Source: Sphingomonas radiodurans
GTDB taxonomy: Bacteria > Pseudomonadota > Alphaproteobacteria > Sphingomonadales > Sphingomonadaceae
Direction: 5' to 3'
Assembly (NCBI RefSeq): GCF_020866845.1
Contig: NZ_CP086594.1
Coordinates: forward strand, 3,500,001-3,564,000
Length of the DNA: 64,000 bases
Both the position numbers and the translations under genes were made by a program. Positions within the stretch are counted from its first letter, which is position 1. Each line of letters starts with the position of its first letter. Shown piece by piece: positions 1 through 64,000 of this stretch. The notes below the pieces were generated by a model. It ran no database searches. It was not told the DNA's origin and worked only from the letters and a program-made list of their open reading frames with translations.

Positions 1-2
1 CG

Positions 3-1349
3 GTGGCCGACGCGGTGCGGCGCTTCGCCGGCGGCGGCGCGGCGCATGCTGCCGACATGGCGGTGCGGTTGCGCGACCATCCCGACGAGCCGGTGATCCT
101 GTCGATCGCTGGCGCACGCGGGCTCGGCGATGCTGCGGTGGTGTTGAGCCTCAAGGACAATACCGAGGAATCGCGGCTCAAGCGCGAGGTCGCGCAGGCG
201 ACCAAGATGCAGGCGGTCGGCCAGCTTGCGGGCGGCGTCGCGCACGACTTCAACAACATCCTCACTGCCATCATCGGCCATTGCGATCTGATGCTGATGC
301 GCCACTCGCCGGGCGACAGCGATTATGACGACATCCAGCAGGTGCGGAACAATTCGAATCGCGCTGCGGCGCTGACGCGGCAACTGCTCGCCTTCTCCCG
401 CCAGCAGACGCTGCGCCCGCAAGTGCTGCAACTGCCCGACGTCGTCTCCGAAGTGTCGAACCTGCTCAAGCGACTGCTCGGCGAGACGGTGTCGCTCGAG
501 GTGCGCCACGGGCGCGATCTCGGCCCCGTGCGTGCCGATCCGGGGCAGCTCGAACAGGTCGTCGTCAATCTCGCGGTCAATGCGCGCGACGCGATGCAGG
601 CGAAGCATCCGCACGGCGGCGGCAAGCTGACGATCCAGACCCGCTCGGCAACCGTCGGCGAAATCAGCCGGCGTGGGCCGGACATCATGCCGGTCGGCGA
701 CTATACCGCGCTCGAGATATCGGACACCGGCTCAGGCATACCGCCCGAGATCCTGCCGAAGATCTTCGAGCCATTCTTCACCACCAAGGAAATCGGCAAG
801 GGCACGGGCCTCGGCCTCTCCACCGTCTATGGCATCGTCAAACAATCGGGAGGGTACATCTTCGCCGATTCGCGGCCGGGGCAGGGGGCCACCTTCACCA
901 TCTACCTCCCCGTCCACGCCACGGGCGAGCCGGTTACGCCACGCAAGGCGGTTGCCAAGCCGCGGCCGGTCGAAGTGTGGGGCACCGGTACCGTGCTTCT
1001 GGTGGAGGACGAGGACATGGTCCGCGCCGTCGCCGAGCGCGCGCTGACACGGCAGGGTTATACCGTGCTGACCGCCGAGAATGGCGAGGCGGCGCTCGAG
1101 ATCATCGAACGGCACCCGCGGCCTGATCTTTTGGTGTCCGACGTAGTCATGCCTGTCATGGACGGTCCGACGATGGCGCGCCGCGCCCGTGCGCGCTATC
1201 CCGATCTGCCGATCTTGTTCATGTCGGGCTATGCCGAGGAACAGCTGCGGCGCTCGATAGATCTCGAGAATGTCGCGTTCATTCCCAAGCCGTTCTCGGT
1301 CCAGCAACTCGCCGAAGCCGCGCGCGAGGCACTCAGCCAGCAAGGCTGA
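3..1349 (+). CDS. cckA: Hybrid sensor histidine kinase CckA, C-terminal part (cut by window edge)
   Basis: The frame is open at the left edge, so the N-terminal membrane and PAS regions are missing. The visible 448 residues hold a HisKA domain with the phospho-acceptor His81 in the motif VAHDFNN, then an HATPase domain (N-box around residues 189-196, G-boxes DTGSGIP at 241-247 and GKGTGLGL at 265-272), then a C-terminal receiver with the acidic pocket VEDED at 334-338, phospho-acceptor Asp380, Ser409 and Lys429. This order and the sequence around the His match CckA, which in alphaproteobacteria feeds phosphate through ChpT to CtrA and CpdR and controls the cell cycle and motility. The identity rests on recognition of the family; the catalytic residues are seen directly. 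Confidence 0.88.
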
Positions 1350-1385
1350 TCTGTATCAGATCGTTTCAGGTGTGACGGAACCGTT

Positions 1386-1400
1386 GCGGAAACGTTCCGC
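1386..1400. promoter_or_regulatory. Inverted repeat upstream of response regulator gene
   Basis: GCGGAA-ACG-TTCCGC is a perfect 6-bp inverted repeat lying 18 bases before the start of the response regulator at 1419. A GGAAC lies just before it (1377-1381), followed after 16 bases by CGCT, which is one base off the CGTT expected of an EcfG-type general-stress promoter. It may be an operator or a promoter element; both readings are inference. Confidence 0.3.
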
Positions 1401-1418
1401 TCCAACTAAGGCTCGAGA

Positions 1419-1763
1419 ATGTTCACCCGCGTCCTGCTTGTCGAAGACGAGCCGCTTATTGCCATGATGCTCGAAGACTTCCTCGACGCACTCGATCGTC
1501 AATGCGCCGGCACCGCCGATTGCGTCGCCGCGGCCATGCCATTGGTCGAGGCGGGCGGGTTCGATTGCGCGATCCTCGACGTCAATCTGCGCGGTGGCGA
1601 AAAGAGCTGGCCGATCGCCAAGGAGCTTGCGCAGCGCGGCATCCCGTTCATTTTCGCGACCGGCGGCGGAGACGACATGCTGGCAGACGAGTTTCGCGGG
1701 CGCCCGGTCCTGCAAAAGCCGTTCACGATGGACGGGGTTGAAAAGGTGCTGTCCGCGCTCTGA
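1419..1763 (+). CDS. Single-domain response regulator
   Basis: This 114-residue protein is a bare receiver domain with no output domain. It shows the acidic pair E9-D10 in VLLVEDEP, phospho-acceptor Asp54 in CAILDVNL, Thr81 in FATGGG and Lys100 in LQKPF, so all phosphotransfer residues are present. It lies 69 bases after cckA on the same strand. Stand-alone receivers of this kind act as phosphate sinks or as protein-protein switches; in alphaproteobacteria such small regulators often have a histidine kinase or phosphotransferase partner encoded elsewhere. Whether CckA is its partner cannot be read from the sequence. The ATG is the only sensible start, immediately before the first beta strand of the fold. 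Confidence 0.85.
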   Translation: MFTRVLLVEDEPLIAMMLEDFLDALDRQCAGTADCVAAAMPLVEAGGFDCAILDVNLRGGEKSWPIAKELAQRGIPFIFATGGGDDMLADEFRGRPVLQKPFTMDGVEKVLSAL

Positions 1764-1772
1764 CGACGGCGA

Positions 1773-2813
1773 TCAGCCGGCGTCCTGCGCGGCTTCCTCG
1801 CACTCATACTCGGCGATCCGCGCGGATAAGGAAGTCGTATCGGGGGCGACCGCAACCGCGGGGCGGATCGCATTGGTGGTCTGGCAGCGCGACAGAAAGG
1901 CCTCCATCACCGTGTCCACCGCTGCCTTCGACACGTTTCGGCGGTCGGGCTCGAAAAAGGATTCGGGCGCCGCGGACGAGGTGACGATTTCGTACGCGGG
2001 AAAGTAGACGACGTTCGGGTGCCGTGTCGCATGCTCTGCTGCCACCCGCAGCACCGCTTTGCTGTAGGTCGTAGCCGCCACGACGTGGCGATTGGTGGCG
2101 GTCGCAACGAGCGGTACGGGCGAGACCGTCAGGATGATCCGCGCATTCGGGTTGATCTCCCGAAACTCTGCGACGAGCGCGTCGAGATCATCGCGCACTT
2201 CGTCGATCGTGAAATTGTGGAACGCGTGGCGCTCGGGATCGAACGTCCCCGCGATCGTTCCGGGGCACGCCGGGAACACTGCGCCGTCCGCCTTCGACAC
2301 CCAGGCTTCGGTCAGCCCGAGCGTGAAGATGAACACGGTGCATTGCTTCAAGGCCACCTTCACCGCGCGCAGGTGCCGGCGGGTTAGCACCGTGAATTCG
2401 CGATTGCTCCGCGCGGCGTAGCGTAGCCCAGGCCGAACCGGATCGACGACTTTGCCATCGATGTGCCAGCGATCTTCCTGCGGCGCGAATGTACCGCGCG
2501 CACGGCGGACAAGCTGCAGCATCTGGCGTACGGTATAGACATTGCCATATCCGGCGCTGAATTTGTCGTAGCTGTAGTTTTCGGGCGGCAGGTGCGAGAA
2601 CATCGCATGGCGGCGTTCGGTGTAGAGGTACGTCAGGCCCGCCGCTTCCAAATAAGGGACCAGGTTCGCGGCGAAGCAACTGCCCGCGCTGATCACTTTA
2701 TCGTCCGGCTTGATCAGCGGTTCGGGCGCGTCGGCAATATCACGCGGCTGGTAATCGCGAGACACGGCGCGTGACCAGAAGTGGCGCGGCGGCAGGCCAG
2801 AATACGGGCTCAT
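1773..2813 (-). CDS. GSCFA-domain protein, putative SGNH-like esterase
   Basis: The 346-residue product carries the motif that names the GSCFA family at residues 44-48, inside ISAGSCFAANL. The family is related to SGNH/GDSL hydrolases and is linked with surface polysaccharide or lipid modification, but no substrate is established. No signal peptide is visible, so the protein is probably cytoplasmic. Its ATG overlaps the stop of the upstream gene (2810) in an ATGA junction, so the two are likely co-translated. It converges on the response regulator gene with only nine bases between them. Function beyond the fold is unknown. Confidence 0.8.
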   Translation of the reverse strand: MSPYSGLPPRHFWSRAVSRDYQPRDIADAPEPLIKPDDKVISAGSCFAANLVPYLEAAGLTYLYTERRHAMFSHLPPENYSYDKFSAGYGNVYTVRQMLQLVRRARGTFAPQEDRWHIDGKVVDPVRPGLRYAARSNREFTVLTRRHLRAVKVALKQCTVFIFTLGLTEAWVSKADGAVFPACPGTIAGTFDPERHAFHNFTIDEVRDDLDALVAEFREINPNARIILTVSPVPLVATATNRHVVAATTYSKAVLRVAAEHATRHPNVVYFPAYEIVTSSAAPESFFEPDRRNVSKAAVDTVMEAFLSRCQTTNAIRPAVAVAPDTTSLSARIAEYECEEAAQDAG

Positions 2814-3583
2814 GCGCTCGCCCGCGGTTTGGTCGTAACGCCAAGCTCCGCCTGACGAAGAACTGCCGCGAGCATCTTACTGCCGTACGCGCGGTTGGCA
2901 TGAGTCGCGTCGGATGCCCAGAACTCGTCGTGGAGCACCCCTTCGCCTGTGATTAATTGTTGCGGAACGGGCACGAATACCGCGCCCGTTTCACGCGCGA
3001 TTTCGGCCAGTATTGTTTGGATCAGGCGCCACAGCTTCACGATCAGATTGAGATCGGCCAGCGAGCTGGGTGCGATCGGCACGCCCAGTTTGGTTGCGAT
3101 ATCGTGGAGAACCGACTCGCGGCGGATGTTGGCGCATAGCCGTTCGAGATCGCCTTTGGGCGGGGGCGTACCGATCACGATCGGTGGAAAAGGGGATCGT
3201 TTCGCAAGCCGGCCAAGCAACCGTGACAGCGGCGTTAGCGACGTATCCAGGAAGGTGCGGATCATTTCTTCCGGCACGATTTGCGCCGCCCGATTGAGCG
3301 GCAGCCGTGGCTCGGCCGAAAGGATGAAGTCGAGCGGGACGGCGGGTCGGAACAGGAAATGGGCATAGTGCTGGTTGCCGGCCCAGATGACTGCTGGCAC
3401 CCGGTTGCTCGCACTCTCAACGAAGAGATCCCAATAGGCCGCGTCACGGTTGCCGACGATCGCTACTACGTCCGCGGTTGAGTGCTTGATCGGGACCAGG
3501 CCCGGCTTTTCGCCAGCCGGCCAGCCGGGCACGCCAAGCGCGTGGACGTGCGAATGACCGGCAAGTACGACCTTCGCCTTCAT
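2810..3583 (-). CDS. SGNH-hydrolase-like protein paired with GSCFA gene
   Basis: The product is about 257 residues. The start at 3583 is chosen because a strong GGGAGG lies about 10 bases upstream (3592-3597); the reading frame continues 32 codons further but without such a signal. Near the N-terminus is [10 protein letters not shown] (residues 8-17), and near the C-terminus a Asp-x-x-His pattern (SDATHAN), which is the arrangement of the second half of an SGNH catalytic triad. The nucleophile serine within GHSH is a reasonable candidate. It overlaps the GSCFA gene by four bases and transcribes away from ilvD. I infer a two-gene unit acting on an acylated surface molecule; a neighbour-independent function is not established. 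Confidence 0.6.
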
Positions 3584-3677
3584 CGCCACTTGCCTCCCTC
3601 CTTGGCCTATGCTGGCACTCCTGTCGCTGCAAGAGCACGCTTGCACCGCGAGCCGCGCAGATTTAGCGACCTCTGCC

Positions 3678-5399
3678 ATGACCCATCAGTTCGATAAGGC
3701 GCGGCTGCCGAGCCGCCATGTGTCGGTCGGCCCCGAGCGCGCCCCGCACCGCAGCTATTATTATGCGATGGGGCTGACCGAGGAAGAGATCGCTCGGCCG
3801 TTCGTCGGGCTCGCGAGCGCTGGAAACGACAGCGCGCCGTGCAACACCACGCTCGACGCGCAGGCGGATGCCGCGCGGCGCGGGGTGGAGCAGGGTGGCG
3901 GGATGCCGCGGCGGTTCAACACGATCACCGTGACGGACGGGATCGCAATGGGCCATCAGGGGATGAAGGCCAGCCTCGTCAGCCGCGAGGTTATCGCCGA
4001 TTCGGTCGAGCTTTCGGTGCGCGGGCATTGCTATGACGCGCTCGTCGGCTTCGCGGGGTGCGACAAGTCATTGCCGGGCATGATGATGGCGATGCTGCGG
4101 CTGAACGTGCCGTCGATCTTCGTCTATGGTGGATCGATTCTGCCGGGCCGTTTCCAGGATCGTGACGTGACGGTCGTCGACGTGTTCGAGGTCGTCGGGC
4201 GCTATGCCGCCGGCACCTGCCCGATCGAGGAAGTCCATGCGCTCGAGAAGGTCGCGTGCCCCGGCCACGGTGCATGCGGCGGGCAATACACCGCCAATAC
4301 GATGGCATGCGTTGGCGAGGCGATCGGATTGTCGTTGCCGAACAGCAACATGGTCCCCGCACCTTACACGACGCGTGAACAGATCGCGGTCGCGGCCGGC
4401 GCTCAGGTGATGGAGTTGCTCGCGCAAAACATTCGGCCGCGCGACGTTTGCACGCGTGAGGCATTCGAAAATGCCGCGCGGATCGTCGCGGCCACCGGTG
4501 GCTCGACCAACGGGGCGTTGCATTTGCCGGCGATGGCGCACGAGGCTGGGATCGAGTTCGACCTGTTCGACGTCGCCGAGATCTTCAAGACCACGCCCTA
4601 TTGCGCCGATCTGAAGCCGGGCGGGCAATATGTCGCCAAGGACATGTATGAGGCGGGCGGCGCCTATATGCTGATGAAGTCGCTGCTGGCCGAGGGACTG
4701 CTGCATGGCAATTGCATGACGGTGACAGGCAAGACGCTTGGCGAAAACCTCGACGAAGTGACGTGGAACCCCGACCAGAAGGTGATCTACGACGCCAAGA
4801 CCCCGATCACGCCGACTGGTGGCGTCGTCGGGTTGCGCGGATCGCTGGCGCCCGATGGGGCGATCGTGAAGGTCGCCGGGATGCACCGGCTGCAGTTCGA
4901 AGGGCCGGCGCGGTGCTTCGACTGCGAGGAAGAGGCGTTCGCTGCGGTCGAACAGCGGCTGATCCGCGAGGGCGAAGTCATCGTCATCCGCTACGAAGGC
5001 CCCAAGGGCGGCCCGGGGATGCGCGAGATGCTGTCCACCACCGCGGCGTTGTACGGGCTCGGCATGGGCGAGAAGGTCGCGCTGATCACCGACGGGCGCT
5101 TCTCGGGAGCTACGCGTGGGTTCTGTATCGGCCATGTCGGCCCCGAGGCGGCGGACGGCGGCCCGATCGCGTTGGTCGAGGACGGCGACACAATCCGCAT
5201 CGATGCCGAGGCGGGATCGATCGACCTGCTCGTCGCGGACGATGTGCTCGCCGCGCGAAAGGCGGCGTGGCAACCGCGCGTGTCCGATTATGGGTCGGGC
5301 GCGTTGTGGCGCTATGCGCGCAATGTCGGGCCGGCGTACAAGGGTGCGGTCACCCATCCGGGAGCTGCAGCCGAAACCCATGTATACGCGGATATCTAG
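3678..5399 (+). CDS. ilvD: Dihydroxy-acid dehydratase
   Basis: A 573-residue member of the IlvD/Edd family. It dehydrates 2,3-dihydroxy-isovalerate and its isoleucine counterpart to the 2-oxo acids, the third step of branched-chain amino acid synthesis. Three cysteines in the expected places, Cys55 in NDSAPCN, Cys128 in FAGCDKS and Cys200 in GHGACGGQ, are those that bind the iron-sulfur cluster in this family. Length and the flanking motifs ([27 protein letters not shown]-like segment) fit IlvD rather than Edd, and a separate edd lies at 14.3-16.2 kb. The ATG at 3678 begins the conserved region; an upstream in-frame start at 3609 would add 23 non-conserved residues. The 3' end overlaps the next gene by 20 bases. 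Confidence 0.93.
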
Positions 5400-5772
5400 C
5401 GCGATCTTGCTGAGCATCTCAGCCGCCTGCAGCCCGGCCAAGACCGATACGCAAGTGCTCGCCCAGGTCGAGGCGAACCAGGCCGTCGAGGCTGCCGATG
5501 ATGGGCGCGTGCAATGTGCGCCGGGCGGCGCGGAGAAATTCGCGCGTGTGTGCGAGATCGAGCGCGCGGAAACGGAGCGCGGCGTGGTCCTGACTTTGCG
5601 TCACCCCGACGGCGGTTTCCGTCGGATGCTGGTGACAAGCGATGGTCGCGGCGTGGTTGCGGCCGATGGTGCGGAGCCGGCGGCGGTGACACTGGTCGGG
5701 ACCGACGAGATCGAGGTTGCGATCGGCGACGATCATTATCGGCTGCCCGCGACGCTCAAGGCAAAGAAATGA
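5380..5772 (+). CDS. Small putative lipoprotein, unknown function
   Basis: The 130-residue product begins [17 protein letters not shown], a short positively charged and hydrophobic leader ending in a cysteine, which looks like a lipoprotein signal although the residue three before the cysteine is Ser rather than the preferred Leu. The remaining residues are polar with two further cysteines (in RVQCAP and RVCEIE), perhaps a disulfide. It starts inside the end of ilvD and its stop overlaps the ATG of the NAD(P)HX repair gene (ATGA), so it sits in a tightly coupled run of four genes. I do not recognise a family. Confidence 0.65.
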
Positions 5773-7139
5773 TCCCGCTCGCGGGCCTCCCGATCCTGAC
5801 TGCGCAGGAGATGCGCGCCGCCGAGACGCGCGCGATCACCGCCGGCACGAATGTCGACGCGCTGATGGCGCGTGCCGGCGAGGCGGTGGCCGAGCAGGTG
5901 CGCCGGCTCGCCGCCGGTGCCGAGGCGCTGGTAGTGTGCGGTCCCGGCAACAATGGCGGCGACGGTTATGTTGCGGCGGCTGCGCTGCGGCGCGCGGGAC
6001 ATGCGGTTCGCGTCGCGGCGTCTGGCGAAGCACGAACCGCCGTCGCCGCCGCTGCGCGCGCGCGGTGGGACGGCCCGGTCGAGACCCTCGATGCGCACGA
6101 AGCGCCGGTGGTTGTCGATGCGTTGTTCGGGATCGGCCTTACCCGTGCACTCGAAGACGATGTGGGCGGCGCGGTCCGGCGGCTGGTGCGTGCGGCGCGG
6201 CTATCGGTCGCGGTCGATGTGCCGAGCGGCGTGTCGAGTGACGACGGAGCTTGCCTCGGCGACGTGCCGCGCTTCGACCTGACGCTGGCGCTCGGCGCGG
6301 CGAAGCCGGCGCATGTTCTGCAGCCTGCAGCTTCCTTGTGCGGGATGGTGCGCGTGCTCGACATCGGCATCGCAATCGATGGCGCGGTGCGTGTCGCCGA
6401 ACCGCCGAGGCTCACCGGACCAGGGCCGGCAGCACACAAATATTCGCGCGGCCTCGTGGCGGTGGTTGCTGGGTCGATGCCCGGGGCCAGCGCGCTGAGC
6501 GCGACGGCCGCGGCGCAGGGCGGGGCGGGCTATGTTCTGCTGCTCGGTAGCGCGACCGATCGACTACCGCATGCGATCGTGCGGCGACGCCTCGATGCTG
6601 CGGCGCTGGCCGATCCGCGACTTGGCGCCGTGGTGATCGGCCCGGGGCTCGGGCGCGACGATAAGGCGCGCGAACGGCGGGATATGGCGCTGTCATGCGG
6701 CCGACCGCTGGTGATCGATGGCGATGCGCTGCATTTGCTCGTGGGCCACGCAATCCCTCCCCGTTCGATCCTGACCCCGCACGCCGGTGAGTTCGCCGCG
6801 CTGTTCGGCGGTTGCGGCGGGAGCAAGATCGCGCGTGCGCTTGCCGCCGCGCAGGCCTCTGGCGCGATCGTCGTGTTCAAGGGCGCCGATACCGTCATCG
6901 CCGCGCCGGACGGCCGGGCGATCGTTCACCCCCATGGCTCTGCCTGGCTTGCGACGGCGGGGACGGGGGACGTACTCGCCGGGATCATTGCGGCGCAACG
7001 CGCGGGCGGCGCGGATCCGTTCGAGGCGGCCGCAACCGGCGTGTGGTTGCACGCCGAAGCGGCACGGCGCGCTGGACCTGCCTTTCTCGCTGACAACCTT
7101 GCCGCGCATCTGCCCGGCGCAATCGGTGCTTGCCTGTGA
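5769..7139 (+). CDS. nnr: Bifunctional NAD(P)HX epimerase / dehydratase
   Basis: About 456 residues in two domains. The N-terminal half is a YjeF_N epimerase with the phosphate loop GPGNNGGDGYVAA at about 58-70 and an aspartate in VVVDALFGIGL. The C-terminal half is a YjeF_C/CARKD dehydratase with GPGLGRD, the TPHAGE segment and the nucleotide-binding TAGTGDVLAGI. Together they repair hydrated NADH and NADPH: the epimerase equilibrates the R and S forms and the dehydratase restores the cofactor, here probably using ADP as in most bacteria. The ATG overlaps the stop of the lipoprotein gene, and the stop overlaps the GTG of the RNA methyltransferase gene. Confidence 0.93.
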   Translation: MIPLAGLPILTAQEMRAAETRAITAGTNVDALMARAGEAVAEQVRRLAAGAEALVVCGPGNNGGDGYVAAAALRRAGHAVRVAASGEARTAVAAAARARWDGPVETLDAHEAPVVVDALFGIGLTRALEDDVGGAVRRLVRAARLSVAVDVPSGVSSDDGACLGDVPRFDLTLALGAAKPAHVLQPAASLCGMVRVLDIGIAIDGAVRVAEPPRLTGPGPAAHKYSRGLVAVVAGSMPGASALSATAAAQGGAGYVLLLGSATDRLPHAIVRRRLDAAALADPRLGAVVIGPGLGRDDKARERRDMALSCGRPLVIDGDALHLLVGHAIPPRSILTPHAGEFAALFGGCGGSKIARALAAAQASGAIVVFKGADTVIAAPDGRAIVHPHGSAWLATAGTGDVLAGIIAAQRAGGADPFEAAATGVWLHAEAARRAGPAFLADNLAAHLPGAIGACL

Positions 7140-8314
7140 ACGATCCGGACATGATCACACGCCTCGCGGCGCGCGGCGACGGGATCACGGAGGATGGCCG
7201 CACCGTCGCCTTCGCCGCACCGGGTGACATACTGCGAGCCGATGGCTCGATCGAGCGCGGAACGCACTACCAAGTGCCGCCGTGCCGCCATTTCCCCGAA
7301 TGCGGTGGCTGCCAGCTTCAGCACCTCGACGACGTCGCGTGGAGCGGCTTCATCGTCGACCGGATTGCCGGCGCGTTGACGGCGCATGGCCTGTCCACCG
7401 AGATCCGCACGCCCGCGTTGTCACCGCCGCGCACCCGCCGCCGGGCGACGCTGCACGCCGAGTCGTCCGGGCGGATCGGGTTCGCGGTCGAGAAGAGCCA
7501 CGCGATCGTCGACATGACCGAATGCCATGTGCTGGCGCCCGAATTGTTCGCGCTCGTCGCGCCGCTGCGCCGGCTGATCCACGTGCTGCGGCCGCGGCGG
7601 CGGCTCGACCTGCACCTGACGCTCGCCGATCAGGGCGTCGACTTGCTGGTCAACGGCATCATGCCCGACGGCCTCGCCGCCGCCGAGGCCATCACCGCCT
7701 TCGCCGAGGAGAATGGCCTCGCGCGTATCGCCTTCGACGAAGGCTATGGCCCCGAAGTGCGCTGGGAGCCCGAGGCGGTCACCATCACGCTCGGCGGCGT
7801 GCCCGTGCCGCTGCCGCCAGCCTCGTTCCTGCAGGCGACGCGCGAGGGTGAGGCGGCGCTGGTTTCGGCGGTGCGCGAAGTGGTCGGCGATGCGACGATC
7901 GTGGCGGATCTGTTTGCTGGGCTCGGCACCTTTGCGCTCGCGCTGCCGGGGCGCGTTTATGCTGCGGAGGGTGGCCGCGAGCCGGTCTCCGCGCTCAAGG
8001 CCGCCGCTCAGCGATCGCAGCGGCTGGTGTTCACCGAGCACCGCGACTTGTTCCGCCGTCCGCTCGCCCCGCCCGAGCTGGATCGCTTCGGCGCGATTGT
8101 TATCGATCCGCCGCGCGCCGGCGCCCGCGAACAGGCGCAGGCGCTGGCGGGAGCGAAGGTGCCGATGCTAGCCTATGTCTCGTGCAATCCCAGCAGCTTC
8201 GCGCGCGATGTGAAGACGATGTGTGACAGCGGATGGCGGCTCGACTGGATTCAGCCGGTCGGGCAATTCCGCTGGTCGACCCATGTCGAGCTGACGGCGC
8301 AATTGAGCCGATAG
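7136..8314 (+). CDS. 23S rRNA/tRNA m5U methyltransferase, RumA/TrmA type with iron-sulfur cluster
   Basis: About 392 residues. Near the N-terminus Cys50, Cys56 and Cys59 lie in CRHFPECGGC, with a fourth cysteine later in MTECHVL, the cluster pattern of RlmD-like enzymes. The C-terminal half is a class I SAM methyltransferase with DLFAGLGTFALAL, IDPPRAGA and the catalytic-cysteine motif SCNPSSFARD. A compact or missing TRAM domain makes the protein shorter than E. coli RlmD; many alphaproteobacterial members look like this. Target uridine (23S or tRNA) cannot be decided from sequence alone. Start: the GTG at 7136 overlaps the previous stop as GTGA; a TTG two codons earlier and an ATG at 7151 are alternatives. 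Confidence 0.85.
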   Translation: MNDPDMITRLAARGDGITEDGRTVAFAAPGDILRADGSIERGTHYQVPPCRHFPECGGCQLQHLDDVAWSGFIVDRIAGALTAHGLSTEIRTPALSPPRTRRRATLHAESSGRIGFAVEKSHAIVDMTECHVLAPELFALVAPLRRLIHVLRPRRRLDLHLTLADQGVDLLVNGIMPDGLAAAEAITAFAEENGLARIAFDEGYGPEVRWEPEAVTITLGGVPVPLPPASFLQATREGEAALVSAVREVVGDATIVADLFAGLGTFALALPGRVYAAEGGREPVSALKAAAQRSQRLVFTEHRDLFRRPLAPPELDRFGAIVIDPPRAGAREQAQALAGAKVPMLAYVSCNPSSFARDVKTMCDSGWRLDWIQPVGQFRWSTHVELTAQLSR

Positions 8315-8321
8315 CGCCGCG

Positions 8322-9065
8322 TTAGTCGGGGTATGTCGCACTCATGAAGTAGAGCCCGTCCGGCGGCGCATTCAGCCCCAGCCGCGTGCGATCTGCCGCC
8401 TCCAGCGCATCACGCATATCCGCAGTCGACCACCGCCCCATGCCAACCAGCGCGAGACACCCCACCATCGATCGCACCTGATGGTGGAGGAACGAGCGCG
8501 CCGCCGCGACCACGGTCAGCCGATCGCCATCGCGTGACACATCGAGCCGATCGATCGATTTGATTGGACTTGCCGCCTGGCAATGCGCGGAGCGAAAGGT
8601 GGTGAAGTCATGCCGCCCCACCAGCAACTGCGCCGCCGCGTGCATCGCATCCTCGCCGAGCGGTTGCGGCACTTGCCATACCAGCCCCTTTTCCCACGTC
8701 GCCGGGGCACGGCGATTGACGATGCGATATTCGTACGACCGCCCGAGGCACGAGAAGCGCGCGTGCCAGTCGTCCGGCACGATCTCGCACGCGAGGATCG
8801 CGACCGGCGCCGGCCGTAACCGCGCGTTGAGCGCCTCGCCTAGGCGGAACGGCGCAATGTCCTTCGCCAGATCGAGGTGCGCGCGCATTGCGACGCCGTG
8901 GACGCCCGCATCGGTGCGCCCCGCCGCGTGGACCGCGACGCGCTCGCCCGTCACGGCGAAGGCGGCGTCCTCGATCGCCTGCTGGACAGTTGCGCCGTGA
9001 TCCTGTCGCTGCCAGCCCATGAACGGCCGACCATCATATTCGACCGTCAGCGCAAATCGCGTCAC
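8322..9065 (-). CDS. truA: tRNA pseudouridine(38-40) synthase
   Basis: A 247-residue TruA with the catalytic Asp52 in the motif [10 protein letters not shown], the N-terminal [13 protein letters not shown] and the family C-terminal [12 protein letters not shown]. It isomerises uridines 38-40 in the anticodon arm of many tRNAs. The GTG start at 9065 overlaps the fmt stop (GTGA), so fmt and truA form an operon. It converges on the methyltransferase gene with a seven-base gap and no visible terminator. Confidence 0.94.
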
Positions 9066-9964
9066 AGCCGCGTGCCGGGCGGTATCGAGAAGCCTCGCAA
9101 CAGCTCGTCGACGGTCATGACACCGCGCCCGGCACGCTGCACCAGAGTAGGTCGGATCGCGCCGGTGCCACACACGATTGTGAGTTGGTCGTCGAGCACG
9201 TCGCCCGCCTCGGCAGTCGCCGCAACCACATCCGCTGCCAACACCCGAACTCGTTCGCCATTCGCCTCGAACCAAGCACCCGGCGGATGAAACGCGCGCA
9301 CTTGCCGTTCGACCGCCGCAGCGTCCTTCGCGAAACCCAGCTTCAGCTCCTCCTTCGCGATCTTTGCCGCATAGGTCACGCCGTGCTCGATCTGAGCCAC
9401 TGGGGGATACGCCGCGAGATCGCTGACCACCGTCACCATCAGCCGCGCGCCCAAGGCCGCCAGCTCTGCTGTGAGTTCTCCCGCGGTCTTTCCCGCGATC
9501 GGCGTCCGACCCTCGAGCCGCACCGGGCCCGTGTCGAGCCCGGCCTCCATCTGCATGATCCCGACCCCGGTTTCGGCATCGCCGGCCTCGATCGCCCGCT
9601 GGATCGGCGCCGCACCTCGCCATCGCGGCAACAGCGAGCCGTGAATGTTGAGGCAGCCTTGACGCGGCGCATCGAGGATCGCGCGCGGCAGGATCAGGCC
9701 ATACGCCGCCACCACCGCCACATCGGCATCGAGCCCGGCAAACGCCGCTTGCTCGTCCGCCCGCTTCAACGAAACCGGCGTACGTACCGCAATCCCGAGC
9801 GCCTCTGCCCGTTGTTGCACCGGCGACGGCACGAGCGCGCGCCCACGCCGCCCGCCGGGGCGCGGCGGCTGGCTGTACGCCGCAAGGATGTCGTGCCCCG
9901 CTTCGATCAGCGCGTCGAGCGCCGGCACCGCGAACTCGGGTGTTCCCATGAAAACGATCCGCAT
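9062..9964 (-). CDS. fmt: Methionyl-tRNA formyltransferase
   Basis: A 300-residue enzyme that formylates initiator Met-tRNA using 10-formyl-tetrahydrofolate. It starts [16 protein letters not shown], has the catalytic segment [17 protein letters not shown] (Asn and His of the active site), and the Asp in EAGLDTGP. The ATG at 9964 starts the conserved beta strand; longer readings add non-conserved residues. It is transcribed divergently from recR with 56 bases between the two starts, so both promoters share this short gap. Deformylase (def) is just past recR, so both halves of the formyl cycle are encoded here. Confidence 0.95.
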
Positions 9965-10020
9965 GGCGCGCGCTTCAACGCGCTGGCGCCGGTCCGCGCA
10001 ACCCCCTATCTGTTCTCCCG

Positions 10021-10617
10021 ATGGCATCGCAGGAAATCGAGGCGCTGACGGGCGCGCTGGCGCGTTTGCCTGGCCTCGGGCCCCGATCGGCGCGACGCGC
10101 AGTGCTCCATTTGGTCAAGAAGCGTGAAGGTGCGCTTGTGCCGCTGCTCGCTGCACTGCAGGCGGTCGAGGCGCGGCTCGCGACATGCTCGACATGTGGG
10201 AATGTAGACACCACCGATCCATGCGCCATTTGCGCCGATCAGCGCCGCGATGCCCGCGCCTTATGCGTTGTCGAGGAAGTAGCTGACTTGTGGGCGCTTG
10301 ATCGTTCGCGACTGTTCCCCGGACGCTTCCACGTTCTCGGCGGGCGGCTGTCGGCGCTCGAAGGCGTTCGACCGGAAGATCTGTCGATTGACCAGCTCGT
10401 GCGCCGCGTCGAGGCGGGCGGGGTGGACGAAGTGGTGCTTGCGATGAACGCCACGCTCGAGGGGCAGACGACCGCGCACTATATCGCCGAGCGGCTCGAA
10501 CGCTTCCCGATCCGCCTGACCCAACTAGCGCATGGGCTGCCAGTCGGCGGCGAGCTCGACTATCTCGACGAGGGCACGCTGGCGCAGGCGTTGCGGGCGC
10601 GCCGACCCGTCGCTTGA
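10021..10617 (+). CDS. recR: Recombination mediator RecR
   Basis: The 198-residue protein shows the RecR order: a helix-hairpin-helix ([13 protein letters not shown] at about 16-28), a four-cysteine zinc finger (Cys56, Cys59, Cys68, Cys71), and a TOPRIM domain from about residue 78 ([25 protein letters not shown]). With RecF and RecO it helps load RecA on gapped DNA. It is followed 31 bases later by def on the same strand. Often recR follows dnaX and ybaB; here it instead begins right next to fmt. Confidence 0.95.
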
Positions 10618-10648
10618 TTCGCCGGGCCTGCGCGAATATCTCGCGGCC

Positions 10649-11194
10649 ATGTCCGTTCTTCCAATCGTCGAAATTCCCGATCCCCGCCTCCGGCTCGTCT
10701 GCGCGCCGGTCGAAACCATCGACGCGCAGGTGCGTCAGCTCGTCACTGACATGACCGATACGATGTATGCCGCGCACGGCATCGGGCTCGCCGCGATCCA
10801 GGTCGGCGTGGCGCAGCGCGTCGTGGTGATCGACCTCCAGGAGCGGGCGGACGAGGGCGAGGAAGCCGATGAAAAGGCGGAGCCGGTCCGCAACCCGCGC
10901 GCGTTCATCAACCCCGAGATCCTGTCGGTCTCCGAGGAAACCTCGCGCTACAGCGAGGGCTGCCTCTCGATCCCCGAGCAATATGCCGATGTCGAGCGCC
11001 CGATGCGCTGCCGTGTCACTTGGCTGGACGTCGACGGCGCGCGGCACGAGGAGGACATGGACGGGCTCCTGTCGACGTGCATGCAGCATGAGATCGACCA
11101 TCTGAACGGCGTGCTCTTCATCGATCACATCACGCGGCTGAAGCGCGACATGCTGCTGAAGAAGCTGGCAAAGGCACGCAAGAGCGCCGCCTGA
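10649..11194 (+). CDS. def: Peptide deformylase
   Basis: A 181-residue enzyme with all three signature motifs: GIGLAAIQ at 44-51, EGCLS at 103-107 (metal ligand Cys105) and HEIDH at 147-151 (two metal-binding His and catalytic Glu). It removes the formyl group from nascent proteins. An acidic insert at about 65-80 (RADEGEEADEKAEP) sits before the second motif and is common in alphaproteobacterial forms. The ATG start follows recR by 31 bases; fmt lies divergent on the other side of recR. Confidence 0.95.
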   Translation: MSVLPIVEIPDPRLRLVCAPVETIDAQVRQLVTDMTDTMYAAHGIGLAAIQVGVAQRVVVIDLQERADEGEEADEKAEPVRNPRAFINPEILSVSEETSRYSEGCLSIPEQYADVERPMRCRVTWLDVDGARHEEDMDGLLSTCMQHEIDHLNGVLFIDHITRLKRDMLLKKLAKARKSAA

Positions 11195-11257
11195 ACACTG
11201 CTTGCCTCGCCCGGAGGGTGGGGCTAAGTTCGTGCTTCGTTCTTCACCGGGGGAAGC

Positions 11258-12631
11258 GTGGATCCGATCGTCCTTCTGTTCGTCATCGTGGCGTTGCTCA
11301 TTGGCCTGGCTGTAGGCTGGTGGATTGCGAACCGCGGCGTCGCGACGCTGCGCGCCGAGCGCGACGCGCGCACCGATGAATTCAAGAAGGCGATCGTCGA
11401 TCTCGCCGGCGCCGAGGAGCGCGCCAAGGCGGCGGACGCGTTGCGCACCGAACTGGCGACGATCCGCAACGATCGCGACGCCAGTCGCGCTGTTATTGCG
11501 CGGCTCGAGGCAGAAGCGCGCGGCTTCGACGCACGGCTGACCGAGCTGCGAGAGGCGAAGGAAGCGCTAACCGCGCAATTCGGCGAGGTCGGGCAGAAAC
11601 TGCTCGCCGATGCACAGGATCGCTTCCTCCAGCGGGCCAATGAGCGTTTCCGCGAATCGGAAGAAACGGCAGGGCAGAACCTGCGCGCGATGCTTCAGCC
11701 GGTCAGCGATCGGCTGCAGCGCTATGAAGAAGGCGTTCACAAGATCGAGGCCGAGCGGCGCGACGCATTCGGCGAGCTGCGCGGGCAGATGGAGCAGATG
11801 CGCGTCGGCCAAGAATCGGTCCGCAGCGAGGCGGCGAAGCTGGTCAATGCGCTGCGTAATGCGCCCAAGGCGCGCGGCCGCTGGGGCGAGCAGCAGTTGC
11901 GCAATGTGCTGGAAAGCTGCGGGCTATCGGAGCACGCCGATTTCGCCACTGAAGTGTCGGTGACCGATGCCAATGGCGCGCGGTTCCGGCCCGATGTGAT
12001 CGTCAAGATACCCGGCGGCAAGTCGCTGATCATTGACGCAAAGGTGTCGCTCAATGCCTATCAGGACGCCTTCAATTCGATCGACGAAGTCGAACGAGCC
12101 GCCGGGTTGACCGCTCACGCTGCTTCGATGCGTGCACATGTAACTGGACTTGGTACGAAAGCGTATCAAAACCAGTTCAAAGACACCCCCGAATATGTCG
12201 TGATGTTCGTGCCGGGGGAGCATTTCCTGTCCGCGGCACTCGAGTACGATCCGACCTTGTGGGACTATGCTTTCGAGCGAAACGTCCTGCTCGCGACCCC
12301 AACGAACCTGATCGCCATTGCGCGCACGGTTGCTGCGATTTGGCGGCAGGAAGTGATGCAGAAAGAGGCGCGCGAGATCGCGCAGCTCGGCAAGGATCTT
12401 TATGCGCGGCTCGCGGTGATGGGCGGGCATGTCGCGAAGCTCGGCAAGAACCTCGATACGGCAATGACGGCGTACAACCAGTTCGTCGGCAGCCTTGAAT
12501 CGCAGGTGCTCACGCAGGCGCGGCGATTCGAGACGCTCAAGATCGATACCGCGGGCAAGAGCATCGAGGCACCGCCAGTGATTGAGCAGAGTGCTCGCCC
12601 CCTGGCGAAGCTGATCGAGGCGGCGGAGTAG
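11258..12631 (+). CDS. rmuC: DNA recombination protein RmuC homologue
   Basis: A 457-residue RmuC. Residues 3-22 are a single hydrophobic anchor, residues 28 to about 200 are long charged coiled coil, and the rest is the RmuC nuclease-like core with GRWGEQQLRNVLE, PDVIVKIPGGKSLIIDAKV and FVPGEHFLSAAL. RmuC limits inversions between short repeats; it is thought to act on DNA ends at the membrane. The GTG at 11258 has a GGGGGA just upstream and begins the membrane segment. It converges on eda with a gap of four bases. Confidence 0.9.
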   Translation: MDPIVLLFVIVALLIGLAVGWWIANRGVATLRAERDARTDEFKKAIVDLAGAEERAKAADALRTELATIRNDRDASRAVIARLEAEARGFDARLTELREAKEALTAQFGEVGQKLLADAQDRFLQRANERFRESEETAGQNLRAMLQPVSDRLQRYEEGVHKIEAERRDAFGELRGQMEQMRVGQESVRSEAAKLVNALRNAPKARGRWGEQQLRNVLESCGLSEHADFATEVSVTDANGARFRPDVIVKIPGGKSLIIDAKVSLNAYQDAFNSIDEVERAAGLTAHAASMRAHVTGLGTKAYQNQFKDTPEYVVMFVPGEHFLSAALEYDPTLWDYAFERNVLLATPTNLIAIARTVAAIWRQEVMQKEAREIAQLGKDLYARLAVMGGHVAKLGKNLDTAMTAYNQFVGSLESQVLTQARRFETLKIDTAGKSIEAPPVIEQSARPLAKLIEAAE

Positions 12632-12635
12632 GGTC

Positions 12636-13241
12636 TTATCTCCGCAACCCTGCCGCCGCGCGCGCTTTCGCCTCGATCTCCGCAGATGTTCCACTCGTCA
12701 CCCAGCTTCCGCCGACGCACAACACCGGATCGAAACCGAGCCACTCGGGGGCGCTTGCCTCGGTGATCCCGCCCGTCGGGCAGAAGTGGCACTGGTAGAA
12801 CGGCGCGGCGAGCGCCTTGAGCGCCTTCAGCCCGCCCGAGGTTTCCGCCGGAAAGAACTTGAAGTGCGTGAGGCCCAGATCGAGCCCGCGCATGATGTCG
12901 CCGGCAGTCGCGATGCCGGGCAAATAAGGCACACCACTGGCGATGATCGGCTCGGCGAGCCGTTCGGTGAGGCCGGGCGAAACGACGAACTCGGCGCCGG
13001 CCTCTTTCACCTGTTCGAACTGTTTGAGCGACACGACAGTGCCGGCGCCGACGATCGCGCCAGGCACTTGCTTCATCTCGCGAATCGCATCGAGCGCGGC
13101 GGGGGTGCGCAGCGTCACTTCGAGCACGCGCAGTCCGCCGGCGACGAGCGCCTCGGCCAATGGCCGCGCGGTCGCGGCGTTGTCGATCACGAGCACAGGG
13201 ATCACCGCGCTCGTCCGCATGATGTCACAGATGTCGTTCAT
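12636..13241 (-). CDS. eda: 2-dehydro-3-deoxy-phosphogluconate (KDPG) aldolase
   Basis: A 201-residue class I aldolase that splits KDPG to pyruvate and glyceraldehyde 3-phosphate, the last step of the Entner-Doudoroff pathway. The Schiff-base lysine is Lys128 in HFKFFPAE and the catalytic glutamate is Glu41 in VLEVTLRT. It is the last gene of the zwf-pgl-edd-glk-eda operon. Its ATG overlaps the glk stop by four bases, the only junction in the operon without a palindromic repeat. Confidence 0.95.
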   Translation of the reverse strand: MNDICDIMRTSAVIPVLVIDNAATARPLAEALVAGGLRVLEVTLRTPAALDAIREMKQVPGAIVGAGTVVSLKQFEQVKEAGAEFVVSPGLTERLAEPIIASGVPYLPGIATAGDIMRGLDLGLTHFKFFPAETSGGLKALKALAAPFYQCHFCPTGGITEASAPEWLGFDPVLCVGGSWVTSGTSAEIEAKARAAAGLRR

Positions 13242-14206
13242 GCCGTATGCTCCTGCGCGAAGGCAGCCGCGGCGCCAAACAGGCCCGGCTGCGGATGGGC
13301 GATGAGCTTGACCGGGATTCCGGCCATCATCGACTGGAAACGCCCCTTGGCAACAAAACGCTGGTCGAAACCCGAGCGGATCAACTTGTCCTTGATCCGT
13401 AGTCCAAGCCCACCGGCGATCACGACGCCGTTTGCGCCATGCGCCAGCGCCAGATCGCCCGCGACCGCGCCGAGCGCGAGGCAGAAGCGATCGAGCGCCG
13501 CGAGCGCGATCGAATCGGTCCCATCCAGCGCTTCGCTCCAGATCGCCTTGTCGTCACGGCTAGGGACCGAGCGGCCCTCCATCTCGGCGAGCGTCTCGTA
13601 AATCGCGACGATCCCCGGCCCGGCGCAGATCCGCTCGGTGGAAACGCGGGTGAAGGTGCGACGCAAACGCTTGAGTAGAGCATCCTCGATCGCGTCGAGC
13701 GGCGCGTAATCGACATGGCCGCCTTCGGTGGGCAGCACGTGATAGCTGCCGTTGGTCTTGAACACCTGCGCCACGCCGAGCCCAGTGCCCGGGCCGCAGA
13801 CGGTCGTCACGCCCTTTGCGGGGATCGGAATCTCGGGTCCGCACAGGTGATCGAAATCTTCGGGTGGCAGCTGCGCCACTGCATGGCCGATCGCGCCGAA
13901 ATCGTTGATGATCGTCCAGGTGTCCGCGCCGAGGCGCTCGGGGATGAGCGAGGGCCGGATCACCCAGGGGTTGTTGGTCAAGCGGATGACATCGCCGGTG
14001 ATCGGCGAGGCGACCGCGATTGCGGCGCTCGTCGGCACCGGGCGATCAAGCTTCTTCTCGAACGCCTGCCATGCGGTCTGCAAGCTGGCGTGTTCGGCGG
14101 TCTTGAGCGTGACCGGCTCGCCAAGGGAGACAACGCGGCCGGCCTTGACTTCGGCAATGGCGAAGCGTGCGTGTGTGCCGCCGATATCGACTGAAACTAC
14201 TTCCAC
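13238..14206 (-). CDS. glk: Glucokinase, ROK-unrelated bacterial type
   Basis: A 322-residue glucokinase that phosphorylates free glucose with ATP. It has the phosphate loop VDIGGTHARF near residue 6, the INDFGAIGHAV catalytic segment and LPTEGGHVDYAP. The GTG at 14206 is preferred: it lies eight bases after GGGAG and starts the protein exactly at the conserved strand; a TTG one codon earlier is the alternative. The GGGAG lies at the very edge of a palindromic repeat (14215-14314). Placement between edd and eda fits feeding of glucose 6-phosphate into the same operon's Zwf. Confidence 0.93.
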   Translation of the reverse strand: MEVVSVDIGGTHARFAIAEVKAGRVVSLGEPVTLKTAEHASLQTAWQAFEKKLDRPVPTSAAIAVASPITGDVIRLTNNPWVIRPSLIPERLGADTWTIINDFGAIGHAVAQLPPEDFDHLCGPEIPIPAKGVTTVCGPGTGLGVAQVFKTNGSYHVLPTEGGHVDYAPLDAIEDALLKRLRRTFTRVSTERICAGPGIVAIYETLAEMEGRSVPSRDDKAIWSEALDGTDSIALAALDRFCLALGAVAGDLALAHGANGVVIAGGLGLRIKDKLIRSGFDQRFVAKGRFQSMMAGIPVKLIAHPQPGLFGAAAAFAQEHTA

Positions 14207-14214
14207 CAACTAAA

Positions 14215-14314
14215 CTCCCTCTCCCCTTCAGGGGAGAGGGCAGGGGAGAGGGGCAGGGTGCCACGCTCTCGTACTGCCCCTCTCCCAACCCTCTCCCCTG
14301 AAGGGGAGAGGGCT
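14215..14314. repeat. Paired palindrome element A (edd-glk junction)
   Basis: Two near-identical arms in inverted orientation. Each arm holds a perfect 10-bp stem CCCTCTCCCC / GGGGAGAGGG with a four-base loop (14217-14240 and 14289-14312), followed inward by a run of GGGGAGAGGGGCAG type. The arms enclose a spacer of about 20 bases. The outer edge of the first arm supplies the likely ribosome-binding site of glk on the minus strand. The same arm sequence recurs in element C at 17.0 kb. Confidence 0.85.
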
Positions 14315-14322
14315 TTTTGATC

Positions 14323-16158
14323 CTACAGGCCGGCGCCCGCTAACACCGCCGATGCACCCTTCTCCGCTTCGTCGGAGAGCCCGCGGAACATGCCGAACAA
14401 TTCGCGCCCGAACCCGTCGGCGGCGGGCGGGGCAGGGGCGGGGACTCGCGCCGCCCACTCCGCCGGATCGACCAGCGCCTCGAGCGTACCCGCGATCGCA
14501 TCGACGCGGATCAGGTCACCGTCGCGGATCAGGCCGATCGCGCCGCCGACGCCGTTCAGTCCCGGCAGTGCCTCGGGCGAGACGTGGATCGCCGCCGGCA
14601 CCTTGCCCGACGCCCCCGACATCCGCCCGTCGGTGACCAGCGCGACGCGATAGCCCTTGTTCTGCAGCACGCCGAGCGGCGGAGTCAGCTTGTGCAATTC
14701 GGGCATGCCATTGGCGCGCGGCCCCTGGAAGCGCACGACGACGACGACATCGCGATCGAGGTCGCCGCGTTGGAAGGCAGCGAGCACGCCGGCTTGGTCC
14801 TCAAAGACCGCGGCGGGTGCCTCGACCATCCAGTGACTCGGATCGACGGCGGAAATCTTGATGCACGCGCGGCCGATATTACCCGCCAAGATGCGCATGC
14901 CGCCGTCGGCGGAGAAGGGATCGGCCGGCGTGCGCAGGATCGTGTCGTCGCCACTCGGCCCCGGATCGCGCCACGCGAGCGCATCACCGTCGAGCACTGG
15001 CTTGCTCGCAGATGTGGCCAGCGTCTCGCTGCCGGCGGTGAGGATATCGCTGTGGAGGTGGCCGCTGGCGATTAGTTCGCGGATTACGAAAGCCATGCCG
15101 CCCGCAGCCTCGAAGCCGTTCACATCGGCTGCGCCATTGGGATAGACTCGCGCGATCAGCGGCACGGCGCGCGATAGGCGATCGAGATCCTCCCAATCGA
15201 TTACGATTCCGGCGGCGCGCGCGATTGCCGGCAAGTGCAGCAGATGGTTGGTCGACCCGCCCGTAGCAAGCAGACCGACCGCGGCGTTCACGATCGCGCG
15301 CTCGTCAACGCAATGGCCGATCGGGCGATAATTCTCGCCGCGCCAGCCGAGCTGCGCAACGCGATGCACCGCAGCACGCGTGAGGGCTTGGCGCAGCTTC
15401 GTGCCGGGATTGACGAAGGCGGCATTGGGGATGTGCAGCCCCATCACTTCCATCATCATCTGGTTGGTGTTGGCGGTGCCAAAGAAGGTGCAGGTGCCCT
15501 GCGTGTGATACGCTGCGATTTCGCTGTCGAGCAGCTCCTCGCGTTCGGCCTCGCCTGTTGCATAGCGCTCGCGGACGGTGGCCTTGGCCTTGTTCGAAAT
15601 GCCCGTCGGCATCGGCCCGCCTGGCACCATCAGCATCGGCAGATGGCCGAAGCGCAGCGCGCCCATCAGCAAACCGGGCACGATTTTGTCGCAAATGCCG
15701 AGCAGCAGCGCGCCCTCGAACGTGCCGTGGCTGAGCGCGATGGCGGTGGAAAGCGCGATGGTATCGCGGCTGAACAGCGACAGCTCCATGCCGGCATAGC
15801 CCTGCGTGACACCATCGCACATCGCCGGCACGCCGCCAGCGACCTGCGCCGTCGCGCCGATTTCGCGCGCCCAGACCTTCATTTGTTCGGGGTAGCGATA
15901 ATAGACGGCGTGTGCCGACAACATGTCGTTGTAGGCGGTGACGATGCCGATGTTCATGCCCTGGCCGGCCTTCATCGCGTCGCGATCTTCCTCGGTGCCA
16001 GCATAAGCGTGCGCGAGATTGGCGCAGCCTAGCGACGAGCGACCGATCCACTGGTCGCGCTCACGCGTGAGCAGGTCGAGGTAGCGCGCGCGGCCGTCAC
16101 GCGAACGCGCGATGATGCGATCGGTGACGGCGGAGACGGTGGGGTTAAGGTGCGGCAT
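14323..16158 (-). CDS. edd: Phosphogluconate dehydratase (6-phosphogluconate to KDPG)
   Basis: About 611 residues, the usual length for Edd and longer than IlvD. It converts 6-phosphogluconate to KDPG using an iron-sulfur cluster. Family segments seen include [46 protein letters not shown] and [13 protein letters not shown], with cluster cysteines in each of the first three. The ATG at 16158 is chosen over the one at 16170 because the GGGAGGGG upstream, part of a palindromic repeat, lies one base from the earlier ATG and thirteen from the later. The gene is third in the Entner-Doudoroff operon. Confidence 0.94.
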
Positions 16159-16170
16159 TCGATCTCTCAT

Positions 16171-16280
16171 TCCCCTCCCGCTTGCGGGAGGGGGTAGGGG
16201 AGGGTTTGTCTATTCTACGCGTGGTTCTGCCTCTGGGACAGGCCCTCCCCCCAGGCCCTCCCGCGAAGCGGGAGGGGAGC
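16171..16280. repeat. Paired palindrome element B (pgl-edd junction)
   Basis: Two inverted arms, each with a perfect hairpin built on CCCTCCCGC / GCGGGAGGG (stems 16172-16181 with 16184-16193, and 16256-16264 with 16268-16276), separated by about 60 bases. The arms then continue into related tracts of the GGGGAGGG type and matching TTTGTC / GACAGG ends. The core differs from elements A and C, so this is a second subfamily in the same operon. Confidence 0.8.
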
Positions 16281-16287
16281 AAGCAGG

Positions 16288-16995
16288 TCATTCCGCCCAG
16301 TGAATGTCCACCGGCAGCTCCGCATCCGCCAACACCCGCCCGATCGGATACGGCGATCCGGCGCCCTCGGAGATCGCCTCTTCGATTACCTTGCGCTTGC
16401 CCGCCCCGGTCACCGCGATCATCAGCGCTTTCGCCGAGATGATCCCGGCACGCGACAGCGTCACGCGCGCCACCGGCGCTTCGGCCGGGAGCGGCTCCGG
16501 CATCACCCCGACCGCGCGGCGTTCGCGCGGACCGTTCAGCGCCTCGTCGTAATCAGGGCCCGGGAAGATCGAGGCGGTATGCCCGTCAGCACCTACGCCG
16601 AGCAGGCACAGGTCGAGAGGCCAGTGCAGATCCTGCATCAACGCATCGGCCGAGCGGCCCGCGGCCTTATAGTCGGCCGTCGCCTGCGGCACGATCGGCA
16701 TCACGCGAGCGCCCTTGGGGAGGAATGCCTTGGCGATCATCGTGACATTGCTGAGCGGATCGCCCAGCGGCACGATCCGTTCGTCGGTCGGCACGATCGT
16801 AACGCGTTTCCAGTCGAGCTTTGCGGTGGCAAGCTTCTGGTAGATCGGGATCGGCGTCTTGCCGCCCGACAGCGCGATCACCGCACCGCCGCGCGCCTCG
16901 ATCGCGCTCTCGATAATGAACTGCACATCGCCCGCGACCGCCGCTGCCATCTCGGCTGCGTCGTCATATTCCCACCACTCGATTTCGTCGCTCAT
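16288..16995 (-). CDS. pgl: 6-phosphogluconolactonase
   Basis: A 235-residue enzyme that hydrolyses 6-phosphogluconolactone, the product of Zwf. It carries the family motifs ALSGGKTPIPIYQKL, VTIVPTDERIVP and LLGVGADGHTASIFPG; the last contains the catalytic histidine region. The ATG at 16995 has AAGGAAG six bases before it. It follows zwf in the operon, separated by palindrome element C, and precedes edd. Confidence 0.95.
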   Translation of the reverse strand: MSDEIEWWEYDDAAEMAAAVAGDVQFIIESAIEARGGAVIALSGGKTPIPIYQKLATAKLDWKRVTIVPTDERIVPLGDPLSNVTMIAKAFLPKGARVMPIVPQATADYKAAGRSADALMQDLHWPLDLCLLGVGADGHTASIFPGPDYDEALNGPRERRAVGVMPEPLPAEAPVARVTLSRAGIISAKALMIAVTGAGKRKVIEEAISEGAGSPYPIGRVLADAELPVDIHWAE

Positions 16996-17009
16996 TCTAC
17001 TTCCTTTCT

Positions 17010-17129
17010 CCCTCTCCCCTTCAGGGGAGAGGGTCGGGGAGAGGGGCAGCTCGGCACGGAATCGCTCGAAACTGCCCCTCTCCCGACCTCGCTACGCTCG
17101 GCCACCCTCTCCCCTGAAGGGGCGAGGGC
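17010..17129. repeat. Paired palindrome element C (zwf-pgl junction)
   Basis: Arms of the same subfamily as element A: CCCTCTCCCC / GGGGAGAGGG at 17010-17033 and its inverted copy at 17105-17128 (one base changed, GGGGCGAGGG). The second arm carries an extra 16-17 bases around 17088-17103 with the near-palindrome CCTCGCTACGCTCGG, which looks like a later insertion into the arm. The element fills almost the whole gap between the zwf stop and the pgl start. Confidence 0.85.
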
Positions 17130-17136
17130 AACCTGT

Positions 17137-18600
17137 TCAGTCGTCCTGCCAGCTTACGCCATCACGCTCGGTGAGCGCGATCGAGGCGGCTGGGCCCCAG
17201 GTGCCCGCAGTATAATGTTTGGGCTTCAGATCGTTTGCTTTCCAACCCTCGCGGATCGCATCGATCCACGTCCATTGCGCCTCCACCTCGTCTCGGCGCA
17301 CGAACAGGGTCTGGTCGCCCTCGATCAGGTCGAGCAGCAAGCGCTCGTAGGCGATGCGGCGCCGCTTGCCGGCAAATTCGGCGTCGAGGCTCAGGTTCAG
17401 CGGCACTTCGCGCAGGCGGATGCCGTCTCGATCGAGGCCGGGCTCCTTCGCCATCACGAGCAGTTGGATATATTCCTCGGGCTGCAGCCGGATGACGAGC
17501 ATGTTGGGCTGCAGCAGCCCGCCGCGACCCTGGAACATCGAATGCGGCACCGGCTTGAATTGGATCGCGATCTCGCTGCGCCGCGTCGGCATGCGCTTGC
17601 CGGTGCGCAGGTAGAAAGGCACGCCCTGCCAGCGCCAATTATCGATATGCGCCTTGATCGCGACGAACGTCTCGGTGTTCGAATCCTTGCCGAGCTCCTC
17701 GTCGTAGCCCCTGACGATCTCACCCTTGATCGCGCCGCCCATGTATTGACCAATCACGCTGCCCTGGCGAACGTCCTCGGGCTTCATCTGCCGCAGCGAG
17801 CGGAACACCTTGGCCTTTTCGTCGCGGATTTCTGTGACGCCGTAGCGCGCCGGCGGCTCCATTGCGATCAGCGCGACGAGCTGCAGCATGTGATTCGCCA
17901 CCATGTCGCGCAGCGCCCCGGCGCCGTCGTAGTAGCTCGCGCGATCCTCCAGCCCGACTGTCTCGCTGATCGTGATCTGGACGTTGTCGATCCCTTGCGC
18001 ATTCCACACCGGCTCGAAGAACGAATTGCCGAAGCGCAGCGCGAGGATGTTCTGCACCGTCTCCTTGCCGAGATAGTGATCGATGCGGAAAATCCGCTCC
18101 TCGGGAAAGGCCTTGGCGACGGTGTCGTTGATTTCGCGGCTGGAGGCGAGGTCGTAGCCGAGCGGCTTTTCGAGCCCGATCCGGACGGTGTCGCCGGCCA
18201 GCCCCGCCTTCACCAGCCCGCCGATCACCTGTTCGAACAGCGACGGCGCGGTCGAGAGGAAGATCGCGAGCCCGCCCGCCACGTCGCCGACTTTGTCGGA
18301 CAGCAGATGGTATTGCTCGAGGTCGGTCGCATCGAGCGCCTGATACTGGAGCCGCGCGAGAAAACTCTCGATCGTGGCGTCGTCCTTGCGGTCCTTCGGC
18401 AGATATTCCTCGAGCGCTTCGCGCGCGAAGGCGCGGTAGCTCGCGTCGTCATGCTCGGAGCGCGCCGTGCCGGTGATCGTCAGCGTCTCGGGCAGCAAAT
18501 GATCGGCGTCGAGGCCGTAGAGCGACGGCAGCAGCATCCGCTGCGCCAGATCGCCCGTCGCACCGAACAGCAGCAGCTTTCCGACCGGTGTGCGCTTCAT
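17137..18600 (-). CDS. zwf: Glucose-6-phosphate 1-dehydrogenase
   Basis: A 487-residue enzyme that oxidises glucose 6-phosphate to the lactone with NADP or NAD. The Rossmann motif LLFGATGDLAQR is at about 10-21 and the active-site segment RIDHYLGKETVQN, with the catalytic His and Lys, is complete. It is the first gene of the Entner-Doudoroff operon; GGGAG precedes its ATG by about six bases. The 84-base gap to the upstream gene holds no promoter I can name, so the operon could start either there or further upstream. Confidence 0.95.
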   Translation of the reverse strand: MKRTPVGKLLLFGATGDLAQRMLLPSLYGLDADHLLPETLTITGTARSEHDDASYRAFAREALEEYLPKDRKDDATIESFLARLQYQALDATDLEQYHLLSDKVGDVAGGLAIFLSTAPSLFEQVIGGLVKAGLAGDTVRIGLEKPLGYDLASSREINDTVAKAFPEERIFRIDHYLGKETVQNILALRFGNSFFEPVWNAQGIDNVQITISETVGLEDRASYYDGAGALRDMVANHMLQLVALIAMEPPARYGVTEIRDEKAKVFRSLRQMKPEDVRQGSVIGQYMGGAIKGEIVRGYDEELGKDSNTETFVAIKAHIDNWRWQGVPFYLRTGKRMPTRRSEIAIQFKPVPHSMFQGRGGLLQPNMLVIRLQPEEYIQLLVMAKEPGLDRDGIRLREVPLNLSLDAEFAGKRRRIAYERLLLDLIEGDQTLFVRRDEVEAQWTWIDAIREGWKANDLKPKHYTAGTWGPAASIALTERDGVSWQDD

Positions 18601-18684
18601 GATGGCTCCCGCAAGCGTGTTGGCGGCGCCCGCCTAGACCAAGCGCGGGCCGCCTGCCACCCGAATACGGCGCGGTGCGGCCGA

Positions 18685-19290
18685 TCAGCGAAGCGCAGGC
18701 GCGGGCAGCGGATTGCGCTGCGGTTCGATCTTGTCGAACACGAGTGGGCCGCACTGCTGGTTGTGGTCGATTGCCAGGTTGGTGATCGTGGTAACCGTCT
18801 CGTACATTTCGTACGTGCCCACCGCCAGCGCGCCGCCTCCCATCGCCACCATGCCGATCCCTGCGCCGGGCAACGTACCGGCCGGCCCCGCCACGACCGA
18901 TCCGGTAATCCCGCCGGACACCGCCCCAACCTTGAGACCCGCAAGCGTCGCAGCATAGGTCGCCGCGCCGATCATGCCGAGCTTGGCCGCGTTTACCGCC
19001 ATCTCGGCCTTCAATGCTGAACAATAAAGCTGCTGGCTCTTGGTCAGCTTGCTCATGTTCGCGCCGTTGGTCAGCAAGTGCATGCCGACCTCGCTGACGC
19101 TGACGCTTCGCTCCGTCGCGATGCCTGCCACGAACGTCAGCGATTCGCAGAGCAGCCCCTTCACGCCCTGCTTTTCCTGCTCGGTGAGCTTGGTCGCGCC
19201 GGTCATTTTCGCCGAGGCGCCGTCGCACGCGCTCTCAACCATTTTCACGAACCCGACCTTTACCGCCTTCGTCACCGGATTATCTGCCAT
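18685..19290 (-). CDS. Unknown protein with a glycine-zipper-like hydrophobic hairpin
   Basis: About 201 residues, no recognised family and no signal peptide. The first hundred residues are polar and helical with three cysteines (residues 23, 50, about 90). From about 104 to 160 there is a strongly hydrophobic, glycine- and alanine-rich stretch with spaced glycines (for example GAVSGGITGSVVAG and GAGIGMVAMGGGALAVG), which looks like two short membrane-inserting helices of the glycine-zipper kind, followed by a polar tail with a fourth cysteine. The start at 19290 is chosen because GGGGAG lies about eight bases upstream; an ATG two codons earlier is too close. It lies between argC and zwf on the same strand. 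Pore-forming or membrane-stress roles are guesses. Confidence 0.6.
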   Translation of the reverse strand: MADNPVTKAVKVGFVKMVESACDGASAKMTGATKLTEQEKQGVKGLLCESLTFVAGIATERSVSVSEVGMHLLTNGANMSKLTKSQQLYCSALKAEMAVNAAKLGMIGAATYAATLAGLKVGAVSGGITGSVVAGPAGTLPGAGIGMVAMGGGALAVGTYEMYETVTTITNLAIDHNQQCGPLVFDKIEPQRNPLPAPALR

Positions 19291-19359
19291 GTGCATTGCT
19301 CCCCGCCTCGCAGAGGTCAGCGTAGAGTGCGGGCAGGGCGCGCGCGTCCCCCGTTCGGG

Positions 19360-20274
19360 TTAGATCGTCAGCCCGGTCAGCGGGTCTGCGCCCGCCATCA
19401 GGTTCAGGCTCTGCACCGCCGCGCCTGCCGCGCCCTTGCCGAGATTGTCGAGCGTCGCGATCAGGCGGAACTGCGCGGCCGTCGGATCGGCGAAGACGTG
19501 GAGCGTCATGCGATCGGTGCCGGCATCATCCTCGACCCGGATCAGCGACGGGTCGCCATGCGACACGCGGATCAGCGGCGTCTCCGGGAAGGCGCCAGCG
19601 AGGACGGCGCGAATATCGCTCGCGCTAGTGTCGCGGGTCAGTTGTGCCGCGTGCAGCGGCACCTCGATCACCATGCCGCGATGCGTGTTCGCCACCGCCG
19701 GCAGGAAGATCGGCGCCGTCGTTAGCCCGGCATGGCGCGTCATTTCCGGGACATGCTTGTGCGCAAGCTCAAGCGCATACGCACGGTGTGCGGACCCGTC
19801 GCCCGCCTCGAATTCAGCGATCATGCTCTTGCCGCCGCCCGAATAGCCCGATGTGCCATGCACGACGAGCGCAGCGTCGGCCGGCAACAGGCCGGCGCGA
19901 ACGAGCGGCGTGACGAGCGCGAGGAAGCCGGTCGGGTAGCAGCCGGGGTTCGATACCCGGGACGCCGCGGCGACGTCGAAGCCAAGCTCGGGAAAGCCAT
20001 AGGTCCAGCCATCGGCGACGCGATGTGCGCTCGACGCATCGATCACGCGGGTGCGCGGATTGTCGATCAGCGCCACCGCCTCGATCGCCGCAGCGTCGGG
20101 CAGGCAAAGGATCACCACGTCAGCTTCGTTCAGCGCGGCTTGCCGGGCGGCGGGGTCCTTGCGCCGATCATCGGCCAGGGTAACGAGCACAAGATCGTCG
20201 CGCCCGGCGAGCCGCTCGCGGATTTCGAGACCTGTCGTGCCTGCCGCGCCGTCTATGAAGATGCGCGTGCTCAT
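19360..20274 (-). CDS. argC: N-acetyl-gamma-glutamyl-phosphate reductase, short (type 2) form
   Basis: A 304-residue NADPH-dependent enzyme of arginine synthesis. The catalytic Cys112 is in SNPGCYPTG, the dinucleotide loop is FIDGAAGTTG near the N-terminus, and the active-site His is in NTHRGM. Length near 310 residues identifies the short type found in many alphaproteobacteria. Its ATG overlaps the stop of the small SH3 gene (ATGA). No other arginine genes are adjacent. Confidence 0.92.
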   Translation of the reverse strand: MSTRIFIDGAAGTTGLEIRERLAGRDDLVLVTLADDRRKDPAARQAALNEADVVILCLPDAAAIEAVALIDNPRTRVIDASSAHRVADGWTYGFPELGFDVAAASRVSNPGCYPTGFLALVTPLVRAGLLPADAALVVHGTSGYSGGGKSMIAEFEAGDGSAHRAYALELAHKHVPEMTRHAGLTTAPIFLPAVANTHRGMVIEVPLHAAQLTRDTSASDIRAVLAGAFPETPLIRVSHGDPSLIRVEDDAGTDRMTLHVFADPTAAQFRLIATLDNLGKGAAGAAVQSLNLMAGADPLTGLTI

Positions 20275-20552
20275 GTCGCTGGTCCCAGCGCAGCAGCATC
20301 CAGATAGCCGACACGGCCGCTGCCGGGCGCGACGCCCCATGCCGTCTCGCCGGTGAGATCGAGCAATTCAAACGGCTCGCCCGTGACCAAGCTCACAAGC
20401 TCCGCCGAATCAACCGCGCGCGTCGCTCGCAGCGAAGTATCCGCGATCACCCGGCGCAATAGCGGCGCTGCATAGTGCGGAGCGAACACATGTTCGGCGA
20501 GGCGAACGTCGGCAATATCACCGCGGACCGCGTCGCGTGTCGGATCGAGCAC
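20271..20552 (-). CDS. Small stand-alone SH3-like module
   Basis: About 93 residues from a GTG at 20552. The sequence resembles the N-terminal bacterial SH3 domain that usually precedes an NlpC/P60 peptidase domain in sphingomonad C40 peptidases (pattern DAVRGDIADVRLAEHVFAPHY, then a beta-rich stretch ending GRVGYLDAAAL). No peptidase domain follows: the stop comes at once and overlaps the argC ATG. Longer readings run back into the MarR gene in another frame and are unlikely. The start is uncertain because no good ribosome-binding site is seen. Confidence 0.5.
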   Translation of the reverse strand: MLDPTRDAVRGDIADVRLAEHVFAPHYAAPLLRRVIADTSLRATRAVDSAELVSLVTGEPFELLDLTGETAWGVAPGSGRVGYLDAAALGPAT

Positions 20553-20580
20553 GCGTGACCGTCCGGTCAGCGCGAATGAC

Positions 20581-20937
20581 TTACGCGCTGGCTCGGCGGG
20601 GTTCCGGCTCTTCGCCGTCACCAATGAACTGCCCGAACTCCTCAAGAAAACCTGCCCCTTCGGTCGTGCGCGCGACAAAGATATTGCGCTTGTCGCTGTC
20701 GTCGCGCTGGCGGCGCAGATAGCCGAGCGCGCCGAGCCTGTTCAAGGCGCGAGTGACGACCGGCTTCGAGACGTTGAGAATACGCGCCAAGCCACGCACC
20801 GTGTGCGGCCCCGGTTTGAGGTACACGACCAGCAGCAGCGCCATCTGGCGGTTCGTCAGGTCAGGTTCGCCCGACCGAACATAGTCGACGAGCGTGTTCA
20901 TCCAGGAACTGAGTTCGGGTTGCACGAAACTTGCCAC
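20581..20937 (-). CDS. MarR-family transcriptional regulator
   Basis: A 118-residue winged-helix protein. The helix-turn-helix lies at about 50-75 (TVRGLARILNVSKPVVTRALNRLGALG) followed by the wing with RRQRDDSDKRNIFV, both typical of MarR. Such regulators bind palindromic operators as dimers and often sense small phenolic ligands, but nothing here tells the ligand. The start used is a GTG at 20937; the ATG at 20901 is a plausible alternative and gives 106 residues. It heads the run marR, SH3 module, argC on the minus strand and is divergent from secG. Confidence 0.8.
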   Translation of the reverse strand: MASFVQPELSSWMNTLVDYVRSGEPDLTNRQMALLLVVYLKPGPHTVRGLARILNVSKPVVTRALNRLGALGYLRRQRDDSDKRNIFVARTTEGAGFLEEFGQFIGDGEEPEPRRASA

Positions 20938-21039
20938 GATGTGTCATCCGAATTCGACAGCCGGGGTCTTCCGACCGATCGCGTAATGAACGTCCCCCGA
21001 CGCCGCTGGTTTCAGACGTGTTACGAAATCGACGAGCGG

Positions 21040-21068
21040 TTGATCGTATGACGGTCGGCGCCTATGTG
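21040..21068 (+). promoter_or_regulatory. Candidate sigma-70 promoter for secG
   Basis: TTGATC (21040-21045), a 17-base spacer, then TATGTG (21063-21068). Transcription would begin near 21075, giving a leader of about 35 bases before secG. Both hexamers match the housekeeping consensus at four of six or better, which in GC-rich DNA is worth noting but not proof. Confidence 0.35.
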
Positions 21069-21109
21069 CCCGCATCCGCTCGCGCGGCCAGCTTCAGCTC
21101 GGGATTGCC

Positions 21110-21499
21110 ATGTTCACCTTCCTTCTCGTCGTCCAGGCGATCATCGCCGCGTCCCTCGTGACGGTGATCCTGATGCAGCGCTCGGAAGGTGGCGGGCTCA
21201 CCAGCGGCGGCAGCCCGTCGGGCCTGATGTCGGCGCGCGGCGCGGCCGACTTTCTGACCCGCGCGACCTCGGTGTTGGCGACGCTGTTCGTGGTCCTATC
21301 GATCGTTCTTGCGGTTCTTGCGGCGACTCGCGGTGGCACCAGCGTCGATACTTCGCTTGAGCGCTCGGCGCCCGTCGTACCGCCGGCGCCCGCACCGCAA
21401 GCCGAAGGCGCGCCGTTCGAGGGCGCGCAGGATGCGGCTGCTGCTGCTGCGGCTAACGTAATCGCCCCCGCCGACAACGGCGTTCCGCTCGCCCGCTGA
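21110..21499 (+). CDS. secG: Preprotein translocase subunit SecG
   Basis: A 129-residue inner-membrane protein with two hydrophobic helices, about residues 3-22 and 52-72, joined by the conserved cytoplasmic loop with LMQRSEGGGL and GGSPSGLMSARGAADFLTRAT. SecG assists SecYE in protein export. The C-terminal 50 residues are a proline- and alanine-rich tail that varies between species. It precedes pyrG by 85 bases on the same strand, a common order in alphaproteobacteria. Confidence 0.92.
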   Translation: MFTFLLVVQAIIAASLVTVILMQRSEGGGLTSGGSPSGLMSARGAADFLTRATSVLATLFVVLSIVLAVLAATRGGTSVDTSLERSAPVVPPAPAPQAEGAPFEGAQDAAAAAAANVIAPADNGVPLAR

Positions 21500-21584
21500 T
21501 CCCCCCGGTTCGCCGGTTAAGTAACGTCCGCGTCCACGTGGGCGCTTGTCCACCATGCTCGTTCGAGGCTAGTCCGATATTCCC

Positions 21585-23219
21585 ATGGCGCGGTTCATTT
21601 TCATCACCGGCGGCGTGGTCTCCTCGCTTGGCAAGGGTCTCATGGCAGCGAGCCTCGCGGCGCTCCTGCAGGCGCGCGGCTATCGCGTCCGGATCCGCAA
21701 GTTCGATCCATATCTGAACGTCGATCCGGGCACGATGAGCCCGTATCAACACGGCGAAGTGTACGTCACCGACGATGGCGCCGAGACCGATCTCGATCTG
21801 GGCCATTACGAGCGCTTCACCGGCGTCGCGGCGCGGCAGAGCGATAATGTCACGTCGGGGCGGATCTATCAGCAGATCATCCAGCGCGAGCGGCGTGGCG
21901 ACTATCTCGGCGCGACGGTTCAGGTGATCCCGCACGTCACCGACGCGATCAAGACGTTCGCCAAGGACCAGACCGACGATCTCGATTTCATGCTGTGCGA
22001 GATCGGCGGCACCGTCGGCGATATCGAATCGCTGCCGTTCATCGAGGCGATCCGCCAGCTCAAGAACGAGGTCGGCCGCGGCAACGCGATCAGCATCCAC
22101 GTCACACTGGTGCCGTACATCGCCGCCGCGGGCGAGCTCAAAACCAAGCCGACGCAGCATTCGGTGCGCGAGCTTGCTGCGCTCGGCGTGCAGCCCGACG
22201 TGCTCGTCTGCCGCTGCGAACACCCGCTGCCCGCGTCGGATCGCGCCAAGATCGCGTTGTTCTGCAACGTTCCAGAGAGCGCGGTCATCCCGGCGCTCGA
22301 CGCGAAGAGCATCTATGCCGTGCCGCTGCAATATCACGGCGAGGGGCTTGATACCGAAGTGCTGCGCGCGTTCGGCATCACGCCGTCGTCGCCGCCCGAT
22401 CTGACCCGCTGGGTCGAGATCGTCGATCGGCTGACCAACCCCGAGGGCGAAGTGACCGTTGGCGTCGTCGGCAAATATGTCGGGCTGCAGGACGCGTACA
22501 AGTCGCTCAACGAGGCGCTGGTGCACGGCGGCATCGCCAACAAGGTGAAGGTCAACGTCCGCTGGATCGACGCCGAGCTGTTCGAGGCTGATGACGAACA
22601 GATCGCCGCTCATCTCGAGCCGTGCGATGCGATCCTCGTCCCGGGCGCGTTCGGCGAGCGCGGTGCGGAAGGCAAGATCGCCAGTGTGCGTTTCGCCCGC
22701 CAGCGCGAGATCCCGTATTTCGGCATCTGTTTCGGCATGCAGATGGCCTGCGTAGAAGGCGCGCGCGACCTTGCGGGGATCAAGGACGCTTCGTCGACCG
22801 AGTTCGGTCCGACATCAGAGCCGGTGGTCGGTTTGATCACCGAATGGATGGGTCGCGACGGGCTGGAGAAGCGTGAGGCGGAGGGCGACCTGGGCGGCAC
22901 GATGCGGCTCGGTGCCTATGAGGCGAAGCTCGACGGCAACAGTGTCGTCGGATCGATCTATGGCGACACCACGATCTTCGAGCGGCATCGTCACCGTTAC
23001 GAAGTGAACACCGGCTACAAGGAAGCGCTGGAGAAGGGCGGTCTCGTGTTCTCCGGCATGTCGCCCGACGGCACCTTGCCCGAGATCGTCGAGCGCCCGG
23101 ATCACCCGTGGTTCGTCGGTGTCCAGTTCCACCCCGAACTGAAGTCGAAGCCGTTCGATCCGCACCCCTTGTTCGCGAGCTTCATCGGCGCCGCCGTGAA
23201 GCAGAGCCGGCTTGTCTGA
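21585..23219 (+). CDS. pyrG: CTP synthase
   Basis: A 544-residue enzyme making CTP from UTP, ATP and glutamine. The N-terminal synthase domain starts [16 protein letters not shown] (P-loop-like) and includes [18 protein letters not shown]. The C-terminal glutaminase has the nucleophile in [10 protein letters not shown] and the His-x-Glu pair in VQFHPELKS. The gap before it contains a CCACGTGG palindrome (21534-21541) of unknown meaning. Its stop overlaps the start of the NUDIX gene. Confidence 0.96.
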
Positions 23220-23781
23220 CGATCCCGACCTGCCGCCGTGGCGGGTCGAGGCGTCGCGCTACGCGATCGACGATCGCTGGCTGCGCGTGCGCGCGGACGA
23301 TTGCGTCACGGCGGACGGTGTTCGGATCGCGCCGTTCTTCGTCACCGAGCACCCCGATTGGGTGATCGTCGTCGCAATCGATGCCGCGGATCGCATGCTG
23401 CTGGTCGATCAATATCGCCACGGCTGGGGCATCGTTTCGCGCGAGCTCCCGACCGGCGCGATCGACCCTGATGACGCGGACATACTCTCTGCAGCGAAAC
23501 GTGAACTACTGGAGGAGACCGGATATGGCGGCGGCGATTGGAGCCTGATCGCCACGCTGGCACCGAACCCCGCCAACCAGTCGAACCGCTGCCACGCGAT
23601 CCTAGCGACGGGTGTCGAAAAGCTCGCCGACCCGCATGACGAGCCGACCGAACGGCTCCGGCTTGTCCTGTTGCCGATCCCCGAAGCGATCACGCTCGCC
23701 CGCAGCGGCGGCATCGTTCAGGCGATGCACGTAGCAACGCTGGCGTTGGCGCTTGGGGATCGATGGAGCGGAAAAGACTAA
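23212..23781 (+). CDS. NUDIX hydrolase, ADP-ribose pyrophosphatase-like
   Basis: A 189-residue protein beginning at a TTG that overlaps the pyrG stop. The NUDIX helix is recognised in [11 protein letters not shown] (about 101-111), with its three catalytic glutamates. The first half of the NUDIX box is unusual: the segment [15 protein letters not shown] has one extra residue and an aspartate where the box has glutamate. The overall shape, with a conserved [19 protein letters not shown] strand, resembles ADP-ribose and nucleotide-sugar pyrophosphatases that act as house-cleaning enzymes. The substrate cannot be told. An alternative start further in would remove the N-terminal strand. Confidence 0.8.
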
Positions 23782-23812
23782 GGCGCCCGAGCCATGCGGC
23801 CCGGACGCCCCA

Positions 23813-23844
23813 CGGCGCCTCGAAAAGGGAGCAAAGAGGCGCCG
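23813..23844. terminator. Hairpin between convergent genes
   Basis: A perfect 9-bp inverted repeat, CGGCGCCTC at 23813-23821 and GAGGCGCCG at 23836-23844, with an A-rich 14-base loop. It sits between the convergent NUDIX and hsp20 genes. No T-run follows on either strand, so it may be a weak bidirectional terminator or an mRNA 3' end stabiliser. Confidence 0.4.
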
Positions 23845-23866
23845 AACGCTCGTAAGTGGCGGGTTG

Positions 23867-24337
23867 TTATGCGGCTTGCGCCGTATCCTCGCCGCTCTTG
23901 TCCTCGACCACCGTCGGCCGCTGCCCGGTCTTGATCGAGATGTTCTTGGGCTTCATCGCCTCGGGCACTTCACGCACCAGATCGACGATCAGCAGCCCGT
24001 CGTTCAGCCGTGCGTCCTCGACGAAGACGAAGTCAGCGAGCTCGAAGCGACGCTCGAAGCTGCGCGTGGCGATGCCGACATGTAGGAAATTCGGGCCGGT
24101 CGCCTTGTCGTCCTTCTTGCCGGCGACGAGCAGCAGATTCTGCTGTGCCGTGATCTCAATCTCGTCGCGGGCGAAACCGGCCACCGCGAGCGTGATGCGA
24201 TAGCGATCCTCGGCGAGACGCTCGAGATTGAAGGGCGGGTAATTTTCGGTCGCCGAGCGCGCATTCGCTTCGATCAGGTCGAACAGACGATCAAAACCGA
24301 TGGTCGAGCGGCGATAGGGGGTAAGATCCAGACGCAT
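23867..24337 (-). CDS. Small heat shock protein Hsp20 (IbpA-like)
   Basis: A 156-residue alpha-crystallin chaperone that holds unfolding proteins. It starts MRLDLTPYRRSTIGFDRLFDL, a typical class A alphaproteobacterial N-terminus, has the alpha-crystallin domain from about 35 to 125 (FNLERLAEDRYRITLAVAGF, LLLVAGKKDD, FERRFELADFVFVEDARLNDGLL) and a C-terminal I-x-I-like segment KNISIK. The ATG at 24337 is preferred to a TTG two codons upstream: AGGAGG lies eight bases before it. That ribosome-binding site is inside a ROSE-like hairpin and an RpoH-type promoter lies upstream, both listed separately, so heat induction at two levels is expected. Confidence 0.95.
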   Translation of the reverse strand: MRLDLTPYRRSTIGFDRLFDLIEANARSATENYPPFNLERLAEDRYRITLAVAGFARDEIEITAQQNLLLVAGKKDDKATGPNFLHVGIATRSFERRFELADFVFVEDARLNDGLLIVDLVREVPEAMKPKNISIKTGQRPTVVEDKSGEDTAQAA

Positions 24338-24426
24338 TTTCAAGTCCTCCTATGAGCGAGTTGAACCAGCGACGCGCGAATCGCCACGCCACTGTTCGTG
24401 CGGCCCGAGAGCGGCGCCGCACGAAC
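24338..24426 (-). promoter_or_regulatory. ROSE-like RNA thermometer in hsp20 leader
   Basis: The roughly 90-base leader folds by eye into two parts. At its 5' end is a perfect 11-bp stem (24416-24426 with 24394-24404). At its 3' end, UUCAA (24361-24365) pairs with UUGAA (24339-24343), and inside this UCGCUC pairs with GAGGA of the ribosome-binding site, leaving the G of UCGCU bulged. A UYGCU opposite AGGA with an unpaired G is the signature of ROSE elements (repression of heat shock gene expression), known upstream of small heat shock genes in alpha- and gammaproteobacteria. The identification is by pattern only, but gene, position and signature all agree. Confidence 0.8.
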
Positions 24427-24429
24427 AAA

Positions 24430-24457
24430 ATCTGGGGCGGTCAACACAGTTTTCAAG
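24430..24457 (-). promoter_or_regulatory. RpoH (sigma-32) type promoter of hsp20
   Basis: On the minus strand CTTGAAA (24457-24451), a 13-base spacer, then CCCCAGAT (24437-24430). This agrees closely with the heat shock sigma factor consensus of CTTGAAA and CCCCATnT with 11-16 bases between. Transcription would begin near 24424, exactly at the base of the first leader hairpin. Confidence 0.8.
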
Positions 24458-24546
24458 AGGTCGTCGAGAACATCCCCTAATTGCGTCGGGTATTGCAATT
24501 CCTACTTTGTTGATCGACGATTGACCCAAGGATTTTTGGGGGAATT

Positions 24547-27036
24547 ATGATGTCGATGACGCTCGCTTTGCTTCTCGCCACGCAGGCTGCGGCACCGGCG
24601 CAGTCCGCCGACGAGCCACCAACGGCGCCGTCAGAAACGCTAGCCGAGCCGCCGGAAGATGCCGGCCGCCTCGGTACCGCGCAGCAGGGCGGCGGGGATA
24701 TTGTCGTTACCGCGCGCCGCCGCGCCGAAACGGTTCAAAGCGTGCCAATCGCGATGTCGGTGATCGGTGGCACGGCGCTGGCGGAAACCGGCGCGTACAA
24801 CGTCAGCCGGCTGACCCAGCTTCAGCCGACGCTGCAATTCTATTCGACCAACCCGCGCAACTCCGCCGCGAACATTCGCGGCCTCGGCGCACCGTTCGGC
24901 CTCACCAACGACGGCATCGAGCAGGGCGTCGGCATCTATGTCGACCAGGTCTATTACAGCCGCATCGCCTCGGCGACGTTCGACTTCACCGATACCGAAC
25001 GGATCGAGATCCTGCGCGGCCCGCAGGGCACGCTCTACGGCAAGAACACCACCGCCGGCGCGATCAACATCAGCACGCGCAAGCCCAGCTTCGATACGGA
25101 AGCGCGGGCCGAGCTGACCGGCGGCAACTACGATTTCTTCCAGGGTAAGTTCTCGCTCTCTGGTGGGCTGGTGGATGACGTGGTCGCCGCGCGCGTATCG
25201 GGCTCGATCACCACGCGGCGCGGAACGATCTGGAACACGCGTCAGCAGGAATGGCAAAACAGTCAGGACAATATCGGTCTGCGCGGGCAGATGCTGTTCC
25301 AGGCGTCGCCCAACCTCGATGTGACGCTTTACGCCGATTACGCGCGGCAGGATCCGAACTGCTGCGTGCAATATTACGTCCGCACCGGCGCGACTCAGCG
25401 CGCGACCAACCGCCAATATGCCGCGCTCGCCGCTGCGTTCGGCTACACGGTGCCATCTACCAACGCTTTCGACCGCGTGACCGATGTCGATTCGGATCTT
25501 CAGGCGCTGCAGGAACTCGGCGGCGCGTCGGCGCTCGCCAACTGGAATCTTGGGGCGGGTACGCTCACGTCGGTTACCGCCTGGCGCTTCTGGCACTGGA
25601 CGCCATCGAACGACCGCGACTTCATTGGTCTTCCGATCACCACAGTCTCTGCCAATCCATCGCAGCAGAGCCAGTTCAGTCAGGAACTACGCTTCGCGTC
25701 CGACACCAAGGGGCCAATCGATTACACGTTGGGTGCGTTTTACTTCTATCAGACGATCGATACGCAAGGGCTGCAGATGCAAGGCCCAGCCGCGAGCCGC
25801 TTCCTGCTCAATCCCGGTAACTCGCCGTTCGGCGCCAATGGCTGCGCAACTGCGACCACTGCGGCTTGCAGCCCGGCGGTGCTCAACGGGCTTACGTCGC
25901 GCAATACGATCGGTTTCAAGAATACGTCCGCTGCGCTGTTCGGAAAGCTGACGTGGCGAGCGGCCGAGAACCTCGAAATCGCGCCCGGCCTTCGCGTCAA
26001 CTACGACAAGAAGGAAGGCGATTATGTCGCCACCGTTACGACCGGGGCCGGCAGCATGACGCTTAACAACGACCAGCGCGGCGTGCTTGCCCCGCAAAGC
26101 TATCAGCCGCAGTTTGACAATTGGAACGTCTCGGGCGACATCACTGTGTCGTACGATTTTACCCCCGACGTGCATTATTACGCGACCTATGCGCGCAGCT
26201 ACAAATCTGGCGGCATCAACCTTTCCGGCCTGCCGCTCGACGCCGCGAACAACCCGATCCTGCAGGTCCAGACGATCGACCCCGAAACGGTCAACCACTT
26301 CGAGCTCGGCCTGAAGACGCAATTCTGGGATCGCAAGGCGACCGTCAACATCGCCGCCTTCTGGACCGAGATCGACGATTACCAGGCGACGGTGAACAAC
26401 CAACAGGTCGGCGTGCTGCGCGGTTATCTAGCCAACGCTGGCAAGGTCCGCACCCGCGGCGTCGAGGTCGACAGCGCGTTCCGCCCCACGTCGGGCCTGA
26501 ACATCTACGTCAACGGCGCGTACACCGACGCCAAATACGTCCGCTTCACCGACGCGCCATGCCCACCCGAATTGGCAGGCGGCACGACGGTGACCGGCAC
26601 GCAACGGCCGAGCCCGGCCGGGACGAACGGTCCGAACCGGACCGCAGGGCTAAGCCCCGAATCGTGCGACATCTCGGGCCAGGTGCTGCCCGGCGTGTCG
26701 AAATGGGCGTTCAGTTATGGCGCCGAATACGGCATTCCGACGGTGATCGCCGGGCGGGAAGGGCAGGTCTACATCGGCTATGACGGCAGCTACCGCTCGC
26801 GCTTCTCGGCCAATCCGTCGCCATCGGCGTACACGAATGTCAGCGGCTACTCGCTTTCGAACTTCCGCGCCGGCTTCAAGACCGACGAAGGCATCAACGT
26901 CTTCGCCTGGCTGCGTAACGCGTTCGACGAGAATTACTACGAAGTGCTTGCCACGCAGTCCGGATCGACTGGCCTGATCGTCGGGCAGCCGGGCGACCCG
27001 CGGACGTACGGCGTGACGCTGTCGACGAGCTTCTGA
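24547..27036 (+). CDS. TonB-dependent receptor
   Basis: An 829-residue outer-membrane receptor. A short signal peptide (residues 1 to about 20) is followed by the TonB box DIVVTA at 51-56, a plug domain at about 62-170 (NIRGLGAPFG, RIEILRGPQGTLYGKNTTAGAI) and a beta-barrel ending in the aromatic residue Phe. The IVVTA box and the RGPQGTLYGKN plug signature are typical of the very large receptor family in sphingomonads that takes up siderophores, cobalamin, saccharides or aromatic compounds. The substrate is not readable. It is not next to a transporter or catabolic gene: hsp20 lies divergent and lolC follows after a 416-base gap, so its regulon is unknown. GGGGGA precedes the ATG. Confidence 0.9.
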   Translation: MMSMTLALLLATQAAAPAQSADEPPTAPSETLAEPPEDAGRLGTAQQGGGDIVVTARRRAETVQSVPIAMSVIGGTALAETGAYNVSRLTQLQPTLQFYSTNPRNSAANIRGLGAPFGLTNDGIEQGVGIYVDQVYYSRIASATFDFTDTERIEILRGPQGTLYGKNTTAGAINISTRKPSFDTEARAELTGGNYDFFQGKFSLSGGLVDDVVAARVSGSITTRRGTIWNTRQQEWQNSQDNIGLRGQMLFQASPNLDVTLYADYARQDPNCCVQYYVRTGATQRATNRQYAALAAAFGYTVPSTNAFDRVTDVDSDLQALQELGGASALANWNLGAGTLTSVTAWRFWHWTPSNDRDFIGLPITTVSANPSQQSQFSQELRFASDTKGPIDYTLGAFYFYQTIDTQGLQMQGPAASRFLLNPGNSPFGANGCATATTAACSPAVLNGLTSRNTIGFKNTSAALFGKLTWRAAENLEIAPGLRVNYDKKEGDYVATVTTGAGSMTLNNDQRGVLAPQSYQPQFDNWNVSGDITVSYDFTPDVHYYATYARSYKSGGINLSGLPLDAANNPILQVQTIDPETVNHFELGLKTQFWDRKATVNIAAFWTEIDDYQATVNNQQVGVLRGYLANAGKVRTRGVEVDSAFRPTSGLNIYVNGAYTDAKYVRFTDAPCPPELAGGTTVTGTQRPSPAGTNGPNRTAGLSPESCDISGQVLPGVSKWAFSYGAEYGIPTVIAGREGQVYIGYDGSYRSRFSANPSPSAYTNVSGYSLSNFRAGFKTDEGINVFAWLRNAFDENYYEVLATQSGSTGLIVGQPGDPRTYGVTLSTSF

Positions 27037-27452
27037 CGCGAAGGGCCGTGCAGTAGCAACGCAGCGCTGGCAGCAAAGCCGCCGTCGGGCGGGTTCGGCA
27101 TCGGCCGACCCGCCGGCCGGTTTGGCCACTGCGCCTTGCGCACCCGCGTCGCTGATCGCGCCTTCGGCCAAACGCAAACGCCCGGATCGTTTCCGACCCG
27201 AGCGCCTGCGTGACGATCACTCGTCAGCCCCCTTGTTGCCTCTCGTCCACACGCCCGGTGAAGGGCGGGACTGATCGGCTGTTTCCCCGAACCACGGCCG
27301 TTGCTGCCTGTGTGCCAGTAAGATCATCTGCTAGGTAGGAAGCGGGCGGTCGTCCACGAAAATGAACCTAAGATAAACGATTGCGCGGGCGCTGTGACGA
27401 TTCCGCAACAGAGCAATTGCCAGCCCCCCGACCCGCCGGTAGAGCCAGCCGC
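27037..27452. other. Intergenic gap between TonB receptor and lolC
   Basis: A 416-base stretch with no convincing gene on either strand. It holds a strong stem-loop just after the receptor (GGCGGG at 27088-27093 with CCCGCC at 27109-27114, continued inward by TCGGC/GCCGA), which may end the receptor transcript, and a second imperfect stem at 27179-27204. I could not identify a promoter for lolC. Short open frames here have poor codon use and no start signals. Confidence 0.4.
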
Positions 27453-28703
27453 ATGATCCTGTCGCGTTACGAACGAATGATCGCGCGGCGCTATCTTCTC
27501 CCCGGCCAGGGCGAGCGCTTCATCGTCCTTGTCGCCGGCTTCAGCCTCGGCGCAGTCATGCTCGGCGTTGCCGCGCTCGTCATCGTGATGAGCGTCATGA
27601 ATGGCTTTCGCGCCGAGCTGTTCGACAAGATCGTCGGGCTCAACGGCCATGCCGTGGTGCAGGGAATGGGTGGCCGCCTCACCGACTGGCGCGATGTGGT
27701 GCGCGAGGCGCGCGCGACCCCCGGCGTCACCAGCGCGGTGCCGCTGGTCGAACAGCCGCTAATGTCGACCTACAACGGCCGCGTCGAAGCCGTCCTCGTC
27801 CGCGGCATGCGGGTGCAGGACATCCGCAGCAATTCGGCAATCGGGCGCAATGTCATCACTGGCACCGTCGCAATGTTGACGCCCGGCTCGAACCGCGTCG
27901 CGCTCGGCTCGCGGCTCGCGGAATCGCTCGGCGCCACGGTCGGGTCGGAGATCACGCTGATCAATCCGGCGGGCCAGTCCACCCCGTTCGGCACCGTGCC
28001 GCGCTACGTCAATTACACCGTCGCCGCGGTGTTCGAGATCGGCGTGTACGATTACGACAAGGCCTATGTGATCATGCCGATGGAGGATGCGCAAACGCTG
28101 CTCCTGCTCGGCGATTCGGTCGGAATGATCGAGCTCGACACGGTAGATGCCGATCGCGTCGGAGAGATCCTCGCGCCGCTGGCTGAAAAGGTCGGGCGCG
28201 TCGCGGTCATCAGCGATTGGCGGCAGATGAACGCACAATTGTTTGAGGCGCTGGCGGTCGAGCGCGTCGCGATGTTCGTCGTGCTGTGCATCATCATCCT
28301 GGTCGCCGCGTTCAACATCGCCTCGTCGCTGATCATGCTGGTCCGCGCCAAAACCCGTGACATCGCGATCCTGCGCACGATGGGCGCGACGCGCGGCGCG
28401 ATGATGCGCATCTTCATGTCGGTGGGGGTCGCGATCGGGCTGCTCGGCATCCTTGCCGGGCTGCTGCTCGGCGCCGTGTTCCTTTTCTATCGGCAGGCGG
28501 TGGTGAACTTCGTCCAGTTCGTCACTGGGCAGAACCTCTGGGATCCCTCGATCCGCTACCTCACCGAACTGCCGTCGCAGCCCGATCCGGTCGAGATCGT
28601 GGCGATCGTCCTGATCACCGCGCTGATGACGCTGCTCGCGACGGTTTATCCGGCGTACAAGGCTGCCAGCACCGATCCTGTCCAGGTGTTGCGCTATGAG
28701 TAA
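27453..28703 (+). CDS. lolC: Lipoprotein-releasing ABC transporter permease, LolC/LolE family
   Basis: A 416-residue inner-membrane permease. The cytoplasmic N-terminus (MILSRYERMIARRYL) leads into TM1 at about 24-50, then a periplasmic domain (about 60-270), then three helices near 280-310, 330-360 and 385-405. This is the LolC/LolE and FtsX-MacB topology. With LolD it passes outer-membrane lipoproteins to LolA. Only one permease gene is present, as in most alphaproteobacteria, so it probably acts as a homodimer. The ATG at 27453 starts the conserved region. It is separated from lolD by palindrome element D. Confidence 0.9.
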   Translation: MILSRYERMIARRYLLPGQGERFIVLVAGFSLGAVMLGVAALVIVMSVMNGFRAELFDKIVGLNGHAVVQGMGGRLTDWRDVVREARATPGVTSAVPLVEQPLMSTYNGRVEAVLVRGMRVQDIRSNSAIGRNVITGTVAMLTPGSNRVALGSRLAESLGATVGSEITLINPAGQSTPFGTVPRYVNYTVAAVFEIGVYDYDKAYVIMPMEDAQTLLLLGDSVGMIELDTVDADRVGEILAPLAEKVGRVAVISDWRQMNAQLFEALAVERVAMFVVLCIIILVAAFNIASSLIMLVRAKTRDIAILRTMGATRGAMMRIFMSVGVAIGLLGILAGLLLGAVFLFYRQAVVNFVQFVTGQNLWDPSIRYLTELPSQPDPVEIVAIVLITALMTLLATVYPAYKAASTDPVQVLRYE

Positions 28704-28711
28704 GCCGATCT

Positions 28712-28856
28712 CAATCCTCCCCGCAAAGCGGGGAGGGGGACCATTCCGCAGCAATGGTGGAGGGGAATTGCCACGGGCGATGCGCGTGAGGCGTTTCCCC
28801 TTCACCACTTGCCTTCAGCAAGCGGTCCCCTTCCCCATCTTCGATGGGGAGGATCG
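28712..28856. repeat. Paired palindrome element D (lolC-lolD junction)
   Basis: Two inverted arms, 28712-28765 and 28797-28856. Each has an outer hairpin (CCTCCCCGC / GCGGGGAGG at 28716-28736; CCTTCCCCATC / GATGGGGAGG at 28829-28852) and a second inner stem-loop with ACC...GGT ends. The arms read alike when one is reverse-complemented. The last bases of the second arm, GGGGAGG, form the ribosome-binding site of lolD, four bases from its ATG. Confidence 0.85.
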
Positions 28857-29528
28857 ATGACTGCCGTTCTCCAGACCCGCGGACTCTCGCGCAGCTTCAC
28901 GCAGGGCGACGAGACTATCGAGGTGCTGCGCGGCGTTGACCTGTCGGTCGGCGCGGGTGAGATCGTGGCGCTGCTCGGCCCCTCGGGCTCGGGCAAGTCG
29001 ACGTTGCTCCAGGCGGTCGGGCTGTTGGAGGGCGGGTTCGATGGCTCGATCCGCATCGCCGGTGAGGAAGCCGCCAAGCTCGACGCGCACGGCCGCACCA
29101 TCGTGCGCCGCGACAAACTCGGCTTCGTCTATCAGTTCCACCATCTATTGCCCGATTTCAACGCGCTGGAGAACGTTGTTCTCCCGCAGTTGATCCTCGG
29201 CACAGTGCGCGAGACGGCCGATGCGCGCGCCGCCACGCTCCTCACCGCACTCGGCCTCGGCCACCGCCTCACGCACCGCCCGAGCCAGCTCTCCGGGGGC
29301 GAGCAACAACGCGTTGCGGTCGCCCGCGCGCTCGCCAACCGCCCCGCGCTGGTGCTTGCCGACGAGCCGACGGGCAACCTCGACGAAGGTACCGCCGATC
29401 GCGTGCTCGGCGAATTCCTTCGTCTGGTGCGCGAGGAAGGCTCCGCCGCGCTGGTCGCGACGCACAATGAGCGGTTGGCGGCGAAGATGGACCGCGTCGT
29501 TCGCCTTCACGAAGGCGTGCTGCAGTGA
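28857..29528 (+). CDS. lolD: Lipoprotein-releasing ABC transporter ATPase LolD
   Basis: A 223-residue ABC ATPase with Walker [10 protein letters not shown], the Q-loop near YQFHHLLP, the signature LSGGEQQR and Walker [11 protein letters not shown] followed by a His switch ATHN. The segment [19 protein letters not shown] is characteristic of LolD. It powers release of lipoproteins by the LolC permease. The start at 28857 follows the repeat arm; its stop overlaps the next GTG (GTGA), and that gene overlaps the glutathione peroxidase gene, so three genes run as one unit. Confidence 0.93.
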
Positions 29529-30121
29529 ACCCTTGGCGTGATCCGCCGGTGCTCACCGGCCGGCATGTCACACTCCGCCCGCTCGTTGCCGAGGATCGCG
29601 ACGCGCTCGCCGCGGCCGCCGAGGGCCTGATCGATCTGTTCCACGCCAATGTCTCTGGGTTGCGCGATCCCGAGGCGTTCATGGCGGCGGTGTTCAAGGA
29701 GCGGGATTTCGGCCGCTCGATGCCGTTCGCGGTGGTAACGCCTGACGATCGGATCGTCGGGCTCACGCGCTACATGCGGATGAACGAGGCGCACCGCCGG
29801 GTCGAAGCTGGCGGCACCTTCTATTCCTCCTCGGTGCAGCGCACCGGCGTCAACACCGAGGCCAAGCTGCTACTGCTGGGCCACGCCTTTGAGGTGCTCG
29901 GCTGCAACGCCGTCCAGATCCGCACCGACTGGTTCAATCGCGCCTCGCAACGCGCGATCGAGCGGCTCGGCGCCAAGCGTGATGGCGTGCTCCGCTCGCA
30001 CCAGGTGATGGATGGCCGCGTGCGCGATATCGTTGTCTATTCGATCATCGCTTGCGAATGGCCGGGAGTCAGGCAGAACCTCCAGCATCTGCTCGCAAGG
30101 CATGAGGGGGAGGGGCGATGA
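29525..30121 (+). CDS. GNAT-family N-acetyltransferase
   Basis: A 198-residue protein of the RimJ/RimL type. It has the first strand [18 protein letters not shown], the [18 protein letters not shown] strand and the CoA-binding region around [25 protein letters not shown], then [20 protein letters not shown], all in GNAT order. This group acetylates amines on small molecules or protein N-termini; the substrate is unknown. It starts at a GTG overlapping lolD and ends in ATGA with the glutathione peroxidase gene. Confidence 0.85.
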
Positions 30122-30597
30122 CTGCGATCACTCAGTTCGAGGTAAAGGCCGCCGACGGCAGCACCGCGTCGCTTGATGCGCATGCCGGCAAGGTGCTGCT
30201 GATCGTCAACACTGCCTCCAAATGCGGCTTCACCCCGCAATATACCGGGCTCGAGGCGCTGCACCGCGGTTATAGCGAGCGCGGCTTCGAAGTGCTTGGT
30301 TTCCCGTGCAACCAGTTCGGCGCGCAGGAGCCCGGCGATGCGGCCGAGATCGCGAACTTCTGTTCGCTGACCTATGATGTCACCTTCCCCGTCTTCGCCA
30401 AGATCGACGTCAACGGCCCGACCGCCGATCCGCTGTTCGAACGCCTGAAGAGCGAAGCGCCGGGCTTGCTCGGCTCGAAGGCGATCAAGTGGAATTTCAC
30501 CAAATTCCTCATCGATCGCGAGGGCAATGTCGTCGCGCGCTACGCTCCGACGACGAAGCCCGAGGAAATTCGCAAGGACATCGAGAAGCTTCTCTAG
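30118..30597 (+). CDS. Glutathione peroxidase-family thiol peroxidase
   Basis: A 159-residue peroxidase of the BtuE/Gpx type. The peroxidatic Cys36 is in NTASKCGFTPQ, the active-site Gln70 is in FPCNQFGAQEP and the WNFTKF tryptophan-asparagine pair is present. Cys82 in ANFCSLTY is at the place of the resolving cysteine in thioredoxin-dependent members, so thioredoxin rather than glutathione is the likely reductant (inference). The protein reduces hydrogen peroxide and lipid peroxides in the cytoplasm. Its ATG overlaps the acetyltransferase stop. Confidence 0.92.
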   Translation: MTAITQFEVKAADGSTASLDAHAGKVLLIVNTASKCGFTPQYTGLEALHRGYSERGFEVLGFPCNQFGAQEPGDAAEIANFCSLTYDVTFPVFAKIDVNGPTADPLFERLKSEAPGLLGSKAIKWNFTKFLIDREGNVVARYAPTTKPEEIRKDIEKLL

Positions 30598-30667
30598 CCG
30601 CATTTCGTCCACAACGATCCGCCGCACGCCGCTGGCGGAATCGGCGCCGAGTCCCTAGCGTGGGGTG

Positions 30668-33600
30668 ATGCCGCATTCCGGGTTCGTTCCACTTCGTATC
30701 TTCTCGTCCTACACGATGCTCGACGGGGCGATCGAGCCCAAGGCGATCGCCAAGCGTGCGTGGCAGCTAGGGTTTCCCGCCGCCGCGCTGACCGATCGCA
30801 ACGGCCTCTATGCGGCGATGGCCTTTTCGGACGCGGCACAGGATGCCGGTGTGCAACCGATCATCGGGACGATGCTGGGCGTTGCCCGACCTGACATGCC
30901 CGATGGTGTCGCGCCGATCGTCGACTGGCTCGCGCTCTACGCGCAGGACGCGCGCGGCTACGATAATCTGTGTGAGCTGGTCAGCCGCGCGCACCTTGAT
31001 CGCCCGATCGACCTGCCGCCGCACGTCTGTTTCACTTCGCTCGCCGAATGCACAGCAGGGCTGATCGCGCTGACCGCCGGCGGGGAGGGCGCGCTCGCCC
31101 GGCTATACGCCGAGGATCAGCCCGCCCGCGCCGCCGCATATGTCGATCGCCTGGCGGCGCTATTCCCCGACCGACTCTACGTCGAGATCGCCCGACGCGG
31201 CGACGACGTCGAAGAGCGTGCCGAAGCGGCATTGCTCGATGTCGCCTACGATCGCGGCCTGCCGATCGTCGCGACCAACCCTTGCTGCTTTGCCGAAGCT
31301 ACCTTCGGCGCCGCGCACGACGCGCTGCTGTGCATCGCCAATTCCACCTACGTCGAAAGCGATGATCGCCCGCGCAGTTCGCCCGACGCGTGGATGAAGC
31401 CCGCCGATGCGATGCGCGCCTTGTTCGACGATCTGCCCGAAGCGATCGCTAATACGCTTGTCGTCGCGCAGCGGTGCGCCATCGCCGCGCCGAAACGTGC
31501 CCCGATTCTCCCCAGCCTCGCAGGCGACCGCGAGGGCGAGGCCGCGATGCTCCGCACCGAAGCGCATGCCGGCCTCGAAGCACGGTTGAAGCGGATCGAG
31601 GAGCTCGCGAGCGAGCCGCAAGCCGATGGCTGGCAGGACGCTTACCGCACTCGCCTCGACTTCGAACTCGATGTCATCATCCAGATGGGGTTCCCGGGCT
31701 ATTTCCTGATCGTCGCGGACTTCATCAAATGGGCGAAGTCGCACGACATCCCGGTCGGGCCGGGCCGCGGCTCGGGTGCGGGCTCCGTAGTCGCCTGGTC
31801 GCTGACGATCACCGATCTCGATCCGCTCCAGCTCGGTCTGCTGTTCGAACGCTTCCTCAATCCGGAACGCGTGTCGATGCCCGATTTCGACATCGATTTC
31901 TGCGAAACGCGCCGCGGCGAAGTGATCCGCTACGTCCAGGAGAAATACGGCCGCGATCAGGTCGCGCAGATCATCACCTTCGGTAAGCTGAAGGCGCGCG
32001 CGGTGCTCAAGGACACCGGGCGTGTGATGCAGATGAGCTATGGCCAGATCGATCGACTCGCCAAGCTGGTGCCCAACCACCCGACCGATCCGTGGACGCT
32101 GAAACGCGCGATCGACGGTGTCGCCGAACTGCACCGCGAATACGCCAACGACAATCAGGTCCGTCACCTGCTCGATCTCGCGATGCAGCTCGAAGGACTG
32201 CCGCGCCACGCGTCGACGCACGCCGCCGGCGTGGTGATCGGCGATCGCCCGCTGTCGCAGCTCGTCCCGCTCTACCGCGACCCGCGCTCGGACATGCCGG
32301 TCACGCAGTTCGACATGAAATATGTCGAGGGCGCCGGCCTCGTGAAGTTCGACTTTCTCGGCCTCAAGACGCTGTCGGTTCTCAAGCGCGCGCTGCAACT
32401 GCTTGATAAACGCGGCATCCATGTCGATCTCGACGCGCTGACATGGGACGACGAGGCGGTCTACGCCTTGCTGCAGAAGGGCGACACGGTCGGCGTGTTC
32501 CAGCTCGAATCCGAAGGAATGCGCCGCACGCTCTCGGCCGTCCGCCCGTCGAACTTCGGCGATATTATCGCGCTCGTCTCGCTCTACCGCCCTGGCCCGA
32601 TGGACAATATCCCGTCATTCGGCCGCCGCAAGCAGGGCACCGAGGCGATCGACTATCCGCATCCGCTGCTCGAACCGATCCTCGCCGAAACCTACGGGAT
32701 CTTCGTCTACCAGGAGCAGGTCATGCAGGCGGCGCAGGTGCTCGCCGGCTATTCGCTCGGCGGCGCCGATCTGCTGCGCCGCGCAATGGGCAAGAAGATC
32801 AAGGCCGAGATGGATGCGCAGCGCGCGACCTTCGTCGAGGGCTGCGCCGCGCACAACCAGATCCCCGCCGCGCGCGCCAATGCATTGTTCGATTTGATCG
32901 ACAAGTTCGCCGGCTACGGCTTCAACAAGAGCCACGCCGCCGCCTATGCCCTGCTCGCCTACCAGACCGCCTGGCTGAAGGCGCACCAACCGGAGGAGTT
33001 CTTCGCCGCCTCGATGGCGTACGACATCCATCAGACCGACAAGCTCGCGATCTTCTGCGACGACATGCGAAGAATGCAGGTCAAGTGCTTGCCACCAGAC
33101 ATCAACCATAGCCGCGCCGACTTCGATGTCGAGATCACCGATGATGGTCCGGCGGTGCGCTATGCGCTCGCCGCGCTCAAGTCGGTGGGCGAGGGGGCGA
33201 TGGAGAAGGTCGTCGCCGAGCGCGACGAAGGTGGCGTATTCGAGCGGCTCGACGATCTCGCGCGGCGCGTCGATCCGCGGCTGTTCAACAAGCGCCAGCT
33301 CGAAACGCTCGCCGCCGCAGGCGCCTTCGATGCGATCGAGCCGAACCGCGCCGGGGTTTACGCGGTGGCCGAAACGATGCTCGCGGTCGCCGCGCGGCAG
33401 CACGACGCGCGCACCAGCGGGCAGGGCGGTCTCTTCGGCGATGCCGAGCCCGCCGGCGACGCGATCAAGCTTCCCGCCTCCGCGCGCTGGGGCATGGCCG
33501 AGCGGATGGAGCAGGAGAAGGAAGCGTTCGGCTTCTACTTTTCCGCGCATCCGGTCGATCGCCACGCGCATCTCGCTCGCGCCCACGGTGCGCGGCAATA

Positions 33601-34162
33601 TGCCGCCCTAGGCGAGCTATCGATCCCCGACGATGGCACGCGCGCCGGCGCCACGATGGCAGTACTCGTCGAGGAAGCGCGCTGGCGTACCTCGGCGCGC
33701 GGCAAGCGCTACCTGATGGCGACGCTGAGCGACCAGAGCGGCCAGTTCATCGCGACCTGCTTCGACGATGCGGTAGCCGCCGACCTCGAGGAAGCCGCGC
33801 GCGCCGGCGGCTGCGGCCTCGCCACGGTGGAACTCGATCGCCGCCCCGGGGAGGAAACCCCGCGCGTCACCGTCAAGCGCATGCAGCCGTTCGAGGCGTT
33901 GGCCTCGCTCGCGCGCTTCGTGGTCGAGATCGCCGTCGCCGAACCCGCCGCGCTGCCCGCCCTTGCACGCCTGCTCGAGCACCACCGCGGCGCGCGCGGT
34001 GAGGTGCTCGTCCGAGCGACCGTGCCGGGTGGCGAAGCGCTGCTGTTGCTCGGTCGCGATTTCCTGCTTGATGGCGAACTGGTGGATCGCATCGAGGATT
34101 TGCCCGGGGTTCGCGAGGTGACGCTACGGCAATCGGAAACGCGGCTAGCGTTGGTCGGCTGA
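30668..34162 (+). CDS. dnaE: DNA polymerase III alpha subunit
   Basis: A 1164-residue replicative polymerase. The order is PHP domain (about 5-260), palm with catalytic aspartates in MPDFDIDF (about residue 400), fingers, then a helix-hairpin-helix, an OB fold (about 990-1060) and a C-terminal domain. Family segments such as GPGRGSGAGSVVAW, NKSHAAAYALLAYQTAWLK and ASTHAAGVVI are seen. The PHP metal motif is degenerate: where active forms have His-x-His, this protein reads PLRIFSS. Proofreading therefore rests on a separate epsilon subunit. A GTG one codon upstream (30665) is an alternative start. Confidence 0.96.
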   Translation: MPHSGFVPLRIFSSYTMLDGAIEPKAIAKRAWQLGFPAAALTDRNGLYAAMAFSDAAQDAGVQPIIGTMLGVARPDMPDGVAPIVDWLALYAQDARGYDNLCELVSRAHLDRPIDLPPHVCFTSLAECTAGLIALTAGGEGALARLYAEDQPARAAAYVDRLAALFPDRLYVEIARRGDDVEERAEAALLDVAYDRGLPIVATNPCCFAEATFGAAHDALLCIANSTYVESDDRPRSSPDAWMKPADAMRALFDDLPEAIANTLVVAQRCAIAAPKRAPILPSLAGDREGEAAMLRTEAHAGLEARLKRIEELASEPQADGWQDAYRTRLDFELDVIIQMGFPGYFLIVADFIKWAKSHDIPVGPGRGSGAGSVVAWSLTITDLDPLQLGLLFERFLNPERVSMPDFDIDFCETRRGEVIRYVQEKYGRDQVAQIITFGKLKARAVLKDTGRVMQMSYGQIDRLAKLVPNHPTDPWTLKRAIDGVAELHREYANDNQVRHLLDLAMQLEGLPRHASTHAAGVVIGDRPLSQLVPLYRDPRSDMPVTQFDMKYVEGAGLVKFDFLGLKTLSVLKRALQLLDKRGIHVDLDALTWDDEAVYALLQKGDTVGVFQLESEGMRRTLSAVRPSNFGDIIALVSLYRPGPMDNIPSFGRRKQGTEAIDYPHPLLEPILAETYGIFVYQEQVMQAAQVLAGYSLGGADLLRRAMGKKIKAEMDAQRATFVEGCAAHNQIPAARANALFDLIDKFAGYGFNKSHAAAYALLAYQTAWLKAHQPEEFFAASMAYDIHQTDKLAIFCDDMRRMQVKCLPPDINHSRADFDVEITDDGPAVRYALAALKSVGEGAMEKVVAERDEGGVFERLDDLARRVDPRLFNKRQLETLAAAGAFDAIEPNRAGVYAVAETMLAVAARQHDARTSGQGGLFGDAEPAGDAIKLPASARWGMAERMEQEKEAFGFYFSAHPVDRHAHLARAHGARQYAALGELSIPDDGTRAGATMAVLVEEARWRTSARGKRYLMATLSDQSGQFIATCFDDAVAADLEEAARAGGCGLATVELDRRPGEETPRVTVKRMQPFEALASLARFVVEIAVAEPAALPALARLLEHHRGARGEVLVRATVPGGEALLLLGRDFLLDGELVDRIEDLPGVREVTLRQSETRLALVG

Positions 34163-34205
34163 TCGTGCGAGCGGGCGCTCGCAGGTTGAAGAGGGCGGAC
34201 GGACG

Positions 34206-35033
34206 ATGATCATCTTGCTCGCCCTCTCCGCCGCCGCCGCCGAACCTGCGCCCCAGTCGGAAGCGCCTCCGCCCGAGCGCTATACGCTGTTCGATCCCGT
34301 CCCGCGCGATCGGTTGCGCGGTTTCAATACCGATCGTCCTGACACCACCGAGAGCCCTTACACCCTCAATGCCGGGCACTTGCAGATCGAGCTGAGCGCC
34401 GCCGAATACACGCTCGGCCGCGATCGCAGCCGGACGCTCGACGTGCTGCCGGTGAACCTGAAGCTCGGCCTGCTCGACAACGTCGATCTGCAGCTGCTCT
34501 TCACCCCGTATCAGCGCGTCGTCGGCGACGATGGCGTCGACCAGGGGTTCGGCGACGACACGCTCGTCCGCCTCAAGATCAACCTGCAGGGCAACGATGG
34601 GGAAGGCGTCGCACTCGGCGTCATGCCGTTCATAAAGCTGCCGACCGGCACTAGCGGGCTCTCCAACGGTCACGTCGAAGCGGGGTTGATCCTGCCGATG
34701 GCGATCGACCTGTTCGGCGACTGGTCGCTCGGCGCGATGCTCGAAGCGGATCTCGTCTACCGCGACGAGGCGCAAGCCTACGGCCTCGATCTGGTTCACA
34801 GCGTCACGCTCGGCCATCTGGTCGCGGGGCCAGTGAGCGCGTACGTCGAATACGTCGGCATCCTGCCGCGCGGCGCCGCATCCGGCATCGAGCGCCGCTA
34901 TCAGGCGATCGCGTCGGCCGGGCTGACGCTCGCAGTGGGCGAGAATTTGCTGCTCGATGCCGGCACACGGATCGGGTTCAGCGGCAATTCGGATCGATCC
35001 ACGATCTTCCTGGGCGCCTCGACGCGATTTTGA
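34206..35033 (+). CDS. Outer-membrane beta-barrel protein, putative transporter (phenol-degradation MetA-like family)
   Basis: The 275-residue product has a short signal peptide (about 1-13) and a proline-rich linker, then alternating hydrophobic strands to the C-terminal Phe, as expected for an outer-membrane barrel. The segment RPDTTESPYTLNAGHLQIEL, with turn pairs later, resembles the MetA-pathway phenol-degradation protein family, often annotated simply as transporter. Whether it imports a substrate or is a structural protein is unclear. It follows dnaE after 43 bases; no regulator is near. Confidence 0.7.
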   Translation: MIILLALSAAAAEPAPQSEAPPPERYTLFDPVPRDRLRGFNTDRPDTTESPYTLNAGHLQIELSAAEYTLGRDRSRTLDVLPVNLKLGLLDNVDLQLLFTPYQRVVGDDGVDQGFGDDTLVRLKINLQGNDGEGVALGVMPFIKLPTGTSGLSNGHVEAGLILPMAIDLFGDWSLGAMLEADLVYRDEAQAYGLDLVHSVTLGHLVAGPVSAYVEYVGILPRGAASGIERRYQAIASAGLTLAVGENLLLDAGTRIGFSGNSDRSTIFLGASTRF

Positions 35034-35068
35034 CCGACAGGCCATTCCCTCAGGAAGCGGACTAGAGA

Positions 35069-35380
35069 CTAAGTCGCGTCGACCCGCATCACCACCACCG
35101 CCACATCGCCAAGCACCAACCCCGCAGCCCGCCGCACCTTGTCCTTTAGCGGCAGCAGATACCCGCCCGCGCGCGGGAGCAGCGATGTCGTGAACCGCGT
35201 CGCGCCAATCGTCGCGGTCACCGGCACTACGCCCCAGCCGTAGCTCGCCGCCCGCGCCGCCGCGCGCACCGCTTCCGCATGATCGTCGGGCAGCGCGACG
35301 AAGAAGAACGGCGCCGGCCCGCGCCATTCGATCACTGGCCCTGCGAACACTATCTCGAGCAGCGGCGGCGCATCGCTCAT
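35069..35380 (-). CDS. DUF1905-like small protein
   Basis: A 103-residue protein. The segments IEWRGPAPFFFVALPDD, SYGWGVVPVTATIGATRFTTSL and YLLPLKDKVRRAAGLVLGD follow the pattern of the DUF1905 barrel family, with no known enzyme activity. Start at 35380 overlaps the stop of the radical SAM gene (ATGA), so the two are co-translated. Function unknown. Confidence 0.75.
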   Translation of the reverse strand: MSDAPPLLEIVFAGPVIEWRGPAPFFFVALPDDHAEAVRAAARAASYGWGVVPVTATIGATRFTTSLLPRAGGYLLPLKDKVRRAAGLVLGDVAVVVMRVDAT

Positions 35381-36462
35381 CAGAACAGCTCCCCCTGCGG
35401 CCCCCGCGGCGGCCGAAACAGGTCGCAGCGCAACTGCATCTTTTCGCGGTTCTGATCGATCCCGTGCTTGCGCCGCGCAATCAGGAAGCGCGTGCGCAAC
35501 AGCTCCGCCCATGGCCCTTCCCCACGCATCCGCGAGAAGAAACCGGGATCATTGTCCTTGCCCCCGCGCAGCGACTGGATCGTCGCCATCACCTTGCCTG
35601 CACGCTCGGGAAAATGCTCGTCGAGCCACGCGCGGAACAGCGGCGCCACTTCCCACGGCAGCCGTACCGGGATGAACGACACGCCGCGCGCGCCTGCTGC
35701 CGCTGCCCGCTCGACGATCGCCTCCACCTCGTTGTCGGTGATCGCGGGGATCACCGGCGCCATGTTGACGTAGACGGGGACGCCCGCATCGGCGAACCGC
35801 CGCACCGCCGCCAGCCGCTTCTCGGGATGCGGCGCGCGCGGCTCGATCGTCATCGCTATCTTCGGGTCGAGCGATGTGATCGAGATCGCGACCCCCACCA
35901 GGCCCTTTGCCGCCATCGGCGCGATCAGGTCGAGATCACGCACCACGCGGTCGGATTTTGTCGTGATCACAAGTGGATGATCGCACGCCGCCAGCACCTC
36001 GATCACGCCCCGCGTTATGCGCCATTTGCCCTCGATCGGCTGGTAAGGATCGGTGTTGGTGCCCAGCGCCATTGGCGCGCAGCGATAGCTGGGCTTCGCC
36101 AACTCACCCCGCAGCAAGTCAGCCGCATCAGGCTTGGCGAACAGCTTGGTCTCGAAGTCGAGCCCCGGCGAAAGATCATGGAACGCATGGCTCGGCCGCG
36201 CGAAGCAGTAGATGCAGCCATGCTCGCACCCGCGATACGGGTTGATCGAGCGATCGAACGGCACGTCGGGCGAGGTGTTGCGGCTGATGATCGTCTTGGG
36301 CCGCTCGATCGTCACCGTCGTGCGTACCGGCGCCGGACGCCCGTCTATCTCGTCACGCATGTCGAGCCAGTCGCCATCCGCCTCGGTCTGCGGCAAGCCG
36401 AAGCGCTTGCTCTCGCCGTTCAGCGTCACACCGCGCACGACTCGCTTGCTCACCTGCGCCAT
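35380..36462 (-). CDS. Radical SAM protein, PA0069 / spore photoproduct lyase-like
   Basis: About 360 residues. The three cysteines that bind the iron-sulfur cluster are Cys79, Cys83 and Cys86 in CEHGCIYC. The pattern SINPYRGCEHGCIYCFARP followed by a DFETKLFAK segment matches the PA0069 family, related to the SplB group, for which no substrate is established. The ATG at 36462 is used; a TTG one codon earlier is possible. It sits downstream of ygfA/DUF2842 on the same strand, with a 33-base gap, and overlaps the DUF1905 gene. Confidence 0.85.
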   Translation of the reverse strand: MAQVSKRVVRGVTLNGESKRFGLPQTEADGDWLDMRDEIDGRPAPVRTTVTIERPKTIISRNTSPDVPFDRSINPYRGCEHGCIYCFARPSHAFHDLSPGLDFETKLFAKPDAADLLRGELAKPSYRCAPMALGTNTDPYQPIEGKWRITRGVIEVLAACDHPLVITTKSDRVVRDLDLIAPMAAKGLVGVAISITSLDPKIAMTIEPRAPHPEKRLAAVRRFADAGVPVYVNMAPVIPAITDNEVEAIVERAAAAGARGVSFIPVRLPWEVAPLFRAWLDEHFPERAGKVMATIQSLRGGKDNDPGFFSRMRGEGPWAELLRTRFLIARRKHGIDQNREKMQLRCDLFRPPRGPQGELF

Positions 36463-36495
36463 CAACGAGAACGTATCAGGAACACGGCGCGGCGG

Positions 36496-36702
36496 TCAAC
36501 GCCAGCGGGCGGTCTCCATCCAGCGCAGGAGCGGCTTCAGCGGCGTGATCCAGATGATCCCGGTGACCAGATAGAACATCAGTTGAGCCGCCCAGTGCCA
36601 GCCACTGATGACCTCGGAAAAGCTGATAATGACCACGCACCACACCGCAATCAGCAACAGGATCGCCAGCATGCCGACCGGCTTGCGCCACGATGGGTTC
36701 AT
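36496..36702 (-). CDS. DUF2842 small membrane protein
   Basis: A 68-residue protein with two hydrophobic helices (about 9-28 and 36-53), N-terminal MNPSWRKPVGM and C-terminal PLKPLLRWMETARWR, matching the DUF2842 family of alphaproteobacteria. Function unknown. The ATG at 36702 overlaps the ygfA stop (ATGA), which also decides against a start four codons earlier. Confidence 0.75.
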   Translation of the reverse strand: MNPSWRKPVGMLAILLLIAVWCVVIISFSEVISGWHWAAQLMFYLVTGIIWITPLKPLLRWMETARWR

Positions 36703-37235
36703 GATGTGATCCATTCCTGTTCGGTGATGATGGCGTGCAGCGGCACGTCCCACGGGTCGGCCGGCACGTGCGCCACCTCCTGTACCGAAAACGCGACCCC
36801 GATGCGATGTGCGTTGGGCAAGCGTGCAAAGGCGCGATCGTAATACCCCGCACCCTGGCCGATGCGGCCAAGTACGCGATCGAACGCCACCAGCGGCGTC
36901 AGGACGAGATCGGGCATGACCTCGGCGGAGTCGTCCGGCGGCTGATGCAACCCCAGCGGCCCGATCACCAGCGCCGTCTCTCGCTGCCACGCAAGGAACC
37001 GCAGCGGCGTCGCGCGATCGACCACATGTGGCAGCGCGATCGTGCAGCCCGCCGCCTCGGCCGCAGCCATGAGCGGCGCCGGATCGGCCTCGCTGCCGAG
37101 CGGAACATAGCTTGCGACGATCATCCCAGGCGACATCAGCGCGCGCAATGGGTCCGGCACCTCGAGCGTCGGGAGAGATGCACCCAGCGCGTCGCGTGCC
37201 GCGCGGGCGGCAGCGCGAAGGGTGCGCTTGTCCAT
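36699..37235 (-). CDS. ygfA: 5-formyltetrahydrofolate cyclo-ligase
   Basis: About 178 residues. It converts 5-formyl-tetrahydrofolate to methenyl-tetrahydrofolate. The signature GRIGQGAGYYDRAF, the substrate loop PLVAFDRVLGRIG and the N-terminal KRTLRAAARAARDAL are present. Start at 37235 is chosen because the longer reading (37268) would run into the 6S RNA 3' end; neither has a clear ribosome-binding site. In many proteobacteria this gene lies directly behind the 6S RNA gene and is co-transcribed with it, as the arrangement here suggests. Confidence 0.85.
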   Translation of the reverse strand: MDKRTLRAAARAARDALGASLPTLEVPDPLRALMSPGMIVASYVPLGSEADPAPLMAAAEAAGCTIALPHVVDRATPLRFLAWQRETALVIGPLGLHQPPDDSAEVMPDLVLTPLVAFDRVLGRIGQGAGYYDRAFARLPNAHRIGVAFSVQEVAHVPADPWDVPLHAIITEQEWITS

Positions 37236-37261
37236 CTTATCGAAGGGGGAGGGTGACGGGC

Positions 37262-37410
37262 CCGCCATGGCCGTTTGCCGAGATATCCTCTGACGCGCGG
37301 TACGTCAGGTGGGGACCATGTACGTCAGGCCAGGGCCTGGGCAGGGACAGTCCCCTAGGATGAAGAATAGCCTCAGGGATATTTGTAGGCTCGCACCGGG
37401 CAGTTCCCGT
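37262..37410 (-). ncRNA. ssrS: 6S RNA
   Basis: The gap between zapA and ygfA on the minus strand folds by eye as 6S RNA does. A closing stem pairs AUAUCC-CUGA (37382-37373) with UCAG-A-GGAUAU (37293-37283); a central bubble of 15 bases on each side (37358-37372 and 37294-37308) follows; an inner stem pairs UAGGGGAC (37357-37350) with GUCCCCAC (37316-37309); an apical hairpin caps it. The zapA-ssrS-ygfA order is the classic position of this gene. 6S RNA mimics an open promoter and binds housekeeping RNA polymerase in stationary phase. End points are approximate. Confidence 0.75.
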
Positions 37411-37420
37411 CGCGACTAAT

Positions 37421-37723
37421 CTAGTCATTCGCGCGCTCGCGCTCAAGGGCCGATGCAAGCTTCTCGAGGCGCTCGGCGACGCTTTCCAGGGCCGCATCGC
37501 CGCCCGACGCGCTCGCCTGTTCCTGCGCATCGACCAGCTCGTCCGCGAGCATGAGCGCGATTAGCAGCAGCACGCGTGCCGTGCCCGCGTCGCCGGCGGC
37601 GCGTTCGGCCTGTGCCCACCGCGCATCCAGCATCGCGCCCAGCGCCGTGACCTGCGCTTCCTCGCCGTCGCGGCAGTTCACCGGCCAGCGACTACCGCCG
37701 ATTTCGAGCATTACGCGCGCCAT
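37421..37723 (-). CDS. zapA: Cell division protein ZapA
   Basis: A 100-residue protein with the ZapA pattern: N-terminal strand [19 protein letters not shown], then [12 protein letters not shown] and a long C-terminal helix that forms a coiled coil. ZapA bundles FtsZ filaments at midcell. It overlaps the upstream coiled-coil gene by one base (TGATG) and precedes the 6S RNA. Confidence 0.85.
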
Positions 37724-37917
37724 CAGTTCGGCTCCTGCGCGATGTCGGGATCCTGCGAGATGATCGCATCGATCGACGCGATGGCATCGGTCACTTCGCT
37801 GCGCAGCGCGTCATGCCGCTGGCGCAGGCCGGTATTCTCCCGTTCGCGGCGTTCGATCGCCGCCTCGATGCGCCTGATCGCGGCGTCTATCCGCGTCACA
37901 GCGTCACTATTCGTCAT
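37723..37917 (-). CDS. Small coiled-coil protein upstream of zapA
   Basis: A 64-residue, highly charged helical protein ([20 protein letters not shown] and onward), almost entirely predicted coiled coil. Its stop overlaps the zapA ATG, so a ZapB-like partner of ZapA or another divisome helper is possible, by position only. It diverges from gap with 123 bases between. Confidence 0.6.
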
Positions 37918-38040
37918 GCGTCCGAATTAGGACCGCTCCGGGACATCGGCAAGTCCCACCTGTCCCACGCGGTTGACGCGCGGCGCATCCGTCGCGCAAA
38001 GGCGCGCGAGATATTCGAGACGAGCGGAGAATCGGGCGGC

Positions 38041-39042
38041 ATGACGAAAGTTGCGATCAACGGTTTCGGGCGCATCGGCCGCCTCGTGGCACGTGCGATG
38101 CTGGAGCGCGGCAGCGATCTCGAGCTGGTGACGATCAACGATCTCGCCGATGCCAAGTCAAACGCCTGGCTGTTCAGCCGCGACAGCGTCCACGGCAAAT
38201 ATCCCGGCACCGTCTCCGCCGACGGCAATGATCTCGTCATCGACGGCAAGCGCGTCCGCGTGACGGCCGAGCGCGATCCCGCGAACCTGCCGCACGCCGA
38301 GATGGGCGTCGACATCGTGCTCGAATGCACCGGCTTCTTCACCGACCGCCCGAGCGCACAAAAGCACATCGATGCCGGTGCCAAGAAGGTGCTGATCTCG
38401 GCGCCGGCCAAGGGCGTTGACCTCACCGTCGTCTATGGCGTGAACCACGACAAGCTCGAAGCCGGCCACACCATCGTCTCGAACGCATCGTGCACCACCA
38501 ATTGCCTCGCGCCGGTCGCCAAAGTGCTGAACGATGCGATCGGCATCGAGCGCGGCCTGATGACGACGATCCACGCCTATACCAACGATCAGAAGATCCT
38601 CGATCAGATCCATCCCGATATGCGCCGTGCCCGCGCGGCGGCGATGAACATCATCCCGACAACCACTGGCGCTGCGCGCGCCGTCGGCGAAGTGCTGCCC
38701 GAGCTCAAGGGCAAGCTCGATGGCTCCGCGATCCGCGTGCCCGTGCCCGACGGCAGCCTCGTCGACCTGACGTTCACGCCCAAGCGCGACACCAGCGTCG
38801 AGGAAGTAAACGCGCTGCTCAAGGCCGCGGCGGAAGGCCCGATGGAAGGCGTACTGTTCTTCTCCGACGAGCCGCTCGTCTCGATCGACATCGTCCACAC
38901 GCCCTATTCGTCGACCGTCGACAGCCTCGAAACCGCCGTGATCGACGGCAAGCTTGTCCGCGTCGTCAGCTGGTACGACAATGAATGGGGCTTCTCGAAC
39001 CGCATGGTCGATACCGCCGCGCTGATGGCGAAGCTGGGGTGA
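38041..39042 (+). CDS. gap: Glyceraldehyde-3-phosphate dehydrogenase, type I
   Basis: A 333-residue glycolytic enzyme. It has the Rossmann start [16 protein letters not shown], a catalytic Cys151 in SNASCTTNC, an active-site His in [10 protein letters not shown], and the C-terminal [14 protein letters not shown]. Asp34 in INDLAD suggests NAD rather than NADP use. It oxidises the GAP released by the KDPG aldolase of the 12.6 kb operon. The ATG at 38041 starts exactly at the fold. Its stop overlaps the MOSC gene's GTG. Confidence 0.96.
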
Positions 39043-39584
39043 CTGAGCCCGGCCGCCTCCTCGGGATCGCGCGGCACGTGCGTCCCAAGGCACCGATTGA
39101 GGTGATCGAGGCGGCCGAGGTGACGCTCGAAGGCGGCATCGCTGGCGATTATCGCGGCGGCATGCGCCGCAAGCCGTACAAGCGCCAGGTCACGCTGATC
39201 GAGCGCACCGACTGGGAGGCCGCGATGGCCGACATCGGCGCGACGCTCGCATGGCACGAGCGTCGCGCGAACCTGCTGGTCGATATCGATCTGCCGCAAG
39301 TGCCCGGTGCGCGCATTCGGATCGGCAGCGACGTCGTGCTCGAAGTCACAGGCAAGGACGATCCGTGCACGCGCATGGAGGCGATCGCCCCCGGCCTCGA
39401 AGCGGCGCTCACGCCCGACTGGCGCGGCGGCGTGTGTACGAAAGTGATGCAGGGCGGCCAGATTGCCGTCGGCGACCCGATCAGGATCGAAGAACCATGG
39501 CCAAGTCATTCCGCACGCTCGACGACATCGCTGACGGATTCCCCGATCTTCGCGGCAAGCGAGTCCTCGTCCGCGAGGACCTGA
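39039..39584 (+). CDS. MOSC-domain protein
   Basis: A 181-residue protein with the MOSC core: [37 protein letters not shown] and the conserved cysteine in [13 protein letters not shown] proteins are sulfur carriers or act with molybdenum cofactor. The GTG start overlaps the gap stop (GTGA). The last 29 residues, after about WPSHSAR, read through the first 88 bases of pgk, are serine/threonine-rich and not part of the domain; the stop has apparently moved downstream. Confidence 0.8.
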
Positions 39585-40699
39585 ACGTCCCCTTCGCCGA
39601 TGGTGCGGTGACCGACGATACGCGGCTCCGCGCGACGGTCGCCACCGTCTCCGAACTCGCCGACAAGGGCGCGATCGTCCTGGTGTTGGCGCATTTCGGT
39701 CGCCCCAAGGGCGTGCCGAGCCCGGATCTGTCGCTCGCGCAGATCATTCGACCCTATTCGGCCGTGCTCGGCCGCTCGGTGCGCTACGTCGATTGGGAAG
39801 GCGATGCGGCGAACGTCGCAATGCTCCAGCCCGGCGACATTGCGGTGCTCGAGAACACGCGTTTCTTCAGCGGTGAGGAAAAGAACGATCCCGCCGTCGT
39901 CGCACGCTTCGCCGCTTTGGGGGATCTCTACGTCAACGACGCTTTCTCCGCCGCACACCGCGCGCACGCCTCGACCGAGGGGCTCGCGCGCGCGCTTCCG
40001 GCCTTTGCTGGCCGCGCGATGGAAGCCGAACTCGTCGCGCTCGAAAAGGCGCTCGGCGCACCCGAACATCCGGTCGCCGCGGTCGTCGGCGGCGCGAAGG
40101 TCTCGACAAAGCTCGATGTGCTCAAGCACCTCGTCGGCAAGGTCGATCACCTGATCATCGGCGGCGGCATGGCGAACACCTTCCTCGCCGCGCGCGGCGT
40201 GAACGTCGGCAAGAGCCTGTGCGAGCATGACCTGACCGGCACTGCCGACGAGATCCTCGAAGCCGCCGACCGTGCCGGCTGCACCGTCCATTTGCCGTAC
40301 GACGTGGTGGTGGCGAAGGAATTCCGCGCCAACCCGCCGATCCGCACCGTCAACGTCCACGAGGTCGCGGCCGATGAGATGATCCTCGACGTCGGCCCCG
40401 CCGCGGTCGAGGCGCTCGGCGATGTCCTGAAGAACTGCCGCACGCTCGTATGGAACGGCCCGATGGGCGCCTTCGAAACCGCGCCATTCGACGCTGCCAC
40501 CGTGGCACTTGCGAAGACCGCCGCGGCGCTGACGGTCGACGGCAGCCTCGTCTCGGTCGCTGGCGGCGGCGATACTGTGTCGGCGCTCAACCACGCCGGC
40601 GTGGCGGACGACTTCACCTTTGTCTCGACTGCGGGCGGCGCCTTCCTGGAATGGATGGAAGGCCGCGACCTCCCCGGCGTCGCCGCGCTCAAGCGGTAA
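39497..40699 (+). CDS. pgk: Phosphoglycerate kinase
   Basis: A 400-residue two-domain kinase making ATP from 1,3-bisphosphoglycerate. Seen: [19 protein letters not shown] near the N-terminus, [31 protein letters not shown] and the C-terminal [13 protein letters not shown] with the nucleotide-binding stretch WNGPMGAFE. The ATG at 39497 has AGGAT just upstream and lies inside the end of the MOSC gene. It ends before the palindromic element E, converging on the GMC gene. Confidence 0.96.
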
Positions 40700-40711
40700 G
40701 CTTCCCCACAG

Positions 40712-40796
40712 GCGTCATCCCAGCGAAAGCTGGGATCGCCCGCGGCTCGCGCACCGGTCCATGACTGAGCGACCCCAGCTTTCGCGGGGTGACGAA
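40712..40796. repeat. Paired palindrome element E (pgk - GMC gap)
   Basis: Two inverted arms: the first, 40712-40738, holds ATCCCAGC-gaaa-GCTGGGAT; the second, 40769-40796, holds CCCCAGC-tttc-GCGGGG, similar when reversed, each flanked by GTCA / TGAC. This is another subfamily, distinct from A-D, and it fills the gap between convergent genes, where it may also help end transcription. Confidence 0.8.
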
Positions 40797-40802
40797 TGTC
40801 GC

Positions 40803-42419
40803 CTAAGCCGCCAGCGCCGCCTTCACCTTCACCCCGCGGATCATATCCGCGGCCTTCTCCGCGATCATGATCGTCGGCGCATTCGTGTTCGATCCCACCA
40901 GCGTCGGCATCACCGATGCATCGACGACGCGCAGCCCGTCGAGCCCACGCACGCGCAACTGCGCATCGACCACCGCCATCTTGTCGCCGTCCGCGCCCAT
41001 CTTGCACGTGCCCACTGGGTGGTAGATCGTCTCCGAGTTCGCCCGCACCCACGCGTCGATCTCGGCGTCGGTCTGCACGTCGCGCCCCGGGGTGATCTCG
41101 TCACCGCGATACGGATCGAGCGCCGCCTGATACGCCACCTCGCGACCGATATGGACGCAGTCGCGCATCACCCGCCGGTCGACCTCGCTCGCCAGGTAAT
41201 TGGCGAAGATCAGCGGATCGGCATTGGGATCGGCCGAGGCAAGCCCGATGCGCCCGCGGCTCTCGGGCCGCAGCTGGCAGAGGTGGAACGAGAAGCCGTC
41301 CGCCTTTACCCGCGTCCTGCCGTGATCCTTCATGATCGCCAGCACGCCGTGGATCTGCACGTCCGGCCGCGACAGCCCCTCGCGCGAGGAGATGAACGCG
41401 CCCGATTCGAGGAACTGCTGCCGCCCGAGCCCGGTGCCGCGCGTCAGATACTCCAGCCCCACGCGCAGCTGGCGCAGCCCCTTCGTCTGCGAAAACGCCG
41501 TCATCAGCCCGCGGCTGTGCCAGCTCATGATGATGTCGAGATGGTCCTGCAGATTCTCGCCGACGCCCGGCAGATCATGCACCGGCTGCACCCCGGCGTC
41601 CTTCAGCGCAGCGGCGTTCCCGATGCCGGACAGCTGCAGGATGTGCGGGCTTTGCACCGCACCGGCGCACAGGATCGCCTCGCCGTGCACCTCGACGCGC
41701 TGGGCGCGCTTGTCCTTGATGTAATCGACCGCGACCGCGCGCCCTCCCGCAACCACGATGCCCGCCGTCCGCGCATCGGTGATCACCGTCAGGTTCGTGC
41801 GCGATTCGATCGGCCGCAGATACGCCGCCGCGGTCGACCAGCGCTGGCCGTTGGCGATCGTCAGGTCGTAACGCCCGAAGCCCTCCTGGCTCGCGCCGTT
41901 GAAGTTCTCGGTGACGGGATAGCCAGCCTGCCGCCCGGCCTCGATCAGTGCATCATGGAACGGTGAGTCGCTCTCGCCGCCCGAGATCGTCAGCGGCCCG
42001 TCGCTGCCGTGCAGGTCGCCGCCACGATGATGCCCTTCGAGCTTGCGGAAATACGGCAGCACGTCGCCCCACGCCCAGCCGGTCAGCCCCATCTGGCGCC
42101 ACTCGTCGAAATCCTGCGGGTGGCCGCGGGTATAGACCATGCCGTTGATCGCCGACGATCCGCCGAGCCCGCGACCACGCGGCCACCACAGACGTCGGTT
42201 GTCGAGGTGCGGCTCGGGCTGCGTCCAGAAGCCCCAATTATGCTTGTTCTTGGCCTTGATCAGGCTGCCGACGCCGGCCGGCATCCGCACGAGCATCTCC
42301 TTGTTCGCGCCGCCCGCCTCGAGCAGGCAGACGCTGACCGCTGGGTCCTCGCTCAGCCGCGCGGCAAGCGTGCAGCCGGCCGAACCGCCGCCGATGATGA
42401 CGTAATCGAAACCCGACAT
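40803..42419 (-). CDS. GMC-family FAD oxidoreductase (choline dehydrogenase-like)
   Basis: About 538 residues. The FAD loop GGGSAG is at 10-15, with the adenine-binding Glu in LLEAGG; the GMC signature RGRGLGGSSAINGMVYTRG, GENLQDHLD and the C-terminal active-site pair around YHPVGTCKMG and NTNAPTIMIAEKAADMI are present. Such enzymes oxidise alcohols to aldehydes. GGAGAG lies about six bases before the ATG at 42419. It is the last gene of the tetR-quinone oxidoreductase-GMC operon; alcohol substrate unknown. Confidence 0.88.
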   Translation of the reverse strand: MSGFDYVIIGGGSAGCTLAARLSEDPAVSVCLLEAGGANKEMLVRMPAGVGSLIKAKNKHNWGFWTQPEPHLDNRRLWWPRGRGLGGSSAINGMVYTRGHPQDFDEWRQMGLTGWAWGDVLPYFRKLEGHHRGGDLHGSDGPLTISGGESDSPFHDALIEAGRQAGYPVTENFNGASQEGFGRYDLTIANGQRWSTAAAYLRPIESRTNLTVITDARTAGIVVAGGRAVAVDYIKDKRAQRVEVHGEAILCAGAVQSPHILQLSGIGNAAALKDAGVQPVHDLPGVGENLQDHLDIIMSWHSRGLMTAFSQTKGLRQLRVGLEYLTRGTGLGRQQFLESGAFISSREGLSRPDVQIHGVLAIMKDHGRTRVKADGFSFHLCQLRPESRGRIGLASADPNADPLIFANYLASEVDRRVMRDCVHIGREVAYQAALDPYRGDEITPGRDVQTDAEIDAWVRANSETIYHPVGTCKMGADGDKMAVVDAQLRVRGLDGLRVVDASVMPTLVGSNTNAPTIMIAEKAADMIRGVKVKAALAA

Positions 42420-42456
42420 AACTCTCTCCATTCGTATTTATTGACGGGCCGGGGCC

Positions 42457-43416
42457 TCAGGGGACCAGCACGATCTTTCCCACCATCTCGCTGCGCTGCA
42501 TCGCCTCGAAGGCGTCGCGCCACTGGTCGAGCGGATATTCGGCATGCACGCGCGGCCGGATCTTGCCCTCTTCCGCCAGCCGCCAGATCGCCGCCTGATT
42601 CTCGCGCCCCTTGTCGGGGAACTGCCGGCCGTATTCGCCCGCGCGCACGCCGATCACCGAAAAGCCCTTGATCAGCGGCATGTTGGTCGAAACGGTCGCG
42701 ATCCGCCCCGAGGTGAAGCCGATCACGCACAGTCGCCCGCCGAACGCGATCGCGCGCACCGATTCGTCGAACACGTCGCCACCGACCGGATCGTAGATCA
42801 CGTCAGCGCCGCCGCCGGTGATCTCCTTCACCGCCTCGCGGAAGCCCGGCGCCGGCAGCACCGCCTCGACGCCGTATTCGGCCTCGACCACCCGCAGCTT
42901 GTCCGCCGATCGCGACGTCGCGATCACCTTCGCGCCGAGCGCCTTGGCGAGATCCACCGCAGCCAGTCCCACGCCACCGGTCGCGCCATGCACCAGCACC
43001 CATTCGCCGGGCTCGACCTTCGCCAGCCGTACCAGCGCGACATATGCCGTCAGATACGCCGCGCCGACCCCCGCCGCCTCGCCGAACGACAGATGCGCCG
43101 GCTTGCGCCGCACCACCGCCGCGTCGACCAGCGCGTATTCCGCAAAGCCGCCCAACCGCGTGCCCGCTATTACCGCGTCGCCCGTCGCGAACCCGTCGCC
43201 GGCAATCACTTCGCCCGCCACTTCCATCCCAGGCGAGAAGGGCAGCGGCGGCTTCATCTGATATTCGCCGCGCGTCATCAGCAGGTCGGGAAAGTTCAAC
43301 GCCGCCGCCTTCACACGGATCAATACCTTGCCGGGGGCAGGGGCCAAGTCCGGCACGTCGACCAGCGCAGTCCCCGACAGATCGGGCGAGAGGGTCGCAA
43401 CCACCAGCGCCTTCAT
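42457..43416 (-). CDS. Zinc-free MDR NADPH:quinone oxidoreductase
   Basis: A 319-residue enzyme of the quinone oxidoreductase / enoyl reductase branch of the medium-chain family. The N-terminal GroES-like domain (ALNFPDLLMTRGEYQ, FSPGMEVAGEV) lacks the zinc ligands, and the Rossmann domain has VHGATGGVGLAAVDLAKA. It may reduce quinones or 2-enoyl-CoA compounds. The ATG overlaps the tetR stop (ATGA), placing it under that regulator. The GMC gene follows 37 bases later. Confidence 0.85.
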   Translation of the reverse strand: MKALVVATLSPDLSGTALVDVPDLAPAPGKVLIRVKAAALNFPDLLMTRGEYQMKPPLPFSPGMEVAGEVIAGDGFATGDAVIAGTRLGGFAEYALVDAAVVRRKPAHLSFGEAAGVGAAYLTAYVALVRLAKVEPGEWVLVHGATGGVGLAAVDLAKALGAKVIATSRSADKLRVVEAEYGVEAVLPAPGFREAVKEITGGGADVIYDPVGGDVFDESVRAIAFGGRLCVIGFTSGRIATVSTNMPLIKGFSVIGVRAGEYGRQFPDKGRENQAAIWRLAEEGKIRPRVHAEYPLDQWRDAFEAMQRSEMVGKIVLVP

Positions 43417-44003
43417 GACCGCGCGGGCACCGCGACCATGATGTCGAGCAGCGAATCGAACAGCGATGCCATGTCGAGATGCGGCGCATGCACCTTGCTC
43501 AGCCCCAGCGTGATGAGGCCGTAAGCGCGCACTTCCGCCTCGGCGCGCGAAAAGCCCGTCTGCATCAGGCTGCGCGCGAGGAAATCGAGCATCAGCTCGT
43601 CGTGTCGCTCCACCGCGCTTCGAGCACGCGGATCACTTTCCGCCCAGGCGCGCATCGCCACTGCGATCCGAGAGGCGCCGCGCCGCCGTACCGTCTGGCC
43701 GAGCAGCCGGATACGCCCGATCGGATCGGCGGTTGCGCGCTCCAGCGCCGCGATCAGGTCACTCACCTGATCCTCGGCGAAATACGTCGCGAGCTTCCCC
43801 TGATAATCGTCGAAGTCGCGGAAATGGTGATAGAAACTTCCGGTCGAAACGCGCAGCTCCTCGGCCAGCGGCCGCAGCTTGAGCGCCCGCAATCCGCCGC
43901 GCCGCAGCAGCGATTGTCCCGCCTCCAGCCAGTCGCGCGGCGTCAGATCGGGGGTGCGTACGGGCAACGCGATTGGTCCCGAAACTGGCAGCACGCTTGA
44001 CAT
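43413..44003 (-). CDS. TetR-family transcriptional regulator
   Basis: A 196-residue repressor. The helix-turn-helix lies near residues 35-60 (LRALKLRPLAEELRVSTGSFYHHF), typical of TetR, and the C-terminal part is an all-helical ligand domain. The start at 44003 begins a compact N-terminus; longer readings would cover the operator. It is divergent from the thiolase gene, and the inverted repeat at 44013-44028 between them is the likely binding site. It leads the minus-strand operon, so it probably represses itself. Confidence 0.88.
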   Translation of the reverse strand: MSSVLPVSGPIALPVRTPDLTPRDWLEAGQSLLRRGGLRALKLRPLAEELRVSTGSFYHHFRDFDDYQGKLATYFAEDQVSDLIAALERATADPIGRIRLLGQTVRRRGASRIAVAMRAWAESDPRARSAVERHDELMLDFLARSLMQTGFSRAEAEVRAYGLITLGLSKVHAPHLDMASLFDSLLDIMVAVPARS

Positions 44004-44012
44004 CCCTTGTAC

Positions 44013-44028
44013 CATAACGAAGGTTATG
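44013..44028. promoter_or_regulatory. Likely TetR operator
   Basis: CATAAC-GAAG-GTTATG, a perfect 6-bp inverted repeat with a four-base centre, in the 86-base gap between the divergent tetR and thiolase genes. It lies ten bases before the tetR ATG and about 60 before the thiolase ATG, where a repressor would block both promoters. Its function is inferred from position and symmetry. Confidence 0.7.
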
Positions 44029-44089
44029 CCGGAAATCCGCGCCGGTAAAGGGACCGCGGGTTGTAGGTTTTCTGGAGAGGTTCGCAGCA

Positions 44090-45349
44090 ATGGCCGACGC
44101 TTACATCATCGACGCCGTCCGCACCCCGCGCGGCATCGGCAAGCAGGGCAAGGGCGCGCTCGCGCACATGCACCCGCAGCATCTTGCCGCCACCGTGCTC
44201 AAGGCGATCAAGGAGCGCAACAACCTCAACACCGAGGAAGTCGACGACATCATCTGGTCGACCAGCACGCAGCGCGGCAAGCAGGGTGGCGATCTGGGCC
44301 GCATGGCCGCGCTCGACGCCGGCTATGACGTCAAGGCCTCGGGCACCACGCTCGATCGCTTCTGCGGCGGTGGCATCACTGCGGTGAACTTCGCCGCGGC
44401 ACAGATCATGTCCGGCATGGAAGATCTCGTCATCGCCGGCGGCACCGAGATGATGAGCCTCACTGCGGCGATGGGCGCCGAGGACATGGAGAGCGGCAAG
44501 ACTCCGCTCGGTATGGGCTCGGGCAACGAGCGACTGAACCTCAATCATCCGCAATCGCACCAGGGCATCTGCGGCGATGCGATCGCCAGCATGGAAGGCA
44601 TCACGCGCGAGCAGCTCGACAACGCCGGCCTCGAAAGCCAGCAGAAGGCCGCTGTCGCAATCGCCGAGGGCCGGTTCGACAAGTCGATCGTCCCAGTCGT
44701 CGACGACGAGGGCAACGTCGTGCTCGCGAAGGACGAATTCCCGCGCCCGCAGACCACGGCAGAAGGCCTCGCCGCGCTCAAGCCGTCGTTCGCTGCGATG
44801 GCCGACATGCCGTACAACAAGTCCGGCGACACGTTCCGCACGCAGATCAACCGCAAGTATCCTGACCTCGAGATCCAGCATTTCCACCATGCCGGCAATT
44901 CGTCGGGCGTGGTCGATGGCGCGGCCGCGGTGCTGCTCGCCTCGAAGGAATATGCCGACAAGATGGGCTGGAAGCCGCGCGCACGGATCGTGGCGATGGC
45001 GAACATCGGCGATGATCCAACGCTCATGCTCAACGCCCCGGTGCCGGCCGCGAAGAAGGTGCTGGCGAAGGCTGGCCTGACGATCGACGACATTGACCTG
45101 TTCGAGATCAACGAGGCTTTCGCTGTCGTTTCCGAGAAGTTCATCCGAGATCTCGAAATCCCGCGCGAGAAGGTGAACGTCAACGGCGGTTCGATCGCGC
45201 TCGGCCACCCGATCGGCGCAACCGGATCGATCCTGATCGGCACGATCGTCGACGAGCTGGAGCGTCAGAACAAGCGCTATGGCCTCGTCACGATGTGCGC
45301 GGCGGGCGGCATGGCCCCCGCGATCATCGTCGAACGCCTCGATAGCTGA
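44090..45349 (+). CDS. Acetyl-CoA acyltransferase (thiolase)
   Basis: A 419-residue thiolase. The nucleophile Cys92 is in DRFCGGGITA, the His in GHPIGATGS, and the second active-site cysteine in CAAGGMAPA. The family includes degradative 3-ketoacyl-CoA thiolases and acetoacetyl-CoA thiolases; the segment here is nearer the former. It is the first gene of a plus-strand operon with two acyl-CoA ligases and is probably controlled by the divergent TetR protein. A GGAGAGG about 10 bases upstream supports the ATG. Confidence 0.9.
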   Translation: MADAYIIDAVRTPRGIGKQGKGALAHMHPQHLAATVLKAIKERNNLNTEEVDDIIWSTSTQRGKQGGDLGRMAALDAGYDVKASGTTLDRFCGGGITAVNFAAAQIMSGMEDLVIAGGTEMMSLTAAMGAEDMESGKTPLGMGSGNERLNLNHPQSHQGICGDAIASMEGITREQLDNAGLESQQKAAVAIAEGRFDKSIVPVVDDEGNVVLAKDEFPRPQTTAEGLAALKPSFAAMADMPYNKSGDTFRTQINRKYPDLEIQHFHHAGNSSGVVDGAAAVLLASKEYADKMGWKPRARIVAMANIGDDPTLMLNAPVPAAKKVLAKAGLTIDDIDLFEINEAFAVVSEKFIRDLEIPREKVNVNGGSIALGHPIGATGSILIGTIVDELERQNKRYGLVTMCAAGGMAPAIIVERLDS

Positions 45350-45403
45350 TCAGCAAAATGTGCCGCGAGCGGGCCGATAGCGCCCGCCGCGGTGGAGAGA
45401 CAC

Positions 45404-46993
45404 ATGACGCATCCGTACAAACACGCCGCCGCCACTCCCGACAAACCGGCCTATATCATGGCCGGCAGCGGTGAGACGATCACCTACGCCCAGCTCGACG
45501 CCCGCGCCAATCAGGGCGCGCATCTGATCCGCGCGCTCGGGCTCAAGCGTGGCGACGCGATGGCCATGATGATGGACAATTCGGCGCGCTATTTCGAGGT
45601 CGCATGGGCGGCCGAGCGCGCCGGCGTCTATCTTACCTGCCTGTCCTCGAAGCTGCTGCCGGCTGAGGCCGAATATATCATTCGCGACGGCGAGTGCCGC
45701 GTGTTCATCGCGTCGAAGGGCACCGCGGCGTGCGCCACCGCGCTGCTGCCGCTGGTCGACGATCTCGATCGCTTCATGGTCGATGGTGTCGTCGATGGCT
45801 ACCAGGGCTGGGAAGAGGCGACCGCCGCTCAGCCTGAAACGCCGATCGCCGATCCGTCCCCCGGCCAGATCATGCTCTATTCGTCGGGCACCACGGGCAA
45901 GCCCAAGGGTGTACGCTTCGCGCTGCCGGAAGATCCCTATGGCGAGAACGTCTCGCCGCTCGTGATGATCGGGCAGGGGCTCTACGGCTTCAATCCCGAC
46001 ATGATCTATCTGTCGCCCGCCCCGCTCTATCACGCCGCGCCGCTGCGCTGGTCGATGGCGGTGCAGCAGATCGGCGGCACGGTGATCGTGATGGAGCGGT
46101 TCGACGCCGAGAAGGCGCTCGAATATATCGAGCGTTACAAGGTCACCCATGCGCAATGGGTGCCGACGCACTTCATCCGCATGCTCAAGCTCCCCGAGGC
46201 CGACCGAAAGAAATATGACGTCTCGTCGCTCAAGGCGGTGTGGCACGCCGCGGCGCCTTGCCCGGTTCCGGTCAAGCAGGCGATGATCGAATGGTGGGGC
46301 CCGATCATCGGCGAATATTACGCCGGCACCGAAGGCAACGGCTTCCACAACATCCTCTCGCCCGAATGGCTGACGCACAAGGGATCGGTCGGCCGCAACC
46401 TGACGACGATCACCCACATCTGCGACGACGAAGGCAACGAAGTGCCCCCGCGCACCGAGGGCGCGATCTTCTTCGAGGCACCAGTTACCGATCTAAATCC
46501 CACGGGAGCGGCTCCGTTCATCTACCACAATGACCCCGAAAAGACCCGGGAAAGCACGAGCGCGAAGGGCTGGACGACGCTCGGTGATGTGGGCTGGATG
46601 GACGAGGAGGGCTACCTTTACCTCACCGACCGCAAGAGCTTCATGATCATCTCGGGTGGGGTGAATATCTACCCGGCAGAGATCGAGAACCTATTGATAA
46701 CGCACCCGAAAGTCGCCGACGTCGCGGTGATCGGTGCCCCACACGAAGAGATGGGCGAGGAGGTCGTCGCGGTGATCCAGCCCAAGGATCTCTCCGAAGA
46801 TCGCGCAGCGCTGGCCGACGAACTCGCGCAATATGCCCGCGCAAACCTCAGCCACGTCAAATCGCCGCGCCGCTGGGATTTTCGCGAGGAATTACCGCGC
46901 CATGACACCGGCAAGCTCTACAAACGGCTGCTACGCGACGAATATTGGGGCAAGCTGAAGCCCGCGGAGCCATCAGCGGAGCAGGCGGCATGA
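45404..46993 (+). CDS. Acyl-CoA synthetase (AMP-binding enzyme)
   Basis: About 529 residues, adenylate-forming superfamily. Seen: P-loop LYSSGTTGKPKG, then GEYYAGTEGNG, TLGDVGWMDEEGYLYLTDR and a C-terminal PRHDTGKLYKR with the catalytic lysine. It activates a carboxylic acid as CoA thioester via an acyl-adenylate. The ATG at 45404 has GGAGAG eight bases before; a GTG four codons earlier is less likely. Its stop overlaps the next gene's ATG. Substrate unknown, but two ligases side by side suggest two related acids. Confidence 0.88.
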   Translation: MTHPYKHAAATPDKPAYIMAGSGETITYAQLDARANQGAHLIRALGLKRGDAMAMMMDNSARYFEVAWAAERAGVYLTCLSSKLLPAEAEYIIRDGECRVFIASKGTAACATALLPLVDDLDRFMVDGVVDGYQGWEEATAAQPETPIADPSPGQIMLYSSGTTGKPKGVRFALPEDPYGENVSPLVMIGQGLYGFNPDMIYLSPAPLYHAAPLRWSMAVQQIGGTVIVMERFDAEKALEYIERYKVTHAQWVPTHFIRMLKLPEADRKKYDVSSLKAVWHAAAPCPVPVKQAMIEWWGPIIGEYYAGTEGNGFHNILSPEWLTHKGSVGRNLTTITHICDDEGNEVPPRTEGAIFFEAPVTDLNPTGAAPFIYHNDPEKTRESTSAKGWTTLGDVGWMDEEGYLYLTDRKSFMIISGGVNIYPAEIENLLITHPKVADVAVIGAPHEEMGEEVVAVIQPKDLSEDRAALADELAQYARANLSHVKSPRRWDFREELPRHDTGKLYKRLLRDEYWGKLKPAEPSAEQAA

Positions 46994-48582
46994 GCTTCAA
47001 CTTCGGCGACATGATCGAGGCGGTCGAGGCCGCCATCCCCGGCGATCGCATTGCGCTTGCGCACGGCGATCAGGTCGTCGACTGGGCGACGCTGCGCACC
47101 CGCTCGAACAACCTGGCCCGCGCCCTGATTGAGCGCGGGCTCAAGCCGGGCGAGCGGTTCGCCTTTTATGCCTATAATTCCGCGGATTATCTGATCGCGT
47201 TGATGGCGTGCTGGAAGGCGCGCGGCACGCACGTCAACGTCAACTATCGCTACGTCGCCGACGAACTCGCTTATATTCTGGCCGACAGCGACGCGACCGT
47301 CCTTATCTACGACGCCCGGCTGCGCGATGCAGTGGCAGAGGTGGTCGATCGCTCGCCGCTGGTCCGCACCTGGGTCGAGATCGGCTGCGAGGATGCGCCG
47401 CCGGCGTTCGCCGAACGCTTCGACGATCTGGTCGAAGGGGAGGGCGCTCCGGTCGCGATCCCGCGCGATCCGCTCGACCGCTTCTTTATCTACACCGGCG
47501 GTACGACGGGTATGCCCAAGGGCGTCGTTTGGACTCATGCCGAACTCAACGCGATCGGCCTCGCCGTCGCCGCCACGCAGGGCTTGCCGGTGCCCACCAG
47601 CGTCGCGGAGGCTGCCGCCTTTGCCGCGGCCAACCCCGATTACCCGCGCACCGTTTGCGGCCCGCCGCTGATGCACGGCACCGGGCTGCTCTCGTCCTAC
47701 GGCGCCTTGCTCGCCGGCGGCTTCGTCGCGACGCTCTCCAGCCGCAGCTTCCGGCCCGAGGAAGCGCTCGACGCAATCGACCGCTGGCAGGCCAACCGCC
47801 TGATCGTCGTCGGCGACGCCTTCGCGCGCCCAGTGCTCGAGTCGCTCGAGGCGAACCCGGGCCGCTGGGACGTCTCGAACATCCGTCTCATCAGTTCGTC
47901 GGGCGTGATGTGGACGCAGGGCGTGAAGGACGGCCTGATCCGCCATATGCCCGAGGCGACCTGCCAGGATAATTTCAGCTCGTCCGAAGCGATCGGCATG
48001 GGTGCGTCGCTCACCACCAGGGACGGCACGGCAGAAACAGCCAAGTTTATGGTCGGCCCGCGCTGCCGTGTGCTCGACGATGATGACAAGGATATCGTCC
48101 CTGGCTCCGGCGCCACTGGCAAGGTCGTCCTCGCGCCGCCGAGCCCGGTCGAATATCATAAGGATCCTGAGAAGAGCGCGCGCACGTTCCGCATGATCGA
48201 CGGGGTGCGCTACACTGTGTCGGGTGATTTCGCGCAGGTTGCCGCGGACGGCACGCTGATCCTGCTCGGCCGCGGCTCGGCATGCATCAACTCGGCCGGC
48301 GAGAAGATCTTCCCAGAAGAGGTCGAAGAAGCCCTCAAGCTCTGCCCACAGGTCGACGACGCCTTGGTTTTCGCGATGCCCGATCCGAAATGGGGCCAGG
48401 CCGTCGCTGCGGTGGTGCAGGCGACGCCCGGGTTCGATGAGGGAGTCACATGCGATACGCTGCGCCACAAGCTCGCCGGGTACAAGCTTCCCAAGCTGAT
48501 CGTCACCACCGATCAGTCGCTGCGTGCGCCCAATGGCAAGGCGGATTATGCGCGGGCAAAGCAGCTCGCTGGCGTTGCCTGA
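46990..48582 (+). CDS. Second acyl-CoA synthetase (AMP-binding enzyme)
   Basis: A 530-residue adenylate-forming ligase with FIYTGGTTGMPKG, the QDNFSSSEAIGMG segment, DFAQVAADGTLILLGRG and a C-terminal APNGKADYARAK with the catalytic lysine. The ATG overlaps the previous stop (ATGA), so both are made together. The two proteins are clearly paralogous but not close. It may act on longer or branched acids; this cannot be told here. A transcription stop is not obvious in the 121-base gap that follows. Confidence 0.88.
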   Translation: MSFNFGDMIEAVEAAIPGDRIALAHGDQVVDWATLRTRSNNLARALIERGLKPGERFAFYAYNSADYLIALMACWKARGTHVNVNYRYVADELAYILADSDATVLIYDARLRDAVAEVVDRSPLVRTWVEIGCEDAPPAFAERFDDLVEGEGAPVAIPRDPLDRFFIYTGGTTGMPKGVVWTHAELNAIGLAVAATQGLPVPTSVAEAAAFAAANPDYPRTVCGPPLMHGTGLLSSYGALLAGGFVATLSSRSFRPEEALDAIDRWQANRLIVVGDAFARPVLESLEANPGRWDVSNIRLISSSGVMWTQGVKDGLIRHMPEATCQDNFSSSEAIGMGASLTTRDGTAETAKFMVGPRCRVLDDDDKDIVPGSGATGKVVLAPPSPVEYHKDPEKSARTFRMIDGVRYTVSGDFAQVAADGTLILLGRGSACINSAGEKIFPEEVEEALKLCPQVDDALVFAMPDPKWGQAVAAVVQATPGFDEGVTCDTLRHKLAGYKLPKLIVTTDQSLRAPNGKADYARAKQLAGVA

Positions 48583-48703
48583 AACCTTTCGGCTGGCTGA
48601 CAGGTCGGTTCAGCCCGCAGTCGCCACGCTTCGTCCATAAGGCTTTCATCGGCAGGGTGGGTCCAACTTCGGGCTACCAGTGCCGGCGGTGGAGTAAAGC
48701 AAG

Positions 48704-49693
48704 ATGGGCAGAAAGTTCATGGCCGCACTGTTGGCGGCGGCGTCGATCATCCCGGGTGTGGCAGTCGCACAGGATCGCGGCGAGCGCGGCGAGCGTACCG
48801 CGGCCCGCGCCGAACGCATGCAGCAGCGCCAGGCGCAGCAGGCCCCCGCGGGCGACGCACAGCAGCGCAGTGCGCAACGTGTCGAACGGATGCAGCAGCG
48901 CCAGGCGCAGATGCAGCAGGCACCGGCAGCCATGTCGCAGCAGCGTGCCGAGCGGATGCAGCAACGTCAGGCGCAACAGATGCAGCAGGCGCCGTCGGCT
49001 GTCGCGCAGCAGCGCGCCGAGCGGATGCAGCAGCGCCAAGTCCGGCAAGCCCAGCAGTCACCCGCCTTTGCCGGCCAACCAAGGCTGCGCGACGAGCGGC
49101 GAGACGACCGCGCGGCGTTCACCGCCGAGCGTCAGCGAGATCGCCAGGCGCTTCAGGCCGGTCAGGCAACCCGTGACGTGTATCGCGCCGATCGTTCGCG
49201 TGACGTTCAGGCCTATCGCCAGGATCGCACGCAAGACCGCCGCGTCCAGGTGCAGCGCGACCTGAACCGCAGCGCTGCCGAGCTGAACAATCAGCGCTGG
49301 CGGGATTATGATCGTAACGGTCCCCGGGCAAACAGCGTCTGGTCTGGCGGCCGCAACAATGTCGGCGTCGCGCGCGGTGGCGGCTGGAACCGTGATTGGC
49401 GCCGCGACTCGCGCTACGATTGGAACCGCTTCCGCGTCTCCAATCGTAGCGCCTTCCAGTTACCGCGCTATTATGCGCCGTATGGCTGGAACCAAGGCTA
49501 TCAGCGCTTTGGCATCGGCGCGGTGCTGTCAGCCAGCCTGTTCTCGCAGAACTACTGGATCGATGATCCCTGGTCCTATCGCCTGCCAGACGCCGGCGAT
49601 GACCTACGCTGGGTCCGTTACTACAACGATGCGATCCTGGTCGATGTCTACACCGGCGAAACCGTCGACGTGATCCACGATATCTTTTGGTAA
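48704..49693 (+). CDS. RcnB-family secreted protein with Gln/Arg-rich repeats
   Basis: A 329-residue exported protein. Residues 1-22 form a signal peptide ending AVA-Q. Residues 36-117 carry four degenerate copies of a 22-24 residue unit built on R-x-ERMQQRQAQ (ERM at 37, 61, 83 and 106). Residues 125-215 are Arg/Asp-rich. The C-terminal 70 residues match the RcnB domain (YRLPDAGDDLRWVRYYNDAILVD, VDVIHDIFW). In E. coli RcnB modulates nickel and cobalt efflux in the periplasm, but the sphingomonad relatives have unproved roles. GGAG lies about 9 bases before the ATG. Confidence 0.75.
   Translation: MGRKFMAALLAAASIIPGVAVAQDRGERGERTAARAERMQQRQAQQAPAGDAQQRSAQRVERMQQRQAQMQQAPAAMSQQRAERMQQRQAQQMQQAPSAVAQQRAERMQQRQVRQAQQSPAFAGQPRLRDERRDDRAAFTAERQRDRQALQAGQATRDVYRADRSRDVQAYRQDRTQDRRVQVQRDLNRSAAELNNQRWRDYDRNGPRANSVWSGGRNNVGVARGGGWNRDWRRDSRYDWNRFRVSNRSAFQLPRYYAPYGWNQGYQRFGIGAVLSASLFSQNYWIDDPWSYRLPDAGDDLRWVRYYNDAILVDVYTGETVDVIHDIFW
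48806..49045 (+). repeat. Coding tandem repeat in RcnB-family gene
   Basis: Four tandem units of about 66-72 bases, each with a near-constant core of GAACGCATGCAGCAGCGCC type (GAGCGGATGCAGCAACGTC in one copy), encode the R-x-ERMQQRQ repeats. Copy number may vary between strains by slippage. Confidence 0.75.
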
Positions 49694-49702
49694 GCCCTGC
49701 GC

Positions 49703-49735
49703 CCTCCGCCCCGTTCGACAAGAACCGGGCGGAGG
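49703..49735. terminator. Hairpin terminator between convergent genes
   Basis: A 14-bp stem with one mismatch, CCTCCGCCCCGTTC (49703-49716) and GAACCGGGCGGAGG (49722-49735), loop GACAA. It lies between the convergent RcnB-family and SDR genes. No clear T-run on either strand, but the stem is strong and well placed to end transcripts from both sides. Confidence 0.5.
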
Positions 49736-49742
49736 AACCGCA

Positions 49743-50531
49743 TCAGGCGCCCACGCTTGTCCCCAGCGAGGCATTCACCAGCCCACCGTCCACCACCAGC
49801 GTATCGCCCACGACATAGTCGCTCGCCCGGCTCGCAAGGAAGATCGCCGCGCCCGCCATGTCGTCGGCATTGCCGATCCGGCGCATGGGGATGCCCTTGG
49901 CCACTGCGTCGCCATGGTCGCGCGCCGCGCGGTTCATCTCGCTCGCGAACGCGCCTGGGGCCAGGCTGGTGACGATGATCGCATCCTTGATCAGCCGCGC
50001 CGCCATCCGCTTCGTCAGGTAGATCAGCGCCGCCTTCGACGCATGATAGCTGTACGTATCCCACGGGTTCAGCCGCAGCCCGTCGATCGAGGTGATGTTG
50101 ATCACCTTCGACGGCGCGTCATAGCTCGCGCGCGTCTTGAGCATCCCGTGCAGCGCCTGCGTCAGGAAGAACGGCGACTTGACGTTCAGGTCCATCACCT
50201 TGTCCCAGCCGGCCTCGGTGAATTCTTCGAACGGCACGCCCCACGCCGCGCCGGCATTGTTGACGAGTATGTCGAGATGCGCCTCGCGCTCGCCCAGCTC
50301 CGCCGCCAGCGCACGGCATCCCTCGACGGTCGAGATATCATGCGGCAGCGCGACGCAGTTCGGCCCCAGCTCGGCCACCGTCTCCTCGCACGTTGCCGCT
50401 TTGCGCGACGAAATATAGACCTTCGCGCCCTGTTCGATGAAACCGCGCGCGATGATCTTGCCGATCCCGCGGCTGCCGCCGGTGACCAGCGCGACTTTGC
50501 CTTCCAGGCTGAAGAGGTTGCTCAGGCTCAT
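49743..50531 (-). CDS. Short-chain dehydrogenase/reductase
   Basis: About 262 residues. Cofactor loop VTGGSRGIGK near 17, NNAG motif in ILVNNAGAAW, and the catalytic Ser-Tyr-Lys with YSYHASKAALIYL. Classical SDR. GGGAG lies seven bases before the chosen ATG; an ATG one codon earlier is an alternative. It is divergent from another SDR gene. Substrate unknown; its neighbourhood of CoA ligases and a thiolase suggests 3-hydroxyacyl or alcohol oxidation. Confidence 0.85.
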   Translation of the reverse strand: MSLSNLFSLEGKVALVTGGSRGIGKIIARGFIEQGAKVYISSRKAATCEETVAELGPNCVALPHDISTVEGCRALAAELGEREAHLDILVNNAGAAWGVPFEEFTEAGWDKVMDLNVKSPFFLTQALHGMLKTRASYDAPSKVINITSIDGLRLNPWDTYSYHASKAALIYLTKRMAARLIKDAIIVTSLAPGAFASEMNRAARDHGDAVAKGIPMRRIGNADDMAGAAIFLASRASDYVVGDTLVVDGGLVNASLGTSVGA

Positions 50532-50616
50532 CATATCTCTCCCAAAAACACGACGCCGCGTACCGCGCGGCTAAAATGCCCGCAAGCGCCCTACCGGTAA
50601 TTCGAACCTGCCGCGA

Positions 50617-50644
50617 TTGACCGGGCGACGCCCCATACTATGAT
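50617..50644 (+). promoter_or_regulatory. Candidate sigma-70 promoter for second SDR gene
   Basis: TTGACC (50617-50622), 16-base spacer, TATGAT (50639-50644). Both hexamers match the housekeeping consensus in five of six positions. Transcription would begin near 50651, giving a leader of about 24 bases. An 8-bp palindrome TACCGGTA (50592-50599) lies just upstream and could be an operator. Confidence 0.5.
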
Positions 50645-50674
50645 GCCGAAAAATCATAAGGATGGGATGAGAGG

Positions 50675-51502
50675 ATGCGCTTTTCGAACAAGCGTGCCGT
50701 GGTCACCGGTGGGGCTTCAGGCATTGGACGGGCGACGGCGCTGCGCCTCGCCGAGGAAGGCGCCGAGGTCTTGATCGGCGACATCGACGAGGCTGGCGGC
50801 GACGAGGTTGCGAGCACCTCGAACGGCAAGATCCGCTTCCAGCGCTGCGACGTCATGCAGGCCGACGATATCCGCGCGCTGATCGAGGCGGCGGATGCAG
50901 CAGGCGGGGTCGATGCGCTGTTCAACAATGCCGGCGCAGGCGGCGCGCGCGAAAAGATCGATGAGATCTCGCCGGAGGATTGGGATCGCACCCAGTCGCT
51001 GCTGCTCCGCTCGGTCGCGCTCGGCATCCGCTATGCCGCGCCGCTGATGGCGGCGCGCGGCGGCGGTGCGATCGTCAACACCTCGTCGGTTTCGGCGCTC
51101 GGCACCGGCTATGCGCCGACCGCTTATTCCACTGCCAAGGCTGGTGTGCTGCATCTGTCGAAGCTCGCTGCGGCGGATCTCGCCAAGAGCAACATCCGCG
51201 TCAACGCGGTGATCCCCGGCTTTATCACCACCAACATTTTTACCCGTCATCTCGACGTGCCCGCCGACAAGCTCGATCTCGCCAACATGGCAATCGCGCA
51301 GGCCGCGGCGCACGCCCAGCCGGTCAAGCGCGCCGGCCGCTCGGAGGATATCGCCGCGGCGGTCGCTTTCCTGCTCAGCGACGATGCCGGCTTCATTACT
51401 GGCACGCATTTGCTGGTCGATGGCGGCATTACGATCGGCACGCGGCAGAGCTGGGATCCCGATATCCCCGGTATGTTCGCCGCGCTGGGGGCGTTCCAGT
51501 GA
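50675..51502 (+). CDS. Short-chain dehydrogenase/reductase
   Basis: A 275-residue classical SDR with AVVTGGASGIGRAT, LFNNAGAGG and the catalytic YSTAKAGVLHL pattern, and a C-terminal VDGGITIGTRQ. The sequence RFSNKRAVVTGG at the start is directly after a GGATGAGAGG leader. Its stop overlaps the GTG of the transporter gene. A pair of SDR genes with a transporter suggests uptake and oxidation of one compound. Confidence 0.85.
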   Translation: MRFSNKRAVVTGGASGIGRATALRLAEEGAEVLIGDIDEAGGDEVASTSNGKIRFQRCDVMQADDIRALIEAADAAGGVDALFNNAGAGGAREKIDEISPEDWDRTQSLLLRSVALGIRYAAPLMAARGGGAIVNTSSVSALGTGYAPTAYSTAKAGVLHLSKLAAADLAKSNIRVNAVIPGFITTNIFTRHLDVPADKLDLANMAIAQAAAHAQPVKRAGRSEDIAAAVAFLLSDDAGFITGTHLLVDGGITIGTRQSWDPDIPGMFAALGAFQ

Positions 51503-53007
51503 GTGCGTCGATCGCCAGCGGCGCCGCGATCGGCGCGCCGCCACCCGCCCGCCGGCTACGCTCGGGCACGATGGCGAGCTACGGCTTCGGCGCCGCCGCC
51601 TATGGCGTGAAGGATTCGGGCTTCGGCACCTTCCTGCTGCTTTTCTATAATCAGGTGATCGGCGTGCCCGCGGCCACCGTCGGCTTCGTCATCATGCTCG
51701 CGCTGGTGATCGACGCCTTCGTCGATCCGACCGTCGGCTTCCTCTCCGATCGCACCCGCACAAAATGGGGCCGCCGCCACCCGTGGCTCTACGGCTCCGC
51801 GCTGCCGATCATGCTCGGCTGGGTGCTGCTGTGGAACCCGCCGCAATCGTCGCAAGCGGCGACGCTCGGCTGGCTCTTCGTGATGGCGGTGCTCGTGCGC
51901 AGCGCGGTGAGCGCGTATGAAGTGCCAAGTCAGGCGATGGCGGCCGAACTCAGCGCCGATTATGACGAGCGCACGCGGATCATGGCCACTCGCTACCTGT
52001 TCGGCTGGCTCGGCGGGCTGATCATGCTGATCGGCGCTTACTGGATCTTCCTGTCGCCGACTCCCGAATACCCCAATGGCCTCCTCAACCCCGCCGGTTA
52101 CAAGAGCTTCGCAATCGCCGGCGCATTGTTCATGGGTTTCGCGATCCTCACCTCCGCACTCGGCACGCACCGCGAAATCCCAAACCTGCCCAATCCAGTG
52201 ATCGAGAAACAATCGCTGAAGAAGAATTTCGCGGACCTGCGCGAGACGATGAACAACCGCGCCTTCGTAATCCTGATGATCGCTGGCCTGTTTGTGTATA
52301 CCAATCAGGGCATCACCTACGCGATCTCGAATTACCTCTACACCTATGTCTGGCAGTTCACGACGATCACGGTCGTTGGCTATACGCTGCCCACTTTCGT
52401 GCCGCTCAGCTTCTCGCTATTCGGCGGCGTGCTCGTCGCCTTCGTCGTCGCGCCCAAGCTTGGCAAGACGACCAGCAAGCCCAAGGCCGCCTCCGTCGCT
52501 GCGGTCCTCGCGATCATCATCGGCACTGCGCCTTATTGGCTACGGCTGGCGGGTGTGTTCCCGCAGGTCGGCGAGCCGGCGATGCTGCCACTACTCTTCG
52601 CCTTCCTCGCCGCCGGCACCGCAGCTGGCGTCACCGCGCACATTCTAGGCGCTTCGATGATGGCTGATGTCGTCGAGGATTCTGAGCAGCGCACTGGGCG
52701 CCGTTCGGAAGGCGTATTCTTCGCCGGCGGCTTCTTCATCCAGAAATGCACCAGCGGCGTCGGCATCTTCGCGACTGGCCTTATCCTCGCGGTTGCCGGC
52801 TTCCCGGCGAAGGCGGTGCCGGGGCAGGTGCCGGTCGAGGTCGTCGATCGCCTGACGATCATCTACATCGTCACTGCCACCGTTCTCGCGCTGATCGCCG
52901 CGGTCGCCTATCGCAAGTTCCCGTTTGGCCGTGCCGAACATACGGCGCGGTTGGAGGCGCTACGGATGCAAGCGCTCGATTCGGATCGCGTCGACCCCGT
53001 GCCATAA
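51499..53007 (+). CDS. Major facilitator, GPH (sugar/cation symporter) family
   Basis: About 502 residues with twelve hydrophobic segments, the first after about residue 30. The motif DAFVDPTVGFLSDRTRTKWGRRHPW and later ADVVEDSEQRTGRRSEGVFF are the hallmark of the glycoside-pentoside-hexuronide symporters (melibiose-like). It probably imports a glycoside or an organic acid with H+ or Na+. The GTG start overlaps the SDR stop (GTGA). Not part of an obvious sugar operon. Confidence 0.85.
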   Translation: MSASIASGAAIGAPPPARRLRSGTMASYGFGAAAYGVKDSGFGTFLLLFYNQVIGVPAATVGFVIMLALVIDAFVDPTVGFLSDRTRTKWGRRHPWLYGSALPIMLGWVLLWNPPQSSQAATLGWLFVMAVLVRSAVSAYEVPSQAMAAELSADYDERTRIMATRYLFGWLGGLIMLIGAYWIFLSPTPEYPNGLLNPAGYKSFAIAGALFMGFAILTSALGTHREIPNLPNPVIEKQSLKKNFADLRETMNNRAFVILMIAGLFVYTNQGITYAISNYLYTYVWQFTTITVVGYTLPTFVPLSFSLFGGVLVAFVVAPKLGKTTSKPKAASVAAVLAIIIGTAPYWLRLAGVFPQVGEPAMLPLLFAFLAAGTAAGVTAHILGASMMADVVEDSEQRTGRRSEGVFFAGGFFIQKCTSGVGIFATGLILAVAGFPAKAVPGQVPVEVVDRLTIIYIVTATVLALIAAVAYRKFPFGRAEHTARLEALRMQALDSDRVDPVP

Positions 53008-53103
53008 GCGCCGAATTTCGACGAAACTGCGACGAAACGGCACTTCATCGGCGCGGCAACACCGTTCGTCCGAATAGGTTCCCGCAGCTATTGGTATATC
53101 TTC

Positions 53104-53152
53104 CGACCCCCCGTAGCCCCGCTGCAACGAACATCCGCTGACCGGGGGGTCG
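53104..53152 (+). promoter_or_regulatory. 5' leader hairpin covering the CHAP gene ribosome-binding site
   Basis: CGACCCCCCG (53104-53113) and CGGGGGGTCG (53143-53152) form a perfect 10-bp stem with a 29-base loop. The G-run that would serve as ribosome-binding site is inside the 3' arm, which ends two bases before the ATG at 53155. A TATATC (53095-53100) could be the -10 box, putting the RNA start close to the stem. Translation must therefore be limited by this hairpin; what opens it is unknown. Confidence 0.65.
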
Positions 53153-53154
53153 CA

Positions 53155-53721
53155 ATGAATTTCAAGAATTTGACAGCGCGTTTCGCGCTGATGGCATCGT
53201 GCGCCCTGATGACGGCCACCGAAGCAAGCGCACAATTCTGGCAGTGTGCGCCTTACGCCCGCGAGATCTCGGGCATCCAGATCCGCGGCAACGCGAATAC
53301 TTGGTGGGGCCAGGCTGCCGGCCGTTACGACCGTGGCGATACGCCGAAGATCGGTGCGGTCCTATCGTTCCAGTCGACCCGCCGCATGCGCGTCGGCCAC
53401 GTGGCGATGGTTAGCCAGATCGTCAGCGACCGCGAAGTGCTGCTTACCCACGCCAATTGGTCGCGCCGCGGCGGGATCGAACGTGACGTGCGCGCAATCG
53501 ACGTCTCGCCGGCGGGCGACTGGAGCATGGTGAAGGTTTGGTACGGCCCCCAGGGCGGCCTCGGCACCTCGAGCTACCCGACCAACGGCTTCATTTATTC
53601 CGATCAGGCCCCCTCGGCCCCGACGCTCGATCGCGACCTCGACGAGACCCGCCTTGCCAACATCACCATCGCCACTGCCGCAGCCGTGCCGATGAAGGGC
53701 GCCGTCACGATAGCGAATTGA
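53155..53721 (+). CDS. Secreted CHAP-domain amidase
   Basis: A 188-residue exported protein: signal peptide 1-26 ending EASA-Q, then a CHAP domain with the nucleophile Cys31 in WQCAPYAR, the His in RVGHVAMVSQI and the third catalytic Asn in LTHANWS. CHAP enzymes cleave peptidoglycan peptides. The C-terminus (about 130-188) is a less ordered tail. It is single, with a tight hairpin over its start and the paired palindromes after it; low and conditional expression is plausible for a wall hydrolase. Confidence 0.85.
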   Translation: MNFKNLTARFALMASCALMTATEASAQFWQCAPYAREISGIQIRGNANTWWGQAAGRYDRGDTPKIGAVLSFQSTRRMRVGHVAMVSQIVSDREVLLTHANWSRRGGIERDVRAIDVSPAGDWSMVKVWYGPQGGLGTSSYPTNGFIYSDQAPSAPTLDRDLDETRLANITIATAAAVPMKGAVTIAN

Positions 53722-53750
53722 GCCGCTCCACGCAGGGCAAAGCTGGGCAT

Positions 53751-53902
53751 CGTCATGCCGGGCTCGTCCCGGCATCCACTGCGGTACTTGATCATTGGCC
53801 GAAGAGTGTGTGGTAAGGTGGACGCAGGAACAAGCCCGGCATGACGGATGAGCATGGCCCGCTTTTCCGCACCCGCTTGTTATCCCGGACTTGATCCGGG
53901 AT
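53751..53902. repeat. Paired palindromes F between convergent genes
   Basis: Three related pieces: ATGCCGGG-ctcgt-CCCGGCAT (53755-53775), a partial inverted copy near 53830-53846 (AAGCCCGGCATGACGG), and ATCCCGGA-cttga-TCCGGGAT (53882-53902). Flanking GTCAT / ATGAC match between the first two. It fills the gap between the CHAP and msrB genes. It looks like a degraded or mosaic copy of the palindromic family rather than a clean pair. Confidence 0.7.
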
Positions 53903-53972
53903 CCCGCTTGTTCTTCACAACTTGAATATTGGTTTCCGGACCAAGCTCAACGTCGATGTAACGGCACCCAAA

Positions 53973-54470
53973 TCACGCCGCGCGAAACGCCAGCGACAGC
54001 CCATTCATGCAATAGCGCTTCCCGGTCGGCTTCGGGCCATCGTCAAACACATGCCCGAGATGCCCGCCGCAACGCCGGCAACGCACCTCGGTCCGTGCGA
54101 TCCCCAGTGTCGTATCGGTCCGCGTCGCGACGGCATTGCCGAGCGGCGCCCAGAAGCTCGGCCAGCCCGTGCCGCTTTCGAACTTGGTTCTCGACGAGAA
54201 CAGCGGAAGCGCGCAGCCCGCGCACATGAACACGCCGCTGCGCTTCTCCTTGTTGAGCGGGCTGGTGTAGGGCCGCTCGGTATTCTCCTGCCGCAGCACC
54301 GCATACGCCGCCGGGGACAGTTTCGCGCGCCACTGCGCATCGGTCAGTTGATACGCGAAGCGCTTGCTCGCGGCATCGGCGGGCGAGGCACCGCACGCGG
54401 ACAGCGCAACGGTGATCGCCCCTGCACCGAAGCCGAGGAGCGTGGCGCGACGATCGAACAGATTGGTCAT
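53973..54470 (-). CDS. msrB: Peptide-methionine (R)-S-oxide reductase, exported
   Basis: A 165-residue MsrB. Zinc ligands Cys83/Cys86 and Cys131/Cys134 are complete and the catalytic Cys154 is in KRYCMNGLSL. The N-terminus MTNLFDRRATLLGFGAGAITVALSAC has a twin arginine and a hydrophobic stretch ending in a lipobox-like LSAC, so it is probably exported by the Tat system and possibly lipid-anchored. It would repair oxidised methionine in the periplasm, together with the free-methionine enzyme nearby. It is divergent from proA. Confidence 0.9.
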   Translation of the reverse strand: MTNLFDRRATLLGFGAGAITVALSACGASPADAASKRFAYQLTDAQWRAKLSPAAYAVLRQENTERPYTSPLNKEKRSGVFMCAGCALPLFSSRTKFESGTGWPSFWAPLGNAVATRTDTTLGIARTEVRCRRCGGHLGHVFDDGPKPTGKRYCMNGLSLAFRAA

Positions 54471-54561
54471 AGCCCGAATATAGGGTGCCTCGCGTCGGAG
54501 CAAAGTCACCAAAACACACTGCGACTCGCCGGCACTGCGCGCGCGTGATACGTCGAGCATC

Positions 54562-55821
54562 ATGCTCGACACCGCATCGCCCCGCACAATGGTCGCCACC
54601 ATGGCCACTGACGCGCGCCACGCCGCCGCCTGGCTCGCGCAAACCCCGACCGAGCACCGCCGCGCCGCACTGCGCGAAGCCGCCAGCGCGATCCGCGCCG
54701 CCGTCGATACGATCCTCGCGGCCAACGCGGCCGATATGGCGAAGGCCGAAGCGAACGGCCTTTCTCCTGCGATGCTCGATCGCCTTCGCCTAGACGCTGG
54801 CCGCGTCGCCGCGATGGCGGACGGCGTCGCAATCGTCGCGACGCTCGCCGATCCGGTCGGCGAGGTGATCGACACCGCGACTCGCCCCAACGGCCTTGTC
54901 CTGTCGCGCGTACGCGTGCCGATCGGGGTGATCGGCATCATCTATGAGAGTCGCCCCAACGTCACCGCCGATGCAGCAGCTCTCTGCGTCATGTCGGGCA
55001 ACGCCGTGATCCTGCGCGGTGGCTCAGAAGCCGTCGAAAGCAACGCCGCGATCCACCACGCCTTCTGCGCCGGCCTGGAAGCCGCCGGCGTCCCCGCCGC
55101 GGCGGTGCAGCGCATCGCCACAACCGATCGCGCCGCCGTCGGCGCGATGCTCGCCGCCGAAGGCGCGATCGACCTCATCATTCCGCGCGGCGGCAAGAGC
55201 CTCGTCGCGCGCGTCCAGGCCGAGGCGCGCGTGCCAGTCCTCGCGCATCTCGACGGCATCAATCATATCTTCGTCCACGCGTCTGCCGATCCGTCGATGG
55301 CCGAGGCGATCGTCGTTGACGCCAAGATGCGCCGCACAGGCGTGTGCGGCGCAATGGAAACGCTGCTGATTGACTCAAGCTATCCCGATCCCGCGCGGCT
55401 CATTGCAGCGCTAACCGCTGCCGGCTGCGAAGTCCGCGGCGACGATCGTGTCCGCGCCCTCGCAAGCGTCGGACCCGCCGCCGATGCCGACTGGGACACC
55501 GAATATCTCGAAGCGATCTGCGCCGTCGCCATCGTCGATGATCTCGACGCCGCGCTCGCGCACATCGCCCGCCACGGCTCGCGCCACACCGACGCGATCG
55601 TCACGACCGACGCGGGTGTCGCCGAACGCTTCCTCGCTGAAGTCGATTCGGCAATCGCCCTGTGGAACGCCTCCACGCAATTCGCCGACGGCAGCGAGTT
55701 CGGCCTCGGCGCCGAAATCGGCATCGCCACCGGCCGCCTCCACGCCCGCGGCCCGGTCGCGCTCGAGGGGCTCACGACCTACAAATGGATCGGTCGCGGC
55801 ACTGGGCAGGTGAGGGGCTGA
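54562..55821 (+). CDS. proA: Gamma-glutamyl phosphate reductase
   Basis: A 419-residue enzyme of proline synthesis that reduces glutamyl phosphate to the semialdehyde. Seen: RPNGLVLSRVRVPIGVIGII, the NAV ILRGGSEA segment, the active-site cysteine in RRTGVCGAMETLL and the C-terminal ALEGLTTYKWIGRGTGQ. The start is uncertain (ATGs at 54562, 54589 and 54601), none with a good ribosome-binding site; the first is used. proB is not in the window. It abuts the next gene on the other strand with no gap. Confidence 0.93.
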   Translation: MLDTASPRTMVATMATDARHAAAWLAQTPTEHRRAALREAASAIRAAVDTILAANAADMAKAEANGLSPAMLDRLRLDAGRVAAMADGVAIVATLADPVGEVIDTATRPNGLVLSRVRVPIGVIGIIYESRPNVTADAAALCVMSGNAVILRGGSEAVESNAAIHHAFCAGLEAAGVPAAAVQRIATTDRAAVGAMLAAEGAIDLIIPRGGKSLVARVQAEARVPVLAHLDGINHIFVHASADPSMAEAIVVDAKMRRTGVCGAMETLLIDSSYPDPARLIAALTAAGCEVRGDDRVRALASVGPAADADWDTEYLEAICAVAIVDDLDAALAHIARHGSRHTDAIVTTDAGVAERFLAEVDSAIALWNASTQFADGSEFGLGAEIGIATGRLHARGPVALEGLTTYKWIGRGTGQVRG

Positions 55822-56169
55822 CTAGCCGAGCGTTGCGTGAGCGCGGCCCGTCAGCGCCGCCAGTTCATCGAACAGCGCCTGATCGATCATCTTGAAGTTG
55901 AAGCAGGTCTTGCCCTGCCGCCGCTTCTCCAGCGCAGGCGAGATCCCCTCTGCCAGCTCAGGCGCGGTGTAGAGCGGCATCAGATGATAGGCGACGTAGC
56001 TCTTCTTCACCGTCACCGTGCCGAACCAACCCGGCTTGCCCGTCTTCGCGTCGATCGCGTTCGTGCGGACCACCAGATCGCCCGGCGCATCGCGCTCGAT
56101 CATCTGATCGCCCGCCACCCCGAGCATGGTCTGTCGCAGCGTCGCAAACACCGCCTCGAAGTCGCTCAT
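55822..56169 (-). CDS. Conserved hypothetical protein, YdhG-like fold suspected
   Basis: A 115-residue soluble protein. The segment VTVKKSYVAYHLMPLY with ISPALEKRRQGKTCFNFK recalls a widespread small family of the DUF1801/YdhG kind, for which no function is established. It is the last gene before proA in the opposite direction, 43 bases after the membrane methyltransferase gene. I do not know its role. Confidence 0.5.
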   Translation of the reverse strand: MSDFEAVFATLRQTMLGVAGDQMIERDAPGDLVVRTNAIDAKTGKPGWFGTVTVKKSYVAYHLMPLYTAPELAEGISPALEKRRQGKTCFNFKMIDQALFDELAALTGRAHATLG

Positions 56170-56212
56170 GATAGCCTCCCGCGGCGCAGTGAACGTCCGC
56201 CGTCCGCCGCCG

Positions 56213-57505
56213 TCAAGCGGTCACGCGCGGCCGCCCCCTGATCCACCGGAAGAATCGCGGCACAGGCCCGTTCCGCTCGATCCAGTCGCTGTATTCGCGA
56301 TACGCCGGGTCCGCGCCCAGATGCCGCTCCTCGGTCCGCGCGCGCCAGTAATAGATCCCGCTCACCACCCCCAGGATCAGAGTCGCGCGCGCAGCATCCA
56401 CCATTGATCCGGTCGACAGCAGCGGGATCGTTGAGATCCACCAGAACAGGTTTTTCGTCAGATACGCTGGGTGCCGCGACCAAGCATAGGGCCCGTGCGT
56501 CATGATCCCGCGATGCGTCAGGTTCGAAAAGCGGATGCCGAACGCCATCGTCGCCCAGGCATAGATGCCGGTCAGCACCACTAGCACCGCGCCCACGATC
56601 GCAAGCGCCACCGGATGCCCCTGCAGCCAGTACGTCCATTCCGCCGTGCCCGGGTGGTAGTCCAGCGGCCCGCCCGCATCCATCAGCAGGAACGGCGGAT
56701 AACACATCAGTGCCGCCATCCACCCCGCCGCATAGGGGTTGGCGGTGCGGATATGCGCGTCGAGCGGTCGCATCGTCAGCATATAGCCGACCGTCGCGAA
56801 CGCCACGTCGATCACGAACATGAACGTGATCAGCCACTGCGCCAGCCGCACCGGATCGGCGAAGATGCCGAACGTTGGTGTGCGTACGAACTCAGCAAAG
56901 CCCGGCGGCACGATCGCCAGCATGAAGGCGAGAAAGAACGCCTTCACCCCCCACGACCGCAGATGGTTGTAGATCGCTTCGGGCGCCGCCGTCCCGGTAT
57001 GCGTCAGCCACGCGCCGAGCGCCCACGTCCCGTCGCGCGGCTCTACCAGCCGCCGGTCGAGCCAGATCACATAGGGCACCGATGCGATGAACAGCCACGG
57101 CGCCGCTACCCCGAAGCACCACATCGCGAAGGAGAAGTTCCCCTCCCAGTAAAACCGCCCGGTGGCATAGATCAGCGCGATCCCAGCCCATGTCGCCCAA
57201 AGCCCGACGAGCTTCACCAAACTCACGTCGATCGTCTCGCGCCACGGCGCCACGTTGGTCCACTCGATCCCGGTCGAGACGCGGCGATGCACCTTGTCGA
57301 CCAGCAGCGACCACAACACCATCGGCACGCCGCACGCCACCAGGTTCATCAGCGCCGCATACGGCCCGTCCATGCCATAAGCGCGCGCCACTGCGATCCA
57401 CCCGATCAGCCCGGCGAGCCCCGCCAGCCCGACGCCATGCGACACAGCCGATGCCGGTCGCGGATCGGCACGGCTGGCGGCGGCGAGCGTAACGTCGTGA
57501 TACAT
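56213..57505 (-). CDS. Membrane methyltransferase of the isoprenylcysteine/phospholipid (PEMT) type
   Basis: About 430 residues with roughly ten hydrophobic helices. The C-terminus has the PEMT/ICMT signature, RFSNLTHRGIMTHGPYAWSRHPAYLTKNLFWW followed by EERHLGADPAYREY, in which the arginine-histidine and the two glutamates bind SAM and substrate. The first 300 residues are an additional membrane domain not in the basic family. The start is uncertain: ATGs lie at 57592, 57538 and 57505. Codon use is poor before the last, which I prefer; the first would share its bases with the start of the GAF gene. Substrate unknown. Confidence 0.65.
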   Translation of the reverse strand: MYHDVTLAAASRADPRPASAVSHGVGLAGLAGLIGWIAVARAYGMDGPYAALMNLVACGVPMVLWSLLVDKVHRRVSTGIEWTNVAPWRETIDVSLVKLVGLWATWAGIALIYATGRFYWEGNFSFAMWCFGVAAPWLFIASVPYVIWLDRRLVEPRDGTWALGAWLTHTGTAAPEAIYNHLRSWGVKAFFLAFMLAIVPPGFAEFVRTPTFGIFADPVRLAQWLITFMFVIDVAFATVGYMLTMRPLDAHIRTANPYAAGWMAALMCYPPFLLMDAGGPLDYHPGTAEWTYWLQGHPVALAIVGAVLVVLTGIYAWATMAFGIRFSNLTHRGIMTHGPYAWSRHPAYLTKNLFWWISTIPLLSTGSMVDAARATLILGVVSGIYYWRARTEERHLGADPAYREYSDWIERNGPVPRFFRWIRGRPRVTA

Positions 57506-57590
57506 CGCCGCGGCCGATAGCACCGAACTGGTAAGCATCGCGTAAAGGAACCGCTCGCCGCCCGCGCTCGCCGCGGCTACATCCACCGCC

Positions 57591-58085
57591 ATGTACCAGT
57601 TCGACATCGCCGCCCCCACCGCGGACTCCGACAAGGCCGAGCTCTACCGCGAGATCATCATCGCGCTCGACGCGCTGACCGCCGGCGAGCCCGACCCGAT
57701 CGCCAACATGGCCAATGCCGCCGCCTTGCTATGGCAATATCTGCCCGATCTGAACTGGGCCGGCTTCTACCGCCTGGTCGATGGCGAGCTGGTGCTCGGA
57801 CCGTTCCAGGGCAAGCCGGCCTGCATCCGCATCGCGCTCGGCAGCGGCGTGTGCGGCGCCGCCGCTGCGACCCGCGCGACGCAGCTGGTGCCCGACGTCC
57901 ACGCCTTTCCCGGCCACATCGCCTGCGACGTCGCCAGCGCCTCCGAACTGGTCGTGCCGATCGTCGCCGACGACCGCGTGATCGCCGTCCTCGATCTCGA
58001 CAGCCCCAGCACCGCCCGCTTCGACGCCGCCGACGCCGCCGGCTGCGAAGCCATCGCCGCGCTGTTGGCGCCGCGTATCGCGTGA
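57591..58085 (+). CDS. Free methionine-(R)-sulfoxide reductase, GAF domain
   Basis: A 164-residue GAF protein of the fRMsr (YebR/MsrC) type. Cys78 in KPACIRI, Cys88 in GVCGAA and Cys112 in HIACDVAS are the three redox cysteines; VPDVHAFPGHIACD and SELVVPIV are family marks. It reduces free methionine sulfoxide with thioredoxin. It opens divergently from the membrane methyltransferase gene; with msrB at 54 kb it completes repair of both free and protein-bound methionine. Confidence 0.9.
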   Translation: MYQFDIAAPTADSDKAELYREIIIALDALTAGEPDPIANMANAAALLWQYLPDLNWAGFYRLVDGELVLGPFQGKPACIRIALGSGVCGAAAATRATQLVPDVHAFPGHIACDVASASELVVPIVADDRVIAVLDLDSPSTARFDAADAAGCEAIAALLAPRIA

Positions 58086-58225
58086 CCGATTGGGGCCCAC
58101 CTCCGCCTCGTCCCGCCCCATTCCGGGACAGCCCCGGAGCTGGCGACTCCCCCAAGCCAATGGTAAGCAACCCGTTAAGACGGCGGGCGTTGCGCGCCAT
58201 GGTGTGTGATCGGGGAGACGAAACG

Positions 58226-59500
58226 ATGCGAACCCTATTGGCGGCGACAGCGATGCTGTCGATGGCGGCAGCGACCGCGGCGCAGGCGGGCGACCGCGTG
58301 GTCGTGCGCGGTGGCAATGCAGGCGGCTGGAGCCGGCCGAGCACGCCGGGCGGCTGGAACCGCCCGAACCCGGTTCGACCCGGCGGCTGGAACCGCCCGA
58401 CTCCCGGCCATCCTATGCCGAACCATCCGGTCACACTGCGTCCCGGCGGCTGGGGCAAGCCGACCGCGCCGCACGGCGGCAACTGGGGCAAGCCAGGCGG
58501 CTGGAACAACGGGGGGTATAACGGCGGCCATGTCGTCAACCGTCCACGCTGGGGCGGGCATATTCAGGGTCGCTGGTGGGGCGGTTCGCGCGCGCCGGGC
58601 GGTTGGGGCGCTTATCAGCGGCCGGTGCGCGGCTGGGTGCTGCCAAGCTACTGGGTCACGCCGAACTGGTACATCAACGACTGGGCGGGCTACGGCCTGC
58701 CGCAGCCGACCGCGGGTTATAACTGGACGCGGTATTACGACGATGCCGTGCTGATTGACGGTCGCGGCTCGGTCTACGATACGATCGGCGGCGTCGATTG
58801 GGATCAGTACGATGCCGACGGCGTGGATTACATTTATTACGACCAGGGCTACGGCCAGGCGCAGGGATACGGCCAGCAGAGCCAGGCCTATAACCAAGGC
58901 TACGACGGCTACGCTTATCAGGGCCAAGGGCAGGGCTATGGCGCGCCCGGTGCCCCGTATGGCTATCCACGACAGGACAGTGGCCTCGGCGGTGCAGCTG
59001 TCGGCGCAGTCGTCGGCGGGGTCGCGGGTGCGGCGATCGCGGGGCGCGGCAACCGCCTCGGCGGCGCGCTGATCGGCGGCGGTGTCGGTGCCATCACCGG
59101 CTATACGATCGACAAGGCCGAGGATCGCGGCCGCCGCGTTCCGCCGCCACCGGGCTATGGCGCCGGCTATGCGCCCCCACTAGCGCACGGCTACCCGCCC
59201 GCGATCGGCACTCGCGCCGTCGCGCCGCCTCCCATGGTCCACCACAATGGTGGTCAGGTCGTCACTGGCGGCACCACCGTCGTCACCAGCGGCGGCGGTT
59301 ATGGCGCGGGCGGCTATTACGCCAACGGCTATTATTATCCCGGCGCTAGCGTCACCACTGTCACCGTCCAGAGCCAGCCCGTGGTGACCACCACAACGAC
59401 CGAGATCTGGGAAGACAGCGTCACCTATTCGCGCCCCGCCGCGAAGAAGGTGTGGAAGAAGAAGACATGGCGCCCCGCACCCAAGTGCGTCTGCCGCTGA
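58226..59500 (+). CDS. Mosaic secreted protein: GGW repeats, RcnB domain, glycine zipper
   Basis: A 424-residue exported protein. Signal peptide 1-21 ends in AQA-G. Six GGW motifs (residues 33-127) form repeats such as GGWNRP and GGWGKP. A RcnB-like domain follows (about 130-190, with YNWTRYYDDAVLIDGRG), then a Tyr/Gln/Gly-rich stretch (203-248), a glycine-zipper pair of helices (GGAAVGAVVGGVAGAAI and GGALIGGGVGAITGYTI, 254-295), and a tail with proline, Thr/Val and finally Lys/Trp and two cysteines. The order is unusual. The GGGGAGACGAAACG leader precedes the ATG. A role in envelope stress or metal is a guess from RcnB. Confidence 0.7.
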   Translation: MRTLLAATAMLSMAAATAAQAGDRVVVRGGNAGGWSRPSTPGGWNRPNPVRPGGWNRPTPGHPMPNHPVTLRPGGWGKPTAPHGGNWGKPGGWNNGGYNGGHVVNRPRWGGHIQGRWWGGSRAPGGWGAYQRPVRGWVLPSYWVTPNWYINDWAGYGLPQPTAGYNWTRYYDDAVLIDGRGSVYDTIGGVDWDQYDADGVDYIYYDQGYGQAQGYGQQSQAYNQGYDGYAYQGQGQGYGAPGAPYGYPRQDSGLGGAAVGAVVGGVAGAAIAGRGNRLGGALIGGGVGAITGYTIDKAEDRGRRVPPPPGYGAGYAPPLAHGYPPAIGTRAVAPPPMVHHNGGQVVTGGTTVVTSGGGYGAGGYYANGYYYPGASVTTVTVQSQPVVTTTTTEIWEDSVTYSRPAAKKVWKKKTWRPAPKCVCR

Positions 59501-59524
59501 GACAGCTTACCGGGGGGTAAGCGA

Positions 59525-59562
59525 GCGCCGCTCCGCCATCACAGGCGGGGCGGCGCTTTTTT
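59525..59562 (+). terminator. Rho-independent terminator
   Basis: GCGCCGCTCCGCC (59525-59537) and GGCGGGGCGGCGC (59544-59556) form a 13-bp stem with one G-U pair, then six T's (59557-59562). It ends the mosaic secreted protein transcript. It is the only classic terminator in the window. Confidence 0.85.
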
Positions 59563-59564
59563 GT

Positions 59565-59639
59565 GCTGCTCCCCGGCGAAGGCCGGGGCCCAGTTGCGGT
59601 CCGCTCGAAACTGGACCCCGGTCGTCGCCGGGGAACAGC
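59565..59639. repeat. Paired palindrome element G
   Basis: Two 31-base inverted arms, 59565-59595 and 59609-59639, which match at 27 of 31 positions. Each has its own stem CCCCGGC-gaag-GCCGGGG (the second CCCCGG-tcgt-cGCCGGGG). It lies directly after the terminator and before the M28 peptidase gene, so the convergent genes are separated by both. Confidence 0.85.
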
Positions 59640-59661
59640 TCACGTAACCCGAGTCCAAGTC

Positions 59662-60966
59662 TCACCGCCGCGCAGCCCGCCCCGCAAAGCTTACGATGCT
59701 CTCGGCCCCGTCGGCCCCGTCGGCCCCAACCGCCGCCACCCCGAAATAATGATCGTCGACCGACACTTCCTTCAGCATCGCCTCGGTCGCCCCCGTTACC
59801 ACGCGTTCGTCGCTCCAGTCGGCCTTGTCGTTGCGCCGCCAGCGGATCTTGTACCGTGCCGCGCCCGGCACCGCCTGCCACGAAACAGTCGTATCGCGGG
59901 AAAGCTCGCCGGAAACCGTCACGCCCGCGGGCGCACTCGGTGCGGTGGCCAACCGGGCGATTGCCGCCACGTTGATCGCCGTCACCTTCGCCAGATAGGT
60001 AAAGTCCATCCCCTCGATCGTGTCGCCATACACACGCCCGTTCTCGGTGCGCAGGTTCTGGTGTTGGCGATCCCAATTCTCCGCGCCCACGGTGAAGCGC
60101 ACCGCTGGATAGCCCTCGCGCAGGAACGGCTCGTGATCGCCGCCGCGGCCGAAGCGATCCGGGCGCCGATCGACGAACACGTCGAAGCGGCCGGGCAGGG
60201 TGTCCGCCACGCCGTCGATCGCCTTGGCCAGCGCGCGGCTCGGCCCGTCGTCCTCGCCGCCGATCGCGCGCCGTTCGGTCGCCTCCGCCAGGCTCTCGCT
60301 TACGCGGATGCCCTCGGAGAACAACCGCACGCGATCCGCCACGCGCAGCCCGTTCTGCCCGACCGAATTACCGACGATATCGTTGTTCAACATCGCATCG
60401 ATCTGCCACCCGCGCGCCTTCGCGGTCTGCGCCAGCAGCGTCGCGCCAAGCAGTCCCTGCTCCTCGCCCGAGAAGGCAACATAGACGATCGTCGCGACGA
60501 ACTTTTCCTTCGACAGGATCCGCGCCGCTTCCAGCACCAGCGCAACGCCGCTCGCATCGTCGTTCGCTCCCGGCGCGTCGGATGTCGTGTCCATCACGTC
60601 GCTCACCCGGCTGTCGATATGCGCGCCGACGATGATGTAGCGGTTGGGATCGGTTCCGCGCTGCATCCCGAGCACATCCTCGATCACCACGCCGCCCGGC
60701 GCGCGCGCATTGACGAAGCGGCGCGACAGCCGCTCCACCGTTATACACCCGCCACAGCCTTGCCCGATCGTGGCGAACTCACGCGCCACCCAGTCGCGCG
60801 CCGCGCCGATCCCGCGCACCGGATCGGTCGCCGATGACGCCGAATGGCGCGTGCCGTATGAAACGAGCTTCTCCACCGACCCGCGTAGCCGCTCAGTGGA
60901 CGGGACTTCGCGTGCTGCGACAGGGGTGGTGGTAAGGAGGGCGGCGAGGGAGAGAATGTGGCGCAT
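59662..60966 (-). CDS. Secreted M28-family zinc aminopeptidase
   Basis: About 434 residues with a signal peptide (1-18). The metal ligands of the M28 family are seen: His and Asp in VGAHIDSR, Asp in PGANDDASG, the catalytic Glu pair in AFSGEEQGLL and Asp in NNDIVGN. After the peptidase domain (to about 330) the C-terminus reads as a fibronectin type III-like module (VSGELSRDTTVSWQAVPGAARYKI). It probably releases N-terminal amino acids from peptides in the periplasm or outside. ATG at 60966 begins the signal peptide. Confidence 0.88.
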   Translation of the reverse strand: MRHILSLAALLTTTPVAAREVPSTERLRGSVEKLVSYGTRHSASSATDPVRGIGAARDWVAREFATIGQGCGGCITVERLSRRFVNARAPGGVVIEDVLGMQRGTDPNRYIIVGAHIDSRVSDVMDTTSDAPGANDDASGVALVLEAARILSKEKFVATIVYVAFSGEEQGLLGATLLAQTAKARGWQIDAMLNNDIVGNSVGQNGLRVADRVRLFSEGIRVSESLAEATERRAIGGEDDGPSRALAKAIDGVADTLPGRFDVFVDRRPDRFGRGGDHEPFLREGYPAVRFTVGAENWDRQHQNLRTENGRVYGDTIEGMDFTYLAKVTAINVAAIARLATAPSAPAGVTVSGELSRDTTVSWQAVPGAARYKIRWRRNDKADWSDERVVTGATEAMLKEVSVDDHYFGVAAVGADGADGAESIVSFAGRAARR

Positions 60967-61101
60967 TTCGCGCTGTTGCGGCGAAATGGCGCGGCGAGCA
61001 AGCGGGCTTTGACCGATGCGTTGCGGGACGATAGACCTTTTGCACAATACCATAAGGTCGCGAGTCTGTTCTCTCACTCCTGAAACAGGATCGCTCGTTC
61101 A

Positions 61102-61896
61102 ATGACCAAGATTTACGCCGCGCTGCTTGGCAGCGCCATAATGTTCGCCACTCCGGCAGTCGCGCAAAGCGTGTTCAACGGCACGTGGAAAGGCGATCCG
61201 AAGTCGGGCGTGCTCGAGGCGAAGCCCGACAAATACGTGTTGAAGGGCAATACCTACTCCTGCGAGACTTGTATTCCCGCCTATTCGACGATCGCGGACG
61301 GCGCATTCCATGCCGTCGCCGATCGCCCTTATTGGGACGAGATCGCGATCAAGACCGTCGATCCCCGCACGGTGACCTTCCAGTTCCGCAAGGACGGCAA
61401 GATCATCGGCGAGAACAAGCGCGTCGTTTCCGCCGACGGTAAATCCACCACCGTGTCGGCGAGCAACACGAACAACGCCGCCGGCACGAAGGTCGAACAA
61501 AGTACCGTGCAACGCCGCGTCGGCGCGCCGGTCGCCGGTGCGCATCTGATCTCGGGCGAGTGGCGGACGGACGAGAAGACGACGAATGTCACCGACAACG
61601 CGTTGCTCCTAACGCTGAAGGTGGAGGGCGATACCTTACGCCTGACGTCGCCGATGGGCGAAACGCTGGATGCTACGTTCGGTGGCGATTATGCGCCCAA
61701 CGTCGGCGATCCCGGCAAGACGATGACCAAAGCGGCGCTGCTCGCCGCCAACAAGCTCGAGCTGACCGACATGCGTGACGGCAAGGTCGTCCAGGTGACT
61801 ACCTACACCGTGTCGCCGGATGGTCGCACGCTCGACGCCAGCTGGAGCGATCCGCGCGACGGCTCGAAGGGTACGTACAAGGCAACTAAGCAGTAA
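61102..61896 (+). CDS. Exported protein of unknown function
   Basis: A 264-residue protein: signal peptide 1-21 (MTKIYAALLGSAIMFATPAVA-Q), then two beta-rich halves. The first starts FNGTWKGDPKSG and the second SGEWRTDEKTT, which suggests an internal duplication of a beta-barrel or lipocalin-like fold. Two cysteines lie in YSCETCIP. No enzyme motif is seen. It is divergent from the M28 gene and convergent with the Usp gene. Confidence 0.65.
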   Translation: MTKIYAALLGSAIMFATPAVAQSVFNGTWKGDPKSGVLEAKPDKYVLKGNTYSCETCIPAYSTIADGAFHAVADRPYWDEIAIKTVDPRTVTFQFRKDGKIIGENKRVVSADGKSTTVSASNTNNAAGTKVEQSTVQRRVGAPVAGAHLISGEWRTDEKTTNVTDNALLLTLKVEGDTLRLTSPMGETLDATFGGDYAPNVGDPGKTMTKAALLAANKLELTDMRDGKVVQVTTYTVSPDGRTLDASWSDPRDGSKGTYKATKQ

Positions 61897-61903
61897 ATGG
61901 CGC

Positions 61904-61938
61904 CGCCCGTCGTTCCGGAAAACGGGGCGACGGGCGTT
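61904..61938. terminator. Hairpin between convergent genes
   Basis: CGCCCGTCG (61904-61912) and CGACGGGCG (61928-61936) form a perfect 9-bp stem with a 15-base loop, then TT. It lies between the exported protein gene and the Usp gene and can end transcripts from both sides. Confidence 0.5.
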
Positions 61939-62390
61939 CAACTCAGCCGGTCGATCGCCTCGTGATCCAGGCTGCCCGGAATGATCATCAGCGGCACCGG
62001 CAGCGCGCCCACTTCGCCCGCGAAATGCGCCACCAGCGCGCCGGGCGGGCCGTCGGCCGCTGCGCCCAGCACCAGCGCGGCGATCTGCGGATTGGCGGCG
62101 ATCAGCTCGCGAATGATCTTCGGCCCATCGCCCTGCCGTACCGTGATCGAGGGCCGCAGTCCCGCCTCGGTCATCAGCGTGCCCGCCGCCTGCGCCACCA
62201 GCCCCTCGGCATGGCGCTGCGCTTCATCCTCGATCGTCGCTTGCACGCCGCCGAACGCGATGAACTCCTGCGGCTCGATCAGCGCCAGGATTTCCACTCC
62301 GCCGCCGGTCTTCACCGCGCGCCGCGCAGCAAAGCGCAGCGCGATCTCGGCCTCGGGCGTATCGTCGATTACGGTCAGATAGATGCGCAT
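61938..62390 (-). CDS. Universal stress protein (UspA family)
   Basis: A 150-residue soluble protein. The start [20 protein letters not shown] with the Asp for ATP, and the C-terminal [19 protein letters not shown] with the glycine loop, follow the UspA pattern of ATP-binding members. It would be made in growth arrest or oxidative stress. It is divergent from pdhC with 107 bases between. Confidence 0.85.
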
Positions 62391-62497
62391 GGTGCCGCCC
62401 TGTTGGGAGCCTGCGTTATCCGCCTGCGGGGTTGACCGCGCAAGGGCTCGGCGCGAGAGACGTGGCGCCTTCCCCGGGAACCGTTCGAGAAACCATC

Positions 62498-63835
62498 ATG
62501 CCGATCGAGATCAAGATGCCCGCGCTCTCCCCGACGATGGAGGAGGGCACGCTGGCGAAGTGGCTGGTCAAGGAAGGGGACACCGTCAAATCCGGTGACC
62601 TGATGGCCGAAATCGAGACCGACAAGGCGACGATGGAATTCGAGGCGGTCGACGAGGGCGTTGTGTCGAAGCTCGTCGTTGCCGAAGGCACCGATGGCGT
62701 GAAGGTCGGCGCGGTCATCCTGCTGCTCGACGCCGAGGGCGAGGCACCGGCGGCGCCCGAGAAGTCGGCGCTGCCTGAGAAGGCTTCGCCCATTCAGGAA
62801 GCGCCGAAGCAGCCTGCCGCCGAAATCGTCAACGACACGGTCGATCGCGAAACCGGCGAACCGGTGAGCGCCGAGCTGACCGAAGCCAAGGCGCCCGCCG
62901 CCGAAGCCCCTGCGAAGGCGCCGGCGGACGGCACGCGCCGCGCCGCCAGCCCGCTCGCGCGCCGGATCGCCGCCGACAAGGGCATCGATCTCGCGACGAT
63001 CACTGGCTCCGGACCCAATGGCCGCATCGTCAAGGCCGATCTGGAAGGCGAACAAGCGGCGGCACCAGCAGATGTTGCGCCTGCCCCCGCCAGCGAAGCA
63101 TCCGCCCCCGCCGCACCGGCTTTTGCGGTGTCGCTTGTGCCCGAAATCCCCCACGAAGCCACCAAACTTAGCAACATGCGCAAGACGATTGCGCGCCGCC
63201 TGACCGAGTCGAAGCAGCAAGTCCCGCACATCTATCTCACCGTCGATGTGCGCCTCGACAAGTTGTTGAAGCTACGTACCGAGCTCAACGAAAGTCTCGC
63301 CAAGCGAGATGTGAAGCTTTCGGTCAACGATCTGATGATCAAGGCGCTTGCCGTTGCCTTGATGCAAGTGCCCAAGTGCAACGTGATGTTCACGCCGAAC
63401 GAGCTGATCAGCTTCAAGCGCGCCGACATCTCCGTCGCCGTGTCGACGCCAGAAGGCTTGATTACACCAGTGATCACCGAAGCCGATGCCGCATCGCTAT
63501 CATCTATCTCCACCCGCATGAAAGACCTCGCCGCCCGCGCTCGCGATCGCAAGCTGAAACCCGAGGAATTTCAAGGCGGCACCGCATCGCTCAGCAACAT
63601 GGGTATGTACGGGATCAAGCAGTTCGATGCAGTGATCAACCCGCCGCAGGGCATGATCCTCGCAGTCGGCGCCGGCGAAAAGCGGCCGTATGTCATTGAT
63701 GATGCACTAGAAATCGCAACGGTGATGAGCGCCACCGGCAGCTTCGATCACCGCGCGATCGATGGCTCCGATGGCGCTGAATTGATGCAGGCTTTCAAGA
63801 CATTGTGTGAAAGTCCGTTGGGTATGCTCGCCTGA
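62498..63835 (+). CDS. pdhC: Pyruvate dehydrogenase E2, dihydrolipoyl acetyltransferase
   Basis: A 445-residue acetyltransferase. It has one lipoyl domain (about 1-78) with the attachment Lys43 in ETDKATME, a proline/alanine linker, the E3-binding domain (about 147-183: [16 protein letters not shown]), a second linker, then the catalytic domain with the C-terminal active-site motif [13 protein letters not shown]. It makes acetyl-CoA from the pyruvate supplied by the Entner-Doudoroff genes. The start at 62498 begins [18 protein letters not shown]1 and E3 genes are not in the window. Confidence 0.95.
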
Positions 63836-63836
63836 C

Positions 63837-64000
63837 ATGAACCGCGCAGTTGTGATCGAGCTGCTGCATCTCGCCGCCGGCCTGATGCTGACGCTGGCGA
63901 TCTTTCGCGCCGCCGTCTGGGCCTATCCGCAAGGCGCAGAATCGCTCAACCCGGTAGGTTGGGCGACGATGCTGGCGGTGCTGGCAATGAGCGTACCCGA
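63837..64000 (+). CDS. Membrane protein, N-terminal part only (cut by window edge)
   Basis: The ATG lies one base after the pdhC stop. The 54 visible residues show a hydrophobic helix (VVIELLHLAAGLMLTLAIF) and the start of another (WATMLAVLAMS), so it is likely an inner-membrane protein co-transcribed with pdhC. Too little is seen to name it. Confidence 0.6.
   Translation, partial: MNRAVVIELLHLAAGLMLTLAIFRAAVWAYPQGAESLNPVGWATMLAVLAMSVP

Follow-up and report, generated by a model that had tools for sequence, protein, structure and literature searches.

A perfect 10-bp inverted repeat lies immediately upstream of a gene encoding a CHAP-domain protein in Sphingomonas radiodurans, and its 3′ arm contains the G-run at which the ribosome would bind. 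The earlier note on this DNA proposed that the repeat folds in the mRNA into a stem that hides the ribosome-binding site and is too strong to be opened without a dedicated factor. Is this stem the element that evolution has kept at the start of the gene, or does the locus carry another one? We addressed this question by comparing the locus in the window (the whole 64,000-nt stretch of DNA analysed) with its counterparts in other Sphingomonas genomes; L and G numbers below are our handles for loci and genomes.

The CHAP gene and the ten-base-pair stem

The gene and the two arms of the stem are located as follows:

53155-53721, + strand: gene for a CHAP-domain protein of 188 aa, probably secreted (open reading frame and Pfam PF05257)
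53104-53113, + strand: 5′ arm of the 10-bp stem, CGACCCCCCG, read from the sequence and placed in the predicted −35/−10 spacer
53143-53152, + strand: 3′ arm of the 10-bp stem, CGGGGGGTCG, in perfect pairing with CGACCCCCCG

The assignment of the gene to the CHAP family, already made in the earlier note, was confirmed by a match of the 188-aa product to PF05257 (56.9 bits vs a curated cut-off of 26, E 3e-15). The only NCBIfam model found was PcsB, far under its cut-off (26.9 vs 450 bits), and the only remote PDB relative found by sequence was 2lrj. No in-frame ATG, GTG or TTG precedes the ATG at 53155 in the open reading frame. Secretion, also claimed before, is probable, with the signal-peptide-like character of the N-terminus judged by eye and not by a predictor. 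The protein is probably a secreted, putative peptidoglycan hydrolase. Of the 295 genomes of the genus, 294 had a match to it at E up to 1e-20, as did all 264 of good quality; in three of the 294 (G239, G267 and G305) the best E values were just 2.4e-30, 8.9e-48 and 1.4e-43, and these matches may be to a second CHAP gene. In other families of the same order, a match to the protein was observed in one of 24 genomes (G050). Relatives were found in 53 plasmid records, and a search of 50,697 phage records with a cut-off of E 1e-5 gave none.

For the comparison of leaders, loci were gathered from one genome group (80, the best 80 of 245 confirmed) and from further genomes (84), with 30 genomes picked for having proteins among the most divergent and 20 regions picked by hand from listed places. 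The resulting 165 loci, window included, were thinned to less than 85% identity, leaving 86 leaders, in each of which the start was located. The proteins were as little as 57% identical to that of the window, measured on the best tblastn segment.

Direct reading of the sequence bore out the geometry reported for the stem: ten perfect pairs, a 29-nt loop (53114-53142) and two bases, CA, between the stem and the ATG at 53155. The direct repeat CCGCTG described in the loop is also real, with copies at 53119-53124 and 53135-53140, and neither copy is present in any of the eight close relatives. Out of 200 shuffles in each case, one equalled the stability of the 54-mer alone (z −2.76), six that of the region 53100-53200 (z −2.08) and 34 that of the 141 nt from 53060 to 53200 (z −0.91).

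Examination of the orthologous leaders, proposed earlier as a check, told against the stem. All ten pairs were found in one of the 86 non-redundant Sphingomonas leaders, that of the window. Perfect helices of at least 8 bp involving the 5′-arm region occurred in five leaders (window, L003, L005, L011 and L107) vs 0.52 expected from mononucleotide shuffles, and four of these five (window, L003, L005 and L011) are close relatives sharing a C-run. Partial stems were observed in close relatives, with 8 bp in L003, L005 and L011, 7 in L008 and 9, one of them G-U, in L006. In the window and its eight relatives (a set from which L120 and L122 are absent), none of the stem pairs had changed on both sides; the 3′ arm is invariant in this set, so that the changes in the 5′ arm are uncompensated, yet covariation could not have appeared there. 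Across the 86 leaders, the information content was 0.02-0.25 bits at 53104-53108 and 0.38-1.05 bits at 53109-53113. The 3′ arm is mostly conserved because it includes, besides the ribosome-binding site, the 3′ half of a different hairpin, described below as hairpin 1. The 10-bp stem was therefore rejected as a conserved element, on the grounds of its single complete occurrence, the neutral first half of its 5′ arm and the uncompensated changes. It probably arose mainly by chance, from a promoter spacer rich in C lying opposite a G-run ribosome-binding site.

Promoter-like and operator-like sequences upstream

The region upstream of the leader contains the following features:

53044-53082, + strand: operator-like block conserved in the 86 leaders, with TTCATCGG at 53044-53051, TTCGTCCG at 53065-53072 and GGTTCC at 53077-53082
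53091-53096, + strand: predicted −35-like element TTGGTA (T at 53091 and 53092 with frequencies of 0.98 and 0.81 in the 86 leaders)
53114-53119, + strand: predicted −10-like element TAGCCC (T 0.85, A 0.56; no T at −7)
53126, + strand: predicted start of transcription, for a leader of 29 nt (conserved C-A-A-C at 53125-53128, with frequencies of 0.81, 0.71, 0.57 and 0.79)

The distance between the TT at 53091-53092 and the TA at 53114-53115 is 23 nt in 82 of the 86 leaders and 24 nt in the other four, a spacing that would suit a −35 and a −10 element separated by 17 nt. A scan of the locus with the sigma-70 consensus found no promoter; PMC8407463 describes alphaproteobacterial promoters as often having no T at −7.

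Further upstream, two TTCRTCGG-like half-sites lie 21 nt apart in 82 of the 86 leaders, and the alignment columns of 53066 and 53077 are 11 nt apart in all of them. The distance from GGTTCC (53077) to the −35 element is 14 nt in 50 leaders, 25 nt in 25, 3 nt in six and 24, 15 or 4 nt in the other five, and in the MAFFT alignment it thus changes by roughly one helical turn at a time. These steps suggest that a putative, face-dependent activator of transcription binds at 53044-53082, and this spacing is good indirect evidence for the position of the promoter. The RNA would then probably start around 53126, downstream of the 5′ arm, and the mRNA would lack that arm. With the 5′ arm in a promoter-like spacer and the stem unconserved, the argument that such a strong stem calls for an opening factor falls. 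The hairpin that is conserved has a moderate predicted stability (−6.2 kcal/mol at 37 °C for 53139-53157).

A subgroup of leaders (L012, L017, L018, L022, L025, L026, L037 and L065) has the GGTTCC block further upstream; several of its members contain an extra GTTCATC- or GTTCGCC-like copy after GGTTCC, and the −35 region in this subgroup reads GGGTTTTCA or is GGGTTTCCA-like.

Genome-wide and with one mismatch allowed, the tandem operator pattern had 150 matches vs 13 in the control, probably by picking up coding codons, and TTCRTCSGNNNNGGTTCC gave 8 matches vs 1, two of them exact, including L174; neither search identifies a regulon. CenR, whose regulon is marked by TGA-N8-TGA sites, was set aside as regulator of the operator-like block, given that CenKR homologues are reported absent from Sphingomonadales in PMC9275681.

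Two small hairpins around the start codon

The comparison of the 86 leaders pointed to other structures, one on each side of the start codon:

53140-53151, + strand: hairpin 1, GACC-GGGG-GGTC, 4 bp, holding the ribosome-binding site (conservation and covariation)
53144-53149, + strand: ribosome-binding site, the G-run GGGGGG, shared between the loop of hairpin 1 and its 3′ arm (sequence)
53174-53190, + strand: hairpin 2, CAGCGC-GTTTC-GCGCTG, in codons 7-12, starting at +20 (codon bias, synonymous-codon test and pair counts)

The G residues at 53145-53147 are present in at least 98% of the 86 leaders. A hairpin at the ribosome-binding site, defined by a minimum of 4 bp in the stem, two or more of them GC pairs, a loop of 3-9 nt and GGGG in loop plus 3′ arm, near the start, was predicted in 80 of the 86, with loops of 3-7 nt. 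Six leaders failed this rule (L025, L145, L146, L147, L152 and L172), and at least four (L026, L112, L125 and L134) passed it through other pairings. Compensated stems occurred in several lineages: GGTC/GACC in L138 and L139, TTGCC/GGCAA in L144 and L149, GAGCC/GGTTC in L148 and L170, GCGGC/GTCGC in L010 and L024, GGGGCT or GGGACT with GGTTCC in L068 and L171, and GGGGAA/TTTTCC in L129.

The covariation of these stems was quantified in two alignments and in an alignment-free test; as the leaders are mutually related, the shuffle frequencies given here are not probabilities. The structure-fitted alignment A4 comprises 82 of the 86 leaders (L130, L145, L147 and L151 are absent), with matches limited to E 0.1 and three at E up to 1 excluded (two off-target ones and L151). 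In it, all four pairs of helix 1 had changed on both sides, and the two helices together showed 20 double-change cells vs 1.7 in shuffles, with 0 of 500 as high, counts that lean towards structure because 27 common-type leaders had served as the seed of the model. None of the 500 shuffles reached any of five measures, and slid versions of the helices came nowhere near. The signal was weaker in the unfitted MAFFT alignment of all 86 leaders, in which the two helices gave 19 double-change cells vs 8.9 in shuffles (0 of 500) and a covariation score of 0.168 vs 0.137 (0 of 500). Here, helix 1 was 79% paired, one pair being broken in 34 of 86 rows by loop-length misalignment; sliding the 3′ partners by +1 left double-change pairs (6) and cells (19) equal, but only 29.8% was paired and the score dropped to 0.032.

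When halves of the hairpin were exchanged between species, native pairing was better, and 4 of 20,000 permutations were as good for the 86 leaders, 25 of 20,000 for the 62 unique types and 322 of 20,000 for the 23 leaders with a non-TC tail; scored by folding energy, the test was weaker (634 of 20,000). On a quick protein tree, in which 14 of 83 inner branches are well supported, a four-state stem label assigned by eye (L112 being labelled 'none', though it passes the later rule) took 14 changes, and alternative stems vs the other labelled groups took 6, at least 3 of them forced by well-supported branches. Taken together, the local pairing predicted for the ribosome-binding site and the compensatory changes, read with the caveats of the alignments, indicate that the ribosome-binding site of the CHAP gene is held in an evolutionarily kept hairpin. 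The claim that this site is hidden in a hairpin is supported as regards a hairpin, and is not supported as regards the 10-bp stem.

Hairpin 2 lies in the signal-peptide codons and begins approximately at the edge of an initiating ribosome. Codons 7-12 of the window gene are ACA GCG CGT TTC GCG CTG. Among the rows with the common residue, GCA was used in 57 of 64 at codon 7, GCG in 77 of 79 at codon 8, CGT in 63 of 85 at codon 9, GCG in 81 of 84 at codon 11 and CTG in 77 of 80 at codon 12, the overall usage of these choices in the same genes being 10%, 45%, 17%, 45% and 55%, respectively. Neighbouring codons are enriched for GCT, TTG, GCA and GTT/GTA, unlike the GCG and CTG of codons 8, 11 and 12. 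The A-R-x-A-L motif was recognised in 81 of the 86 genes, and every one of these 81 had a strong hairpin 2, vs a mean of 13.7-17.2 from resampled synonymous codons and a maximum of 23 with N-terminal usage. Covariation in helix 2 was thin (4 double-change cells in the fitted alignment and 7 in the unfitted one), with one clean double compensation, GTG...GCA in L111. The codon data indicate that hairpin 2 is under synonymous constraint.

The element appears specific to this gene within its own genome. RNA model R1 recovered this locus strongly (E 1e-13), and its 11 other matches had E values of 0.088-9.6; two of these weak matches, at 54681-54736 (− strand; E 1.2) and at L185 (E 0.088), are probably due to chance. 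A regulon sharing hairpin 1 in this genome was rejected, since the motif pattern had 5 matches vs 8 in the reversed control and R1 a single strong match. Over 119 genomes of the family, R1 found the window genome only, in a search of low sensitivity, as under strict filters it also missed G010 of the same genus, whose locus L108 scores 31.4 bits with R1. Two CHAP matches are listed for most of the 295 genus genomes, and the second CHAP gene of the own genome (G000:C1:563676-564158, L118), 50% identical, was rejected as a sharer of the element, its leader being devoid of the two-hairpin arrangement. Nor is the element a known Rfam leader: in 52900-53400 no match reached its gathering score, and all five sub-threshold ones were far below it, the best being L19_leader (15.3 bits vs 36, E 2.3).

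Predicted folding and competing explanations

In the predicted transcript, the probability of hairpin 1 was 0.38, 0.54, 0.65 and 0.64 at 20, 28, 37 and 42 °C, with no predicted melting, and hairpin 2 was formed almost always. When the transcript was extended to include the 5′ arm, the 10-bp stem dominated the predicted fold (0.96-1.0) and hairpin 1 was lost. This combination of partial occupancy of hairpin 1, near-constant hairpin 2 and loss of hairpin 1 in the presence of the 5′ arm favours tuned initiation. Compared with 175 other genes, whose starts were guessed, the CHAP leaders were not exceptional in stability (−6.55 vs −5.85 kcal/mol); their smaller spread (sd 1.38 vs 3.64) is suggestive of selection holding a moderate stability, and may also reflect common descent.

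On balance, we moderately favour a reading in which the functional element is the roughly 50-nt region of translation initiation in an mRNA starting near 53126, where two small hairpins would tune initiation. The conservation, the covariation of hairpin 1 and the synonymous constraint on hairpin 2 are read directly from the compared leaders; from them we infer the RNA start, the formation of the hairpins in cells and the effect on translation. The start codon would lie in an open stretch between the two hairpins. The ribosome would pair first with the exposed loop Gs of hairpin 1 and next melt its short GC-rich stem, whose stability would set the initiation rate, and hairpin 2 would act as insulation by stopping the start of the coding region from pairing with the G-run. 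This would restrain the production of a wall hydrolase that could be harmful.

A comparable case is the coat gene of phage MS2, for which hairpin stability sets translation, with values of −6.63, −7.93 and −9.49 kcal/mol at 42 °C (de Smit and van Duin 1990, as cited in PMC9894550). As there, part of the ribosome-binding site lies within a small hairpin, whose stability is predicted here to be of the same order; unlike there, where the hairpin includes the start codon, the start codon here is outside, between two hairpins of which the second is coding. Thermometers of the fourU and ROSE types, as generally described, also have the ribosome-binding site in a hairpin near the start, but the present element shows neither U-rich pairing to that site, nor a predicted fall in pairing from 20 to 42 °C, nor any link to heat shock or virulence. 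Translational riboswitches and ribosomal-protein leaders are conserved, covarying leader structures upstream of one gene family. The present structure resembles them in being conserved and covarying before one gene family, and differs in being very small for an aptamer, in having a loop unconserved beyond the G-run and in the Rfam result given above. In the portions available of the open-licence literature on Sphingomonas ribosome-binding-site hairpins and RNA thermometers, translation of CHAP hydrolases, sequestered ribosome-binding sites and structured RNAs of Sphingomonadales, the element is not reported, and a term search of the main text of PMC2864571 gave no mention of Sphingomonas.

Among the alternatives, the one that survives best, although we regard it as unlikely, is a regulated switch in which an RNA-binding protein, a C-rich small RNA or temperature acts on hairpin 1, alone or together with hairpin 2, so that translation of the hydrolase would be tuned to the state of the wall. 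Conservation of the structure across the genus on one hydrolase, with one strong model match in the own genome, would fit such a switch, and the G-rich loop may be open to a C-rich partner. On the contrary, the variable loop length and stem letters argue against a sequence-specific binder, and the predicted occupancy of hairpin 1 does not fall over 20-42 °C. In its more specific form, a genus-specific riboregulatory element whose two hairpins bracket the start codon and in which a putative RNA-binding protein or small RNA acts on the G-rich loop and couples hydrolase synthesis to wall state, we likewise regard the idea as unlikely.

It is also improbable that the hairpins are by-products, hairpin 2 reflecting nothing but constraint on codons or amino acids, and hairpin 1 arising from a G-run in a GC-rich genome. 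G-runs do pair easily with upstream CC, and a lenient hairpin score was passed by 62 of the 175 other genes as well as by 82 of the 86 CHAP leaders; moreover, the signal-peptide residues A-R-F-A-L are conserved and double changes in helix 2 are few. However, the synonymous simulations fell far short of the observed 81 of 81, the choice of GCG and CTG for codons 8, 11 and 12 departs from the enrichment of neighbouring codons, and the letters of the hairpin 1 stem covary beyond the G-run.

We give similarly little credence to the model of the earlier note, in which the 10-bp stem in the mRNA blocks the ribosome until a protein, small RNA or ligand opens it. The stem is perfect and GC-rich, would dominate the fold if transcribed, and is partly kept by close relatives; against it stand the neutrality of the first half of its 5′ arm, in a promoter-like spacer, its lack of conservation and of compensation, and the fact that it would destroy hairpin 1. 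Finally, it is very improbable that hairpin 1 works at the DNA level, as a palindromic repressor site immediately following the promoter. The GACC/GGTC dyad does lie 14-25 nt downstream of the predicted start, but its arm spacing varies from 3 to 7 nt and its arm letters change in pairs, and dimeric DNA-binding proteins normally need fixed letters and spacing.

Altogether, the locus most likely carries two small RNA hairpins at the start of the gene that are kept across the genus Sphingomonas and would set the frequency of translation initiation. The case also illustrates that a striking perfect stem in one genome misleads when one of its arms sits in the promoter, and that the real element becomes visible by comparison only. 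The synonymous constraint makes hairpin 2 directly addressable by silent mutations. If the tuned-initiation reading is true, this would be a clean, genus-wide and covariation-supported case of control of a peptidoglycan hydrolase at the level of translation.
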